Positions 1 to 64,000 of a stretch of DNA of 64,000 bases are shown here, piece by piece. The stretch comes from Blastococcus saxobsidens (GTDB lineage Bacteria; Actinomycetota; Actinomycetes; Mycobacteriales; Geodermatophilaceae). Positions within the stretch are counted from its first letter, which is position 1. Every line of letters begins with the position of its first letter. The translations under genes and the position numbers were made by a program. The stretch is taken from the NCBI RefSeq assembly GCF_002938435.1, contig NZ_POQT01000010.1:1-64000 (forward strand). The letters are read 5' to 3'. The notes beneath the pieces were generated by a model. It ran no database searches and was not told the DNA's origin. It worked only from the letters and a program-made list of their open reading frames with translations.

Positions 1-1
1 C

Positions 2-313
2 CTGCCGGCCCGGGACCGCACCTGCCGGCACCCCGGCTGCACCGTGCCCGCCGGCTGGGCCGACCTGGACCACGTCATCCCGCACGCCGCCGGCGGGGAG
101 ACCTCCTGCGACAACCTCTGCTGCCTGTGCCGCCGCCACCACCGGCTCAAGACCCACGCACCGGGGTGGGTCCACACGCTCGACGACGACGGCGTGCTCA
201 CCGTCCTCACGCCCTCCGGCGTCACCCGCACCAGCCGACCCCCCGGCTACCGAGTGCTTCCCGAACCACCGCAACCGCCACCGGACCCGGCGGACGATCC
301 ACCGCCGTTCTGA
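2..313 (+). CDS. HNH endonuclease domain protein, 3' end only
   Basis: This is the C-terminal end of a gene that begins left of the window. The frame is open from base 2 and stops with TGA at 311-313. It reads CRHPGC, then DLDHVIPHAAGG, then NLCCLCRRHHRLKT, which is the zinc-binding Cys/HNH core, followed by a Pro-rich tail ending in PPPF. This layout is typical of the abundant actinobacterial DUF222-HNH (13E12-type) proteins, where the HNH domain sits at the C-terminus. The DUF222 part would lie outside the window, so the family is inferred. A GTG at 44 could open a short frame but falls inside the zinc motif and is not a credible start. The gene ends 68 bp before trpB, an odd place for such a gene inside a trp cluster. 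Confidence 0.8.
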   Translation: MPARDRTCRHPGCTVPAGWADLDHVIPHAAGGETSCDNLCCLCRRHHRLKTHAPGWVHTLDDDGVLTVLTPSGVTRTSRPPGYRVLPEPPQPPPDPADDPPPF

Positions 314-381
314 CACCGGTCCGGTGACATGGCGGTGACCCCTGCGCCGCTGTCCGGCGGTTACGGGAGACACTGGGGGAC

Positions 382-1727
<1,346 letters not shown>

Positions 1728-1731
<4 letters not shown>

Positions 1732-2528
1732 GCACGCTCGAGGACCGCATCGGGGCCGCGAAGGCCGAGGGGCGGGCCGCCCTGATCGGCTACCTCCCGG
1801 TCGGCTACCCGGACGTCGACGCCTCGATCGCGGCCATGGTCGCCATCGTGGAGGCCGGTGCCGACGCGATCGAGATCGGCGTGCCCTACAGCGACCCCGG
1901 CATCGACGGCCCCGTCATCCAGGAGGCCGTGGACGTCGCCGTCCGGGCCGGGGTCGGCATGCGCGACGTGCTGCACGCGGTCGAGGCCGTGTCCGCGGCC
2001 GGTGCCGCCGCCGTGGTGATGAGCTACTGGAACCCGATCGAGCGCTACGGCGTCGACCGCTTCGCGACCGACCTGGCCGCGGCCGGCGGCGCCGGAGCGA
2101 TCACCCCCGACCTCATCCCCGACGAGGCGGGGGAGTGGATCGCCGCGAGCGAGCGGGCCGACCTCGACCGGGTCTTCCTGGTCGCCCCCTCGTCGACCGA
2201 CGCACGGCTGCGCTCCACGGCCGCCGCGAGCCGGGGCTTCGTCTACGTCGCCTCCACCATGGGCGTGACCGGTGCCCGGGCCACCGTGAGCGACGCGGCG
2301 CAGACGCTGGTGGCCCGCACGCGCGAGGCGCGTCCGGACATCCCGCTGTGCGTCGGGCTCGGTGTCTCGAACGGCGCCCAGGCCGCGGAGCTCGCCGCCT
2401 TCGCCGACGGCGTCATCGTCGGCTCGGCCTACGTGCGGGCGATGCTCGACGGCCGTGGCCCCGACGGTGTGCGTGCCCTGACCGAGGACCTGGCCGCCGG
2501 CGTCCGCCGCGCGGGGGTGCGGGCATGA
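1728..2528 (+). CDS. trpA: Tryptophan synthase alpha chain
   Basis: TrpA cleaves indole-3-glycerol phosphate to indole and glyceraldehyde 3-phosphate and channels indole to TrpB. The start is the ATG at 1728 inside the trpB stop, giving 266 residues, the normal size for this TIM barrel. The catalytic acids are in place: Glu49 in EIGVPYSDP and Asp60 in IDGPVIQ. The phosphate-binding end is seen in GVTGAR and VGLGVSN. The usual PLAD before GP reads PGID here, which keeps the aspartate. It overlaps lgt by 4 bp (ATGA), completing a trpB-trpA-lgt coupled run common in actinobacteria. Confidence 0.97.
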
Positions 2529-3463
2529 CCGTCCTCGCCGCCATCCCGAGCCCGACCCAGGGCGTGTGGGAGCTCGGCCCGCTGCCGATCCGCGCCTACG
2601 CGCTGTGCATCGTCGCCGGCATCGTGCTGGCCGTCTGGATCACGCAGAAGCGCTGGGTCGCCCGGGGCGGGCTGGCCGAGGACGTGCTCGACATCGCCGT
2701 CTGGGCGGTGCCCTTCGGCATCGTCGGCGGCCGGATCTACCACGTGATCTCCAGCCCCCGCCCCTACTTCGGCGAGGGCGGTGACCCGCTGCGGGCCTTC
2801 GCCATCTGGGAGGGGGGCCTCGGTATCTGGGGCGCGATCGCCCTCGGCGGCGTAGGAGCGTGGATCGCGTGCCGGCGCCGTGGCATCCCGCTGCCGGCCT
2901 TCGCCGACGCGGTGGCGCCCGGACTGCTGGTCGCCCAAGCGATCGGGCGGCTGGGCAACTGGTTCAACAACGAGCTCTACGGCGGCCCGACCGACCTGCC
3001 GTGGGCCCTCACGATCTACGAGTGGAGCGGCGGCCGGGCGGTCACCGGGGCCGACGGGGAGCCGGTCGTGCTCGGCACCTTCCACCCGACGTTCCTCTAC
3101 GAGCTGCTGTGGAACCTCGCGGCCGCCGCCTTCGTGATCTGGGCGGACCGACGGTTCCGGCTCGGCCACGGCCGGGTGTTCGCGCTCTACGTCATGGCCT
3201 ACACCGCCGGCCGGTTGTGGATCGAACTCCTGCGCGTCGACCCGGCCGAGACGTTCCTCGGCGTCCGGCTCAACGTCTACACCGCGGTGATCGTCGGCCT
3301 CCTGGCCGTGGCCTACTTCGTCTGGCAGCGGGGCAGGCCCCGCGAGGTGATCGACCGCTCCGAGGTCGCGGCGGAGCGGACCCCGGAGGTGACCGGCCGC
3401 CGGTCGGGGAACAGCCGCACCCATGCCCGCGACAGCGATCACGAGCCGCCCGCCGCCACCTGA
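2525..3463 (+). CDS. lgt: Prolipoprotein diacylglyceryl transferase
   Basis: Lgt moves a diacylglyceryl group from phosphatidylglycerol to the lipobox cysteine of prolipoproteins in the cytoplasmic membrane, the first step of lipoprotein maturation. The 312-residue protein has about seven hydrophobic segments and the family signature GRLGNWFNNELYG at residues 141-153. The conserved GGRIYH region is at 68-73, and a further RLWIELLRVDP motif follows. The last 40 residues are a charged tail. Start is the ATG at 2525 overlapping the trpA stop. Likely substrates in this window are the lipoproteins encoded at 15165, 34981 and 36170. Confidence 0.95.
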   Translation: MTVLAAIPSPTQGVWELGPLPIRAYALCIVAGIVLAVWITQKRWVARGGLAEDVLDIAVWAVPFGIVGGRIYHVISSPRPYFGEGGDPLRAFAIWEGGLGIWGAIALGGVGAWIACRRRGIPLPAFADAVAPGLLVAQAIGRLGNWFNNELYGGPTDLPWALTIYEWSGGRAVTGADGEPVVLGTFHPTFLYELLWNLAAAAFVIWADRRFRLGHGRVFALYVMAYTAGRLWIELLRVDPAETFLGVRLNVYTAVIVGLLAVAYFVWQRGRPREVIDRSEVAAERTPEVTGRRSGNSRTHARDSDHEPPAAT

Positions 3464-3799
3464 GTCATGTCCGGGACGCCCCTGCCCGGCCAGGGATCGC
3501 GGCGATCCGGACAGCCTGGCGTGGCGTGTTCTCCGTCATGTCAGAGACCTGTTACGGCTGTGTACCCTTCGGGCTGACTCGCCAGCGATCCTGGCAGGGT
3601 CTCAGAGTCGGACCGGGCCAGCGTCGCCCCGCGGACGACGGCCCGGTGGCACCACCCGTCGGGTTCGCACGCCAGAGACGGCCGGGGCACCTCTGACCGG
3701 CCGGACCCCGGCGCTCCGCACCTGCCGCCTTCGACCTTTCGGCCCCGCCCGCCGTCCGCCCTCACCCGAGGGACGACGTGCGCCGACGACGGGAGTGAC
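3464..3799. promoter_or_regulatory. lgt-gltB intergenic region with weak GlnR-like box
   Basis: These 336 bp hold no convincing gene and should contain the gltBD promoter. At 3551-3566 there is GTTAC, six bases (GGCTGT), then GTACC. This resembles the GTNAC-n6-GAAAC half-site arrangement bound by GlnR, the nitrogen regulator of actinobacteria, but the second half matches poorly. No clear -35/-10 pair was found. The assignment of nitrogen control is inference from gene function plus this weak site. Confidence 0.25.
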
Positions 3800-8441
<4,642 letters not shown>

Positions 8442-8449
<8 letters not shown>

Positions 8450-9944
8450 CCAGACCGGTTTCCTGAAGTACGAGCGCGCGACGCCGCCCCGGCGTCCCGT
8501 CGAGCTGCGGATCATGGACTGGAAGGACGTCTACAGCAGGCGTCAGAACGGCGAGGACCCGCTGTTCCCGACGGCTGAGGTGCGCACCCAGGCGGCCCGC
8601 TGCATGGACTGCGGCATCCCGTTCTGCCACCACGCCTGCCCGGTGGCGAACCTGATCCCGGAGTGGAACGACCTCGCCCGCCGCGACGACTGGCAGGACG
8701 CCATCGAGCGGCTGCACGCGACGAACAACTTCCCGGAGTTCACCGGGAAGCTCTGCCCGGCGCCGTGCGAGGGCTCCTGCGTGCTGAACCTGCAGGAGTC
8801 GCCGGTCACGATCAAGCAGATCGAGTGGGAGATCATCGACCGCGCCTGGGACGAGGGCTGGGTGACCCCCCAGACCCCGGCCGAGCGCAGCGGCAAGAAG
8901 ATCGCCGTCGTCGGCTCCGGGCCGGCCGGCCTGGCCGCCGCCCAGCAGCTCACCCGTGCCGGGCACGACGTCACGGTGTTCGAGCGGGCCGACCGGATCG
9001 GTGGTCTGCTCCGCTACGGGATCCCCGAGTTCAAGATGGAGAAGTCCGTCCTGGACCGGCGGCTGGACCAGATGCGCGCCGAGGGCACCCGGTTCGTCAC
9101 CGGCGTCGAGGTCGGCGGCAGCGCCGAGGCCGATCTGTCGGTCGAGCAGCTGCGCGGGGACTTCGAGGCCGTGGTGCTGGCCGGTGGGGCGACCGTCGGC
9201 CGTGACCTGCCCGCCCCGGGCCGCGAGCTCGCCGGCATCCACCTGGCCATGGAGTACCTGCCCTACGGCAACCGGCAGGCCCTCGGCGAGCTGGACTCCC
9301 CGCCGATCGACGCCCACGGCAAGCACGTCGTGATCATCGGCGGCGGTGACACCGGGGCGGACTGCCTGGGCACTGCGCACCGGCAGGGCGCGGCCTCGGT
9401 CGCGCAGCTGGAGATCATGCCCGAGCCTCCGGACCGGCGGGCGCACGACAGCAACCCGTGGCCGACCTACCCGATGATCATGCGTGTCTCCAGCGCGCAC
9501 GAGGAGGGCGGCGAGCGGCTCTACTCGGTCAACACCGAGCGATTCGTGGGAGACAGCGCCGACGGCACGGGGGGTCGCGTCCGGGCGCTGCTCATCCACG
9601 AGGTGGAGCGGGTCGACGGCCGGTTCCAGAAGATCGAGGGCAGCGAGCGCGAGCTGCCGGCGGACCTGGTCTTCCTCGCGATGGGGTTCACCGGCGCCCA
9701 GCGCGAGGGCTTGGTCGACACCCTCGGCGTCGAGGTCGACGGTCGCGGGAACGTCTCCCGCGACGACGAGTTCATGTCCACCGTGCCCGGCGTGTTCGTC
9801 GCCGGCGACATCGGCCGCGGGCAGTCGCTGATCGTCTGGGCGATCGCCGAGGGCCGTGCCGCCGCGGCCGCCGTCGACACCTGGCTCACCGGCAGCTCGA
9901 TGCTGCCGCGCCCGGTGACCCCCACCGCGGTCGCGCTCCGGTAG
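8442..9944 (+). CDS. gltD: Glutamate synthase small subunit
   Basis: GltD is the FAD- and iron-sulphur-containing subunit that takes electrons from NADPH and passes them to GltB. The 500-residue protein has N-terminal cysteine motifs C54-x2-C57-x4-C62-x3-C66 and [11 protein letters not shown] for 4Fe-4S clusters. An FAD-binding dinucleotide fold ([15 protein letters not shown]) follows, then a second NADPH-binding fold ([14 protein letters not shown]). The C-terminal [18 protein letters not shown] closes the FAD site. Start is the GTG at 8442, inside the end of gltB. Confidence 0.96.
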
Positions 9945-9990
9945 ACGAAGTCGCGTTCGGCTCACCGAGCGCGCAGCCTGTGGACCGGTC

Positions 9991-10080
9991 GCGGGGCCCG
10001 AAGGGTCCCCGACCGGGACACGGGAAACGGCTCCGCGCCAGTGGGGAACGGCACGGGGCCGCGGTGCGGTCCGGAGGATC
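9991..10080. repeat. Dispersed GC-rich repeat, copy A
   Basis: The gltD-pyk gap holds a block resembling two other intergenic stretches in this window. Its left part (GGGCCCGAAGGG, then GGGACACGGGAAACGGCTC) aligns with 61751-61803, and its right part (GGGGAACGGCAC, then GGCCGCGGTG and GTCCGGAGGA) aligns with 14119-14168. By eye the matches run near 80% over about 50 bp. No frame across it looks coding. The function is unknown. Confidence 0.5.
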
Positions 10081-10102
10081 GCCATGCCATAGCGTTGTCG
10101 CC

Positions 10103-11518
10103 ATGTCCCGACGCGCGAAGATCGTCTGCACCCTGGGTCCGGCCACCACCTCGGCGGAGCAGGTGGCTGCCCTCGTAGAGGCGGGCATGGACGTGGCCCG
10201 GCTCAACTTCAGCCACGGGTCGCACGAGGACCACGCCGCCAGCTACGGCCGGGTGCGCGAGGCCTCCGACCGCATCGGTCATGCGGTGGCGATCCTCGCC
10301 GACCTGCAGGGCCCCAAGATCCGCCTCGGCACCTTCGCGGACGGCCCGGTCACCTGGACCACCGGCAGCGAGGTCTGCATCACCGTGGAGGACGTCGCCG
10401 GCACGGCCGAGCGGGTCTCCACCACCTACAAGAACCTCGCCAACGACGTGAAGGTCGGCGACCGGCTCCTGGTCGACGACGGCAACCTGTCGCTGAGCGT
10501 GGTCCGCGTGCAGGGCCCCGACGTCTTCTGCCTCGTCGTCGAGGGCGGCCCGGTCTCCAACAACAAGGGTCTCTCGCTGCCCGGCGTCGCGGTGAGCGTC
10601 CCGCCGCTGTCGGACAAGGACGAGCGGGACCTCCGCTTCGCGCTGCAGATGGGCGTGGACTTCGTCGCGCTGTCGTTCGTGCGCTCGCCCGCCGACGCCT
10701 CCCTGGTGCGCGACATCATGCGGCAGGAGGACATCCACGTCCCCGTCATCGCCAAGCTGGAGAAGCCCGAGGCGGTGCGGAACCTCGACGCGATCGTCGA
10801 GGCGTTCGACGGCATCATGGTCGCCCGCGGTGACCTCGGCGTGGAGCTGCCCCTGGAGCAGGTCCCGCTGGTGCAGAAGCGGGCCATCCAGGCCGCCCGC
10901 GAGCGGAACAAGCCGGTCATCGTGGCCACGCAGATGCTCGAGTCGATGATCACCAACTCCCGGCCGACCCGCGCCGAGGCCTCCGACGTCGCCAACGCGG
11001 TGCTCGACGGCGCCGACGCGGTCATGCTGTCCGGGGAGACCTCGGTCGGGGCGTTCCCGATCGGCGCCGTGCGGACGATGGAGCGGATCATCGAGGCCGT
11101 CGAGAGCGACCACCTGTGGGTGCCCGAGGTGGCGCGGGTCTCCCGGTCGCGGTCGGGTGCGATCGTGCGCGCGGCCCGGGACATCGGTGAGTCGCTCGAC
11201 GTGAAGGCGCTGGCCACGTTCACGCAGACGGGGGAGACCGCCCGCCGGCTGGCGGCGCTGCACCCCCGTCAGCCGCTGCTCGCCTTCACCGTCGACGCCC
11301 GCGTCCGCAGCCAGCTGGCCCTGTCCTGGGGTGTCGAGACGTTCCTGGTCCCTGCGGTGGAGCACACCGACGACATGGTCGAGCAGGTGGACTTCTCGCT
11401 GCTGTCGATCGGCCGGCTCAAGGTCGGCGACCGCGTCGTCGTCGTGGCCGGCAGCCCGCCCAACACCGTGGGGTCGACCAACCTGATCCGGGTCCACGAG
11501 GTGGGGACGGACTCGTGA
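10103..11518 (+). CDS. pyk: Pyruvate kinase
   Basis: This enzyme transfers phosphate from phosphoenolpyruvate to ADP, the last step of glycolysis. The 471-residue protein begins MSRRAKIVCTLGPAT, the standard N-terminus. It carries the substrate signature IAKLEKPEA, then GIMVARGDLGVELP and the K+/Mg2+ site region ATQMLESMI and ADAVMLSGETSVG. The C-terminal regulatory domain is present (ATFTQTGETARRLA). The ATG at 10103 was chosen because the family begins here; the open frame extends upstream only as noncoding repeat. It overlaps the next gene by GTGA. Confidence 0.96.
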   Translation: MSRRAKIVCTLGPATTSAEQVAALVEAGMDVARLNFSHGSHEDHAASYGRVREASDRIGHAVAILADLQGPKIRLGTFADGPVTWTTGSEVCITVEDVAGTAERVSTTYKNLANDVKVGDRLLVDDGNLSLSVVRVQGPDVFCLVVEGGPVSNNKGLSLPGVAVSVPPLSDKDERDLRFALQMGVDFVALSFVRSPADASLVRDIMRQEDIHVPVIAKLEKPEAVRNLDAIVEAFDGIMVARGDLGVELPLEQVPLVQKRAIQAARERNKPVIVATQMLESMITNSRPTRAEASDVANAVLDGADAVMLSGETSVGAFPIGAVRTMERIIEAVESDHLWVPEVARVSRSRSGAIVRAARDIGESLDVKALATFTQTGETARRLAALHPRQPLLAFTVDARVRSQLALSWGVETFLVPAVEHTDDMVEQVDFSLLSIGRLKVGDRVVVVAGSPPNTVGSTNLIRVHEVGTDS

Positions 11519-12393
11519 GCGACGGGCCGGAGGACACCCAGGCGGCATCGCTGCTGTCGGTGCTCGACCTCGCCGAGCGCGAGGAGGACGTCTTCGTCGG
11601 GAAGACGCCGAGCACCGAGCGGCAGCGGATCTTCGGCGGCCAGGTGGCCGGCCAGGCGATCGTGGCCGCGGGGCGCACCGTCCCGGCCGACCGGGGTGTG
11701 CACTCGCTGCACTCCTACTTCCTGCGGCCCGGGGACCCGACGGAGGAGATCCGCTACTCCGTCGACCGCATCCGGGACGGCCGGTCCTTCACCACCCGGC
11801 GGGTGATCGCCTGCCAGCGGCGCAAGGGCGAGGACGTCGCCATCTTCGCGCTGACCGCCGACTTCCACGCGGGGGAGGCCGCCGTCGCCGAGCACTCGCT
11901 GCCGATGCCCGGCGTGCCCCGCCCCGAGGAGCTGCCCGGCACCGGCGAGATCGTCGCCCGGCACGGCGAGCGCGCGGCTTGGATGGAGGCGATGGGCACG
12001 GTGGTCGAGCAGCGCTTCACCCAGGACCCCTTCGCCGCCCCGCCGAAGTCCCCGCCGCACACCCAGTCACACACCTGGTTCCGCGTCGCCGGCGACCTGG
12101 ACGACGACCCTGTCGTCCACGCCGCGGCCCTGACGTTCGTGAGCGACCTGACCCTGCTCTCCGCGGGGTTCGCGCGGCTCGGCGGGGGCTGGCCGGACTT
12201 CATCGGCGCAAGCCTGGACCACGCGGTCTGGTTCCACCGGCCCGTGCGCGCCGACGACTGGTTGCTCTACGAGACCGACAGCCCGGCGGCGTCGTCGGGC
12301 CGGGCGCTGTGCTTCGGGCAGATCTGGTCCGCGGACGGCACGCACGTGGCCACCGTCGCCCAGGAGGGGCTCATCCGGTCCCTGGACCGCTGA
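11515..12393 (+). CDS. tesB: Acyl-CoA thioesterase II
   Basis: TesB-family enzymes hydrolyse acyl-CoA to free acid and CoA. The 292-residue protein is the full double-hotdog length. It shows the N-terminal hotdog motif RIFGGQVAGQAIVAAGRTV and the loop SLHSYFLRPGDP. The C-terminal half carries the likely catalytic elements: FVSDLTLLS, SLDHAVWFHRP with a nearby acidic residue, and a final FGQIWSADG. Start is the GTG at 11515, overlapping the pyk stop, so the two are probably co-transcribed. It converges with the decarboxylase gene, with only 25 bp between the stops. Confidence 0.92.
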   Translation: MSDGPEDTQAASLLSVLDLAEREEDVFVGKTPSTERQRIFGGQVAGQAIVAAGRTVPADRGVHSLHSYFLRPGDPTEEIRYSVDRIRDGRSFTTRRVIACQRRKGEDVAIFALTADFHAGEAAVAEHSLPMPGVPRPEELPGTGEIVARHGERAAWMEAMGTVVEQRFTQDPFAAPPKSPPHTQSHTWFRVAGDLDDDPVVHAAALTFVSDLTLLSAGFARLGGGWPDFIGASLDHAVWFHRPVRADDWLLYETDSPAASSGRALCFGQIWSADGTHVATVAQEGLIRSLDR

Positions 12394-12418
12394 GCTCCTC
12401 CGTCCCGCCGGGCGGCGA

Positions 12419-13963
12419 TCAGGCCGGGGTGTCCGCGGCAGGCGTCTCCTCGGCACGTGCCCGCTCGGCCGCGCGGGCGGCGGCCTGCTCGGCGGCCTGA
12501 GCGGCGAAGTCGGCGGCCAGCCAGTCGTGGCCCTCCGTGAGCAGCGCCCAGACCCGCTCGACGTGCTCCCGCGTCGTCGCCGGGGAGCCCACCGCCACGC
12601 GCAGCACCGGTTCCCGGCGGACGGTCGTGTGGGTCAGGAAGACCTCGCCACCGTCGTTGAGCCGCTCCAGCAGCGTCATGGTGGCGACGTCGGCGTCCAC
12701 ACCCTCGGGCCAACGCGGCCTGAGGCACACCAGCGACAGCGGGTGCGGCGCGACGACGTCGAACCGCTCGTCGGCGTCGGCCCAGCCGGCCAGTTCCTGC
12801 GCCAGGGCGACGTGCGAGCGGATGTGCGCCCGCAGCCCCTCCGCGCCGTACCAGCGGACGACGAACCAGAGCTTCAGCGCGCGGAACCGGCGGCCGAGCG
12901 GGATCTGCCAGTCCCGGAAGTCGACGACCGCGCCGGCGTCGGTGGCGGCGTTGCGCAGGTAGTCCGGCAGGATCGCCAGCGCGCCGGTGAGGGCCGCCCG
13001 GTCGGCGACCCAGAAGAGCGTGGCGTCGAAGCCGGTGAGCAGCCACTTGTGCGCGTCGGTGGTGTAGCTGTCGGCCCACTCGACGCCGGCCTGCAGTTCC
13101 CGCAGCTCCGGCGCGACGGCGCTGACGCCCGCGTAGGCGGCGTCGACGTGCAGCCAGGCGCCGTGCTTCTGGCAGATCAACCCGATCGCGGCCAGCGGGT
13201 CGACGGCGGTGGTGGACGTCGTGCCGACCGTGGCGCACACCAGCACCGGCCGGTACCCGCGGGCGACGTCGCGCTCCAGGCGGGCGGCCAGCGCGCCGGG
13301 GTTCATGCCGAGGTCGCCGTCGACCTCCACGATCCGGACGGCGTCGGTGCCGAGACCCGCGATGCGCACCGCCTTCTCCATCGACGAGTGCGTCTCGCTG
13401 GAGACGTACACGGTGGCCCGCTCCGGCTCGACCCCCTGCCGGACCGTGGCACCGCCGGACCGCCGGTGCAGTGCGGCGAGGAGGGCGACGAGGTTCGCCC
13501 CGGAGCTGGAGTCCTGGACGACGCCGCCCCCGGTGCCGGTGGAGCGGAACGACTCCGGCAGCCCGAGCAGGTCGGCCAGCCAGTCCATGACCTGCTGCTC
13601 GAGCTCGGTGGCGGCCGGGCTGGTCACCCACGACATCCCCTGGACGCCCAGCCCGGCCGAGACCAGGTCGCCCAGCACCGAGGGGCCGGAGGTGTTCGCC
13701 GGGAAGTACCCGAAGAACCCAGGGTGCTGCCAGTGCGTCACGCCGGGCAGGACGACGCGGTCGAGGTCGGCGAGGATGGCGTCGAAGCCCTCACCGTGCT
13801 CCGGAGCGGCGGCGGGCAGCGAGGCTCGGACGTCGCCGGGGGAGACCTGCGATCGCACCGGGAAGGTGCCGATCCGCGTCCAGTAGTCGGCGATCCAGTC
13901 GACCACCTCGTGGCCGTGGCGCCGGAACTGCTCAGGGGTCATGTGCGGGACAGGCTCGGTCAC
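12419..13963 (-). CDS. Aromatic-L-amino-acid decarboxylase (PLP group II)
   Basis: This 514-residue PLP enzyme belongs to the group II decarboxylases, which convert aromatic amino acids (tryptophan, tyrosine or DOPA) to amines; the actual substrate cannot be read from the sequence. Family motifs are THWQHPGFFGYFPAN, SPAATELEQQVMDWLADLLG and SSGANLVALLAA. The cofactor lysine is K306 in TTDAHKWLLTGFD. The start is the GTG at 13963 (MTEPVPHMTPEQFRRHGHEV). A longer open frame upstream is noncoding. The last 30 residues are an Ala/Glu/Arg-rich tail. It stands alone between tesB and a tRNA and may be an acquired gene. Confidence 0.9.
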   Translation of the reverse strand: MTEPVPHMTPEQFRRHGHEVVDWIADYWTRIGTFPVRSQVSPGDVRASLPAAAPEHGEGFDAILADLDRVVLPGVTHWQHPGFFGYFPANTSGPSVLGDLVSAGLGVQGMSWVTSPAATELEQQVMDWLADLLGLPESFRSTGTGGGVVQDSSSGANLVALLAALHRRSGGATVRQGVEPERATVYVSSETHSSMEKAVRIAGLGTDAVRIVEVDGDLGMNPGALAARLERDVARGYRPVLVCATVGTTSTTAVDPLAAIGLICQKHGAWLHVDAAYAGVSAVAPELRELQAGVEWADSYTTDAHKWLLTGFDATLFWVADRAALTGALAILPDYLRNAATDAGAVVDFRDWQIPLGRRFRALKLWFVVRWYGAEGLRAHIRSHVALAQELAGWADADERFDVVAPHPLSLVCLRPRWPEGVDADVATMTLLERLNDGGEVFLTHTTVRREPVLRVAVGSPATTREHVERVWALLTEGHDWLAADFAAQAAEQAAARAAERARAEETPAADTPA

Positions 13964-14076
13964 GGTGCAACCGTATCGGCGCGACGAGTGGGCCCCGGAG
14001 GCTGTCCGCGAGGAGCGCCGGACCGCAGGACGAAGACGCCGGGACGTGAGCCGCCCCCGCGAGGCGGTGCGAGGAG

Positions 14077-14168
14077 CCGGGGCCGGAGGCTTCGGCGACG
14101 AGTGCCGGTAGGGGCTCAGCGCAGCGGGGGAACGGCACGTGGCCGCGGTGTCGTCCGGAGGACGACGA
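14077..14168. repeat. Dispersed GC-rich repeat, copy B
   Basis: The gap upstream of the decarboxylase (13964-14176) carries a block matching the one at 9991-10080. The best part is 14119-14168, with GGGGAACGGCAC, then GGCCGCGGTG and CGTCCGGAGGA. A weaker match (GGGGCCGGAGGC) covers the left part. Related GACGAGTG/GAGGAGCG stretches also occur at 13982-14024, suggesting internal duplication. Confidence 0.45.
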
Positions 14169-14176
14169 TCAGTGGG

Positions 14177-14250
14177 TGCCCCCGGTGCGACTCGAACGCA
14201 CACTGCGCGGGTTTTGAATCCGCTCCCTCTGCCGATTGGGGTACGGGGGC
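14177..14250 (-). tRNA. tRNA with anticodon CAA (Leu), atypical short variable loop
   Basis: On the minus strand a 74-nt cloverleaf can be drawn. The acceptor GCCCCCG pairs perfectly with CGGGGGC and is followed by A73. The T arm is GTGCG-TTCGAGT-CGCAC. The anticodon loop TTCAAAA gives CAA at 14214-14216, which reads UUG leucine. Two points are odd: the variable region is only about 5 nt (GCAGT), whereas tRNA-Leu normally has a long arm, and the anticodon stem has an A31-C39 mismatch. CCA is not encoded. A73 agrees with leucine identity. Either this is an unusual leucine tRNA or its charging differs. Confidence 0.75.
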
Positions 14251-14328
14251 GTGGCCGGGGTCGACCCGGACGCCCGAGCAGCGTAGCGGGGCGGTGGGCG
14301 GCGGCCGACGTCGATAGGCTCTGCAACC

Positions 14329-14928
14329 GTGAGCAGCGACCCGATCCGCGTTCTGATCGCCGAGGACGAGGCGCTCATCCGCCTCGACCTCAAGGAGATG
14401 CTGGAGGAGGAGGGCTACCGCGTCGTCGCCGAGGTGGGCGACGGGCAGCAGGCCGTGGACCGCGCGCAGGAACTGCGCCCGGACCTGGTCATCCTCGACA
14501 TCCAGATGCCGGTCCTCGACGGCCTGTCCGCGGCCGAGCAGATCGCCTCGGCCCGCATCGCGCCCGTCATCGTCCTCACCGCGTTCAGCCAGCGGGAGCT
14601 CGTCGAGCGGGCGCGTGACGCCGGGGCCATGGCGTACCTGGTGAAGCCGTTCTCCAAGAACGACCTCGTGCCCGCCATCGAGGTGGCCCGCGGCCGGTTC
14701 GCCGAGATGACGGCCCTGGACGGGGAGGTCCGATCCCTGGAGGAGCGCCTCGAGACGCGCAAGGTGGTGGAGCAGGCCAAGGGCCGGCTCATGGCCGACC
14801 AGGGCATGTCGGAGGCCGACGCCTTCCGGTGGATCCAGCGCACCGCCATGAACCAGCGGACGAGCATGAAGGCGTTGGCGGAGTCGATCCTGGCCGGTCC
14901 GGAGACCGCTGAGGAGGCGCCGGCCTGA
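14329..14928 (+). CDS. pdtaR: ANTAR-domain response regulator (PdtaR-like)
   Basis: This two-domain regulator is expected to bind RNA hairpins and prevent transcription termination once phosphorylated. The receiver domain (residues 5-120) has the acidic pair D13/E14, phospho-acceptor D57 in LDIQMPVLDG, T84 and K106 in YLVKPF. The ANTAR domain (about 135-190) reads KVVEQAKGRLMADQGM, then AFRWIQRTAMNQR, the signature for RNA binding. Length (199 aa) and order match M. tuberculosis PdtaR, whose partner kinase PdtaS is encoded elsewhere. Start is the GTG at 14329; no partner kinase lies in the window. Location between a tRNA and pyk-like genes is conserved in actinobacteria as far as I recall. 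Confidence 0.92.
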   Translation: MSSDPIRVLIAEDEALIRLDLKEMLEEEGYRVVAEVGDGQQAVDRAQELRPDLVILDIQMPVLDGLSAAEQIASARIAPVIVLTAFSQRELVERARDAGAMAYLVKPFSKNDLVPAIEVARGRFAEMTALDGEVRSLEERLETRKVVEQAKGRLMADQGMSEADAFRWIQRTAMNQRTSMKALAESILAGPETAEEAPA

Positions 14929-15164
14929 CGCAGCCGGCGTGGCGCACCGGGAGCCGTCACTGTACGTTCGGCAGCGATCACACTGGGTCGAAGTTGTTCC
15001 AGCATGCGGATATCTTGGTCACGACCTCATCACGGTCGGTCCTCGCCCGGAGCCAGGGCCCCGGATGGCAGCTACGTTCTGCCCACTGATCGGGCGCCTC
15101 CCGGCTGGAACGACTTCCTCCGGGCGCCGCGCGACGCATGTCAGATGACACTGGGAGTTGCTTG

Positions 15165-16496
15165 ATGCGCACTGGCACCACTGCCCGAGGCATCGCCGTG
15201 ACCGGTGCCGCCCTCCTCGCTCTCACCGCTTGCGGTGGTGGCGACTCCGGCGGCGACACCGGCGACACCGGCGGCGACAGCGGCGAGAAGCAGGTCAACG
15301 TCTACGGCACCGACGGCAACATGGGCAACGCCCTCGGGGAGTCCTTCTCCGAGGAGGGCGCGCTCGCCGGGATGAAGGGCACCACCCCGCTGACCGACCT
15401 CGGTGACGATTTCACCGACCGGCTGCTGGAGATCGACCCGAACCTGCAGGACTTCAACTACGCCGGCGAGACCTACGACGCCGTCATGGTGGCGGCGATC
15501 GCCTCGCAGCTGGCCGGCAGCACCGACCCGGCCGTCTTCGCGCCCTACATCAACGGCGTGACCTTCGGTGGCGACACCTGCACCGACTTCGCCGCGTGCA
15601 AGGAGATCATCGACGGCGGCGGCAACCCCGACTTCGACGGCGTCTCCGGGCCGCTGGCGTTCGCCGAGGCCGGTGAGCCCTCCGTGGCGAGCTTCGGCAT
15701 CCTGCAGTTCGGCCCGGACAACGCCATCTCCGACGACACCACGTTCGAACTGGCCGGCGACGAGGCCAACGCGGCGTCCGACGAGGGCCCGGCCCCGGCA
15801 GCGCCCGGTGCCACCGCCGCGGACCCGCTGGTCGTCGGCACCCTGCTGCCGCAGACCGGTGACCTCGCCTTCCTCGGTCCCCCGGAGATCGCGGGCGCCG
15901 AGCTGGCCGTCCAGGAGATCAACGCCGCCGGCGGCGTGCTGGGCCAGCAGGTCCAGCTGATCCAGCGCGACTCCGGTGACACCTCCACCGACATCGCCAC
16001 CCAGTCGGTCGACGCCCTGCTGCAGCAGAACGTCGACGTGATCGTCGGTGCGGCCTCCTCGGCCGTGACCCGCACGGTCATCGACAAGATCACCGGTGCC
16101 GGCGTCGTGCAGATCTCGCCCGCCAACACGTCGGACGAGTTCACGACGTACAACGACAACGGTCTGTACTTCCGGACCGCTCCGCCGGACACCCTGCAGT
16201 CGCGGGCGCTCTCGGACCTGATCATCGAGGACGGCGCCAACACCGTCGGGATCCTGGCCCGGAACGACTCCTACGGCACGGGTCTGGCCGAGGGCACCGT
16301 CGACAACCTGGTGTCCAGCGGTCTGGCCGAGGACAGCATCGAGCTGGTCGTCTACGACCCCACGGCGGCCAACTTCGACGCCGAGGTCCAGCGGATGGTC
16401 GACCTCAACCCCGACGCCATCGTGGTGATCGGCTTCGAGGAGTCCGCCCGCATCATCGAGGGGCTCAACTCGCAGGGCATCGGCCCCCAGCGCTGA
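15165..16496 (+). CDS. livK: Branched-chain amino acid/amide ABC transporter binding lipoprotein, circularly permuted
   Basis: This is a secreted type I periplasmic-binding lipoprotein for a HAAT-family transporter. The start is the ATG at 15165, with GGGAG seven bases upstream. A signal peptide ends in the lipobox LTAC at Cys23, followed by a Gly/Asp spacer. The two halves of the fold are in reversed order. Residues 43-197 (VNVYGTDGN, GMKGTTP, DFNYAGETYDAVMVAA, SFGILQFG) are what normally forms the C-terminal half. After an Ala/Pro-rich linker (198-219), residues 220-443 (PLVVGTLLPQTGDLAFLGPP to SQGIGPQR) form the normal N-terminal half. The end GIGPQ and the beginning VNVYGTDG are adjacent in ordinary LivK proteins. 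All 443 codons are in one uninterrupted frame and a hairpin follows the stop, so this looks genuine. Confidence 0.88.
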   Translation: MRTGTTARGIAVTGAALLALTACGGGDSGGDTGDTGGDSGEKQVNVYGTDGNMGNALGESFSEEGALAGMKGTTPLTDLGDDFTDRLLEIDPNLQDFNYAGETYDAVMVAAIASQLAGSTDPAVFAPYINGVTFGGDTCTDFAACKEIIDGGGNPDFDGVSGPLAFAEAGEPSVASFGILQFGPDNAISDDTTFELAGDEANAASDEGPAPAAPGATAADPLVVGTLLPQTGDLAFLGPPEIAGAELAVQEINAAGGVLGQQVQLIQRDSGDTSTDIATQSVDALLQQNVDVIVGAASSAVTRTVIDKITGAGVVQISPANTSDEFTTYNDNGLYFRTAPPDTLQSRALSDLIIEDGANTVGILARNDSYGTGLAEGTVDNLVSSGLAEDSIELVVYDPTAANFDAEVQRMVDLNPDAIVVIGFEESARIIEGLNSQGIGPQR

Positions 16497-16531
16497 TGCG
16501 CCCGCCGGGTCCGTGACCCGGTAGCGCACCG

Positions 16532-16567
16532 CAGTGGCCCGGCACCTCTCCAGGTGCCGGGCCACTG
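16532..16567 (+). terminator. Hairpin downstream of livK
   Basis: A perfect 16-bp stem (CAGTGGCCCGGCACCT with its complement at 16552-16567) closes a CTCC loop, 35 bp after the livK stop. No T tract follows, which is usual for high-GC actinobacterial terminators. Confidence 0.75.
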
Positions 16568-16690
16568 TCGTTCCCGGGTGGCCAGGTCCGGCAGCGGCTC
16601 CTGCGCCTCCAGGACGGCCGGCGGGCGCTCGCCGGGGAGCTGGGGCACCGGCCAGGCCGTGCGGGGTCCTGGTCGGGGCCGCGACGACAG

Positions 16691-16722
16691 CAGCGCCGGT
16701 CCCCGGGTGGGGACCGGCGCTG
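16691..16722 (-). terminator. Hairpin downstream of livF
   Basis: A 14-bp stem (CAGCGCCGGTCCCC paired with its complement ending at 16722) with a GGGT loop lies just past the livF stop on the minus strand. Together with the hairpin at 16532-16567 it insulates the two convergent transcripts. Confidence 0.7.
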
Positions 16723-16737
16723 CCGGGTGGAACGGGG

Positions 16738-17615
16738 TCAGTGCGCCTTGGCCAGCGTCCCGAGGTAGAGCTCGATGACCTTGGGGTCGTTCATGAGGGA
16801 CTCGCCGGTCGCCGTGTAGGCGTTGCGGCCCTGGTCGAGCACGTAGCCGCGGTCGCAGATCTGCAGGCACCGGCGTGCGTTCTGCTCGACCATGATGATC
16901 GAGACGCCGGTGGCGTTGATCCGCCGGCAGCGGATGAACACCTCGTCCTGGTAAGCGGGGGAGAGGCCGGCCGAGGGCTCGTCGAGCAGCAGCACCGACG
17001 GCTCCATCATCAGCGCCCGGCCCATCGCCACCATCTGGCGCTCGCCGCCGGACAGCGAGCCGGCCTTGATCTTCCGGCGCTCGCCGAGCATCGGGAACAG
17101 CTCGGCCACGTAGTCGAAGCGCTCCCGGAACACCTTCGGGCGGAGGTAGGCGCCCATCTCCATGTTCTCCTCGATGGTGAGCGAGGGGAACACGTTGTTG
17201 TTCTGGGGGACGTAGCCGACACCGAGGGACACCAGCCGGTGCGCCGGGGCGGAGGTGATCTCCTCCCCGCGCAGGGTGACCGCGCCCGAGCGGACCGGGA
17301 TCAGGCCGAACAGCGTCTTGAGCAGCGTCGACTTGCCGGCCCCGTTCGGGCCGATGATGCCGACGAGCTCGCCCTCCTGCAGGTAGAAGTCGCAGCCGTT
17401 GAGGATGTTGACGCCGGGCACGTACCCGGCGACCAGCTCGTCGGCCCGCACCAGGGCCCCCTCCGCGAGGCGCGCGTGCTCCCCGCGGGTGGCGGCCTTC
17501 TCGGCGGGGGACAGGTCCGTGGTCCCGGCGAGGGCGCGCTCGTCCGGCGTGCCGCCGTCGTCACCCTTCTCGACCTGGAACATCGGGTCCTGGCTGGCGG
17601 GGTCGTCCATGGTGC

Positions 17616-17619
<4 letters not shown>
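16738..17619 (-). CDS. livF: Branched-chain amino acid ABC transporter ATP-binding protein LivF
   Basis: LivF is one of the two cytoplasmic ATPases that power HAAT-family uptake. The 293-residue protein has Walker A GPNGAGKST, the Q-loop region YVPQNNNVFPSL, the ABC signature LSGGERQM, Walker B LLLDEPSAGLS and a switch histidine region. A 50-residue polar N-terminal extension precedes the ATPase core and is unusual for LivF, which is normally about 235 residues. Start is the ATG at 17619, overlapping the livG stop by 4 bp. It is the last gene of the minus-strand livH-M-G-F operon. Confidence 0.94.
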
Positions 17620-18600
<981 letters not shown>

Positions 18601-18611
<11 letters not shown>

Positions 18612-19599
18612 CGAGCATCACCTCTCGTCGGTCACCGAAGATGCCCTGCGGCCGGAAGACCAGCAGCAGGATCAGCCCGAGACCGATGATGACGAAGCGG
18701 ATCTGGGCGACGTCGGTCGTCGAGAGCAGGCCCGCGGGGATCACGCCGTTCTCGATCAGGCTCCGGAGCCCGGAGTCGGCGAACTGGATGATGAAGTACA
18801 TCAGCATCGCGCCGACCACGGGGCCGAGCACGCGCGCCGCGCCGCCGAGGATCAGCGCCGCGTAGGCCAGGAAGGTGTTCGCGTTCTGGTACTGGTCCGG
18901 GGTCGTCGACCCGGTGCCGACGGCGTAGATCATGCCGCCGAGCGCACCGAAGATCCCGCCCAGGACCAGCGCCTGCATCTTGTAGACGTACACGTTCTTG
19001 CCGAGGGCGCGCACGGCGTCCTCGTCCTCGCGGATGGACTTGACGACACGGCCCCACGGGCTCCGGACCAGGCCCCACACCAGCAGCGACGCGAGCGCCA
19101 CCAGGGTCCAGCCGACCGCGGCGACCCACAGGTCCGCCCCGCTCCAGAAGGTCCCCAGCAGGGAGTACCGGCGGCCGGTGTCCCAGGGGGCCAGCTCGAC
19201 GAACTGCCGGTTGAAGCCGGAGATGCCCCGGGACCCGTTCGTGACCGGCGTGGCCGAGACCGAGCGGAACAGCAGCCGCAGCCCCTCGGCGGCGGCGATG
19301 GTCGCGATCGCCAGGTAGTCCGCGCGCAGCCGCAGGGTCGGCAACCCGAGGAGCAGGGCCAGGACGACCGCGGCGACCAGCCCGATCAGCACGCCGACCC
19401 AGAAGTCGAGGCCCCACTGGCTCACGGAGATGGCGATGCCGTACGCGCCGAGGAGGGCGAAGGCGATCTGGCCGAAGTTGAGCAGGCCGGCGTAGCCGAA
19501 CTGCATGTTGATGCCGATGGCGAGGAGCGCCAGGAAGACGGCCTGGAAGCCGATCCCCGCCTTGACGGCGATGGCCACTGCGTCGATGAATTCACCCAT
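18601..19599 (-). CDS. livM: Branched-chain amino acid ABC transporter permease LivM
   Basis: LivM is the second membrane permease. The 332-residue protein is mostly hydrophobic with about eight to ten membrane segments. It contains the family motif GYAGLLNFGQIAFALLGAYG near residue 35 and the cytoplasmic coupling loop SIREDEDAVRALGKNVYVYK. The C-terminal FRPQGIFGDRRE is the usual LivM ending. Start is the ATG at 19599, separated by three bases from the livH stop. Confidence 0.94.
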
Positions 19600-19602
19600 T
19601 GC

Positions 19603-20967
19603 TCAACCCACCCGTACCCGGCTGCCGAGGATGCCCTGCGGGCGGACCATGAGGATGATGATCAGGAGCAGGAGCCCGCCGACGTACTTGACGTCGTTCG
19701 GGATCACCAGCGTGGACATCTGCACGAAGACGCCCACGACGAGGCTGCCGACGAGGGCGCCGTAGGCGGTCCCCAGCCCGCCCAGGGTGACCCCGGCGAA
19801 CATCAGCAGCAGCAGGCGGAAGCCCATGTCCCACTGGACCTCGTCGGACAGGCCGAGCAGCACGCCACCGAGGGCGGCCAGCGCCCCGCCCATCATCCAG
19901 ACGACGAGGATCACGCGGTTCACGTCGATGCCGGACGACGCCGCGAGGTCGCGGTTGTCGGCGACCGCGCGCATCGCCTTGCCGATCTTGGTCTTCTGCA
20001 GCATGAGCGCGACCAGGACCAGCACGACCAGCGCGATGATGATCGAGGCGAGGGCCTTGTTGGTCAGCGTGAACGCGCCGTAGCTCACCGCGCGCTGACC
20101 GCGGTAGTCGGCGTAGGCCTCCGAGCCGCCCCCGAAGAAGATCTGGTACGCGTAGCGCAGCAGCAGCGACAGGCCGATCGAGATGACCAGCGCGGCCACC
20201 AGGCCGGTGCCGCGGCGGCGCAGCGGGCGCCAGAGCAGCCGCTCGTTGAGCAGGCCCACGCCGGCGCCGATGACCATCGCCAGCAGCGCGGCCGGGATCA
20301 GCGGGACGCCGCCCTCGACGTTGATGAACCAGGCGACGATCGCGCCGATGGTCACCAGCTCGCCGTGCGCGAAGTTGGTGAGCCCCGTGGTCCCGAAGAT
20401 CAGCGACAGCCCGACCGCGGCCATGGCGATCAGCAGGCCGAAACGGAAGCCGTCGACCAGCAGCTGCACCCACCGGGTGTTGCCGCCCCCGGCGCCCCCG
20501 CTGCCGTCGTCCAGGCCGATGATCACGCCCTGGTTGCGGTTGGCGTCGACCGTCACGGTCCGGCTGTTGCCGGAGCTGAACTCGACGCCCTCGGGGAGGG
20601 AGTCCTCGGGGACGGTCACGGTGTACTGGCCGGGACCGGGCAGGTCGACGACGAACCGGCCGTTCTCGTCGGTCTCGTCGGTGCCGACCTCGTCACCGTC
20701 CGGCGTGGTGACGACGACCTCGATGCCCTCGATGGGACCGCTCACGCTGGTCCGCATGGTGCCGGAGATCTGCTCGCTGGCGTCGTCGGCGGCAAGGGCG
20801 GCGCCGGGGACCAGCGCGGCCAGACCGGCGGTGAAGAGGGCGACCAGCAGCAGCCGGAGCGCGGTCAGACCTCGACGCGGTGGCCTACCGGCCGGCGTCC
20901 GAGCCCCCGCTCTCGTGGGACTGCTACGTCGACCGTGCCGGCGGACACGGTCCGTCGGGTGCGTCAC
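19603..20967 (-). CDS. livH: Branched-chain amino acid ABC transporter permease LivH with fused secreted N-terminal domain
   Basis: The C-terminal 290 residues are an ordinary LivH permease: GLSLIFGTTGLTNFAHGEL, KTKIGKAMRAVADNRDLA and the terminal MVRPQGILGSRVRVG. In front lies an unusual extension of about 150 residues. It has a basic start, a hydrophobic signal-like segment ending GAALAADD (near residue 60), then a small beta domain with PIEGIEVVVTTPDGDEVG and DENGRFVVDLPGPGQYTV. That pattern resembles carboxypeptidase-regulatory-like or SdrD-type modules, which would lie outside the membrane. The GTG at 20967 has GAGGAGG four bases upstream, so the extension is translated. It is the first gene of the livH-M-G-F operon. 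Confidence 0.9.
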   Translation of the reverse strand: MTHPTDRVRRHGRRSSPTRAGARTPAGRPPRRGLTALRLLLVALFTAGLAALVPGAALAADDASEQISGTMRTSVSGPIEGIEVVVTTPDGDEVGTDETDENGRFVVDLPGPGQYTVTVPEDSLPEGVEFSSGNSRTVTVDANRNQGVIIGLDDGSGGAGGGNTRWVQLLVDGFRFGLLIAMAAVGLSLIFGTTGLTNFAHGELVTIGAIVAWFINVEGGVPLIPAALLAMVIGAGVGLLNERLLWRPLRRRGTGLVAALVISIGLSLLLRYAYQIFFGGGSEAYADYRGQRAVSYGAFTLTNKALASIIIALVVLVLVALMLQKTKIGKAMRAVADNRDLAASSGIDVNRVILVVWMMGGALAALGGVLLGLSDEVQWDMGFRLLLLMFAGVTLGGLGTAYGALVGSLVVGVFVQMSTLVIPNDVKYVGGLLLLIIILMVRPQGILGSRVRVG

Positions 20968-21097
20968 TCGACCTCCTCGGCGGATTCGTTGAGGAGGGAA
21001 CCTAACGCAGTTCTGCCCGGCAGCCGCGGGCGCGGGCCGAGCTGTGACCTTTCTGCGACACGCCGGGCGGCACGCGGTCGTCGCCGGGAGTGGCCGC

Positions 21098-21514
21098 TCA
21101 GGCCTTCCGCGAGGCCGCGAGGCTCATGCACGTGAGCCGGGCGCTGGCCGTCGGCCGGCCCCGCTCGTCGCTGATCTCGATGAGGAAGGTGGAGAGGGTG
21201 CGGCCACGCCGGACCGGCGTGCAGATGGCCGTGACGGTGCCCCCCGTGGCGGCGCGCAGGTAGCTGACGTTGAGCTCGATGCCGACCACCTGCCGGTCGG
21301 GACCGGCTCCCACGGCCGCGGCCATCGACCCGATCGTCTCGGCCAGCGTGCAGGTGGCACCGCCGTGGAGCAGGCCGAAGGGCTGCTCGTTGCCGGCCAC
21401 CGGCATGGTGGCGACCATGCGGTCGGGGTTCCAGTCGGTGATCCGGACGCCGAGCTTGTCGTCGAGCGGGCTGCTGATGCCGTCGGGGAGCCAGGCCGGG
21501 GGAGGGGTGGTCAC
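21098..21514 (-). CDS. PaaI-family hotdog thioesterase
   Basis: This 138-residue protein is a single-hotdog thioesterase, probably acting on an aromatic or short acyl-CoA; the substrate is unknown. It has PFGLLHGGATCTLAETIGS, where the family's HGG and acidic catalytic residue lie, then VGIELNVSYLRAAT and GRTLSTFLIEISDERGR. The start chosen is the GTG at 21514 (MTTPPPAWLPDG), because upstream codons of the open frame are noncoding and run into the polA promoter. It is divergent from polA with 91 bp between the starts. Confidence 0.88.
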   Translation of the reverse strand: MTTPPPAWLPDGISSPLDDKLGVRITDWNPDRMVATMPVAGNEQPFGLLHGGATCTLAETIGSMAAAVGAGPDRQVVGIELNVSYLRAATGGTVTAICTPVRRGRTLSTFLIEISDERGRPTASARLTCMSLAASRKA

Positions 21515-21605
21515 CCCGGCACCGTAATGGCCCCGTCGCAGGGGCCCGCGGCGAGCGTGCGAGTCGTGGGGGGGCGACGGGGCCCTCTTACTAGGATCGG
21601 CATCG

Positions 21606-24353
21606 ATGTCCGCTCCGGTGAGTACCCCCAGCGCCCCGCAGTCCGCCGCCGCCACCAGTTCGGGGCCCCGGCCGCGACTGCTGCTGCTCGACGGGCACTC
21701 CCTGGCCTACCGCGCGTTCTTCGCGCTGCCGGTGGAGAACTTCTCCACGACCACGGGCCAGCCCACGAACGCCGTCTACGGCTTCACGTCGATGCTGATC
21801 AACATCCTGCGCGACGAGCAGCCCACCCATCTCGCCGTCGCCTTCGACGTCGGCCGCACGACCTTCCGCAGCGAGATCTACGCCGAGTACAAGGCCAACC
21901 GGGCGGAGAGCCCGACCGACTTCCGCGGCCAGGTCAGCCTCGTGCAGGAGGTGCTCGGCGCCCTGCGGGTCCCGGTCATCACCGCCGAGGGCTACGAGGC
22001 CGACGACGTCATCGCCACGCTCACCGTGCAGGCGGTCGAGCAGGGCATGGACGTGCTGATCGCCACCGGTGACCGCGACGCCCTGCAGCTGGTGAACGAG
22101 CACGTCACGGTGCTCTACCCCCGCAAGGGCGTGTCGGACATGACCCGCTTCACGCCGGCCGAGGTCGAGGCCAAGTACAACCTCACGCCGGCGCAGTACC
22201 CCGACTTCGCCGCGCTCCGGGGGGACCCGAGCGACAACCTGCCGAGCATCCCGAGCGTCGGGGAGAAGACCGCGGCCAAGTGGGTGCGGGAGTACGGCTC
22301 GCTGGACGCGCTGGTCGACCAGGTCGACACCGTCAAGGGCAAGGTCGGCGAGAAGCTGCGCGAGCACCTGTCCTCGGTGCTGCAGAACCGGCGGCTGACC
22401 GAGCTCGACCGCGCTGTCCCGCTGGAGGTGGGCCCGCAGGACCTCGCGGTCCAGGCGTGGGACCGCAACGAGGTGCACACCCTCTTCGACAACCTGCAGT
22501 TCCGGGTGCTGCGGGACCGGCTCTTCGCCACGCTCACCAGCGCCGAGCCGGAGGTCGAGGGCGGCTTCGACGTCACGGTCGACGACGTGCCGGGCGGCGG
22601 GCTGGGTGCCTGGCTCGACGCGCACGCGCGCACCGGCCGCACCGGGCTGATCTTCCGCGGCACGTGGGGGCGCGGCACCGGTGAGCTGACGGGCCTGGCG
22701 CTCGCGGCCGCCGACGACCACACCGCCTTCGTCGACCTCGGCCCCGACCTCGACGTCGCCGACGTGCAGGCGCTGGCCGCCTGGCTGGCCGACGCCGACC
22801 GCCCCAAGGTCGTGCACGAGGTGAAGGGCCCGCTGCTGGCGATCTGGGCCCGCGGGTGGCAGCTCGAGGGCGTGGTCAGCGACACGGCGCTCGCCGCCTA
22901 CCTGGCCCTGCCCGGTCAGCGCTCCTTCGACCTCGCCGACCTCGCGGTGCGCTACCTGCGCCGGGAGCTCAAGGACGCCGCCGAGCCCGAGGGCCAGCTG
23001 ACCCTCGACGGCCTCGGCCCCAGCGAGGCCGACGTCGCCGCCGAGGCGGCGAAGGCCGACGTCCTCAAGGCCGTGGCGGTCAACGACCTGTCCGACGCGC
23101 TGGAGCAGGTGCTCGGCCAGCGCGGCGGTGACCACCTGCTCGGCGGGATCGAGCTGCCGCTCACCCGCGTGCTCGCCTCGATGGAGTACCGCGGCATCGC
23201 CGCGGACCTGGACTTCCTGCACGAGCTGCAGAAGGAGTTCGCCGACGGCGTCGCCGCCGCGGCAGCCGAGTGCTACGCGGTCATCGGCCGCGAGGTGAAC
23301 CTCGGCTCGCCGAAGCAGCTGCAGACCGTCCTGTTCGACGAGCTGGGCCTGCCGAAGACGAAGAAGAACAAGACCGGCTACACGACCGACGCCGACGCGC
23401 TGACCTCGCTGCTCGCCTCCACCGGGCACCCGTTCCTGGAGCACCTGCTCCGGCACCGCGACGTGACCCGGCTGCGCACCGTCATCGACGGCCTCATCCC
23501 GATGGTCGACGACGCCGGCCGCATCCACACGACGTTCCAGCAGACGATCGCCGCGACCGGGCGGCTGTCGTCCACCGACCCGAACCTGCAGAACATCCCG
23601 ATCCGCACCGCCGAGGGTCGGCGCATCCGCCAGGCGTTCGTCGTGGGCCAGGGCTACGAGTCGCTGATGACGGCGGACTACAGCCAGATCGAGATGCGGA
23701 TCATGGCGCACCTGTCCGGCGACGAGGGCCTGATCGAGGCCTTCACGTCGGGGGAGGACCTGCACTCCTTCGTCGCCTCCCGGGCCTTCGACATCCCGAT
23801 CTCCGAGGTCGACCCGGAGATGCGCCGGCGGATCAAGGCGATGAGCTACGGGCTGGCCTACGGCCTGTCCGCCTACGGGCTGTCCGGGCAGCTGCGCATC
23901 TCCGTCGAGGAGGCGCGGGAGCAGATGCACGCCTACTTCGAGCGCTTCGGCGGCATCCGCGACTACCTCGACGGGGTCGTGGACGACGCCCGCCAGACCG
24001 GCTACACCGAGACCACGCTGGGCCGGCGGCGCTACCTGCCGGACCTCACCAGCGACAACGGGCAGCGCCGGCAGATGGCCGAGCGGATGGCGCTCAACGC
24101 GCCCATCCAGGGGTCGGCGGCCGACGTCATCAAGGTCGCGATGCTCAACGTGGAGAAGGCGATCGCGGCCGAGGGGCTCAGGTCCCGGATGCTGCTCCAG
24201 GTGCACGACGAACTCGTGCTCGAGGTGGCGCCGGGGGAGAAGGACACCCTGGAGACGCTGGTCCGCCGCGAGATGGCCGGGGCCGCGGAGCTGTCCGTGC
24301 CGCTGGAGGTCTCCGTCGGTGTCGGCGCCAGCTGGGACGCCGCCGCGCACTGA
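21606..24353 (+). CDS. polA: DNA polymerase I
   Basis: Pol I fills gaps and removes RNA primers in replication and repair. The 915-residue protein has an N-terminal 5'-3' exonuclease (LLLDGHSLAYRAFFAL, AEGYEADDVIATL, GDPSDNLPSIPSVGEKTA). The middle domain (about 320-530) matches the 3'-5' exonuclease fold but shows no DxE or DEDD residues, so proofreading is probably lost. The polymerase domain has TADYSQIEMRIMAHLSGD, the O-helix RRRIKAMSYGLAYGLSAYGL and QVHDELVLEV. The O-helix residue that is Phe in E. coli is Tyr748 here, as known in mycobacterial Pol I. Start is the ATG at 21606. Confidence 0.97.
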   Translation: MSAPVSTPSAPQSAAATSSGPRPRLLLLDGHSLAYRAFFALPVENFSTTTGQPTNAVYGFTSMLINILRDEQPTHLAVAFDVGRTTFRSEIYAEYKANRAESPTDFRGQVSLVQEVLGALRVPVITAEGYEADDVIATLTVQAVEQGMDVLIATGDRDALQLVNEHVTVLYPRKGVSDMTRFTPAEVEAKYNLTPAQYPDFAALRGDPSDNLPSIPSVGEKTAAKWVREYGSLDALVDQVDTVKGKVGEKLREHLSSVLQNRRLTELDRAVPLEVGPQDLAVQAWDRNEVHTLFDNLQFRVLRDRLFATLTSAEPEVEGGFDVTVDDVPGGGLGAWLDAHARTGRTGLIFRGTWGRGTGELTGLALAAADDHTAFVDLGPDLDVADVQALAAWLADADRPKVVHEVKGPLLAIWARGWQLEGVVSDTALAAYLALPGQRSFDLADLAVRYLRRELKDAAEPEGQLTLDGLGPSEADVAAEAAKADVLKAVAVNDLSDALEQVLGQRGGDHLLGGIELPLTRVLASMEYRGIAADLDFLHELQKEFADGVAAAAAECYAVIGREVNLGSPKQLQTVLFDELGLPKTKKNKTGYTTDADALTSLLASTGHPFLEHLLRHRDVTRLRTVIDGLIPMVDDAGRIHTTFQQTIAATGRLSSTDPNLQNIPIRTAEGRRIRQAFVVGQGYESLMTADYSQIEMRIMAHLSGDEGLIEAFTSGEDLHSFVASRAFDIPISEVDPEMRRRIKAMSYGLAYGLSAYGLSGQLRISVEEAREQMHAYFERFGGIRDYLDGVVDDARQTGYTETTLGRRRYLPDLTSDNGQRRQMAERMALNAPIQGSAADVIKVAMLNVEKAIAAEGLRSRMLLQVHDELVLEVAPGEKDTLETLVRREMAGAAELSVPLEVSVGVGASWDAAAH

Positions 24354-24457
24354 GGGCGGTGCCCGCCCGGGGCGCCCCGCGTTGCGGGCTGCTGTGGATC
24401 CGGGTCGGTATCCGCGGTCGATGTGTCAGGGGCCGCTCCCCGGTGCACATCGGGTCC

Positions 24458-25525
24458 ATGGAATCCCCAGCCCCCTCCGACCGGACCCGCCCCGCAGTCC
24501 CCGCCTGGCTCGCCACGTCCTCGGCCGTGGGCGGCCGGCTGCTCGTCCTCGCGGTACTGCTGTGGCTCCTCGCCGGCTTCGCCGTCAAGGTGACCTTGCC
24601 GCTGGTGACCGTCCTGATCGCCCTGCTCGTCGCGGGCATCCTGGCGCCGCTCGTGGAGTGGTCGCACGGCCGCGGGGCGCCGCGCTGGCTGGCCGCGGGC
24701 GGGGCGGTGCTGCTCCTGGTCGGCGTCCTCGGTGCCGTGCTCCTGGCCCTGGGTGCGCGCATCGCCGGCCAGCTGCCCCGGTTGCGGGAGCAGTTCCAGA
24801 GGGTCTCCTCGGACCTGTCGCAGCGCTTCGGCGTCGAGCTGCCGAGCCTCGGCTCCTCGGGGGGCGGCGGAGGCGGCTCCGGCGGTGGCACCTCCGCCGG
24901 CGACCTGCTCGGCCCCGCGCGGACGGCTGGCGAGGTCGTGATCGCCGCCTTCCTCGTCGTGGCGCTGGCCTACCTCTTCCTGCACGGGGGGCCGGGCATC
25001 TGGCGCTGGCTGCTGGGGAAGTTCGGCGGCCGGCTCCGCGAGGACGTCGACGCGGGCGGCCGCGCGGCCTGGACGACCGTGGGCGGCTACGTCCGCGGCC
25101 TGACCATCGTCGCGGTGTTCGACGCCGTGGGCATCGGCGTCGGCCTGCTGCTGATCGGCGTGCCCCTCGCGCTGACCCTCGCGGCGCTGCAGTTCCTCGC
25201 GTCCTACATCCCCACGATCGGTGCGTTCGTCGCGGGCCTCGTGGCCGTGGTCGTCGCCTACGCCTCCGGGGGTCTCGTCACGGCGGCCCTCGTCCTGGGA
25301 CTGGTCGTGGTGGTGCAGCAGCTCGGCAACTCGTTCGTGGAGCCGTACGTCATGCGCAACCGGCTGCCGCTCAACGCCGCGACGGTGCTGGTCGCTGTCA
25401 CCGTCGGCGGCGTGCTGTGGGGGATCGCCGGGGCGCTGCTGTTCGTCCCGCTCACCGCCGCGGTCACGGCCGCCGCGCGCGAGGTGTGGGTCCGGCACGG
25501 ATCCCGGCCCGTCGCGGGACTCTGA
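24458..25525 (+). CDS. AI-2E family transporter (YdiK/PerM-like membrane protein)
   Basis: This 355-residue membrane protein belongs to the AI-2E/PerM family, whose members include a putative autoinducer exporter and several transporters of unknown substrate. It has paired N-terminal membrane segments (LLVLAVLLWLLAGF, TVLIALLVAGILAPLVEW), then a soluble loop with a Gly-rich stretch around residues 135-145. The conserved C-terminal core reads QFLASYIPTIGAFVAGL, VVVQQLGNSFVEPYVM and GGVLWGIAGALLFVPL. The start is the ATG at 24458. It lies 104 bp after polA and ends 15 bp before a convergent gene. The substrate cannot be inferred. Confidence 0.88.
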   Translation: MESPAPSDRTRPAVPAWLATSSAVGGRLLVLAVLLWLLAGFAVKVTLPLVTVLIALLVAGILAPLVEWSHGRGAPRWLAAGGAVLLLVGVLGAVLLALGARIAGQLPRLREQFQRVSSDLSQRFGVELPSLGSSGGGGGGSGGGTSAGDLLGPARTAGEVVIAAFLVVALAYLFLHGGPGIWRWLLGKFGGRLREDVDAGGRAAWTTVGGYVRGLTIVAVFDAVGIGVGLLLIGVPLALTLAALQFLASYIPTIGAFVAGLVAVVVAYASGGLVTAALVLGLVVVVQQLGNSFVEPYVMRNRLPLNAATVLVAVTVGGVLWGIAGALLFVPLTAAVTAAAREVWVRHGSRPVAGL

Positions 25526-25540
25526 ACGTCGACCGGAGGT

Positions 25541-26389
25541 TCAGGTTTTCGTGCCGACCAGGATGAGCGTGCCGGGCACGAGCTCGCCGCGCTCCGGTGA
25601 CCACTGCCCCCAGGTCTCCGTCCGGCCGGGCGTCCACTCCGGCTCCAGCAGGTCCGCCAGCACCAGGCCCGCGCCGACGACGGCGCGCACCCAGTCGCCG
25701 ACGGTGCGGTGGTGCTCCACGTACACGGTGCGGCCGGAGCCGTCGGTCTCCACGTACGGCGTGCGGTCGAAGTAGGAGGAGACGATCCGCAGGTCCTCGG
25801 GGTCGGGGGAGTCGGGGAAGGGCCAGCGCATCGGGTGGTTCACCGACGCGACGAAGCGCCCACCCGGGCGCAGCACCCGGGCCACCTCCCGCAGGGCGCC
25901 CGCCACGTCGGCGACGAACGGCAGGCCGCCGAACGCCGAGCAGGCCAGGTCCACGCTCGCGTCGGCCAGCGGCAGCGCGCCGGCGTCCGCCTGCAGCAGC
26001 GGGACGGCGATACCGGTGGAGCGGTTCAGCTCGGCGGCGCGGGCCAGCATGCCGGCGGACAGGTCCAGGGCGACGACGTCGGCACCGGCGGAGCGCAGCC
26101 ACCGCGCGCAGGGCGCCGATCCGCAGCCGATCTCCAGCACCCGTCGCCCCGCCACGTCGCCGAGCAGGTGCGCCTGGGCCTCCCGCAGGCCCTCCGGGCA
26201 CCACAGGAAGTCGGCGTCGCCCAGGTCCGAACCGTGCTCGGCCAGGTACGCGGGGGCGGCCGCGTCCCACCAGAGGCGGTTGGCGCGCACCGACTCGGCG
26301 GAGTCGGCGGGGCGGCGGGCCACCCCGCCGGCGACCGGATAGCCGTCGCTCGCGAGCGGCAGCGGGGAGGGGGGTGGGGGCTGGGTCAT
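25541..26389 (-). CDS. Class I SAM-dependent methyltransferase
   Basis: The 282-residue protein has a Rossmann-type methyltransferase core: motif I VLEIGCGSAPCARWL, a following acidic strand end VVALDLSAGML, motif II-like LLQADAGALPLADASVD and motif III LREVARVLRPGGRFV. This arrangement resembles the methyltransferase-11 group. The N-terminal NRLWWDAAAPAYLAEHG is common in actinobacterial members of unknown target. Start is the ATG at 26389 (MTQPPPPSP). It is divergent from rpsA, and similar proteins are found beside rpsA in other actinobacteria, although the substrate is not known. Confidence 0.87.
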   Translation of the reverse strand: MTQPPPPSPLPLASDGYPVAGGVARRPADSAESVRANRLWWDAAAPAYLAEHGSDLGDADFLWCPEGLREAQAHLLGDVAGRRVLEIGCGSAPCARWLRSAGADVVALDLSAGMLARAAELNRSTGIAVPLLQADAGALPLADASVDLACSAFGGLPFVADVAGALREVARVLRPGGRFVASVNHPMRWPFPDSPDPEDLRIVSSYFDRTPYVETDGSGRTVYVEHHRTVGDWVRAVVGAGLVLADLLEPEWTPGRTETWGQWSPERGELVPGTLILVGTKT

Positions 26390-26608
26390 GGCGCGCCGAT
26401 CGTGACACGCCGCCGGGCGCGGTGACCGCCCGAACCCAGGTGGACCGCAGCCTCCCGGCGTCCGTACCATGGGAGGGCGCCAGAGGTCTGTCGTGCTCTT
26501 CCCCTCCGGGGGACGCCCGCGTCGGTTCTCCCCGCTGTACCTCCCCGTGGTCCGACGGCCGCGGGTCGTCCTGTCCCTACGCATAAACCGTCCGGAGCAA
26601 CCAACCAC

Positions 26609-28078
26609 ATGACCTCCACTCAGGTCCGTCCTTCCAGCACCCCCCAGGTCGCCATCAACGACATCGGTTCCGCCGAGGACTTCCTCGCGGCGATCGACCA
26701 GACGATCAAGTACTTCAACGATGGCGACATCGTCGAGGGCGTCATCGTCAAGGTCGACCGGGACGAGGTGCTGCTGGACATCGGCTACAAGACCGAGGGC
26801 GTCATCCCCTCGCGCGAGCTCTCCATCAAGCACGACGTCGACCCGAACGAGGTCGTCAAGGTCGGCGACGAGGTGGAAGCCCTGGTCCTCCAGAAGGAGG
26901 ACAAGGAAGGCCGGCTGATCCTCTCCAAGAAGCGCGCTCAGTACGAACGCGCCTGGGGCACGATCGAGGCCAAGAAGGAAGCCGACGAGGTCGTCACCGG
27001 CACCGTCATCGAGGTCGTCAAGGGCGGCCTCATCCTCGACATCGGCCTGCGCGGGTTCCTCCCCGCCTCGCTGGTCGAGATGCGACGCGTCCGCGACCTG
27101 CAGCCCTACGTGGGCCGCGAGCTCGAGGCGAAGATCATCGAGCTCGACAAGAACCGCAACAACGTCGTGCTCTCCCGTCGTCAGTGGCTGGAGCAGACCC
27201 AGTCCGAGGTCCGCAGCGAGTTCCTCAACAAGCTCGCCAAGGGCCAGGTCCGTTCGGGTGTCGTCTCCTCGATCGTCAACTTCGGTGCGTTCGTGGACCT
27301 CGGCGGCGTCGACGGTCTCGTGCACGTCTCCGAGCTGTCGTGGAAGCACATCGACCACCCGTCCGAGGTCGTCGAGGTGGGCCAGGAGGTCACCGTCGAG
27401 GTCCTCGACGTCGACCTGGACCGCGAGCGGGTCTCCCTGTCGCTGAAGGCGACGCAGGAGGACCCGTGGCGTCAGTTCGCCCGCACGCACCAGATCGGCC
27501 AGGTCGTCCCGGGCAAGGTCACCAAGCTCGTCCCCTTCGGTGCGTTCGTGCGTGTCGACGAGGGCATCGAGGGCCTGGTGCACATCTCCGAGCTGGCCGA
27601 GCGCCACGTGGAGATCCCGGAGCAGGTCGTGCAGGTCGGCGACGAGATCCTCGTCAAGGTCATCGACATCGACCTCGATCGTCGTCGTATCTCGCTGTCG
27701 CTCAAGCAGGCCAACGAGGGCGTCGTCGGCGACGAGGAGCAGTTCGACCCGGCCGCCTACGGCATGGCCGCCGCGTACGACGAGCAGGGCAACTACATCT
27801 ACCCCGAGGGCTTCGACCCGGAGACCGGCGAGTGGCTCGAGGGCTACGACGAGGCCCGCGAGACGTGGGAGCGGCAGTACGCCGAGGCCCAGGCCCGCTT
27901 CGAGGCGCACCGCAAGCAGATCGCGGCCGCCAAGGAGGCCGACGCCGAGGCGGCTGCCGGTGGCAGCTACTCCAGCGACGACGCCGCTGGTCCGGACGCC
28001 CCGGCCGGCACCGGTGGCACCCTGGCCAGCGACGAGGCCCTCGCCGCGCTGCGGGCCAAGCTCGCCGGCGGTGAGTGA
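26609..28078 (+). CDS. rpsA: 30S ribosomal protein S1
   Basis: S1 binds mRNA on the small ribosomal subunit and helps initiation. The 489-residue protein contains four S1 RNA-binding repeats at about residues 38-107, 127-191, 211-280 and 297-366, each with a closing RLILSKK or RVSLSLK type strand. The remaining 120 residues are acidic and rich in Ala/Glu/Tyr, as in mycobacterial S1. This is shorter than the six-repeat E. coli form and normal for actinobacteria. The ATG at 26609 has GGAG 11 bases upstream. The 219 bp upstream form a divergent promoter region with the methyltransferase gene; no clear promoter boxes were seen. Confidence 0.97.
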
Positions 28079-28113
28079 ACAGCTGATCCGGCGCTGACCC
28101 AGCGCTGAACGCC

Positions 28114-28146
28114 GGAGGCCCAGGACCCATCAGGTCCTGGGCCTCC
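28114..28146 (+). terminator. Hairpin downstream of rpsA
   Basis: A perfect 14-bp stem (GGAGGCCCAGGACC and its complement) closes a 5-nt loop, 36 bp after the rpsA stop. It is the likely rpsA terminator. Confidence 0.8.
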
Positions 28147-28183
28147 GTCGTGCCCGGAGCGTGCCGGTCGGGGCAGACGACGA

Positions 28184-28212
28184 AGGACCCGTGGACGAGG
28201 TCCACGGGTCCT
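28184..28212 (-). terminator. Second hairpin between rpsA and the small minus-strand gene
   Basis: A 13-bp stem (AGGACCCGTGGAC and its complement) with a GAG loop is further extended by CAGAC/GTCTG flanks. It can act in both directions and is placed to stop transcription from the minus-strand small gene at 28351-28623. Confidence 0.65.
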
Positions 28213-28350
28213 GTCTGCCGGCACGGGCCGGACCGGCACCTGCTCGGCGGCCGGGCGCGGCGAGGCGATCGGCGGATCAGTCGACCGGGCAGTGCGCGGT
28301 ACCCGGTCGGCCGCACCACACGGACGTGCCCGCGGCCGGACCGGGGGTGA

Positions 28351-28623
28351 TCAGAGGCTGAGGATGATCGCGAAGGCGGTGCGCGGACGGCCGCCGGAGC
28401 CGGCCAGGAAGCTCCACGTGTGGCGACCGGTGGTCGGCGTGGAGAACATCCAGCGCAGCAGCGAGCTGCGGTGCGCGATGGTCGGACGCTGGAACTGCAT
28501 CCGGTCGCGAACGGCGGGGATGTCGGCGCAACGCACACCGGCGGTGGCGCCGAGCCGGTGCCGGCCGGCGCCTCGGCGGGCGGCACGGGTCGACGGGGAT
28601 GCAGCGGGCGGGTGACCGGACAT
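28351..28623 (-). CDS. Small hypothetical protein
   Basis: This 90-residue frame is not recognised. It is supported by strong third-position G/C bias (nearly all but about ten codons) along its whole length and by a hairpin terminator downstream at 28184-28212. The ATG at 28623 is preceded by a purine-rich GAGAGAGG about 12 bases upstream. The N-terminal third is basic and low complexity. The rest (MQFQRPTIAHRSSLLRW, TPTTGRHTWSFLAGSGG) ends in a short hydrophobic stretch AFAIILSL. It is divergent from coaE. It could still be a chance frame, so a conserved ortholog would be the deciding evidence. Confidence 0.45.
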   Translation of the reverse strand: MSGHPPAASPSTRAARRGAGRHRLGATAGVRCADIPAVRDRMQFQRPTIAHRSSLLRWMFSTPTTGRHTWSFLAGSGGRPRTAFAIILSL

Positions 28624-28766
28624 GTTCTCGTTCTGCCTCTCTCGGCGGGGAAGATCGCCAGGACGAACGTTAGTGGTGGGGCTCGTGTGACTACTGCGAC
28701 GCGCCGGGCGAGTGGGGCGGCGTTACCGGTCCGTAATCCTCGCCGGGAGGTCGCTACTGTCCGTAC

Positions 28767-29363
28767 GTGCTGAGGATCGGACTGACCGGCGGTATCGGCT
28801 CGGGTAAGAGCACGGTGTCGGCCCTGCTGGCCGAGCGGGGCGCCGTCGTGGTCGACGCGGACCGCATCGCCCGCGAGGTGCTGGAGCCCGGGACCCCCGG
28901 CCTCGCTGCAGTCGTGACGGAATTCGGCCCGGACGTCGTGGCGCCGGATGGCTCGTTGGACCGTGCGGCCCTCGCGGCGGTGGTCTTCAGCGACGATGCG
29001 GCGCGTCGCCGGCTGGACGCGATCGTCCACCCGCTGGTGCGTCGGCGGACCGCGGAACTCGTCGCCGCGGCGCCCCCTGACGCCGTCGTGGTCAACGATG
29101 TGCCGCTTCTGGTGGAGACCGGGCAGGCCGGCTCCTACGACCTCGTGCTGGTGGTGGAGGCCGACGCCCAGACGCGGGTCGCGCGGCTCGTCGGCCGGGG
29201 GCTCGCCGAGGTCGACGCCCGGGCCCGCATCGCCGCCCAGGCCACCGATGAGCAGCGCCGGGCCGCTGCCGACGTCGTCCTGGACAACAGCGGCACGCCG
29301 CAACGGCTGGCGGAGCAGGTGGAGGAGTTCTGGGACCGGCACGTGGTCGGGGTGCCGGACTGA
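28767..29363 (+). CDS. coaE: Dephospho-CoA kinase
   Basis: CoaE phosphorylates dephospho-CoA to coenzyme A, the final step of CoA synthesis. The 198-residue protein begins with the P-loop GGIGSGKST at residues 8-16 and has [15 protein letters not shown], then [11 protein letters not shown] and RVARLVGRG. The length is that of the stand-alone enzyme; mycobacterial CoaE has an additional C-terminal domain that is absent here. The start is the GTG at 28767. Its position after rpsA is conserved in actinobacteria. Confidence 0.95.
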
Positions 29364-29460
29364 GTTCCGCGTGTGCCCGGTGCCCGTGCCGTGTGCACGC
29401 CACGAAGCAGAAGACCCCCGCCCGGTCGGGGCTGTGGGTCTGACCTGCTGTTCTCGCTGG

Positions 29461-29532
29461 TGGGCGATACTGGGATCGAACCAGTGACCTCTTCCGTGTC
29501 AGGGAAGCGCGCTACCGCTGCGCCAATCGCCC
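29461..29532 (-). tRNA. tRNA-Val (GAC)
   Basis: The minus-strand cloverleaf has acceptor GGGCGAT pairing with ATCGCCC, then A73. The anticodon arm is CTTCC-CTGACAC-GGAAG with anticodon GAC, and the T loop is TTCGATC. CCA is not encoded. It shares its acceptor and T-arm design with the tRNA-Val(CAC) at 32441. It is the last of three tRNAs read leftward. Confidence 0.95.
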
Positions 29533-29586
29533 GTCCCGGCCTCGCGGCCGGACCCACCTCCACGCTCGTGCTCCGCGGAGGAGACG

Positions 29587-29657
29587 AGGTGGAGACGGGA
29601 TTTGAACCCGTGTAGACGGCTTTGCAGGCCGTTGCCTCGCCTCTCGGCCACTCCACC
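29587..29657 (-). tRNA. tRNA-Cys (GCA)
   Basis: The acceptor GGTGGAG pairs with CTCCACC and is followed by U73, the cysteine discriminator. The anticodon arm ACGGC-CTGCAAA-GCCGT gives GCA. The T loop is TTCAAAT. It lies between the Gly and Val tRNAs in one minus-strand cluster. Confidence 0.95.
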
Positions 29658-29700
29658 GCACACACGGGCCCAGGTCTTCCGACCAAGGCCCGCGGTTCCG

Positions 29701-29772
29701 AGCGGATGACGGGATTCGAACCCGCGACCCTCACCTTGGCAAGGTGATGCTCTACCACTGAGCCACATCCGC
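29701..29772 (-). tRNA. tRNA-Gly (GCC)
   Basis: The acceptor GCGGATG pairs with the 3' strand ending CATCCGC and is followed by U73, as expected for glycine. The anticodon arm TCACC-TTGCCAA-GGTGA gives GCC. It is the first gene of the tRNA cluster. Confidence 0.95.
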
Positions 29773-29784
29773 GTTACGGGGAGA

Positions 29785-29814
29785 ACTCTAGCGGACGTCC
29801 GGAGGGGGTTCGAA
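29785..29814 (-). promoter_or_regulatory. Possible promoter of the tRNA cluster
   Basis: On the minus strand, a -10-like TAGAGT (29785-29790) lies 12 bp upstream of the tRNA-Gly 5' end, with a poor -35-like TTCGAA 18 bp further upstream. The spacing is right, but the -35 match is weak. Confidence 0.35.
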
Positions 29815-29867
29815 GGGGGGGTCCCCGGTCCTTCCCCGGATGGCGGCCGCCGAGGCCTTCCCGCAAG

Positions 29868-30320
29868 TCAGCGGCCCGGGAAGTCCGGTCCGCCGTTGGA
29901 CAGGAGAGCGTCGAGCTCCTGGTCAAGGTGCAGCAGCGCGGTCTCCGAACCCGTGGGCACGAGCGCCTCGGTGTGCCGCAGGAAGGCGGCGACCGTGGCG
30001 CGGGAGAGCTCGAAGAGCGCCTCGCCCGACGGGGCCCGCAGGTGCAGGAACAGCACGTCACTGGCCGTGTGTGCCGGCCACACGCGCACGTCGCCGTCGC
30101 CGGCGGGGCGCTCGAGGCCGGCCTGCAGCAGCTCGCGCCCGACCAGCCACGCGATGCCCTCCTCGCCGTCGGCGCCGTCCTGCTCGCCGAAGGCGATGCG
30201 GACCGCGAACGGGTCCGAGGGGTCGTAGCACAGCAGCGCCGGGACCTCGGTCCAGGACTGCGGGCCGACCAGTTGAAGAGTGATGGGGGTGATGTGACCG
30301 GGGGTCCATCGGCTCGTCAT
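29868..30320 (-). CDS. SsgA-family sporulation/cell division regulator
   Basis: SsgA-like proteins help place septa and spore walls in actinomycetes; SsgB recruits FtsZ in Streptomyces. This 150-residue protein fits the family in length. It also fits in layout: an N-terminal ITLQLVGPQSWTEVPALLCY, YDPSDPFAVRIAFGE, WLVGRELLQAGLERPAGDGD with VRVWP, and a helical C-terminus SRATVAAFLRHTEALVPTG. Which member of the family it represents cannot be decided. The start is the ATG at 30320. It is divergent from the sigma factor gene, with a 155-bp gap containing a 9-bp tandem repeat. A sporulation or division role in this organism is inference. Confidence 0.85.
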   Translation of the reverse strand: MTSRWTPGHITPITLQLVGPQSWTEVPALLCYDPSDPFAVRIAFGEQDGADGEEGIAWLVGRELLQAGLERPAGDGDVRVWPAHTASDVLFLHLRAPSGEALFELSRATVAAFLRHTEALVPTGSETALLHLDQELDALLSNGGPDFPGR

Positions 30321-30371
30321 GTCAGGTCAACGAACGGGGTCCCCGGAAGTGACGTCCTGCCAAGAAGTCGA

Positions 30372-30425
30372 CCCACACGGGCCACACCGGTCACACCAGT
30401 CACACCAGTCACAGGCGTCACTCGT
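30372..30425. repeat. 9-bp tandem repeat between ssgA-like and sigK-like genes
   Basis: Six consecutive 9-bp units follow one another: CCCACACGG, GCCACACCG, GTCACACCA, GTCACACCA, GTCACAGGC and GTCACTCGT. Two are identical and the shared core is (G)TCACAC. It lies in the divergent promoter region, 51 bp from each start or closer. Nine bp is a little under one helical turn, so it could be an array of operator half-sites. It could also be a slippage tract. Confidence 0.75.
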
Positions 30426-30475
30426 GGGAGGGGTTGAACCGCCTGCCCGGGTCGATCCGAACACCTCGTGTGACC

Positions 30476-31123
30476 ATGGGAGCCGTGAGCCGACCGGTCC
30501 GCCGGCCGGAGGACGGCGACGGGGACGTCGAGATCCTCCGGCGCATACGCGCAGGTGACCGGAGTGCCGTCGACGACCTCTACGACCGCTTCCGCCGGCC
30601 GGCGTTCGCCCTGGCCCGGCGCATCCTCGCCGACGACGGTCTGGCCGAGGACGTCCTCCAGGACGTCTTCCTCGGGGTGTGGCGGGATCCGAGCGGGTAC
30701 GACGGCACCCGCGGCAGCTTCGCCTCCTGGCTGCTGGCGGTCGTGCACCACAAGGCGGTCGACGCCGTCCGCCGTGAGGAGTCGCAGCGCCGGCGCCAGG
30801 CCCGCGCCGAGGACGAGGCCGTGCTCGAGGCGCCCGTCGCGGCCCGCGACGTGGAGGACGACGCCTGGTCCCGCGTGGTGGCCGACCAGGTGCGGGCCGC
30901 TCTCGGGGTGCTGCCCACGCCGCAACGGGAGGCGCTGACGCTCGCCTACTACGGCGGGTACACGCAGCGGGAGGTGGCGGCTCTGACCGGGACGCCCCTG
31001 GGCACGGTGAAGACACGGATGCTGGCCGGGATGCGCCGGCTGAAGACGGAACTGGGCGGGTTCTCGGGCCCGGGTGGAAGTGCCCTGGACGACATCTCGC
31101 CCCTGGACGGGACGGCACGATGA
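30476..31123 (+). CDS. sigK: ECF RNA polymerase sigma factor, SigK-like
   Basis: The 215-residue protein has sigma region 2 (LYDRFRRPAFALARRIL, AEDVLQDVFLGVWRDP, GSFASWLLAVVHHKAVD) and region 4 (LPTPQREALTLAYYGGYTQ, VAALTGTPLGTVKTRM). These are the parts that contact -10 and -35 elements. Region 4 and the neighbouring gene match the SigK group, which responds to extracytoplasmic signals. The ATG at 30476 is taken as the start, and a GTG at 30485 is an alternative; neither has a good ribosome site, so the mRNA may be leaderless. It overlaps the anti-sigma gene by ATGA. Confidence 0.9.
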   Translation: MGAVSRPVRRPEDGDGDVEILRRIRAGDRSAVDDLYDRFRRPAFALARRILADDGLAEDVLQDVFLGVWRDPSGYDGTRGSFASWLLAVVHHKAVDAVRREESQRRRQARAEDEAVLEAPVAARDVEDDAWSRVVADQVRAALGVLPTPQREALTLAYYGGYTQREVAALTGTPLGTVKTRMLAGMRRLKTELGGFSGPGGSALDDISPLDGTAR

Positions 31124-31923
31124 CCGGCGAGCACGGCTACGACGAGCTGGCGGTGGGGTTCGCCCTGCACGCGCTCGAGCCCGACGACGAGGCGGAGTTC
31201 CTCCGCCACCTCCCCGGGTGCGAGCGCTGCGCGCTGACGATCGCCGACACCTCCGAGGCGATGGCGGCCATGGCGCGCGACCTGCCGGCGGCCGAGCCTT
31301 CCCCGGAGCTGCGCGAACGGCTGCGTGCCGCCGTGGCGAGCACCGAGCAGCTGCCTCCGCGTCCCGCCGAGCAGCCGGTGCCGATCATCCCGGTCAGCGC
31401 CGCCGAGCAGACGGGCCCGCGGCCGGTCCCGCTGCGCCGCGTGCCCTCCCGTACGGTCCTGACCCGGGTGCTGGCGGCCGCCGCCGTCGCCGCCGTCGTC
31501 GGGCTGGGCGGCTGGACCGTGGCGCTGAGCCAGTCGCGCGACGACCTCCGGTCCACCCTGGCCGCGCAGGAACAGGTCGTCGCCGAGCTCACCGAGCCCG
31601 GCACCTCGACCGTCGTGCCCCTCACCACCGGTGAGCGCGAGGTCGCCACCGTGGTCGTCCGCGACGACGGCGTCCACGTCGTCACCGACGGCCTGAGGCG
31701 CAACGACACGTCGTCGGAGATCTACGTGCTGTGGGGTCTCGGCGAGGAGGCGCCCGTGCCCCTGGGGGAGTTCGACGTCGCTGGGTCACAGATCGGCGTC
31801 CGAACCGTAGGCTCCGGAGCGACCGGGAACGAGTTCTCCGGATACGGCGTCAGCATCGAGCCCGGTCGGCAGGCTCCGTCGGCTCCGACGGAGGTCGTCG
31901 CGACCGGGCAGGTGACCAGCTGA
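31120..31923 (+). CDS. rskA: Anti-sigma factor, RskA-like
   Basis: This 267-residue protein probably holds the adjacent sigma factor inactive at the membrane. The cytoplasmic N-terminus has a zinc-binding anti-sigma motif H30-x3-C34-x2-C37. A single membrane segment lies at about 113-136 (VLTRVLAAAAVAAVVGLGG). The outer domain (about 145-267) is an RskA-type beta domain (YVLWGLGEEAPVPLGEFDV, FSGYGVSIEPG). In M. tuberculosis, RskA is cleaved by regulated proteolysis to free SigK; that this happens here is inference. Translation is coupled to sigK through an ATGA overlap. Confidence 0.9.
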   Translation: MTGEHGYDELAVGFALHALEPDDEAEFLRHLPGCERCALTIADTSEAMAAMARDLPAAEPSPELRERLRAAVASTEQLPPRPAEQPVPIIPVSAAEQTGPRPVPLRRVPSRTVLTRVLAAAAVAAVVGLGGWTVALSQSRDDLRSTLAAQEQVVAELTEPGTSTVVPLTTGEREVATVVVRDDGVHVVTDGLRRNDTSSEIYVLWGLGEEAPVPLGEFDVAGSQIGVRTVGSGATGNEFSGYGVSIEPGRQAPSAPTEVVATGQVTS

Positions 31924-32414
31924 GCGGACCAGACACCACGGCGGCGCCGGCGAAGCGGGCGCGGCCGGCCGCGGAGACCGCCGACGAGCGACGTGCGCGG
32001 TACGACTCCGACGACACCCACAGCCTGCGCGAGCGCGTGGCCCAGGCCGGCTGGCGACGCCGGCTGGCCGCGAAGCGGAGCCTGAACCACGGCTACCGGG
32101 TCGGGGTCGGCATCGTGGGCGCGGTGGTCGTCGTTGCGGGGCTGATCATGGTTCCCCTGGTGGGGCCGGGCTGGCTCACGGTCATCGCGGGGCTCTTCGT
32201 GCTGGCCACCGAGTTCACCTGGGCCGAGCGGCTGCTCGAGTTCACCAAGCGGCACGTCAAGCGGTGGACCGACTGGGTGGGCGCCCAGCCGGTCTGGCTC
32301 CGGCTGCTCATCGCGCTGGTGACCGCGGCGTTCGTCTACGGCGCGATGGTCGTCGCGCTGCACTTCATGGGAGTGCCGGACTGGGTGCCGGGGTGGGTGC
32401 CGCTCTGGCGATGA
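31920..32414 (+). CDS. TIGR02611-family PGPGW membrane protein, probable CTG start
   Basis: This 164-residue protein has the PGPGW-type motif VPLVGPGWLTVIAGLFVLATEF between two hydrophobic segments, followed by a basic helix and a last membrane segment (LLIALVTAAFVYGAMVVAL). The function of the family is unknown. Start choice is unusual. The sequence from 31920 is clearly coding, but the only ATG/GTG/TTG in frame are 31731, deep inside the anti-sigma gene, and 32037, which would drop about 40 coding residues. A CTG at 31920 forms a CTGA overlap with the anti-sigma stop, mirroring the ATGA and GTGA couplings elsewhere here. AGGTGA lies four bases upstream. Confidence 0.8.
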   Translation: MSGPDTTAAPAKRARPAAETADERRARYDSDDTHSLRERVAQAGWRRRLAAKRSLNHGYRVGVGIVGAVVVVAGLIMVPLVGPGWLTVIAGLFVLATEFTWAERLLEFTKRHVKRWTDWVGAQPVWLRLLIALVTAAFVYGAMVVALHFMGVPDWVPGWVPLWR

Positions 32415-32440
32415 GCGTCTGGCACAATCGGACGCGCAAC

Positions 32441-32512
32441 GGGCGATTGGCTCAGTGGTAGAGCGCTTCGTTCACACCGAAGAGGTCACTGGTTCGAACC
32501 CAGTATCGCCCA
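32441..32512 (+). tRNA. tRNA-Val (CAC)
   Basis: The acceptor GGGCGAT pairs with ATCGCCC, followed by A73. The anticodon arm CTTCG-TTCACAC-CGAAG gives CAC. The T loop is TTCGAAC. CCA is not encoded. Confidence 0.95.
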
Positions 32513-32523
32513 CCGCACACGTC

Positions 32524-32558
32524 GGGCCAGGCAGTTCCAGAGATAGGAAGCCTGGCCC
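32524..32558 (+). terminator. Hairpin downstream of tRNA-Val
   Basis: GGGCCAGGC pairs with GCCTGGCCC, with an inner TTCC/GGAA extension, 12 bp after the tRNA. A short TTCGTCGT follows. It probably ends the tRNA transcript. Confidence 0.6.
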
Positions 32559-32584
32559 TTCGTCGTATCCCGCCCGGGAGGGGC

Positions 32585-32697
32585 TCAGCGGGTCCGGTAG
32601 CGCGCGTGGACCAGCCCGCTGCCGAAGGCGCGCTGCTCGACCAGGTGGAGATCGAGGCGCACGCCGTCGGGGAAGAACCGCTTCCCGCCCCCGCCCC
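32585..32697 (-). pseudogene. Remnant of a RibD/dihydrofolate-reductase-like protein, C-terminal end
   Basis: Read on the minus strand, about 37 codons give GGGGGKRFFPDGVRLDL, LVEQRAFGSGLVHARYR and a TGA at 32585-32587. This is the typical C-terminal end of RibD-C domain (YyaP-type) reductases, which are about 190 residues long. The frame upstream quickly becomes Pro/His/Gly repeats and no start or N-terminal part is present. It therefore looks like a gene eroded from its 5' end. Assignment rests on recognition of this short motif. Confidence 0.6.
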
Positions 32698-32777
32698 CGG
32701 GGTGCGGGTGCGTCGGTCTCCTGGAGGCTGTGACGTGGGCGGCAGGCCTAACTCATCGGCCGGCCGGGGCGCCGTCG

Positions 32778-34160
32778 TCAGCGGCGGTACTCGACCAACC
32801 GCACCATGCCGTCCTCCATGTGGTGGTGGTTGTGGCAGTGGAACAGCCACCGCCCGGGGTTGGTCGCGAGGAAGTCGATCGTCACCTCGCCGCCGTGCGC
32901 GGGGACCGCGACGGTGTCCTTGACCGGTCCGCGGCCGCTCGCGGTGAGGACCTGGAAGTGGTGGCCGTGCAGGTGCATCGGATGCCACTTGGCCCCGGTG
33001 TTGCGCATCGTCAGCCGGACGCGTTGGCCCTCCACGACCGGTAGCGGATCGGCGTCCGGATAGCTCTGCCCGCTGATCTCCGTGCCCTCCAGCGTGAGGT
33101 CGAAGACGCGGTCCGGGCCGCCGGCCGGCAGGGGGAGGGGGTCGACCGCCAGCAGCTCGTCGTAGCCGACGAGGCGGCCGTCGAGCTCGGCCGGCCGGGC
33201 GTCGGGTGGGGGAGCGGTGGACACCGGGCTACCGGTGTAGCGGAGCACCGCCCGTCCGAGGCCGGGCCGGCCCTCCGGCTGCGCCGCGACCTGCCAGGCG
33301 CCGCCGCTCCGGTCGAGCTGGACCAGGACGTCGCACCGCTCACCCATGCCGAGGCGGACGGTGTCCACGGCAACCGGCTCGACGGGCATGCCGTCGGTGT
33401 GCGTGACCGTCAGTCGGTGGCCGGCCACGGCGAACCGGAAGCCGGTGTCGGCCGCGACGTTCATGACGCGCAGCCGCAGCCGGTCGCCCGGCCGTCCCTC
33501 GAGGACCGCGGGGTCCTGCGGCGGTCGTCCGTTCACCAGCAGCGCCGGGTACGTGCGGCCGCCGAAGGAGACGACGTCGCGCGGGTCGACGGGCGGGGGC
33601 GGAGGACGTCCGCCGCCCCTGTGGGAGGTGTGGTCCGCCAGGCCGTCGGCCCAGTCGTCCAGCATCAGGACGTACTCGCGGTCGTAGGCCAGCGGCTCGT
33701 CCCGGGGCTCCACGACGAGGGGCCCGTACAGCCCGCGGTCCAGCTGCATGCCCACATGGGAGTGGTACATGAACGACCCGGGCACCGTGGCCGGGAACTC
33801 GTAGAGGAACTCTTCGCCCGGTCGCACCGGACGTTGCGTGACCCCGGGGACGCCGTCCATGGCGTTGGGTGGGGCGAGGCCGTGCCAGTGCACGGTCGTG
33901 TCCTCGGGCAGTGCGTTGTCGACCTGCACCCGCAGCACCTCCCCGGCCCGGAGGCGGATCTCCGGGCCGGGGACCGTTCCGTAGCCCCAGGTGCGCGCCG
34001 GCGTCCCGGCCAGGTCGAGGGTCATGGCAGCCGGCCGCAGTCGCAGGGCCGGGGCGGCAGCCGGCGCCGGCGCCCCGCAACCCGGGACCAGCGCGAGCCC
34101 GGCTGCCGCCGACCCGGCCAGGAACGCCCGGCGGGTCAGCGGCGTCCGGAGACCGCTCAC
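32778..34160 (-). CDS. Tat-exported multicopper oxidase
   Basis: This 460-residue multicopper oxidase would act outside the membrane, oxidising Cu(I) or organic substrates with oxygen. The Tat signal TRRAFLAG (residues 9-16) is followed by VPGC28, so it may be lipid-anchored. The four copper motifs are intact: HWHG at 91-94, HSH at 133-135, HPMHLHGH at 393-400 and HCHNHHHMEDGM at 441-452, with the type 1 copper ligands C442, H447 and M452. Three cupredoxin domains fit the length. The start at 34160 overlaps the stop of the upstream cupredoxin-like lipoprotein gene by 4 bp. Copper tolerance or metal oxidation is likely, but the substrate is not known. Confidence 0.93.
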   Translation of the reverse strand: MSGLRTPLTRRAFLAGSAAAGLALVPGCGAPAPAAAPALRLRPAAMTLDLAGTPARTWGYGTVPGPEIRLRAGEVLRVQVDNALPEDTTVHWHGLAPPNAMDGVPGVTQRPVRPGEEFLYEFPATVPGSFMYHSHVGMQLDRGLYGPLVVEPRDEPLAYDREYVLMLDDWADGLADHTSHRGGGRPPPPPVDPRDVVSFGGRTYPALLVNGRPPQDPAVLEGRPGDRLRLRVMNVAADTGFRFAVAGHRLTVTHTDGMPVEPVAVDTVRLGMGERCDVLVQLDRSGGAWQVAAQPEGRPGLGRAVLRYTGSPVSTAPPPDARPAELDGRLVGYDELLAVDPLPLPAGGPDRVFDLTLEGTEISGQSYPDADPLPVVEGQRVRLTMRNTGAKWHPMHLHGHHFQVLTASGRGPVKDTVAVPAHGGEVTIDFLATNPGRWLFHCHNHHHMEDGMVRLVEYRR

Positions 34161-34981
34161 TCCGCCTGGAACTCCGCCAGCATCCCGAGGGTCAGGTGCG
34201 GCGGTCCGCTGCCCTCGGCCTCAGGGGTCGTGCCCTGCGGGACGAAGCAGCCCGCGCCGTAGCGCCCCGGCTCCATGCGGAGGAACACCGTGTCGGACTC
34301 GCCGGGGGCGGCGAAGGCGGCGCCGGCGAACTGGACCATCGACTCGGACTGCTCGGGGGGCAGCGCGGCGAGCTCGGCCAGCGGCATGTCGACGTCGTCG
34401 TCGATCCGGACGATGCCGATCTCGTGGAGCTCCTCGCCCTCGTTCCGGAAGGTGACGGCCACGACGCCGGAGGGCACCGAATCGGGGACCCCCTCGTACT
34501 CGTAGTCGACCCCGGTGACCTCGATCTGCTCGTAGCCGCACTCGGCGAGCATGTACTCGTCGATCGCGTCGTCGGCCGCCATGAACTCGGCGCCCTCCAT
34601 CGGGGCCATGTCTCCCGTGCTGAGCGCCTGCTGCATCGTGGCGATCGAGGTGGCGACGTCGTCGGCGACCTCCTCGGGTGCGGTCTCCTGCGCGCGCTCC
34701 AGCAGCGGGCCGAGCCGTGCGCTGAACTCCTCCATCGCGGCCTGGGCCTCGGCGGGCGGCGTGGTCTCGTCGATCGGTGGGCCGGCGGCGGCGGCCGACT
34801 CCACGTCCACGGCCGCCTCGCAGAACTCCGCCGGATCGGCGGCGGCCGAGGTCTCGGCGGAGGTGGCCGCAGCCTGGCTGTCGCCGCCGGGCTCCTCGTC
34901 GGAGCCGCAGGCGGCGACGGCCAGTGCCACCACCAGCGCCGTGCCCGTCGCCGACCACCGGCTCCTCGTCGTCGTGTGCAT
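34157..34981 (-). CDS. Lipoprotein with C-terminal cupredoxin-like domain
   Basis: I do not recognise a named family for the whole 274-residue protein. A signal peptide ends in the lipobox AACG with Cys25. Residues 50-150 are helical and acidic with two Cys (C54, C148). Residues from about 150 look like a cupredoxin: VVAVTFRNEGEELHEIGIV supplies His186, and the end supplies Cys245, His262 and Met267, spaced C-x16-H-x4-M. Type 1 copper sites use His, Cys, His and Met in this order, though the Cys-His loop is longer than usual. It is the first gene of a coupled pair with the multicopper oxidase, so an electron or copper relay is a reasonable inference. Confidence 0.75.
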   Translation of the reverse strand: MHTTTRSRWSATGTALVVALAVAACGSDEEPGGDSQAAATSAETSAAADPAEFCEAAVDVESAAAAGPPIDETTPPAEAQAAMEEFSARLGPLLERAQETAPEEVADDVATSIATMQQALSTGDMAPMEGAEFMAADDAIDEYMLAECGYEQIEVTGVDYEYEGVPDSVPSGVVAVTFRNEGEELHEIGIVRIDDDVDMPLAELAALPPEQSESMVQFAGAAFAAPGESDTVFLRMEPGRYGAGCFVPQGTTPEAEGSGPPHLTLGMLAEFQAE

Positions 34982-35184
34982 CGGACATCCCAGCCTCTCT
35001 GACGGTGGACGGCGAACCGTTCCGCATCGTGTCGACGGTGCAGAGTTGCGAACCAGCGAGTTCTGTGGTTGGTCACGCTGCGGCGGACGTCGTGGCGGGT
35101 GAGCCCGACCCGCGATCCGTCACGGTCGGTCGGCACGCGGGTCCGCAGGGTCGAGGACGGCGCGGTGCGCCGGAACGCGGGACC
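34982..35184. promoter_or_regulatory. Divergent intergenic region
   Basis: These 203 bp separate the copper lipoprotein gene (minus strand) from the HNH gene (plus strand). Both promoters should lie here, but I saw no convincing -35/-10 pair or CsoR-type palindrome. Confidence 0.3.
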
Positions 35185-35592
35185 ATGGCGGAGGTGAGCG
35201 CCCAGCCCGATCGTGCGGCCCGGCTGCTGCTGATCCTCGAGCGGGACGGGCCGACCTGCATCTGGTGCGGGCGTGGCTTCTCCGGACAGGTCCGGCCGAC
35301 CACCGAGCACGTCGTGCCACGGGTGAAGGGCGGCCCCTCCTGGCTGGAGAACGAGGTCGCGGCGTGCGGCCGCTGCAACGGCGAGCGCGGGCACCGCACC
35401 CCCGTCGAGTGGCTGGAGGAGTGCCGGCGGCGCGGCTGGCATGCCGACGCGGCCCGGCTGGCGAGCAGTCTGCAGGCGCTCGACCGGGCGATCGCGCGCA
35501 CCGGCGGGCAGCGCCGGGCCCGGCCCTACCTCGACGCCCAGTTGCGGCGGCTCCGCCGGTCGGGCGGTCCGGCGGCCGAGGTCCCCGCCTAG
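35185..35592 (+). CDS. Small HNH endonuclease
   Basis: This 135-residue protein is mostly one HNH nuclease domain. It contains TCIWCGRGF, TTEHVVPRVKGGPSWLENE and ACGRCNGERGHRTPVEWL, giving two CxxC zinc pairs and the His/Asn/His catalytic core. The C-terminal 50 residues are basic helices. The ATG at 35185 was chosen over the longer open frame because upstream sequence is noncoding; a GTG at 35194 is possible. It is not linked to a phage or restriction gene here. Its target is unknown. Confidence 0.85.
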   Translation: MAEVSAQPDRAARLLLILERDGPTCIWCGRGFSGQVRPTTEHVVPRVKGGPSWLENEVAACGRCNGERGHRTPVEWLEECRRRGWHADAARLASSLQALDRAIARTGGQRRARPYLDAQLRRLRRSGGPAAEVPA

Positions 35593-35602
35593 GGTCTCGC
35601 TC

Positions 35603-36160
35603 GTGACGGCAGCGCACGCGACGACGGGCCGGGTGGCCCGCATCTGGGTCTATCCGGTGAAGTCCCTGGCAGGCACGCCGCTGGACCGGGTCCGGCTGAC
35701 CCCGGCGGGCCCGGAGGGCGATCGCGCCTGGACCGTCGTGGACGCCGGCAGCGGCGAGGTGCTGCGCGGCAGGCACGCCCCAGGGCTGGCCGGGCTCAGG
35801 CCCACGGGGGACCCCGACGCCGACGGCCGGGCCGTGGCCGAGGCGCTCGGCCGGCCCGTGCGGGTCGAGCCCGCGCCCGGTGGCTCGGCGGCCGACGCCG
35901 CGGCGGTCCACCTGGTCTCGCGGCAGGCGGTCGACCGGGCGGAACTGGGCGACGTGCCCGAGGGCTGCTCCGCCGACGACCCGCGGGCCAACGTCCTGCT
36001 CGACCTGCCCGACGACGACGAGCGCACCTGGGTCGGCCGCACGGTCCGCATCGGGGACGCCGAGCTGCACGTCACCCGCACGCCCAAGCACTGCCTGGGC
36101 GTCTACGCCGAGGTGCGGCAACCCGGTGAGATCGCCGTCGGCGACGTCGTCCTGCTCTAG
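35603..36160 (+). CDS. MOSC domain protein
   Basis: MOSC domains occur in molybdenum cofactor sulphurases and related proteins and bind or transfer metal-sulphur groups. This 185-residue protein has an N-terminal MOSC-N beta region (RIWVYPVKSLAGTPLDRVRL, GDRAWTVVD). The MOSC core includes FANVLLD-like RANVLLDLP, the conserved cysteine in TPKHCLGVY and a final IAVGDVVLL. The GTG at 35603 lies 10 bp after the HNH stop, so both may share a transcript. The substrate is not known. Confidence 0.88.
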   Translation: MTAAHATTGRVARIWVYPVKSLAGTPLDRVRLTPAGPEGDRAWTVVDAGSGEVLRGRHAPGLAGLRPTGDPDADGRAVAEALGRPVRVEPAPGGSAADAAAVHLVSRQAVDRAELGDVPEGCSADDPRANVLLDLPDDDERTWVGRTVRIGDAELHVTRTPKHCLGVYAEVRQPGEIAVGDVVLL

Positions 36161-36169
36161 CCTGCGGCC

Positions 36170-37279
36170 GTGCGTCGCGTCTGGGCCGTCGGGGCGGCCG
36201 TGGTGCTGGTCGCCGCGTGCGGTGCCGAGGAGGGCACGCCCTGGAGCCCGGCCGGCGTCCCCGGTGCCCGGTCCACGCCGGCGGCCGAGCCGCGGAGCAT
36301 CACGCTGGTGGCCACCGGCGACGTCCTGGTCCACCAGGACCGGGCGCTCGCCGCGGGTGCCGAGCAGCCGGACGGCTCCTACGACTTCAGCGGCGTGTTC
36401 GCGCCGGTCGCCGACCTGATCGGCGATGCCGACCTGGCGATCTGCCACCTGGAGACCCCGGTCGCCGCACCCGGCGGCCCCTACCGGGGGTACCCGAGCT
36501 TCGAGGTCCAGCCGGAGGTCGTCGACGCGCTCGCCGGGGTGGGGTACGACCTCTGCTCCACGGCGTCCAACCACTCGCTGGACGCCGGGTTCGACGGGCT
36601 CGCCCGGACCCTCGACGTCCTCGACGCGGCCGGCATCGCGCACACCGGCACGTACCGCAGCGAGCAGGAGAGCGGGCGGCCCACGCTCGTCGACGTCGCC
36701 GGGGTGACCGTCGGGCACGTCGCGAGCACCTTCGGCCTCAACGGCGTCCCGCTGCCCGCGGGCCGGGAGTGGTCGGTGGACGTCGCCGCGCTGCCGGACG
36801 TCGACGCGATGCTCGAGGCCGCCGCGCGGGCGCGGGCGGCCGGTGCGCAGATCGTCGTCGCCAGCCTGCACTGCTGCCAGGAGTACCGGCACGACCCCAC
36901 CGACACGCAGGTGGCCGCCACGCGGGCGCTGCTCGCCTCGCCCGACGTCGACCTGGTCGTCGGGCACCACGCCCACGTCGTCCAGCCGTTCGAGCAGATC
37001 GCGGGGGAGTGGGTGGCCTACGGCCTCGGCAACCACCTCGCCGAGCACGCCATCCGCGGGTACCCGACCGAGGACTCCGTCGCCGCGCGGTTCACCTTCA
37101 CCGAGGGGCCGGACGGCGGGTTCACCGTGACGCGGGCCGAGGCGGTGCCGCTGACCATCGACCTGGGGAGCGACGCCGTGACCGTGCGCCCGGCCGACCC
37201 GGCGACGGCCCAGCGGGTGGCCGAGGTGCTCGACCGGCGCGGCGCGGTCGCCGCCGGCCTCGCCGTCGTCCCCGGGTGA
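36170..37279 (+). CDS. CapA-family lipoprotein
   Basis: This 369-residue protein is a CapA/PgsA-type metallophosphatase-like protein, a family linked to poly-gamma-glutamate capsule synthesis. A short signal peptide ends in VAACG with Cys17. The catalytic-type motifs are present: ATGDVLVH, CHLETPV, STASNHSLDAGFDG, SLHCCQEY and VVGHHAHVVQPFE, followed by YGLGNHL. It starts with GTG at 36170, nine bases after the MOSC stop. No capB or capC genes lie nearby, so a capsule role is doubtful and a cell-envelope phosphatase is an alternative. Confidence 0.87.
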   Translation: MRRVWAVGAAVVLVAACGAEEGTPWSPAGVPGARSTPAAEPRSITLVATGDVLVHQDRALAAGAEQPDGSYDFSGVFAPVADLIGDADLAICHLETPVAAPGGPYRGYPSFEVQPEVVDALAGVGYDLCSTASNHSLDAGFDGLARTLDVLDAAGIAHTGTYRSEQESGRPTLVDVAGVTVGHVASTFGLNGVPLPAGREWSVDVAALPDVDAMLEAAARARAAGAQIVVASLHCCQEYRHDPTDTQVAATRALLASPDVDLVVGHHAHVVQPFEQIAGEWVAYGLGNHLAEHAIRGYPTEDSVAARFTFTEGPDGGFTVTRAEAVPLTIDLGSDAVTVRPADPATAQRVAEVLDRRGAVAAGLAVVPG

Positions 37280-37378
37280 CGCGCTGCGGGGCGCGGGGCG
37301 GGGACGGCACTAGGCTCAAGGGCCGGTGACCGGCCTGCCCGGCCGCCGGTGACGTCGCGCCGACCCCTGGGAGTACCT

Positions 37379-39418
37379 GTGTCCACCCCGCCCTCGCCAA
37401 CCGCCGTCGCACCGATCCGGGTGCCGGCCGGGACGACGGCGCAGCAGGCGCTCAAGGACGCCGGGATCCCGCTCAAGGGTGCCGACGGCGCCGTCGTCGT
37501 CCGTGACCTGGCCTCCGGTGACCTCAAGGACCTGGCGTGGACCCCGGACACCGACGCCGAGGTGGAGCCCGTCCCGGCCGCCAGCGCCGAGGGCCGGGCG
37601 GTCATCCGGCACTCGACCGCGCACGTCCTGGCCCAGGCCGTCCAGGGGCTCTTCCCGGGCACCCGGCTGGGCATCGGCCCGCCGGTCGAGAACGGCTTCT
37701 ACTACGACTTCGAGCCCGAGCGCCCCTTCACCCCCGAGGACCTCACCGCCCTCGAGAAGAAGATGACCGAGATCGTCCGCGCGGGGCAGAACTTCGCCCG
37801 CCGGGAGATCAGCGACGCCGACGCCCAGGCCGAGCTCGCCTCCGAGCCGTACAAGCTCGAGCTGATCGGGCTCAAGGGCTCTGCTGTCGACCCGGCCCAC
37901 CCCACCGAGGGCGCCGACGTGGAGGTCGGCGGTGCGCAGCTGACCATGTACGACAACCTCGACCCCCGGAGCGGCGAGCGGGTCTGGACCGACCTGTGCC
38001 GCGGCCCGCACCTGCCGCGGACCAACAACATCCCCGCCTTCTCCCTGACCCGCAGCGCCGCGGCCTACTGGCGGGGCAGCGAGAAGAACCCCCAGCTGCA
38101 GCGCATCTACGGCACCGCCTGGGAGAGCAAGGACGCGCACAAGGCGTACCTGGAGCACCTGGCCGAGGCCGAGCGCCGCGACCACCGCCGGCTGGGCGCC
38201 GAGCTGGACCTGTTCAGCTTCCCCGACGAGATCGGGTCCGGGCTGGTCGTGTTCCACCCCAAGGGTGGGGTGGTCAAGCGGGAGATGGAGGACTACGTCC
38301 GCCGCCGGCACATCGAGGAGGGCTTCGACTACGTCGGCAGCCCGCACATCTCCAAGGGCGGACTGTTCGAGACCTCGGGGCACCTGCCGTACTACGAGGA
38401 CACGATGTTCCCGGCGATGGAGCTGGAGAACTCGAAGTACTACCTCAAGGCTATGAACTGCCCGATGCACAACCTGATCTTCCGGTCGCGCGGGCGGTCC
38501 TACCGGGAGCTGCCGCTGCGGTTCTTCGAGTTCGGCACCGTCTACCGCTACGAGAAGTCCGGCGTCGTGCACGGGCTGACCCGCGTCCGCGGCCTGACCC
38601 AGGACGACTCGCACAGCTACGTCACCCCCGAGCAGGCGCCCGGGGAGATCTGGCACCTGCTGCACTTCGTGCTCGGGCTGCTGCGCGACTTCGGCCTGGA
38701 CGACTACTACCTCGAGCTCTCCACCCGCGGGGACGACCCGGAGAAGCAGGCCAAGTTCATCGGGTCCGAGGAGGAGTGGGCGGTCGCCACCGCGGTCCTC
38801 GAGGAGGCGGCGAAGGAGACCGGGCTCGAGCTGGTGCCCGATCCGGGCGGCGCTGCTTTCTACGGCCCGAAGATCTCCGTGCAGGCACGCGACGCCATCG
38901 GCCGGACCTGGCAGATGTCGACCATCCAGTACGACTTCAACCAGCCCGCCCGGTTCGGCCTGGAGTTCAGCGCCGCCGACGGCACCCGGCAGCAGCCGGT
39001 GATGATCCACTCGGCGAAGTTCGGCTCCCTGGAGCGGTTCTTCGGCGTCCTCACCGAGCACTACGCCGGCGCGTTCCCGGCCTGGCTCGCGCCGGTCCAG
39101 GCCGTGGGCATCCCGGTGACCGACGAGCAGGTGCCCTACCTGCGCGACCTCGGCCTGCGGCTGCGGCAGCGCGGGCTGCGCTTCGAGCTCGACGACTCCG
39201 ACGACCGCATGCAGAAGAAGATCCGGACCGCCAGCAAGCAGAAGGTGCCGTTCGTCCTGATCGCCGGCGCCACCGACGCCGCGGCGGGTGCGGTCTCCTT
39301 CCGGTTCCGCGACGGCAGCCAGCGCAACGGCGTGCCGGTCGCCGACGCGGTCGAGGAGATCGCGGCCTGGGTGGCGGTGCGCAACAACGCCGACCCGACG
39401 GCGGAGACCAGCGGATGA
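37379..39418 (+). CDS. thrS: Threonyl-tRNA synthetase
   Basis: ThrS charges tRNA-Thr and edits misattached serine. The 679-residue protein has a TGS-like N-terminus and the SAD editing domain ([17 protein letters not shown], with [12 protein letters not shown]). The class II core has [13 protein letters not shown] carrying the zinc cysteine, [20 protein letters not shown] and [16 protein letters not shown]. The C-terminal anticodon domain ends the protein. The start is the GTG at 37379 with GGGAG five bases upstream; an in-frame GTG at 37349 lacks this. It begins a coupled gene run matching the M. tuberculosis order thrS-HIT-pgsA-acyltransferase-pimA. Confidence 0.97.
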
Positions 39419-39993
39419 CCGAGCCGGGGTCGGATCTGCCGACCGGGCAGCCCTTCGAGCACCTCTGGACGCCCTACCGGATGGCCTACATCCGCGGCGA
39501 GGGCAAGCCCACCGGCGCCCACGACTGCCCGTTCTGCGTCATCCCGACGATGCCCGACGACGAGGGGCTGATCGTGGCCCGCGGGTCGACGGTGTTCGCC
39601 GTCCTCAACCTCTACCCGTACAACGCCGGGCACCTGATGGTGGTGCCGTACCGGCACGTGCCCGACTACACCGACCTGACGGCCGAGGAGGTCGCCGAGC
39701 TGGGCGACTTCACCCAGACCGCGATGCGCACCATCCGCGCGGTCGCCGGCGCGCACGGCTTCAACATCGGCATGAACCAGGGATCGGTGGCCGGTGCGGG
39801 CATCGCCGACCACCTGCACCAGCACACGGTGCCGCGGTGGGGCGGGGACACCAACTTCATGCCGGTGGTCGGGCTGACCCGCGTGCTCCCGCAGGTGCTG
39901 CGCGAGACGCGGGACCTGCTCGCCGCTGCGTGGCCCGACCACGCCGTGCCCGCGGCTCCCACCACCCACCCCTCCACCCGCGCGGAGGCCTGA
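39415..39993 (+). CDS. HIT-domain protein, Ap4A phosphorylase-like
   Basis: The 192-residue protein carries the histidine triad [10 protein letters not shown] and an N-terminal zinc-like pair in CPFCVIP. Other parts are [19 protein letters not shown] and [14 protein letters not shown]. The ortholog at this location in M. tuberculosis (Rv2613c) acts as a diadenosine tetraphosphate phosphorylase, so a similar role is likely. The ATG at 39415 overlaps the thrS stop by 4 bp, and pgsA follows without a gap. Confidence 0.9.
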
Positions 39994-40611
39994 GTGCTCG
40001 GCGTCAACGCCCGCCCGCTGGTGGCCAAGGTCGTGAACCCGCTCGCCGCCCGGCTCGCGCGGGTCGGCGTCACGCCGGACATGGTGACGATCACCGGCAC
40101 GGTCGGCGCCGTCGCCTCTGCCGCGGGGCTCATCGCCACCGGTCAGCTGTTCTGGGGGGCGTTCGCCGTCACGGTGTTCGTGCTGCTCGACATGCTCGAC
40201 GGTGCGCTGGCCCGGCTGCGGGGCGGCGGCTCGGTGTTCGGCGCGGTGCTGGACTCCACCGGCGACCGCGCCGCCGACGCCGCCATCTTCGGCGCGCTGA
40301 TCTGGTGGTACTCCGGCGCGGGCGACGACCGGCTGCTGGTCCTCCTCGCCCTGCTCTGCCTCGTGCTGGGCGTGCTCACCTCCTACATCAAGGCGCGCGC
40401 CGAGGGCATGGGTCTGGCCTGCGACGTGGGCGTGGTCGAGCGCACCGAGCGGCTGATCTTGGTGCTGGTCGGCACCGGCTTCACCGGCCTGGGCATCCCG
40501 TACGCCGTCGACGTCGCGCTGTGGGTGCTGCTGGTCGGCAGCGCGGTCACGGTGGCCCAGCGGGTCCTGGCGGTGAAGCGGGCCGCCGCGAACGCGCGGA
40601 TCCCGTCGTGA
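39994..40611 (+). CDS. pgsA: Phosphatidylinositol phosphate synthase (CDP-alcohol phosphatidyltransferase)
   Basis: This membrane enzyme joins CDP-diacylglycerol to inositol 1-phosphate, the first step to phosphatidylinositol and its mannosides. The 205-residue protein has the complete CDP-alcohol motif D69-G70, A73-R74, G83, D87 and D91 and about six membrane segments. The GTG at 39994 immediately follows the HIT stop. The choice of inositol phosphate over glycerol phosphate rests on position next to the acyltransferase and pimA, as in mycobacteria. Confidence 0.92.
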   Translation: MLGVNARPLVAKVVNPLAARLARVGVTPDMVTITGTVGAVASAAGLIATGQLFWGAFAVTVFVLLDMLDGALARLRGGGSVFGAVLDSTGDRAADAAIFGALIWWYSGAGDDRLLVLLALLCLVLGVLTSYIKARAEGMGLACDVGVVERTERLILVLVGTGFTGLGIPYAVDVALWVLLVGSAVTVAQRVLAVKRAAANARIPS

Positions 40612-41546
40612 GCGGCGCCCGGGAGCGGGTGCTCGCCCGGCTGACCGACAGCGGTTACGCCGCGGGCTGGCGGGCGGTGCGGATGCTGCCCGAGCCGGTG
40701 GCGCGCGGCCTGTTCGACCGCGCGGGCGAGTGGGCGGCCGGGCGGGACGGCGCCGGCGTCCGCCGGCTGCGGGCGAACCTGCGCGTCGTCACCGGCGGGG
40801 CGCTGTCCGAGCCGGAGCTCGACGAGCTGACCCGCCGCGCCATGCGGTCCTACGCCAGGTACTGGCAGGAGGCGTTCCGGCTGCCCACCCTCGGCACCCG
40901 GCGGATCCTGGCCGGCACCACGGTGGACGGCGTCGAGCACCTGCGGAAGGCCCGGGACGAGGGGCGCGGTGTGATCATCGCCCTCCCGCACAGCGGGAAC
41001 TGGGACGCCGCCGGGGTGTGGTTCGTCGACTGGCTCGACGGCCCGTTCATGACCGTCGCCGAGCGGCTGCGGCCGGAGTCGCTCTACCGGCGCTTCCTCG
41101 ACTACCGCGAGTCCCTGGGTTTCCGGGTCGTCCCGCTGACCGGCGGGCCGCGGCCGAGCGCCGAGGTGCTCAGGGAGTGGCTGGCGGCCGGGGGCTCGGC
41201 GTGCCTGCTGGTCGACCGCAACCTCGGCGCCGGCGGTGTGCCGGTGCGGTTCTTCGACCGCCCGGCGACGATGCCCGGCGGCGCGGCGGCGCTGGCCGCG
41301 GAGACCGGCGCGGCGCTGCACCCGGTCGTGAGCCGGTTCGACGGGCCGGGCTGGCGGCACCGGGTGTACCCGGAGGTGCCGGTCGCCGACGCGTCGCGGA
41401 CCGCCGTCGCCGCCGCGATGCAGCAGGTGGCCGACGCGTTCACCGCCGGCATCGCGCAGGCGCCGGAGGACTGGCACATGCTCGGCCGCGTCTGGCCCGA
41501 CGTCGGGGCCGACGCGCCCCGGTCCCCGCAGAGGGAGCCGGCCTGA
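40608..41546 (+). CDS. patA: Phosphatidylinositol mannoside acyltransferase
   Basis: This 312-residue protein belongs to the LpxL/HtrB-like acyltransferases. Its catalytic motif HSGNWD lies at residues 128-133, followed by DRNLGAGGVPVRFF and PGGAAALAAETGA. In mycobacteria the ortholog (Rv2611c) adds palmitate to the mannose of PIM, acting at the inner face of the membrane. The start is the GTG at 40608 overlapping the pgsA stop; the last codon overlaps the first base of pimA. Confidence 0.92.
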   Translation: MSGARERVLARLTDSGYAAGWRAVRMLPEPVARGLFDRAGEWAAGRDGAGVRRLRANLRVVTGGALSEPELDELTRRAMRSYARYWQEAFRLPTLGTRRILAGTTVDGVEHLRKARDEGRGVIIALPHSGNWDAAGVWFVDWLDGPFMTVAERLRPESLYRRFLDYRESLGFRVVPLTGGPRPSAEVLREWLAAGGSACLLVDRNLGAGGVPVRFFDRPATMPGGAAALAAETGAALHPVVSRFDGPGWRHRVYPEVPVADASRTAVAAAMQQVADAFTAGIAQAPEDWHMLGRVWPDVGADAPRSPQREPA

Positions 41547-42757
41547 TGCGCATCGGCCTGGTCTCGCCGTACCGGTGGGACGTCCCCGGGGGCGTCCAGT
41601 ACCACGTGCGCGACCTGGCCGAGACGCTGCGCCGGATGGGCCACCACGTGGAGGTGCTCACCCCGGCCGAGCGGGAGGAGTCGATCACCGACCCGTTCAC
41701 GACCTTCGCCGGGCGCACCGTGCCGGTCCCGTACAACGGCTCGATGGCCAGCGCCCAGTTCGGCCCGGTGTCGGCCTCGCGTGTCCGGCGGTGGCTGCGC
41801 GACGGCCGCTTCGACGTCGTCCACGTGCACGAGCCGGCGTCGCCGTCGGTGTCGCTGCTGGTCTGCATGATCGCCCGCGGCCCGATCGTGGCCACCTTCC
41901 ACGCGGCGAGCACCCGGTCCAAGGCGCTGGCCGCGCTCGGGCCGATGGTGCGGCCCTGGCTGGAGCGCATCGCCGGCCGGATCGCCGTGTCGGACTTCGC
42001 CCGGCGGCTGCAGGTGGAGCACCTGGGCGGGGACGCGGTGATCATCCCGAACGGCGTGCACGTCGGTCTCTTCGCCGAGGGGCCCACGCTGACCGGCCGG
42101 CCGCGCGGCGCCGACGGCCCGACCATCGGGTTCGTCGGCCGCTTCGACGAGCCGCGCAAGGGCCTGCCGGTGCTGCTGGAGGCCATGCGCACCGTCGTCC
42201 GGGAGCACCCGGGCGTCCGGCTGCTCATCGCCGGTCGCGGGAACGCCGACGCGCTGCGGACGATGGTCGGGGAGGAGCTCCGCGGCGCCGTGACGTTGCT
42301 GGGCGAGGTGCCGGAGGCGGAGAAGGCGGCGCTGCTGCGCTCCGTGGACGTCTACTGCGCGCCGAACCTGCTCGGTGAGTCCTTCGGCGTGATCCTCGTC
42401 GAGGCCATGGCCGCCGGGGCCCCGGTCGTGGCCAGCGACCTCGACGCCTTCGCCCGGGTGCTCGACGGCGGCAGGGCCGGCGTGCTGGTGCGCCGCGACG
42501 ACGCGACGGCGCTGGCCCGGGCGCTCTGCGACCTGCTGGCCGACCCCGGCCGCCGCGCCGCGCTCGCCGCCCGGGGCGCGGAGGTGGCCGCGCAGTACGA
42601 CTGGCAGGTCCTGGCCCGCCGCATCCTCGCCGTCTACGAGACCGTCCTGCCCGCCGGCGGCGGCGCGGTGACCGCCGGCCCCGACGACGACTTCCCGGCC
42701 GTGCCGCCGACGGGCACTGCGCCGCGACCTCCCCGCATCCGGCGGGGTCGCCGCTAA
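41546..42757 (+). CDS. pimA: Phosphatidylinositol alpha-mannosyltransferase
   Basis: PimA transfers mannose from GDP-mannose to phosphatidylinositol at the cytoplasmic membrane face. The 403-residue GT4 glycosyltransferase shows the N-terminal MRIGLVSPYRWDVPGGVQYH, the domain-joining VHVHEP and FHAAST motifs, IGFVGRFDEPRKGL, and the E-x7-E nucleotide-sugar motif at E278 and E286 (ESFGVILVE). A 30-residue polar tail ends the protein. The ATG at 41546 overlaps the patA stop by one base, so synthesis, mannosylation and acylation of PI are made together. Confidence 0.95.
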   Translation: MRIGLVSPYRWDVPGGVQYHVRDLAETLRRMGHHVEVLTPAEREESITDPFTTFAGRTVPVPYNGSMASAQFGPVSASRVRRWLRDGRFDVVHVHEPASPSVSLLVCMIARGPIVATFHAASTRSKALAALGPMVRPWLERIAGRIAVSDFARRLQVEHLGGDAVIIPNGVHVGLFAEGPTLTGRPRGADGPTIGFVGRFDEPRKGLPVLLEAMRTVVREHPGVRLLIAGRGNADALRTMVGEELRGAVTLLGEVPEAEKAALLRSVDVYCAPNLLGESFGVILVEAMAAGAPVVASDLDAFARVLDGGRAGVLVRRDDATALARALCDLLADPGRRAALAARGAEVAAQYDWQVLARRILAVYETVLPAGGGAVTAGPDDDFPAVPPTGTAPRPPRIRRGRR

Positions 42758-42768
42758 CCTCGTCCCCC

Positions 42769-43317
42769 GTGACGTCCGAGGTGTGGGTGCTGCTCGCCGC
42801 CGGCGTCCTCCTGGTGCTGCTGGCCTGGACCGGGTGGACGCTGACCCGGCTGCGGCGGCTGGCGGTGCGGGTCGACCGGGCCTGGGCGGCCCTGGACGCG
42901 CAACTGCGCCGGCGGGTGGGCCTGGCCGAGGAGCTGACGCGCAACCACCCGGCCGCCCTCGGCGAGCAGACCGGGGCACGCCTGGCCGCGGCCGCCGCCG
43001 GTGCGCGGGCCTCGGCGGCCGGTGACCGGGAACTGGCGGAGAACGCGCTGGGGCGCGAGCTGCGCGAGCTCCCGGCCGACCTCCCGGGCGTGCCCCCACC
43101 CCTGCGCACCGACCTCGACGGCACGATGACGAGGGTCGCGCTGGCCCGCCGGTTCTACAACGACGCCGTCCGCGACACCCGGGAGCTGCGCGGCCGCCGC
43201 GTCCCCCGGTGGCTGGGCCTGCACCGGTCGCGCCCGCTGCCGCGGTACTTCGACATCGACGACCGGATCGGGAACGTGACCAAGGACGCCGACGGGGCCG
43301 GCCGGCCCGCTCGCTGA
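42769..43317 (+). CDS. LemA-like membrane protein
   Basis: The 182-residue protein has one N-terminal membrane segment (VWVLLAAGVLLVLLAWTGW) and then a helical domain. The C-terminal VALARRFYNDAVRDTRELRG and RSRPLPRYFDIDD are the typical ending of LemA-related actinobacterial proteins. The function is unknown. Start is the GTG at 42769, 11 bp after pimA; no ribosome site is obvious. In mycobacteria other genes follow pimA, so this neighbour may be lineage-specific. Confidence 0.75.
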   Translation: MTSEVWVLLAAGVLLVLLAWTGWTLTRLRRLAVRVDRAWAALDAQLRRRVGLAEELTRNHPAALGEQTGARLAAAAAGARASAAGDRELAENALGRELRELPADLPGVPPPLRTDLDGTMTRVALARRFYNDAVRDTRELRGRRVPRWLGLHRSRPLPRYFDIDDRIGNVTKDADGAGRPAR

Positions 43318-43365
43318 ACGCCGTAGAGTGGCGCCCCAGGCGTTTCTCGACCCGAGGCGGAATCC

Positions 43366-44274
43366 GTGAGCACTCCCACCGAGCAGACCGTCGGCGCGAC
43401 CGGCACCGACCGGGTGAAGCGCGGCATGGCCGAGCAGCTCAAGGGCGGCGTCATCATGGACGTCGTCACCCCGGAGCAGGCCCGCATCGCCGAGGACGCC
43501 GGCGCGGTGGCCGTCATGGCGCTGGAGCGCGTGCCGGCCGACATCCGCGCCCAGGGCGGCATCGCGCGCATGAGCGACCCCGACATGGTCCAGGGCATCA
43601 TCGACGCGGTCTCCATCCCGGTCATGGCCAAGGCCCGCATCGGCCACTTCGTCGAAGCGCAGGTCCTGCAGTCCCTCGGCGTGGACTACATCGACGAGTC
43701 CGAGGTGCTCAGCCCCGCCGACGAGGCCCACCACATCGACAAGCACGCCTTCACGGTGCCGTTCGTCTGCGGTGCCACCGACCTGGGCGAGGCGCTGCGC
43801 CGGATCTCCGAGGGCGCGGCGATGATCCGCTCCAAGGGCGAGGCCGGTACCGGCAACGTGGTCGAGGCCACCCGGCACATGCGTGCGCTGCGGGCCGGCA
43901 TCAAGCGGCTGGCCACGCTGGACGAGTCCGAGCTCTACGTCGCGGCCAAGGAGCTGCGTGCGCCGCACGACCTGGTGGTCGAGGTGGCCCGGCTCGGCGC
44001 GCTGCCGGTCGTCCTCTTCACCGCGGGCGGCATCGCCACCCCGGCCGACGCGGCGATGATGATGCAGCTCGGGGCCCAGGGCGTCTTCGTGGGCTCGGGC
44101 ATCTTCAAGTCCGGGGACCCGGCCCAGCGGGCGGCGGCGATCGTGCAGGCGACGACGTTCTTCGACGACCCCGACGTCATCGCGAAGGTCTCGCGCGGTC
44201 TGGGCGAGGCCATGGTCGGCATCAACGTGTCCACGCTCCCCGAGAGCGAGCGGTACGCCACCCGGGGCTGGTGA
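43366..44274 (+). CDS. pdxS: Pyridoxal 5'-phosphate synthase subunit PdxS
   Basis: PdxS makes pyridoxal phosphate from ribose 5-phosphate, glyceraldehyde 3-phosphate and ammonia supplied by PdxT. The 302-residue TIM barrel begins [17 protein letters not shown]. It has the two key lysines K89 in VMAKARIGH and K157 in [11 protein letters not shown], plus D32. Homologues form a dodecameric core. It starts with GTG at 43366. The pdxT gene lies 1.1 kb downstream, separated by an unrelated membrane gene that overlaps the pdxS stop. Confidence 0.97.
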
Positions 44275-45386
44275 GCCGAGCCGCCGGCCGGGACCGCATC
44301 GGCGGGCTCGACCTGGCCCGCGGTCTCGCGGTCCTGGGCATGTTCGGCGCCCATCTGGACATCGGCGCCGAGCTGACGACCGACCCGTCCACGTGGGCGG
44401 CGGTGGTCGACGGCCGGTCGTCGGTCCTGTTCGCCACGCTGGCCGGCGTCTCGATCGCGCTGCTGTCCGGCGGCACCCGACCGGTAGACGGGATCGAGCT
44501 GGTGCAGGCCCGCCTGCGGATCGTCGTCCGCGCCGCCTGGGTCTTCGCGATCGGCGCGGTGCTGGAGTGGCTGGACACCTTCGTCGCGATCATCCTCGGC
44601 GTCTACGCGGTGCTGTTCGTGCTGGCCCTGCCGTTCCTGCGCATGTCCCCCCGGCGGCTGTTCCTCCTCGCCGGGGCCCTGGCGGTGGTGGGTCCGCCGC
44701 TCGACGCCCTCCTCGGCCAGGTGCTGTCCGTCGCCGACACGGAGGCCCACTACGTGGCCGAGCTGCTGGTCACCGGCAGCTACCCGGCACTGCTGTGGCT
44801 GGCGTTCCTGCTCGTCGGTCTCGGGGTCGGACGGCTGGACCTGGAGGCAGCCGGCGTCCGTGCCCGGCTGGCGGCGTCCGGTGCGGTCGCCGCCGTGCTC
44901 GGCTACGGCGGCGGCTGGCTCACCACCCGGCTCCTCGCCGGCGGGGAACCGTCCCGGGGCCCGGCCGCGGGGTTCGCCTCGCCCGTGGGGGAGTGGCAGG
45001 CGGCCTGGTTCACCGGCGCCGAGCCGCACAGCGGGACGACGTCCGAGCTGGTCGGGTCCGCCGGCTTCGCGTTGCTCGTCCTGGCGCTGGGCCTCGTCGC
45101 CGCCGACCTCCTTCCGCTGCCCACCGCTCCGCTGCGCGCCGTGGGGGCGCTGGCGCTGTCGGTCTACTCGGCGCAGGTCGTCGTCCTGTGGGCGCTGCTG
45201 CAGGTGGACCCCCAGGCGGCGCGGGGCACCGGCGCATGGGTGCTGTTCTGCCTCACCGCCCTGTCCGTCGCCGGGATGTGGCGGTGGAGGCTGCGCCGCG
45301 GACCGCTGGAACGGCTGCTCACGTGGAGCTCGACCCGGGCTGCCGCCGTCGCGCCGTCGTCCCCGACGTACCGTGCTCGCTCGTGA
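44271..45386 (+). CDS. Acyltransferase-like membrane protein (DUF418/HGSNAT-like)
   Basis: The 371-residue protein has eight to ten hydrophobic segments. Its N-terminus [20 protein letters not shown], and later the phrase [18 protein letters not shown], resemble the DUF418 and heparan-alpha-glucosaminide acetyltransferase-like families of membrane acyltransferases. The substrate is unknown. The GTG at 44271 overlaps the pdxS stop and its own stop overlaps pdxT, so it is translated as part of the PLP synthase operon. In mycobacteria a TesB-like gene occupies this place. Whether it relates to vitamin B6 is unclear. Confidence 0.8.
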
Positions 45387-46048
45387 CCTCCGCTCCCGAC
45401 CGTCCCGTCATCGGGGTGCTGGCGCTGCAGGGCGACGTCCGCGAGCACGTGGCCGCGCTGCGCGCCGAGGGCGCCGACCCCCGTCCCGTCCGGCGCCCGG
45501 AGGAGCTGGCCGACGTCGACGGGATCGTTCTCCCCGGGGGCGAGTCGACCACCATGGCCAAGCTCGCCGGCCGGTTCGGGCTGCTCGAGCCGCTGCGCGC
45601 CGCCGTCGGCTCGGGCCTGCCCGCCTACGGCACGTGCGCCGGGATGATCCTGCTGGCCGACCGGCTGCTGGACGCCCCGCCGGACCAGGCGACCGTCGGG
45701 GGACTGGACGTCACCGTGCGGCGCAACGCCTTCGGCCGGCAGGTCGACTCCTTCGAGTCGCGGGTGGAGCTGGCCGGTCTGGACGGTGGTCCGCTGACCG
45801 CCGTCTTCATCCGCGCGCCGTGGGTGGAGGACGCCGGGAACGGCGTCGAGGTGCTCGGCCGGGTCGTCGGTGGTCCGGCCGACGGTAGGATCGTCGCGGT
45901 CCGCCAGAGGAACGTGGTGGCCACCAGCTTCCACCCCGAGCTGACCGGGGACCGCCGGGTGCACGCACTGTTCGTCGACATCGTGCGCCGTCGCCTGGCG
46001 GAGAGGGCCGGCGCCGACGCCGGGGACGAGAGGGGACTGTCGTCGTGA
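45383..46048 (+). CDS. pdxT: Pyridoxal 5'-phosphate synthase glutaminase subunit PdxT
   Basis: PdxT releases ammonia from glutamine for PdxS. The 221-residue class I amidotransferase has [20 protein letters not shown] at 52-58, the nucleophile Cys85 in GTCAGMI and the catalytic His in TSFHPEL. It starts with GTG at 45383, overlapping the preceding stop by 4 bp. The final 20 residues are a charged tail. Confidence 0.95.
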
Positions 46049-46124
46049 ACGAGCGTGCGAGTTCACCAACGGACACAGCGCCGCGGCCGCTCATGCGGGC
46101 GACGAGCGCCAGCGAGGAGAACTC

Positions 46125-46883
<759 letters not shown>

Positions 46884-47024
46884 AGAAGGACCCCGGTGCC
46901 CCCCACGGCTCGCGAGCTCGCCGCGGGACCCTGCACCGGGGCCGTTCCAGCGTGTTGCCGCGGCGACATCCCCCGTGCCGGTTAGCCTCGGTCGAACACC
47001 AGTTCGGCTGACGGGAGCGTGACC

Positions 47025-47594
47025 ATGCGGGTGCTCGGCATCGACCCCGGCCTCACCCGGTGCGGGTGGGGAGTGGTCGACGGTCGCCCCGGCGCCCGCC
47101 CGACGGCGGTGGGCGTGGGCGTCGTCCGCACGCTGCCCGAGCTCGACCTCGAGCTGCGGCTGCTCGAGCTGCACACCGCGGTCACCGCGCTGCTGCGCGA
47201 GCACCGGCCCGACGTCGTCGCCATCGAGCGGGTGTTCACCCAGAACAACAAGGGCACGGCCACCGGCACCGCGCAGGCGGCCGGCGTCGCGGCGCTGGCC
47301 GCCGCGCAGGCGGACCGGCCGGTCGCCTGGCACACGCCCAGCGAGGTCAAGGCCGCGATCTCCGGCAACGGTCGCGCGGACAAGGAGCAGGTCACCCTGA
47401 TGGTCACCCGCGTACTGGGGCTCGCCGCCGCCCCCAAGCCGGCCGACGCCGCCGACGCCCTGGCCCTGGCGGTGTGCCACGCGTGGCGGGGCCCGGCCCA
47501 GCAGCGGCTGCGGTCCGCGGCGCTCGCCGGTGGCCTCGGCGCCCCGGTCGTGCAGCGGACGCTGCCCCGCTGGCAGGGGGTGGCGGCCCGATGA
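47025..47594 (+). CDS. ruvC: Holliday junction endonuclease RuvC
   Basis: RuvC cleaves Holliday junctions in recombination repair. The 189-residue protein has the four acidic catalytic residues D7, E68, D141 and D144, in [17 protein letters not shown] and [15 protein letters not shown]. The ATG at 47025 is preferred to a GTG at 47019 because GGGAG lies seven bases before the ATG but only one before the GTG. It overlaps ruvA by ATGA. Confidence 0.96.
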
Positions 47595-48223
47595 TCGCCA
47601 GTGTGAACGGCCGGGTCGCCGCGGTCGGCCCCGACGGCGCCGTGGTGGAGGTCGGCGGCATCGGCCTGGCCGTGCAGTGCACGCCCGGCACGATCGCCCG
47701 CCTGCAGGTGGGGGAGACCGCCCGGCTGGCCACCAGCCTGGTGGTGCGCGAGGACTCGCTCACCCTCTACGGCTTCGCCGACGACGACGAGCGGCAGCTG
47801 TTCGAGCTGCTGCAGACCGCGAACGGTGTGGGGCCGCGGCTGGCGCAGGCCGTGCTGGCCATCCACCCGCCGCGCGAGGTCCGCCGGGCCGTCTCGATGG
47901 CCGACGTCAAGGCGCTCATGCAGGTGCCGGGCATCGGCAAGAAGGGCGCCGAGCGGCTGATCCTGGAGCTGCGCGACCGGCTCGGCTCCACCACCACCGA
48001 CACCCAGCTGGACGCGCCGCCCGGCCTGCCCGCCGTCACCCCGGTGGCCCCGTGGCGCGACCAGCTCACCGCCGCGCTGGTGGGGCTGGGCTGGTCGGCC
48101 AAGGAGGCCGACACCGCCCTGGCGCAGCTGGCCCCGGTCGCCGACGAGCAGATCGCGGCCACCGGCTCGGTGGAGGTCGCGGTCCTCCTCCGCCAGGCGC
48201 TGCAGCTGCTGGGCCGGTCATGA
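47591..48223 (+). CDS. ruvA: Holliday junction branch migration protein RuvA
   Basis: RuvA binds four-way junctions and loads RuvB. The 210-residue protein has the N-terminal OB fold ([26 protein letters not shown]), two helix-hairpin-helix motifs ([27 protein letters not shown]) and a C-terminal domain that contacts RuvB. It lies between ruvC and ruvB with 4-bp overlaps on both sides. Confidence 0.96.
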
Positions 48224-49356
48224 GCGCCCCGTTCGACCGATCGCTGACCGGCGAGCTGGCCGGCGGGCCGGCCGGCGACGCCGGCCAGGAGTGGGCGGTC
48301 TCCCCGCAGGCCGGCGACGAGGAGCGCGTCGTCGAGTCGGCGCTGCGTCCGCACTCGCTGCACGACTTCATCGGGCAGCCGAAGGTGGCGCGGCAGCTGG
48401 CGCTGGTGCTCGAGGGGGCCAAGCGGCGCGGCCGCGCCCCCGACCACGTGCTGCTGTCCGGCCCGCCGGGGCTCGGCAAGACCAGCCTCGCGCTGATCAT
48501 CGGCTCCGAGCTCGGGACCTCCGTGAAGATCACCAGCGGTCCGGCGATCGAGCGCTCGGGTGACCTCGCCGCCATGCTCTCCAACCTCGCCTCCGGCGAC
48601 GTGCTGTTCATCGACGAGATCCACCGGATCGCCCGGCCGGCCGAAGAGCTGCTGTACATGGCGATGGAGGACTTCCGGGTCGACGTCGTCGTCGGCAAGG
48701 GGCCGGGAGCCACCGCCATCCCGCTGGAGATCAACCCGTTCACGCTCGTCGGCGCCACCACGCGGGCCGGCCTGCTCACCGGCCCTTTGCGGGACCGCTT
48801 CGGCTTCGTCGGCCAGATGGAGTTCTACGAGCCGGCCGAGCTGCAGCTGGTTCTCGCCCGCAGCGCCGAGCTCCTGGGCGTCGAGCTGACCCCGGAGGGG
48901 TCCGCCGAGATCGCCGGCCGCTCGCGGGGCACACCGCGCATCGCCAACCGGCTGCTGCGCCGCGTGCGCGACTACGCCGAGGTCGAGGCGGACGGCCGGG
49001 TGACCCGCGCCGTCGCCGAAGCCGCGCTGGCGCTCTACGACGTCGACCACCTGGGTCTGGACCGCCTCGACCGCGCGGTGCTCGAGGCGCTGGTCGCGAA
49101 GTTCGGCGGTGGGCCGGTGGGCGTCGCGACGCTGGCGGTCGCGGTGGGGGAGGAGCCGCACACCGTCGAGGAGGTGTGCGAGCCGTTCCTGGTCCGCGCC
49201 GGGCTGCTGGCCCGGACCCCGCGCGGCCGGGTCGCCACCGAGGCCGCCTGGCAGCACCTCGGGTACCCGCTCCCGCGCGGCGGCGTCGCCCTCGGCCGGG
49301 TCACAGTGGACCCACACGCCCCGGGGTCGTCGTCAGAACCCCTGTTCGACGCCTAG
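48220..49356 (+). CDS. ruvB: Holliday junction branch migration helicase RuvB
   Basis: RuvB is the AAA+ motor driving branch migration. The 378-residue protein has Walker A GPPGLGKT at 81-88, Walker B LFIDEIHR, sensor region [18 protein letters not shown] and the arginine-finger area, then a winged-helix C-terminus ([26 protein letters not shown]). The first 25 residues are an extra Gly/Ala-rich stretch. The ATG at 48220 overlaps the ruvA stop. Confidence 0.96.
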
Positions 49357-49504
49357 ACTCCGCAGACGCTGGCGCGCAACTCGCAGGCCGGGCCGTGCGC
49401 GTCCCGTCTGGTCGCCGCGCGCGCCGGTATCGAGTACCCGAGCGGATCCGTCCCGGACCGCACCCACCGCGACGCACCAGTCGCGGAAGAGAGGCACACC
49501 TGTC

Positions 49505-49819
49505 GTGGAGTACTTCCCGCTGATCATGCTGGCCCTGCTGGCCGTCGTGCTGTTCGTCCTGCCCGCCCGGCAGCGCAAGCGCATCCAGGAGCAGAACGCC
49601 GCGATGCAGGCCTCGCTCACGGTCGGCACCCCGGTCATGACGACCAGCGGGCTGCACGGCACGGTCGCCGGCCTGCACGAGACCACGGTCGACCTGGAGA
49701 TCGCTCCCGGTGTCGTGGCCACCTTCGCCCGCCAGGCCATCCTCGAGGTCCGCCGCCCGGCCGACGCGACGCCGACGGTCGACGACGACCAGGCGCGCCC
49801 GGCCGACGGCACCGTCTGA
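49505..49819 (+). CDS. yajC: Preprotein translocase subunit YajC
   Basis: YajC associates with SecDF and assists protein export. The 104-residue protein has one N-terminal membrane helix (FPLIMLALLAVVLFVLPARQRK) and the conserved soluble core LTVGTPVMTTSGLHGTVAGL. The GTG at 49505 is the chosen start because the rest of the open frame upstream is noncoding. It precedes secD by 14 bp. Confidence 0.93.
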   Translation: MEYFPLIMLALLAVVLFVLPARQRKRIQEQNAAMQASLTVGTPVMTTSGLHGTVAGLHETTVDLEIAPGVVATFARQAILEVRRPADATPTVDDDQARPADGTV

Positions 49820-49833
49820 CCGGGAGGACGTCC

Positions 49834-51492
49834 GTGGCCAACCGCCCGGCTCCGGCGCGCGGGTACTTCGCCGCGCTCGTCGCCATCATCGCCCTGATCT
49901 ACGGGCTCGTCTTCTTCGTCGGTGACACCCGGACGCCGCAGCTCGGGCTGGATCTCCGCGGCGGCACCACGGTGACCCTGACCGCGCGCACCCCCGACGG
50001 CCAGGCCCCAGCTCCGGAGGACCTGGAGCTGGCCCGACGGATCATCGAGCAGCGGGTCAACGGCCTGGGTGTCGCCGAGGCCGAGGTGGTCACGGAGGGC
50101 AGCGCGAACATCGTGATCTCGGTCCCTGGCGACGACGGCGAGCAGGCCCGCGAACTGGGCGCCACCGCCCAGCTGCGCTTCCGGCCGGTCATCGCCGGTC
50201 CCGAGCCGGCCGTGCCCGCCGAGGAGCCCGCCGAGCCGACCGAGAGCGCCGAGGGGACCGATCCCGAGACCGCGGACGGGGCGACCGACGGGGACGCCGC
50301 CGAGAGCACCGACGACGCCGAGGCGCCGACCGGCACCGACGGCGCGGTCGAGGACCCGGCCCTGCCCGACGCCGACGCGCCGCTGGTCACCCAGGAGGAG
50401 GCGGCTGCCGCCTTCGCGACGCTGACCTGCGAGGCGGAGAACGTCACCGGTGAGGTCTCCCGGTCGGACGACTTCGTCGCCACCTGCAGCGAGGACGGAT
50501 CCGCGAAGTACCTGCTCGGGCAGACGATCATCGAGGGCACCGAGATCGACGACGCCAGCGCGGCGACCGATCCGACCGACGGCAGCTGGGTCGTCCTCCT
50601 GGACTTCCAGTCCGCGGGCCGGCAGGCCTGGGCGAACTACACGGCGGGCAACATCGGCACGAACGTGGCGTTCACCCTTGACGGCCGGGTGATCTCCGCG
50701 CCGGTCATCCGGGCCGCCATCAACACCCAGACCACGATCAGCGGCAGCTTCGACCAGGAGTCGGCCACCGAGCTGGCCAACCAGCTGAAGTACGGTGCCC
50801 TGCCGCTGACCTTCACCCAGGCGACGGCCCAGTCCATCTCCACCGAGCTCGGCGAGGAGCAGATGCAGGCCGGCCTCATCGCCGGTGCGCTCGGCATCGC
50901 GCTCGTCTTCGTCTACGCGCTGGCCTACTACCGGCTGCTGGGCTTGGTGATGATCGCCAGCCTGCTGCTGTCCGCGGTGGTGGTCTACGGCTGCCTGGTG
51001 CTGCTCGGCCGGGAGATCGGCTTCACGCTCAGCCTCGCCGGGATCGCGGGGTTCATCGTCTCCATCGGCATCACGGCCGACTCGTTCGTCGTCTACTTCG
51101 AACGCCTCAAGGACGAGATCCGGGAGGGCCGGTCGCTGCGGTCGGCGGTGCCGCGGGCGTGGGTGCGCGCCCGGCGGACGATCCTGTCGGCGGACGCGGT
51201 GAGCTTCCTCGCCGCGGCGATCCTGTACCTGCTCGCGATCGGGGACGTTAAGGGCTTCGCCTTCACCCTGGGCATGTCCACGGTGCTGGACCTGATCGTC
51301 GTCTTCCTCTTCACCCACCCGCTCATGGCGGTGCTGTCGCGGGTCAAGTCCTTCTCGACGAACCGCTTCTCCGGACTCGGCCGGGTGGAGCACACCCGCC
51401 GGTCCCCGAGCGGGGCGCCGGACGGCGGCCGTGCGCTCGTCGGCGCTGCCGCCGCCACCGGGGCCGGCCGCCAGGACAGGAGCAGCTCATGA
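49834..51492 (+). CDS. secD: Protein translocase subunit SecD
   Basis: SecD, with SecF, uses the proton gradient to finish export through SecYEG. The 552-residue protein has an N-terminal helix, the LGLDLRGGTTVTL motif, a large outer P1 domain, VAFTLDGRVISAPVI, and five C-terminal membrane helices with IAGFIVSIGITADSFVVYFER. A low-complexity acidic insertion rich in Glu, Ala, Asp and Thr occupies about residues 125-185 inside the outer domain. The GTG at 49834 has GGGAGGA six bases upstream. It overlaps secF by ATGA. Confidence 0.95.
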   Translation: MANRPAPARGYFAALVAIIALIYGLVFFVGDTRTPQLGLDLRGGTTVTLTARTPDGQAPAPEDLELARRIIEQRVNGLGVAEAEVVTEGSANIVISVPGDDGEQARELGATAQLRFRPVIAGPEPAVPAEEPAEPTESAEGTDPETADGATDGDAAESTDDAEAPTGTDGAVEDPALPDADAPLVTQEEAAAAFATLTCEAENVTGEVSRSDDFVATCSEDGSAKYLLGQTIIEGTEIDDASAATDPTDGSWVVLLDFQSAGRQAWANYTAGNIGTNVAFTLDGRVISAPVIRAAINTQTTISGSFDQESATELANQLKYGALPLTFTQATAQSISTELGEEQMQAGLIAGALGIALVFVYALAYYRLLGLVMIASLLLSAVVVYGCLVLLGREIGFTLSLAGIAGFIVSIGITADSFVVYFERLKDEIREGRSLRSAVPRAWVRARRTILSADAVSFLAAAILYLLAIGDVKGFAFTLGMSTVLDLIVVFLFTHPLMAVLSRVKSFSTNRFSGLGRVEHTRRSPSGAPDGGRALVGAAAATGAGRQDRSSS

Positions 51493-52817
51493 CCCGCCCG
51501 ACCGATCCGGTGGAGACGACGCCGGAGGAGGGGCCGGCCACGTCCGGGGACGACGCGCTCGCCGACGCCGGCCTGCCGCAGGACCCGGGTGCCGAGGGGG
51601 GTTCCGAGCCGGCGCCGCAGCGTGGTCGGGGCGGCCTGACGCACCGGCTGTACAACGGCGAGGCCGGCTTGGACGTGGTGGGTCGCAGCAAGCTCATCTA
51701 CCGCATCACCGCGGTGGTCCTGCTGCTGTGCCTGCTCGCCATGGTCTTCCGGGGCTTCAACTTCGGCATCGACTTCGCCGGCGGCAACAGCTTCCGGCTG
51801 CCCGGGACCGCGGAGCAGCTCCAGGACGCGCGCGCCGCGGCCGAGGAGGCGGGTGCCCAGGTGGCCAGCGCCCAGGTGGTCGGCGGCAACGAGCTGCTGA
51901 TCCGCACCGAGCAGCTGGCCAACGCCGACGAGCGCGCCGTCGTGGAGGCGCTGGCCGACACCGTCGGCATCGCGCCCAACGAGGTGAGCCCCGAGTCGGT
52001 CAGCGCCGAGTGGGGCAGCGACATCACCGACCAGGCGCTCGTCGCGCTCGCGGTGTTCCTCGTCGCGGTGGTGCTGTTCCTCGCCGTCCGCTTCCAGCCC
52101 AAGATGGCGATCGGCGCCATGGCCGCCCTGCTGCACGACATCCTCGTGACGGCAGGGATCTACGCGCTGGTCGGCTTCGAGGTCACCCCGTCGACGGTCA
52201 TCGGGTTCCTCACCATCCTGGGCTTCTCCCTCTACGACACCGTGGTCGTCTTCGACAAGGTCGACGAGAACGTCAAGGACCTGGAGAAGAGCGCCCGCAT
52301 GACCTGGGGCGAGGCGGCCAACCTGGCGGTCAACCAGACCCTCATGCGCTCGATCAACACCTCCGTCATCGCGCTGCTGCCGGTGGCCGGCCTGCTCTTC
52401 GTCGGCGCAGGCCTGCTGGGCGTCGGCACGCTCAAGGACCTCGCGCTGGTGCTGTTCGTCGGTCTGGCCGCCGGGACGTACTCCTCGATCTTCCTGGCGA
52501 CGCCGATCGTGGCCGACCTCAAGGAGCGGGAGCCGGAGATGGTGGCGCTGCGCCGCCGGGTGCTGGCCCGCCGGGCGTCCGTGGCCCGCACGGGGGGTGC
52601 TCCGGCCGGGCCGGTCGCCAGTGCGCGCCGGCGTCGCCCCGCTGGGGCGGTCGCGGTCGCGGAGCTGCCGGAGACCGTGGACGCCGACGTCGTCGTCGAG
52701 TCCCCGGCCACCGTCCGGCCGGAGACCCTGCGCGGCGCCACCGCGGCGCCCCGGCCGGGCGCCCGGCCGCAGCGCCCGGGTGGGCAGAACCGACCCGCGG
52801 GCAAGCGGAGACGGTGA
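51489..52817 (+). CDS. secF: Protein translocase subunit SecF
   Basis: The 442-residue SecF has a first helix near residue 80, the motif FNFGIDFAGGNSFRL, an outer domain and the C-terminal membrane bundle with GFLTILGFSLYDTVVVFDKV and RSINTSVIALLPVAGLL. An N-terminal extension of about 60 polar residues and a basic Ala/Arg-rich tail of about 90 residues are typical of actinobacterial SecF. It overlaps secD and apt at either end. Confidence 0.95.
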   Translation: MTRPTDPVETTPEEGPATSGDDALADAGLPQDPGAEGGSEPAPQRGRGGLTHRLYNGEAGLDVVGRSKLIYRITAVVLLLCLLAMVFRGFNFGIDFAGGNSFRLPGTAEQLQDARAAAEEAGAQVASAQVVGGNELLIRTEQLANADERAVVEALADTVGIAPNEVSPESVSAEWGSDITDQALVALAVFLVAVVLFLAVRFQPKMAIGAMAALLHDILVTAGIYALVGFEVTPSTVIGFLTILGFSLYDTVVVFDKVDENVKDLEKSARMTWGEAANLAVNQTLMRSINTSVIALLPVAGLLFVGAGLLGVGTLKDLALVLFVGLAAGTYSSIFLATPIVADLKEREPEMVALRRRVLARRASVARTGGAPAGPVASARRRRPAGAVAVAELPETVDADVVVESPATVRPETLRGATAAPRPGARPQRPGGQNRPAGKRRR

Positions 52818-53398
52818 GCGGCAGCGTGGCCGAGCGGCTGGACGAGCTGATCTCCGGGCTCACCGTCGACGTGCCGGACCACCCCGAACCCGGGGTGCTG
52901 TTCCGGGACCTGACGCCCGTGTTCGCCGACGGCCCGGCGTTCCGCCGGGTGGTGGAGGGGCTCGCCGCGGCGTCGGCGTCGGACCCGCGGGCGGCGGCCC
53001 TCGCCGACTCGCGGGCGGGGGAGCGGCCCTTCGACGTCGTCGTCGGCGTGGAGGCGCGGGGCTTCCTGCTGGCCGCCGGGGTCGCCCTGCACACCGGCGT
53101 CGGTGTGGTCCCGGTCCGCAAGGCCGGCAAGCTGCCGCGCGAGCGGATCGCCGCCGACTACGCCCTGGAGTACGGCACCGCCACCCTCGAGCTGCACGCC
53201 GACTCGATCCGCCCCGGCCAGCGGGTGCTCGTCGTCGACGACGTGCTGGCCACCGGCGGCACGCTGGCCGCCGCGGTCACGCTGGTGGAGCAGCTGGGCG
53301 GGGTGGTGTCCGCGGTGGCGGTGGTCGTGGAGCTGTCCGCGCTGGCCGGCCGGCAGCGGCTGGCCCCGCACACGGTGCACGCGCTCTGGACCACCTGA
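52814..53398 (+). CDS. apt: Adenine phosphoribosyltransferase
   Basis: Apt salvages adenine by joining it to PRPP to give AMP. The 194-residue protein has VPDHPEPGVLFRDLTPVFAD, VVVGVEARGFLLAAGVAL and the PRPP-binding loop VLVVDDVLATGGT. It starts with GTG at 52814 overlapping the secF stop; a GTG at 52826 is an alternative. Position between secF and relA is the same as in mycobacteria. Confidence 0.95.
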   Translation: MSGSVAERLDELISGLTVDVPDHPEPGVLFRDLTPVFADGPAFRRVVEGLAAASASDPRAAALADSRAGERPFDVVVGVEARGFLLAAGVALHTGVGVVPVRKAGKLPRERIAADYALEYGTATLELHADSIRPGQRVLVVDDVLATGGTLAAAVTLVEQLGGVVSAVAVVVELSALAGRQRLAPHTVHALWTT

Positions 53399-53491
53399 CC
53401 GAGGGAGACGCGGGCTGCGGACGGGGCGGGCGCGCGCACCTGCCCGCTAGCATGGGGAGGGTCCCCACTCCTCGAGCCTGCAGGAGCAGCC

Positions 53492-55945
<2,454 letters not shown>

Positions 55946-55988
55946 CGCCGAGAGCGCCGGTGCCGCGTGGGCACCGGCGCTCTCGGCG
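55946..55988. terminator. Bidirectional hairpin between relA and the cyclophilin gene
   Basis: A perfect 19-bp stem (left arm 55946-55964, right arm 55970-55988) with a GCGTG loop begins directly after the relA stop and ends 15 bp before the stop of the convergent cyclophilin gene. It can terminate both transcripts. Confidence 0.8.
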
Positions 55989-56003
55989 CGAGCAGGACGC
56001 GGA

Positions 56004-56840
56004 CTAGACGACGGCCATGTCGTCGATGGTCACGGTGGTGTTGGGCGTGCCGTCGCCGGGGCCCTCGGCGCCCTGGATGCCGCCCTCGGCGACGCGGTCG
56101 AGGATCGCCAGGCCGGCTTCGTCGATCGTGCCGACGACGGTGTACTCGGGCGGCAGCGTGACGTCGGTGAAGGTGAGGAAGAACTGGCTGCCCGTCGTGC
56201 CCGGGGCCGCCGTCTTGGCCATGGCGATCGTGCCCCGCGGGTAGGTCGTCTCGGGAGTGACCTCCTCGGCGTACTTGTACGTCGGGCCGCCGGAGCCGGT
56301 GCCGGTCGGGTCGCCGCACTGCAGGAGCCCGAAGGCCTCCTGGGTGACCAGCCGGTGGCAGGTGCTGCCGTCGTAGAAGTCCTGCTGGGCGAGGTAGACG
56401 AAGCTCGCCGCCGCGCACGGCGCCGTGGCCCGGTCGAGGGTCAGCGTCAGGTCGCCCTCGTTGGTGGCCATGCGCAGGGTGGCGGTGCCCTCGGTGGGCG
56501 TGGCCTCCGGGGTGGGCGGGGTGCCGACGTCGGTGAGGTTCGGGTTGCCGGTCTCGTCGGGCAGGTACTCGCAGGTCACCGTGCCGTCGGGGTTGGTCGT
56601 GCGCGCCGCCGGCTCGGTGGGGGCCGGCGTCGACGGGTCGGCGGCCTGGTCGTCGGTGTCGTCGTCGCCGGAGAACACGCCGGTGACCAGCAGCGCGACG
56701 CCGACCACCACGACGACGGCGAGCGCGGTGAGGAGCAGGCCCAGGTTCCGGCGGCGCTTCTTGGCCAGCTCCGCGCGGCGCTCCAGCTGGCGCTGCAGGT
56801 GACGCTGCGCGGCTTCGCGACGCTGCTTGTTCGTGGGCAC
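56004..56840 (-). CDS. ppiB: Membrane-anchored peptidyl-prolyl cis-trans isomerase, cyclophilin type
   Basis: Cyclophilins speed isomerisation at proline bonds. The 278-residue protein has a basic N-terminus (MPTNKQRREAAQRHLQ), one membrane helix at about 33-56 and an outer cyclophilin domain (about 125-278). That domain shows PCAAASFVYLAQQDFYDG, HRLVTQEAFGLLQCGD, TIAMAKTAAPGTTGSQFFLT and a final VTIDDMAVV. The GTG at 56840 was preferred to a longer frame because the family starts with NKQRRE here. The gene is convergent with relA, as in M. tuberculosis where ppiB adjoins relA. Confidence 0.92.
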   Translation of the reverse strand: MPTNKQRREAAQRHLQRQLERRAELAKKRRRNLGLLLTALAVVVVVGVALLVTGVFSGDDDTDDQAADPSTPAPTEPAARTTNPDGTVTCEYLPDETGNPNLTDVGTPPTPEATPTEGTATLRMATNEGDLTLTLDRATAPCAAASFVYLAQQDFYDGSTCHRLVTQEAFGLLQCGDPTGTGSGGPTYKYAEEVTPETTYPRGTIAMAKTAAPGTTGSQFFLTFTDVTLPPEYTVVGTIDEAGLAILDRVAEGGIQGAEGPGDGTPNTTVTIDDMAVV

Positions 56841-56999
56841 GGGTGCGGACTCCTCGGGCGGACGGGCGCGACAGGGCGGCCTCGACGGCGGTGCCGGGCG
56901 GGGCCGCACCGCGCTGGTCGGGGAGGGAGTCTAGGTGGCGGGGCTGGGGAATCCCTGGCAGCACCGGGGAGCCCGGGTGCATCCGCGTAACCTGCACGG

Positions 57000-57683
57000 G
57001 TGCTCATCCGCTCGTTCCCTGCCGGCGCGTTCGGCACCAACTGCTACGCCGTCGCCTCCGGGCCGGGGGCCGAGTGCGTCGTCGTCGACCCGGGCATGGA
57101 CGCCGTCGAACCGCTGGCCCGCATGCTGGCCGACGACGGGCTGAAGCCGGTCGCCGTCGTCCTCACGCACGGGCACCTCGACCACACGTTCTCGGTCCTG
57201 CCCGTCTGCGAGGGCTACGGCATCCCCGCCTACCTGCACCCCGCCGACTCCGGGATGCTGTCGGACCCCGCGACGTGGCACGGGCCCCAGCTGGCGCCGC
57301 TGATCACCGGCGTCCGGCTCCCCGACCCGTCGGAGGTGAAGAGCCTGGACGACGGCGAGGTGCTGTCGCTGGCCGGCGTCGACCTCACGGTCCGGCACGC
57401 GCCCGGGCACACCCAGGGCTCGGTCATGTTCTCCCTCGACCTCGGCGAGGCCCCCGGCCTGCTGGCCGGTGACGTGCTCTTCGCCGGCTCGGTGGGCCGG
57501 GTGGACCTGCCCGGCGGGTCGTGGGACGCGATGCTGCGGTCGCTGCGCGAGGTCGTCCTCCCGCTGGACGACGAGACGGTCGTGCTGCCCGGTCACGGCC
57601 CGGCGACGACGATCGGCCGCGAGCGGGCCAGCAACCCCTACCTCGCCGAGGCCGCGAGCGCACCCAGGGGGCGTGGACTGTGA
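57000..57683 (+). CDS. MBL-fold metallohydrolase, glyoxalase II-like
   Basis: The 227-residue protein is a metallo-beta-lactamase-fold hydrolase with the metal motif T56-HGHLDH-62, then [34 protein letters not shown] and a final [14 protein letters not shown]. These ligands fit a two-metal hydrolase of the hydroxyacylglutathione hydrolase type; since actinobacteria usually lack glutathione, the substrate is unclear. The GTG at 57000 is the start and the stop overlaps hisS. The same neighbour occurs in mycobacteria (Rv2581c). Confidence 0.92.
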
Positions 57684-58945
57684 GCGCCGGTCTGACCGCC
57701 CCGAAGGGCACCTTCGACACGCTGCCGCCGGACTCGGCGCGCTTCCTCGCCGTCCGCGACACCCTCACCGCACCGCTGCGCCGGGCCGGCTACGGGTACG
57801 TCGAGACACCGGTCTTCGAGGAGACGGCCGTCTTCTCCCGCGGCGTCGGCGAGTCGACCGACGTCGTCACCAAGGAGATGTACACGTTCGCCGACCGGGG
57901 CGGCCGCTCGCTGACCCTGCGCCCCGAGCTCACCGCCGGGCTGATGCGCGCCTTCATCGAGCACCGGCTGCACGACGGCGCGCTGCCGGTGAAGCTGTGG
58001 ACCGTCGGCTCGGCGTTCCGCTACGAGCGCCCGCAGGCCGGCCGCTACCGGCACTTCACCCAGGTGGACATGGAGGCCCTCGGCACCGACGACCCGGCGC
58101 TGGACGCCGAGGTGGTCGCACTGGGCGTGCAGGGCTTCCGCGACCTCGGGCTCACCGACTTCGAGCTGCTGCTCACCTCGCTGGGCGACGCCACCTGCCG
58201 GCCCCAGTACCGCGAGCTGCTGGTGGCCTACCTGGACAAGCTGGACCTGGACGAGGAGACCCGGCGGCGCGCGGCGATCAACCCGCTGCGGGTGCTCGAC
58301 GACAAGCGGCCCGAGGTGCAGGCGCAGCTCGACGACGCCCCGCTGATGGTCGACCACCTCTCGGACACCACCAGGGCGCACTACGACGCCGTCCGCCAGC
58401 ACCTCACCGACCTCGGGGTGCCCTGGACCGAGGCGCCCAGGCTGGTGCGCGGGCTGGACTACTACACGAAGACGACGTTCGAGTTCGTGCACTCCGGGCT
58501 CGGCGCGCAGTCGGCGATCGGTGGGGGCGGGCGCTACGACGGCCTGTCCGCGGCGCTCGGCGGACCCGACGTCTCGGGCATCGGCTACGCCGTCGGTGTC
58601 GACCGGACGCTGCTCGCCGTGCAGGCCGAGGGTCTGGACATCGGCGCGACCGCGGGGGTGCAGGCCTTCGTCGTGCCGCTGGGTGCGGAGGCCAAACGGC
58701 TGGCGGTGCGCCTGGTCGGGCAGCTGCGCCAGGCCGGCGTCGCCGCCGACACCGTCTACGGCGACCGCGGGCTCAAGGGTGCGATGAAGGCGGCCGACCG
58801 GTCGGGCGCCACGCACGTCGTCGTCGTGGGCGAGCGGGACCTGGCCGAGGGAGTCGGCCAGCTCAAGGACATGCGCACCGGCGAGCAGCACGCCGTCCCC
58901 GTCGGTGAGCTGTTCCAGCGCCTTCGTGAAAGCGTGGGGGAGTGA
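57680..58945 (+). CDS. hisS: Histidyl-tRNA synthetase
   Basis: HisS charges tRNA-His. The 421-residue class II synthetase has [13 protein letters not shown], the motif 2 region [18 protein letters not shown], the HisA motif [24 protein letters not shown] of motif 3 and the C-terminal anticodon domain. The GTG at 57680 overlaps the MBL-fold gene stop; longer open frame upstream is that gene's shadow. Confidence 0.96.
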
Positions 58946-59937
58946 ATTCTTCGATGGAGCAGCGACCGCTCGGGCGGACCGGAGCAGACGTCAGCGTGAT
59001 CGGCCTGGGCACCTGGCAGCTCGGCGGCGACTGGGGCGACGTGACCGAGGACGATGCGGCCGACGTCCTGGACGCCGCCCTCGACGCCGGGGTCACCCTG
59101 CTCGACACCGCCGACGTCTACGGCGACGGGCGCAGCGAGGAGCGGATCCGCAAGGCGCTGGCGCCCCGGGCCGACCGACCGTTCGTGGCGACCAAGGCCG
59201 GCCGCCGCGCCGACCCGTTCGAGGCCGAGCAGTACACCCCCGAGAACCTGCGCGCCTGGATCGACCGGTCCCGCCGCAACCTCGGCGTCGACACCCTGGA
59301 CCTGGTGCAGCTGCACTGCCCGCCGCCGGCCGTCTACCCCGACCAGCGGGTGTACGACGCGCTGGACTCGTTCGTGGCCGACGGCGCCATCGCCGCCTAC
59401 GGCGTCTCGGTGGAGACCGTCGAGGAGGGCCTCACCGCGCTGCAGCACCCCGGCGTGGCCACCATCCAGGTCATCCTCAACATCTTCCGGCGCAAGCCCC
59501 TCGAGGAGCTGCTCCCGGCCGCCCAGCGGGCCGGTGTGGGCATCCTCGCCCGCGTGCCGCTGGCCAGCGGGCTGCTGACCGGCAAGTACGACGAGTCGAC
59601 GACCTTCCCGGCCGACGATCACCGGAACTTCAACCGCAACGGCGAGGCCTTCGACGTCGGCGAGACGTTTGCCGGCGTGCCCTTCGACGTCGGTGTGGAG
59701 GCCGCCCGCGAGGTCGCCGCGATCGCCGGCGACGCCGTGCCGACCGCCGCCTTCGCGCTGCGCTGGGTCATCGACCAGCCCGGCGTCACCACCGTCATCC
59801 CCGGCGCCCGCAACGTCACGCAGGTGCGCGGCAACGTCGCCGCCGCCTCGATGGCCCCGCTGTCGGACGCCCAGCTCGCCGATCTCGAGCGGCTGTACGA
59901 CGAGCGCATCCGCGCCCACGTGCACGACCGCTGGTAA
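58942..59937 (+). CDS. Aldo/keto reductase
   Basis: This 331-residue NADPH-dependent reductase has the family tetrad: Asp and Tyr in [15 protein letters not shown], Lys in VATKAGR and His in LVQLHCPP. The cofactor-binding end is [18 protein letters not shown]. The substrate cannot be predicted. It starts with the GTG at 58942, overlapping the hisS stop (GTGA); an ATG at 58954 is the alternative. It sits between two tRNA synthetase genes. Confidence 0.93.
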
Positions 59938-59961
59938 TCCTCCCTTCGAAAGGCTCTTCCT

Positions 59962-61737
59962 GTGCTTCGCACCCACGACGCCGGCGCGCTCCGCGCGTCC
60001 GACGCCGGTACCACCGTCACCCTCGCCGGCTGGGTGGCCCGCCGCCGCGACCACGGCGGGGTGGTCTTCCTCGACCTGCGCGACGCCTCCGGGTACGTGC
60101 AGGTCGTCGTCCGCGAGGAGGAGGCCCACCACCTGCGCAACGAGTACTGCGTGCTCGTCACCGGTGAGGTGCGGTCCCGCCCCGAGGGCAACGAGAACGC
60201 GGAGCTGCCGACCGGCGACATCGAGGTGGCGACGTCGGAGCTCCGGGTGCTGTCGGCCTCGGCGCCGCTGCCCTTCCCGATCGAGACCGACCAGGCGGCG
60301 TCCGACGACGTCCGCTACAAGTACCGTTACCTCGACCTGCGCCGGCAGGGGCCGGCGAAGGCCATCCGGCTGCGCTCGGAGATCAGCCGCATCGCCCGCG
60401 GGGTGATGGCGCAGCACGGCTTCACCGAGGTGGAGACGCCGTCGCTCACCCGGTCGACGCCCGAGGGCGCCCGGGACTTCCTCGTGCCGGTCCGCCTGCA
60501 GCAGGGCAAGTGGTACGCGTTGCCGCAGTCGCCCCAGCTGTTCAAGCAGCTGCTGATGATCGGCGGCCTGGAGCGCTACTACCAGATCGCCCGCTGCTTC
60601 CGGGACGAGGACTTCCGCGCCGACCGCCAGCCGGAGTTCACCCAGCTGGACTTCGAGATGAGCTTCGTCGAGCGCGACGACGTGCTGGCCATCGCCGAGG
60701 ACGTCGTCCGGTCGCTGTGGCGGGAGCTGGCGTCGTACGAGATCCCCGAGATCGCGCGGATGACCTACCGCGAGGCGATGGACCGCTTCGGGTCGGACAA
60801 GCCGGACCTGCGCTTCGGCATCGAGCTCACCGAGCTCACGTCGTACTTCTCCGACACCCCGTTCCGCGTCTTCCAGTCGCCCTACGTCGGTGCCGTCGTG
60901 ATGCCCGGCGGCGGTGCGCAGCCCCGGCGGGCGTTCGACGCCTGGCAGGACTGGGCGAAGTCCCGCGGCGCCAAGGGCCTGGCCTACGTGACCATCGCCG
61001 AGGACGGCACGCTGGGCGGGCCGGTCGCCAAGAACATCTCCGACGCCGAGCGCGACGGCCTGGTGGAGGCGGTCGGGGCGAAGCCCGGGGACTGCGTCTT
61101 CTTCGCCGCCGGCCAGCGCCGCTCGTCGCAGGAGCTGCTGGGCGCCGCCCGCAACGAGATCGCCAAGCGGCTGGAGCTGATCGAGCCGGGCTCGTGGTCG
61201 TTCCTCTTCGTCGTCGACTTCCCGATGTTCGAGGAGACCGAGGACGGCGACTGGACCTTCATGCACCACCCGTTCACCTCGCCCACGCCCGAGTGGCGGG
61301 ACCGGTTCGCCGAGGACAAGGGCGCGGCGCTGTCCGACGCCTACGACATGGTGATCAACGGCAACGAGGTCATGAGCGGCTCGGTGCGCATCCACGACGC
61401 CGACCTGCAGGAGCGGGTGTTCGAGACGCTCGGCATGTCGCGCGAGGAGGCCCGTGAACGGTTCGGGTTCTTCCTCGAGGCGTTCGCCTACGGTCCGCCG
61501 CCGCACGCCGGCGCGGCCCTCGGCTGGGACCGGTTGTCGGCGCTGCTGTCCGGGGTGGAGTCGATCCGCGAGGTCATCGCCTTCCCGAAGACCGGCGCCG
61601 GCCACGACCCGCTGACCGGCGCCCCGACGCCGATCACCACCGCCCAGCGCAAGGAGTCCGGCATCGACGCGAAGCCGGAGGAGCCGGCGCTGCCCGGTCA
61701 GCCTGGCGCCCCAGGGCCCTCCGACCCGACGAAGTAA
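59962..61737 (+). CDS. aspS: Aspartyl-tRNA synthetase
   Basis: The 591-residue class IIb synthetase has the N-terminal OB fold ([21 protein letters not shown]), the motif 2 region [20 protein letters not shown], the bacterial GAD insertion (about 290-420) and motif 3 ([15 protein letters not shown]). Residue 31 is His; in several bacterial enzymes His here goes with charging of both tRNA-Asp and tRNA-Asn, so a non-discriminating enzyme is possible if GatCAB is present elsewhere. The GTG at 59962 is 24 bp after the reductase gene. Confidence 0.95.
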
Positions 61738-61750
61738 TCCGGGGTGGACC

Positions 61751-61803
61751 CGCGGCGGGGGCCGGAGGCCCTCCCGACGGGGACACGGGCAACGGCTCGG
61801 CGC
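61751..61803. repeat. Dispersed GC-rich repeat, copy C
   Basis: The block GGGGCCGGAGGCC, then CCGACGGGGACACGGGCAACG and GCTCGGCGCA, aligns with 9991-10036 at roughly 80% by eye. It begins 14 bp after the aspS stop and abuts the aminotransferase remnant that follows. Confidence 0.5.
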
Positions 61804-62066
61804 ACGAGGGCCTGCAGGAGCTGGGGCTGGAGCTCTTCGCCGCCGAGGAGCGCCGGCTGCCCGAGCTCACCACGGTGACGGTGCCCGACGGGGTGGACTC
61901 GGCGGCGGTGCGCAAGGAGCTGCTCGAGCGGTTCGACCTGGAGATCAGCGGGGGAGTGGGGGCCTACGCGGCCACCGTGTGGCGGATCGGGCTGATGGGC
62001 CCCAACGCCGCGCCGGACGAGGTGGCGCTCGTCCTCGCGGCCCTGCGGGACGTCCTCGGCCGCTGA
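61801..62066 (+). pseudogene. Remnant of a class V aminotransferase (alanine-glyoxylate type), 3' end
   Basis: About 88 codons in one frame read HEGLQELGLELFAAEERR, LPELTTVTVPDGVDSAAVRK, FDLEISGGVGAYAATVWRIG and LMGPNAAPDEVALVLAALRD with a TGA at 62064-62066. This is the characteristic C-terminal end of serine-pyruvate/alanine-glyoxylate aminotransferases, whose full length is about 380 residues. The PLP lysine and all upstream parts are missing; the frame meets dispersed repeat C at its 5' edge. A GTG at 61875 could make a 63-residue peptide but it would not be functional. It appears to be a truncated gene. Confidence 0.75.
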
Positions 62067-62071
62067 CCTCG

Positions 62072-62145
62072 CCGCGATCATCGGGTTGTGCTCGCGGGAT
62101 TGGGCGCGCCGGCGCGTGTCGGTGGCAACAACTCGATGATCGCGG
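62072..62145. repeat. 74-bp palindromic element, copy 1
   Basis: The 18-bp end CCGCGATCATCGGGTTGT (62072-62089) is an inverted copy of ACAACTCGATGATCGCGG (62128-62145) with one mismatch. A second element with the same length and nearly the same ends lies at 63091-63164. This copy ends two bases before the stop codon of the DUF559 gene and may also serve as a terminator. Confidence 0.85.
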
Positions 62146-62147
62146 GA

Positions 62148-63014
62148 TCAGTGCCAGCCGCGTGAGAGCAGGGCCCGGCGTGCTCGGTCGACGACCGTGC
62201 ACTCCTGCAGGTGCCGCGCGGCGAATCGCAGCGTGAGCCACCCATCTGCCGCCATGAGCGAGTACCGGTCGATGTCGCGGCCGAACTGCTCCCGCTCCGC
62301 GTGCTGCCGACCCTCGTACTCGACCGCCACCTTCCACCGCGACCAGCCGATGTCCGCGTGGGCCACGGCGACCCCCCAGCGGTCGCGGATCGCCACCTGC
62401 AGCTCGGGTTCGGGCAGGGCGCTCGACGTCAGCCAGTACCGGATCAGGCTCTCGGGGCGGGACATCGAGAGCGGTGACAGCAGTGCGGTGCATTCGCGGG
62501 CCCGGATGACGCCCCGGGCGCCGAGCGCCCGGGCGAGTCGCTCGTCGATGTCCTCACGTGCGGCGAGCCCGGCCCGCAGCAGCGAGTCGCCCACGGCCAC
62601 CAGCTCCTGAGGGGGGAGCCGAGCGGAGAGATCGAGGAAGGTCTGCGCGGGCGTGGTCAGCCGGAGGCCGGCCGTCTCCACGACGTCGGCCGTCGTGAGG
62701 TCCTTGCGGACCAGCACCTGGAGACCACGACGCTGCGGGAGCACGCTCCGCGGCGTCACCACGGCCTGCACCGAGCGAGCCGGTGCAACGGGAGCACCCC
62801 AGAGCTGAGCGGCGGTCGTCAGCCCGAACGCCGCGTCCCGTGGGAGGACCCGCGCCCACGCCGCACAACGCTCGGCGAGTGTCGGTTCGACGGCCGATGA
62901 GAGGTAGAGGCCGCGCCCCAGCCGGATGCCGTCATGAGCGATCTGCCGCCGGGAGACGCCGCGGTCGCGCGCCTCGTCCCAGGTGTAGCTCGGGCCAAGT
63001 TCCACACCGTCCAT
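62148..63014 (-). CDS. DUF559 (Vsr-like fold) nuclease-like protein with AbiEi-type N-terminus
   Basis: The 288-residue protein has an N-terminal region (ARDRGVSRRQIAHDGIRLGR and LYLSS, with LTTAAQLWGAPV) like the AbiEi antitoxin-type domains found in many actinobacterial proteins. Its C-terminal third is a DUF559/Vsr-like nuclease fold with ADIGWSRWKVAVEYEGRQH, an invariant QFGRDIDRYSLMAADGW and LRF. The Asp, Glu and Lys positions fit a PD-(D/E)xK-type core. The ATG at 63014 is chosen because coding character stops upstream. No toxin partner is adjacent, so it is probably not a toxin-antitoxin pair. Identical-length palindromic elements flank it. Confidence 0.75.
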   Translation of the reverse strand: MDGVELGPSYTWDEARDRGVSRRQIAHDGIRLGRGLYLSSAVEPTLAERCAAWARVLPRDAAFGLTTAAQLWGAPVAPARSVQAVVTPRSVLPQRRGLQVLVRKDLTTADVVETAGLRLTTPAQTFLDLSARLPPQELVAVGDSLLRAGLAAREDIDERLARALGARGVIRARECTALLSPLSMSRPESLIRYWLTSSALPEPELQVAIRDRWGVAVAHADIGWSRWKVAVEYEGRQHAEREQFGRDIDRYSLMAADGWLTLRFAARHLQECTVVDRARRALLSRGWH

Positions 63015-63090
63015 GCGCCCGACGGTCGGGGCGAGTCGCCCTCGATGGGGCCCGACGCCACCAACTGTGGACGCTCGGAGTGGCTGTGGA

Positions 63091-63164
63091 CCGCGATCAT
63101 CGAGTTGTGCGGGCACCCGTCGGCGCGTCCCCGCGTGTCCCTGGCAAGAACTCGATGATCGCGG
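63091..63164. repeat. 74-bp palindromic element, copy 2
   Basis: Ends CCGCGATCATCGAGTTGT (63091-63108) and AGAACTCGATGATCGCGG (63147-63164) form an inverted repeat with one or two mismatches. Middle parts share CGCGTGTC and TGGCA with copy 1. It lies 76 bp upstream of the DUF559 gene start and 10 bp beyond the stop of the reductase gene. Confidence 0.85.
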
Positions 63165-63174
63165 GGGAGGAGGG

Positions 63175-64000
63175 TCAGGCGTTCAACCGGGCCAGCTGCT
63201 CGGGGGAGAGCTCGAGGTCGGCGGCCGCGGCTGAGTCCGTGATCGAGGCCGCCCGCGAGGCCCCGGGGATCGGGACGACCGTGTCGGCCTGCGCCAGGTG
63301 CCAGGCCAGCGCCACCCGGTAGACCGACACCCCGAGCTCCTCGGCCACCTCGGCGAACGCCGGCGCGGTCGAGTCCAGCGAGCCGGCCGCGCCCACCCCG
63401 CCGAAGGGGCTCCACGGGAGGAACGCCAGTCCGTGCGCCGCGCAGTGCGCCAGCTCGTCGGCGGAGGACCGCCAGCCGGGGGAGAACTGGTTCTGCACGC
63501 TGACCAGCGCCTCGCCGACGATCGCCCGGGCCGCGTCGATCTGCGCGACGTCGGCGTTGGAGATCCCGACCATGCGCACCAGCCCGGCATCGGCCAGCTG
63601 CCGCAGCGCGCCCATCGAGTCCTCCCAGGGCGTCGCCGGGTCCGGCCGGTGGAACTGGTAGAGCCCGATGGCGTCCACCCCCAGCCGGCGCAGCGACGCC
63701 TCGCAGGCGCGCCGCAGGTGGGCCGGCGACCCGTTCAGCTCCCAGTCGGTGCCGCGGCGGGTGTGCCCGCCCTTGGTGGCCACCAGCACCGACGACGGAT
63801 CGCCGCCGTAGGAGCGCAGCGCCGCGGCGACGAGCGACTCGTTGTGCCCGAACTCCGCCTCGTCCCGGGAGTAGGCGTCGGCCGTGTCGATCAGCGTGAC
63901 GCCGGCGTCCAGGGCGGCGTGCACCACGCCGACCGCGTCGTCGTCGGACGGCCGCGGCTCCTTGGTCGACAGGGGCATCGCGCCCAGTCCGATGGCGCTG
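63175..64000 (-). CDS. Aldo/keto reductase, 5' end outside the window
   Basis: About 275 residues are visible. The family tetrad is present: Asp and Tyr in LIDTADAYSRDEAEFGHNE, Lys in VLVATKGGHT and His in LYQFHRPDP. The NADPH-binding end is TVVPIPGASRAASI. The frame stays open to the edge at 64000 with SAIGLGAMPLSTKE, which is the first beta strand of the barrel, so a few N-terminal residues are missing. A start at 63978 would cut that strand. The substrate is unknown. The gene is distinct from the reductase at 58942. Confidence 0.9.
   Translation of the reverse strand, partial: SAIGLGAMPLSTKEPRPSDDDAVGVVHAALDAGVTLIDTADAYSRDEAEFGHNESLVAAALRSYGGDPSSVLVATKGGHTRRGTDWELNGSPAHLRRACEASLRRLGVDAIGLYQFHRPDPATPWEDSMGALRQLADAGLVRMVGISNADVAQIDAARAIVGEALVSVQNQFSPGWRSSADELAHCAAHGLAFLPWSPFGGVGAAGSLDSTAPAFAEVAEELGVSVYRVALAWHLAQADTVVPIPGASRAASITDSAAAADLELSPEQLARLNA

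Follow-up and report, generated by a model that had tools for sequence, protein, structure and literature searches.

LivK/LivJ proteins (LIVBP and LBP; HAAT family, Peripla_BP_6, type I fold) are the closest described relatives of the protein analyzed here, which resembles them in predicted fold, neighboring transporter genes, and lipoprotein export signal, and becomes colinear with them once its 2 halves are reordered. It differs from them in its permuted chain, in a tether predicted to enter lobe 2, and in an ordered connector across the original ends. A second comparison is offered by glycine-betaine-binding proteins, molybdate-binding proteins, and CysB, whose folds are of type II. The CPSARST paper, in the passages that treat them, describes these as a permuted family with <24% identity and a remote structural relation (PMC2395249); like the present case, they are natural permutants found among ABC-importer binding proteins and relatives of these, whereas linear and permuted proteins here are type I orthologues whose identity in one half reaches 74%. 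Engineered permuted halves of ribose-binding protein indicate that single type I lobes fold well and tolerate permutation (PMC9815098, in the parts on these constructs); those are engineered single lobes, whereas the protein described here is a natural full-length permutant.

Natural circular permutation is well known, and permutation by duplication is one of the 2 main models for it, as outlined in the corresponding part of PMC3320104. The relationship seen here is of the same kind as in natural permutants generally (saposin/swaposin, DNA methyltransferases, cpRAS GTPases). It differs from them in its recurrence at 2 neighboring sites and in the presence of linear and permuted orthologues at the same locus, so that a tree can show where each event falls and how many there were. 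Natural permutations are mostly known as remote relations with a route that is hard to trace; with same-locus orthologues, tandem pairs, and several origins, the passage through duplication, the limits on the position of new ends, and selection on a move of the membrane tether become testable. The open-access papers searched yielded no recognizable report of a natural permutant of a LivK-type or other type I binding protein.

The window, that is, the whole 64,000-nucleotide stretch of Blastococcus saxobsidens DNA analyzed, carries one such gene. We favor, with a probability of roughly 0.8, the reading that it encodes a working, membrane-tethered binding protein of a HAAT (branched-chain amino acid type) ABC importer that was circularly permuted in place at the livK locus, likely through tandem duplication, and that such permutations had at least 4 and probably 5 origins.

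The permuted gene and its locus

The features of the locus are as follows (window positions).

14329..14928, + strand: ANTAR response regulator (Pfam and synteny)
15165..16496, + strand: permuted livK-type substrate-binding lipoprotein gene, 443 aa (ORF, profile and relative matches, model)
15165..15233, + strand: signal peptide and lipobox LTAC, residues 20–23 (read from sequence)
15234..15290, + strand: low-complexity tether after the lipobox, residues 24–42 (sequence; pLDDT <50 for residues 1–39)
15291..15755, + strand: original C-terminal half, residues 43–197, now first (relative, profile, and breakpoint alignments)
15756..15821, + strand: connector from the original C terminus to the original N terminus, residues 198–219 (pLDDT ~91; dN/dS)
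15822..16493, + strand: original N-terminal half, residues 220–443, now last, ending at the breakpoint GIGPQR (Pfam, alignments)
16532..16567, no strand assigned: hairpin 3' of the permuted gene, possible terminator (16-nt arms at 16532–16547 and 16552–16567, 4-nt loop)
16738..17619, − strand: livF-like ATPase, convergent with the permuted gene (Pfam ABC_tran)
17616..18611, − strand: livG-like ATPase (Pfam ABC_tran and BCA_ABC_TP_C)
18601..19599, − strand: livM-like permease (Pfam BPD_transp_2)
19603..20967, − strand: livH-like permease with an N-terminal CarboxypepD_reg-like domain (Pfam BPD_transp_2 and CarboxypepD_reg)

The reading frame occupies exactly the positions given for it by the first-pass annotation, which had also described the lipobox and the hairpin; both are present, and the hairpin is real as a structure (minimum free energy −40.2 kcal/mol, z −5.8). 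A further in-frame ATG precedes the annotated start, at 15138. Cys23, nearly invariant among the 36 permuted rows aligned, is likely the lipidated residue, and the original C half begins at the strand VNVYG, GTDGN being its loop motif. A second perfect inverted repeat (16690–16723, 15-nt arms) follows closely after livF on the livF strand, so that both convergent transcripts may each have their own hairpin.

The permuted gene lies downstream of the response regulator, which is syntenic with linear and permuted livK in many examined loci, and faces livF-livG-livM-livH; permeases and ATPases of the liv type are encoded alongside it. After export, the protein would carry a lipid on Cys23 and be tethered by a flexible segment that enters lobe 2. 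Family membership and the neighboring genes suggest that its ligand, around which it would close, is an amino acid or amide, and that it delivers this ligand to LivH-LivM, powered by LivG-LivF.

In loci of families f4, f8, f10, and f15, in 3 f16 genomes, and in many loci of other families, this position next to the response regulator, to livF, or to both is taken by a linear livK, so the permutation most likely happened in place. The permuted gene mostly adjoins liv genes in the loci examined from f1, f13, f39, f41, f49, and Acidimicrobiia. In Micromonosporaceae (f16), no liv genes were found within the 16–17 kb fetched around the permuted gene in 8 of 8 loci (L077–L083, L140), so that its function there is less sure; an orphan binding protein or a sensor is possible. 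Three genomes of genus g71 (f16) also hold a linear livK, which is located at the liv locus in G374, the one examined.

The livH product carries a CarboxypepD_reg-like (Ig-like) match in an extension that precedes its permease domain. LivH was matched in 25 of 26 loci examined, each time with an extension of 130–340 aa (17 beside a permuted and 8 beside a linear livK), and all 10 extensions scanned held the domain, partly below the Pfam cutoff. The extension is thus present beside linear and permuted genes alike and is not tied to the permutation.

Order of the halves and predicted fold

Both halves of the protein are homologous to Peripla_BP_6 and LIVBP, but they do not keep the usual N-to-C order: the C half comes first and the N half follows, for which reason we file the protein as a permuted variant of the LivK family. 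Positions 2–217 of the 343 in Peripla_BP_6 match only residues 222–441, and the N half alone scores 115 bits (cutoff 31.7). The match to a linear orthologue (L031, genome G057) falls into 2 blocks of reversed order, query residues 203–443 and then 43–199. Rejoined in the usual order, the halves give a colinear match to Peripla_BP_6 (positions 2–313 of 343, 127.4 bits) and a single colinear match to LIVBP (1z15, 10–305). Two segments have been exchanged with little lost or gained and with the same overall fold predicted, as expected of a circular permutant. An NCBIfam search yielded sub-cutoff matches only; because standard profiles match just one half, such proteins may be mis-annotated as partial.

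The AlphaFold model of the window protein is one compact fold (pLDDT 88.7). It is confidently two-lobed and of type I, and its secondary-structure elements, on whose order the fold comparison rested, come in the linear order after a rotation. Solved LivK-type chains match the linear model throughout. A sequential structural search with the permuted model returned the span 218–443 in most rows, which is not read as a lack of fold for residues 43–197. The connector is probably not loose, given its high pLDDT and its low dN/dS (see below). By eye, ligand-proximal motifs look kept relative to LIVBP and LBP, given the residues that contact the ligand there. Permuted proteins of this kind would provide naturally tuned permuted scaffolds for amino-acid biosensors.

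Residues Cys139 and Cys145 of P0001, in the C half, show no variation in the permuted alignments or among the 12 aligned linear rows, and perhaps form a disulfide of the subfamily.

Conservation and selection

In a 397-genome sample of the order, 67 of the 75 genomes of the window's family matched at E ≤ 1e-25, each with one row spanning nearly the whole query in one piece; 10 of the 67 are single contigs. A smaller sample gave near-full matches in 28 of 36 family genomes and a remote match only in one further genome. The 8 family genomes without a match also yielded no livM-like gene above 35% identity, so that the whole locus seems to have been lost. Against 4 close relatives, overall dN/dS was 0.145–0.227 (Nei-Gojobori), with 0.20–0.34 for the C half, 0.145–0.20 for the N half, and 0–0.09 for the connector, the last over only 22 codons. 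Both halves are under purifying selection.

These results bear out what the first-pass annotation had proposed, namely, a clean circular permutation of a LivK-type protein with residues 43–197 placed before 220–443. Unpermuted relatives, for which it had advised a search, exist (for example, L031), and the permuted order is common to relatives including the 10 single-contig genomes; neither of the outcomes that it had set against its proposal, a normal order or a model made of 2 incomplete domains, was found. A chance fusion of 2 incomplete proteins, or a decaying or misassembled gene, would fit the fact that standard profiles match only half of the protein, and we give it next to no credence: the single confident fold rules out 2 incomplete domains, and conservation in relatives across families, the single-contig genomes, and purifying selection rule out an assembly artefact or a pseudogene.

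Four genomes of genus g4 (L085 = G025:C11; G107, G154, G280) carry a second permuted copy with 64–66% identity to the window protein, located either on a different contig or at a distance of about 1.9 Mb; in G025, at the locus examined, none of the window's other genes adjoin it.

Recurrence across actinobacteria

Permuted genes fall into group A, comprising Geodermatophilaceae and Micromonosporaceae (f1, f13, f16), group B from 2 actinomycete families, group C from Nocardioidaceae (f41), D1 from Acidimicrobiia, and D2 from Salsipaludibacter. A class-wide sample of 394 genomes gave one-piece matches over both halves in f39, f49, and f41 besides f1 and f16. Among 245 sampled Nocardioidaceae genomes, 116 matched at E ≤ 1e-60, 16 of them with both halves in one piece; the other listed rows covered one half only, as for linear genes. 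In a phylum-wide sample of 396 genomes queried with a second permuted type, 56 genomes matched, and the 6 outside f1/f16 that matched both halves in one piece were assigned, from named relatives, to Acidimicrobiia and Salsipaludibacter. The 80 loci from named genomes (67 permuted, 12 linear, 1 incomplete) were drawn with a permuted query and are uninformative on frequency. In the permuted protein of an Acidimicrobiales MAG (L251), a middle stretch reads, by eye, out of frame, perhaps through compensating frameshifts or sequencing errors.

Breakpoints

Breakpoints of 123 distinct permuted proteins, many of them close relatives and hence not 123 events, were placed on the linear reference P0002. 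The new C termini fall at 271–274 in 106 of the 123 and at 292–294 in 16, with one at 200 (a contig edge); the C part starts at 265–273 or 285–294. Groups A, B, and C have a common breakpoint to within about 2 residues, and D1 and D2 have another, about 22 residues further on. The 2 sites flank a single strand-helix unit (VYGTDGNMGNALGE in the window). In the models, site 1 falls in a loop leading from a helix to a strand, and both sites presumably lie in lobe 2, away from the ligand cleft, judging from the LIVBP domain limits and the general build of such folds. The ordered connector joins the original ends, and the new ends would be placed in lobe 2, where a helix leads into the following strand; with fold and ligand site kept, the lipid tether would thereby shift from the first lobe to the second.

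As a rough estimate, such a coincidence of breakpoints would have a probability of ~1e-4 or less if about 27 loops were equally likely. Independent events would not be expected to bring the C termini of A, B, and C into such close agreement, except where trimming or structure sets the end; the agreement may hint at a single origin that gene conversion has obscured.

Number of origins

Trees were built from the 2 halves set in one common order; the first comprised 57 of 79 rows, with 22 close relatives left out, and later trees, including one of 66 rows, were thinned likewise. Linear genes separate the permuted lineages. Placing all permuted rows then known (19 of A, 6 of B, 1 of C) in one clade costs 213 lnL units (p-AU 4e-35). 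All p values given here are uncorrected, and the permuted sub-groups were named after the trees had been seen. Pairwise tests reject a single clade for A+B (p 2.5e-4), for B+C (p 1.6e-3, and 8e-4 in another test), and, on the N half, for A+C (p 1.8e-4), and speak more weakly against A+D1 (p 0.013) and D1+D2 (p 0.024). These A+B and A+C values and the first B+C value come from a row set that omits D, the Micromonosporaceae rows, and 3 distant linear rows, on which A+B+C is also rejected by each half alone (p 3e-5 and 1e-3). The C half alone fails to reject B+C (p 0.16), and the N half alone, on that row set, fails to reject A+B (p 0.14). A single origin for the whole of A is compatible with the tests (p 0.40 and 0.52) and does as well as 2. 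The 16 permuted Nocardioidaceae rows form one clade (98/86), sister to 25 linear f41 rows, with one further linear f41 row placed elsewhere. The 66-row tree implies 5 changes of order, at least 4 of which are forced by well-supported branches. At least 4 origins (A, B, C, D1) are supported, and there are probably 5 with D2. The first-pass remark that natural permutation is rare in this fold needs changing accordingly: it appears to have occurred at least 4 times within one orthologous locus.

The tree tests reject a single origin of all permuted forms. A broader version of that idea, in which a permuted paralogue of one ancient permutation spread by transfer and replaced the linear residents while gene conversion blurred the halves, would account for the A, B, and C breakpoints agreeing within about 2 residues, for B and C linkers of similar length with some similar letters (by eye), and for the 3 g71 genomes holding both forms. 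We consider it unlikely. Both halves reject A+B+C separately, the D breakpoint differs, the permuted gene mostly lies beside liv genes in the loci examined from the families listed above, and many losses or reversions would be needed; in g71, moreover, the linear and permuted copies stand far apart in the tree and therefore have not converged. Less probable still is one deep permutation followed by several re-linearizations. The route set out below could in principle revert the order, and linear f8/f15 sequences adjoin group A with weak resolution, but the outgroup rows are linear, solved LivK-type chains fit the linear model throughout, 2 different breakpoints exist, and parsimony needs 5 changes from a linear root. 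We thus retain several independent permutations in place.

A probable route through tandem duplication

The gene most likely arose at the ancestral livK locus by tandem duplication, after which in-frame deletions occurred and redundant ends were trimmed. In the first copy, the deletions would have brought the signal peptide directly before the C half; this C half would have been fused to the N half of the second copy, after which the gene would end. A transient protein may have carried the strand-helix unit at both ends; loss of one copy or the other could then produce the 2 breakpoints, whose precision would follow if the redundant copy were cut back to the structure's edge. Among the classified ORFs of the loci fetched, none was a fused N-C-N or N-C-N-C gene, so that this route remains an inference, and no vestige of a second C half was seen by eye after the stop codon of the window gene. 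More tentatively, and with less than even confidence, we raise the possibility that 5 or more independent in-place permutations entered the same short stretch of lobe 2, fed by recurrent tandem duplication, with selection favoring a tether on lobe 2 over one on lobe 1. If true, this would be repeatable evolution of chain topology, and the proteins would possibly be the first natural permutants known among type I binding proteins.

Tandem duplication with partial deletions, the origin suggested by the first-pass annotation, is plausible: its intermediate, a fused duplicate, is missing from the ORFs classified, but its starting point is found. Two linear livK genes stand side by side at this locus, between the response regulator and livF, in 3 genomes from 2 families (G525, L114/L193; G688, L115; G825, L191).
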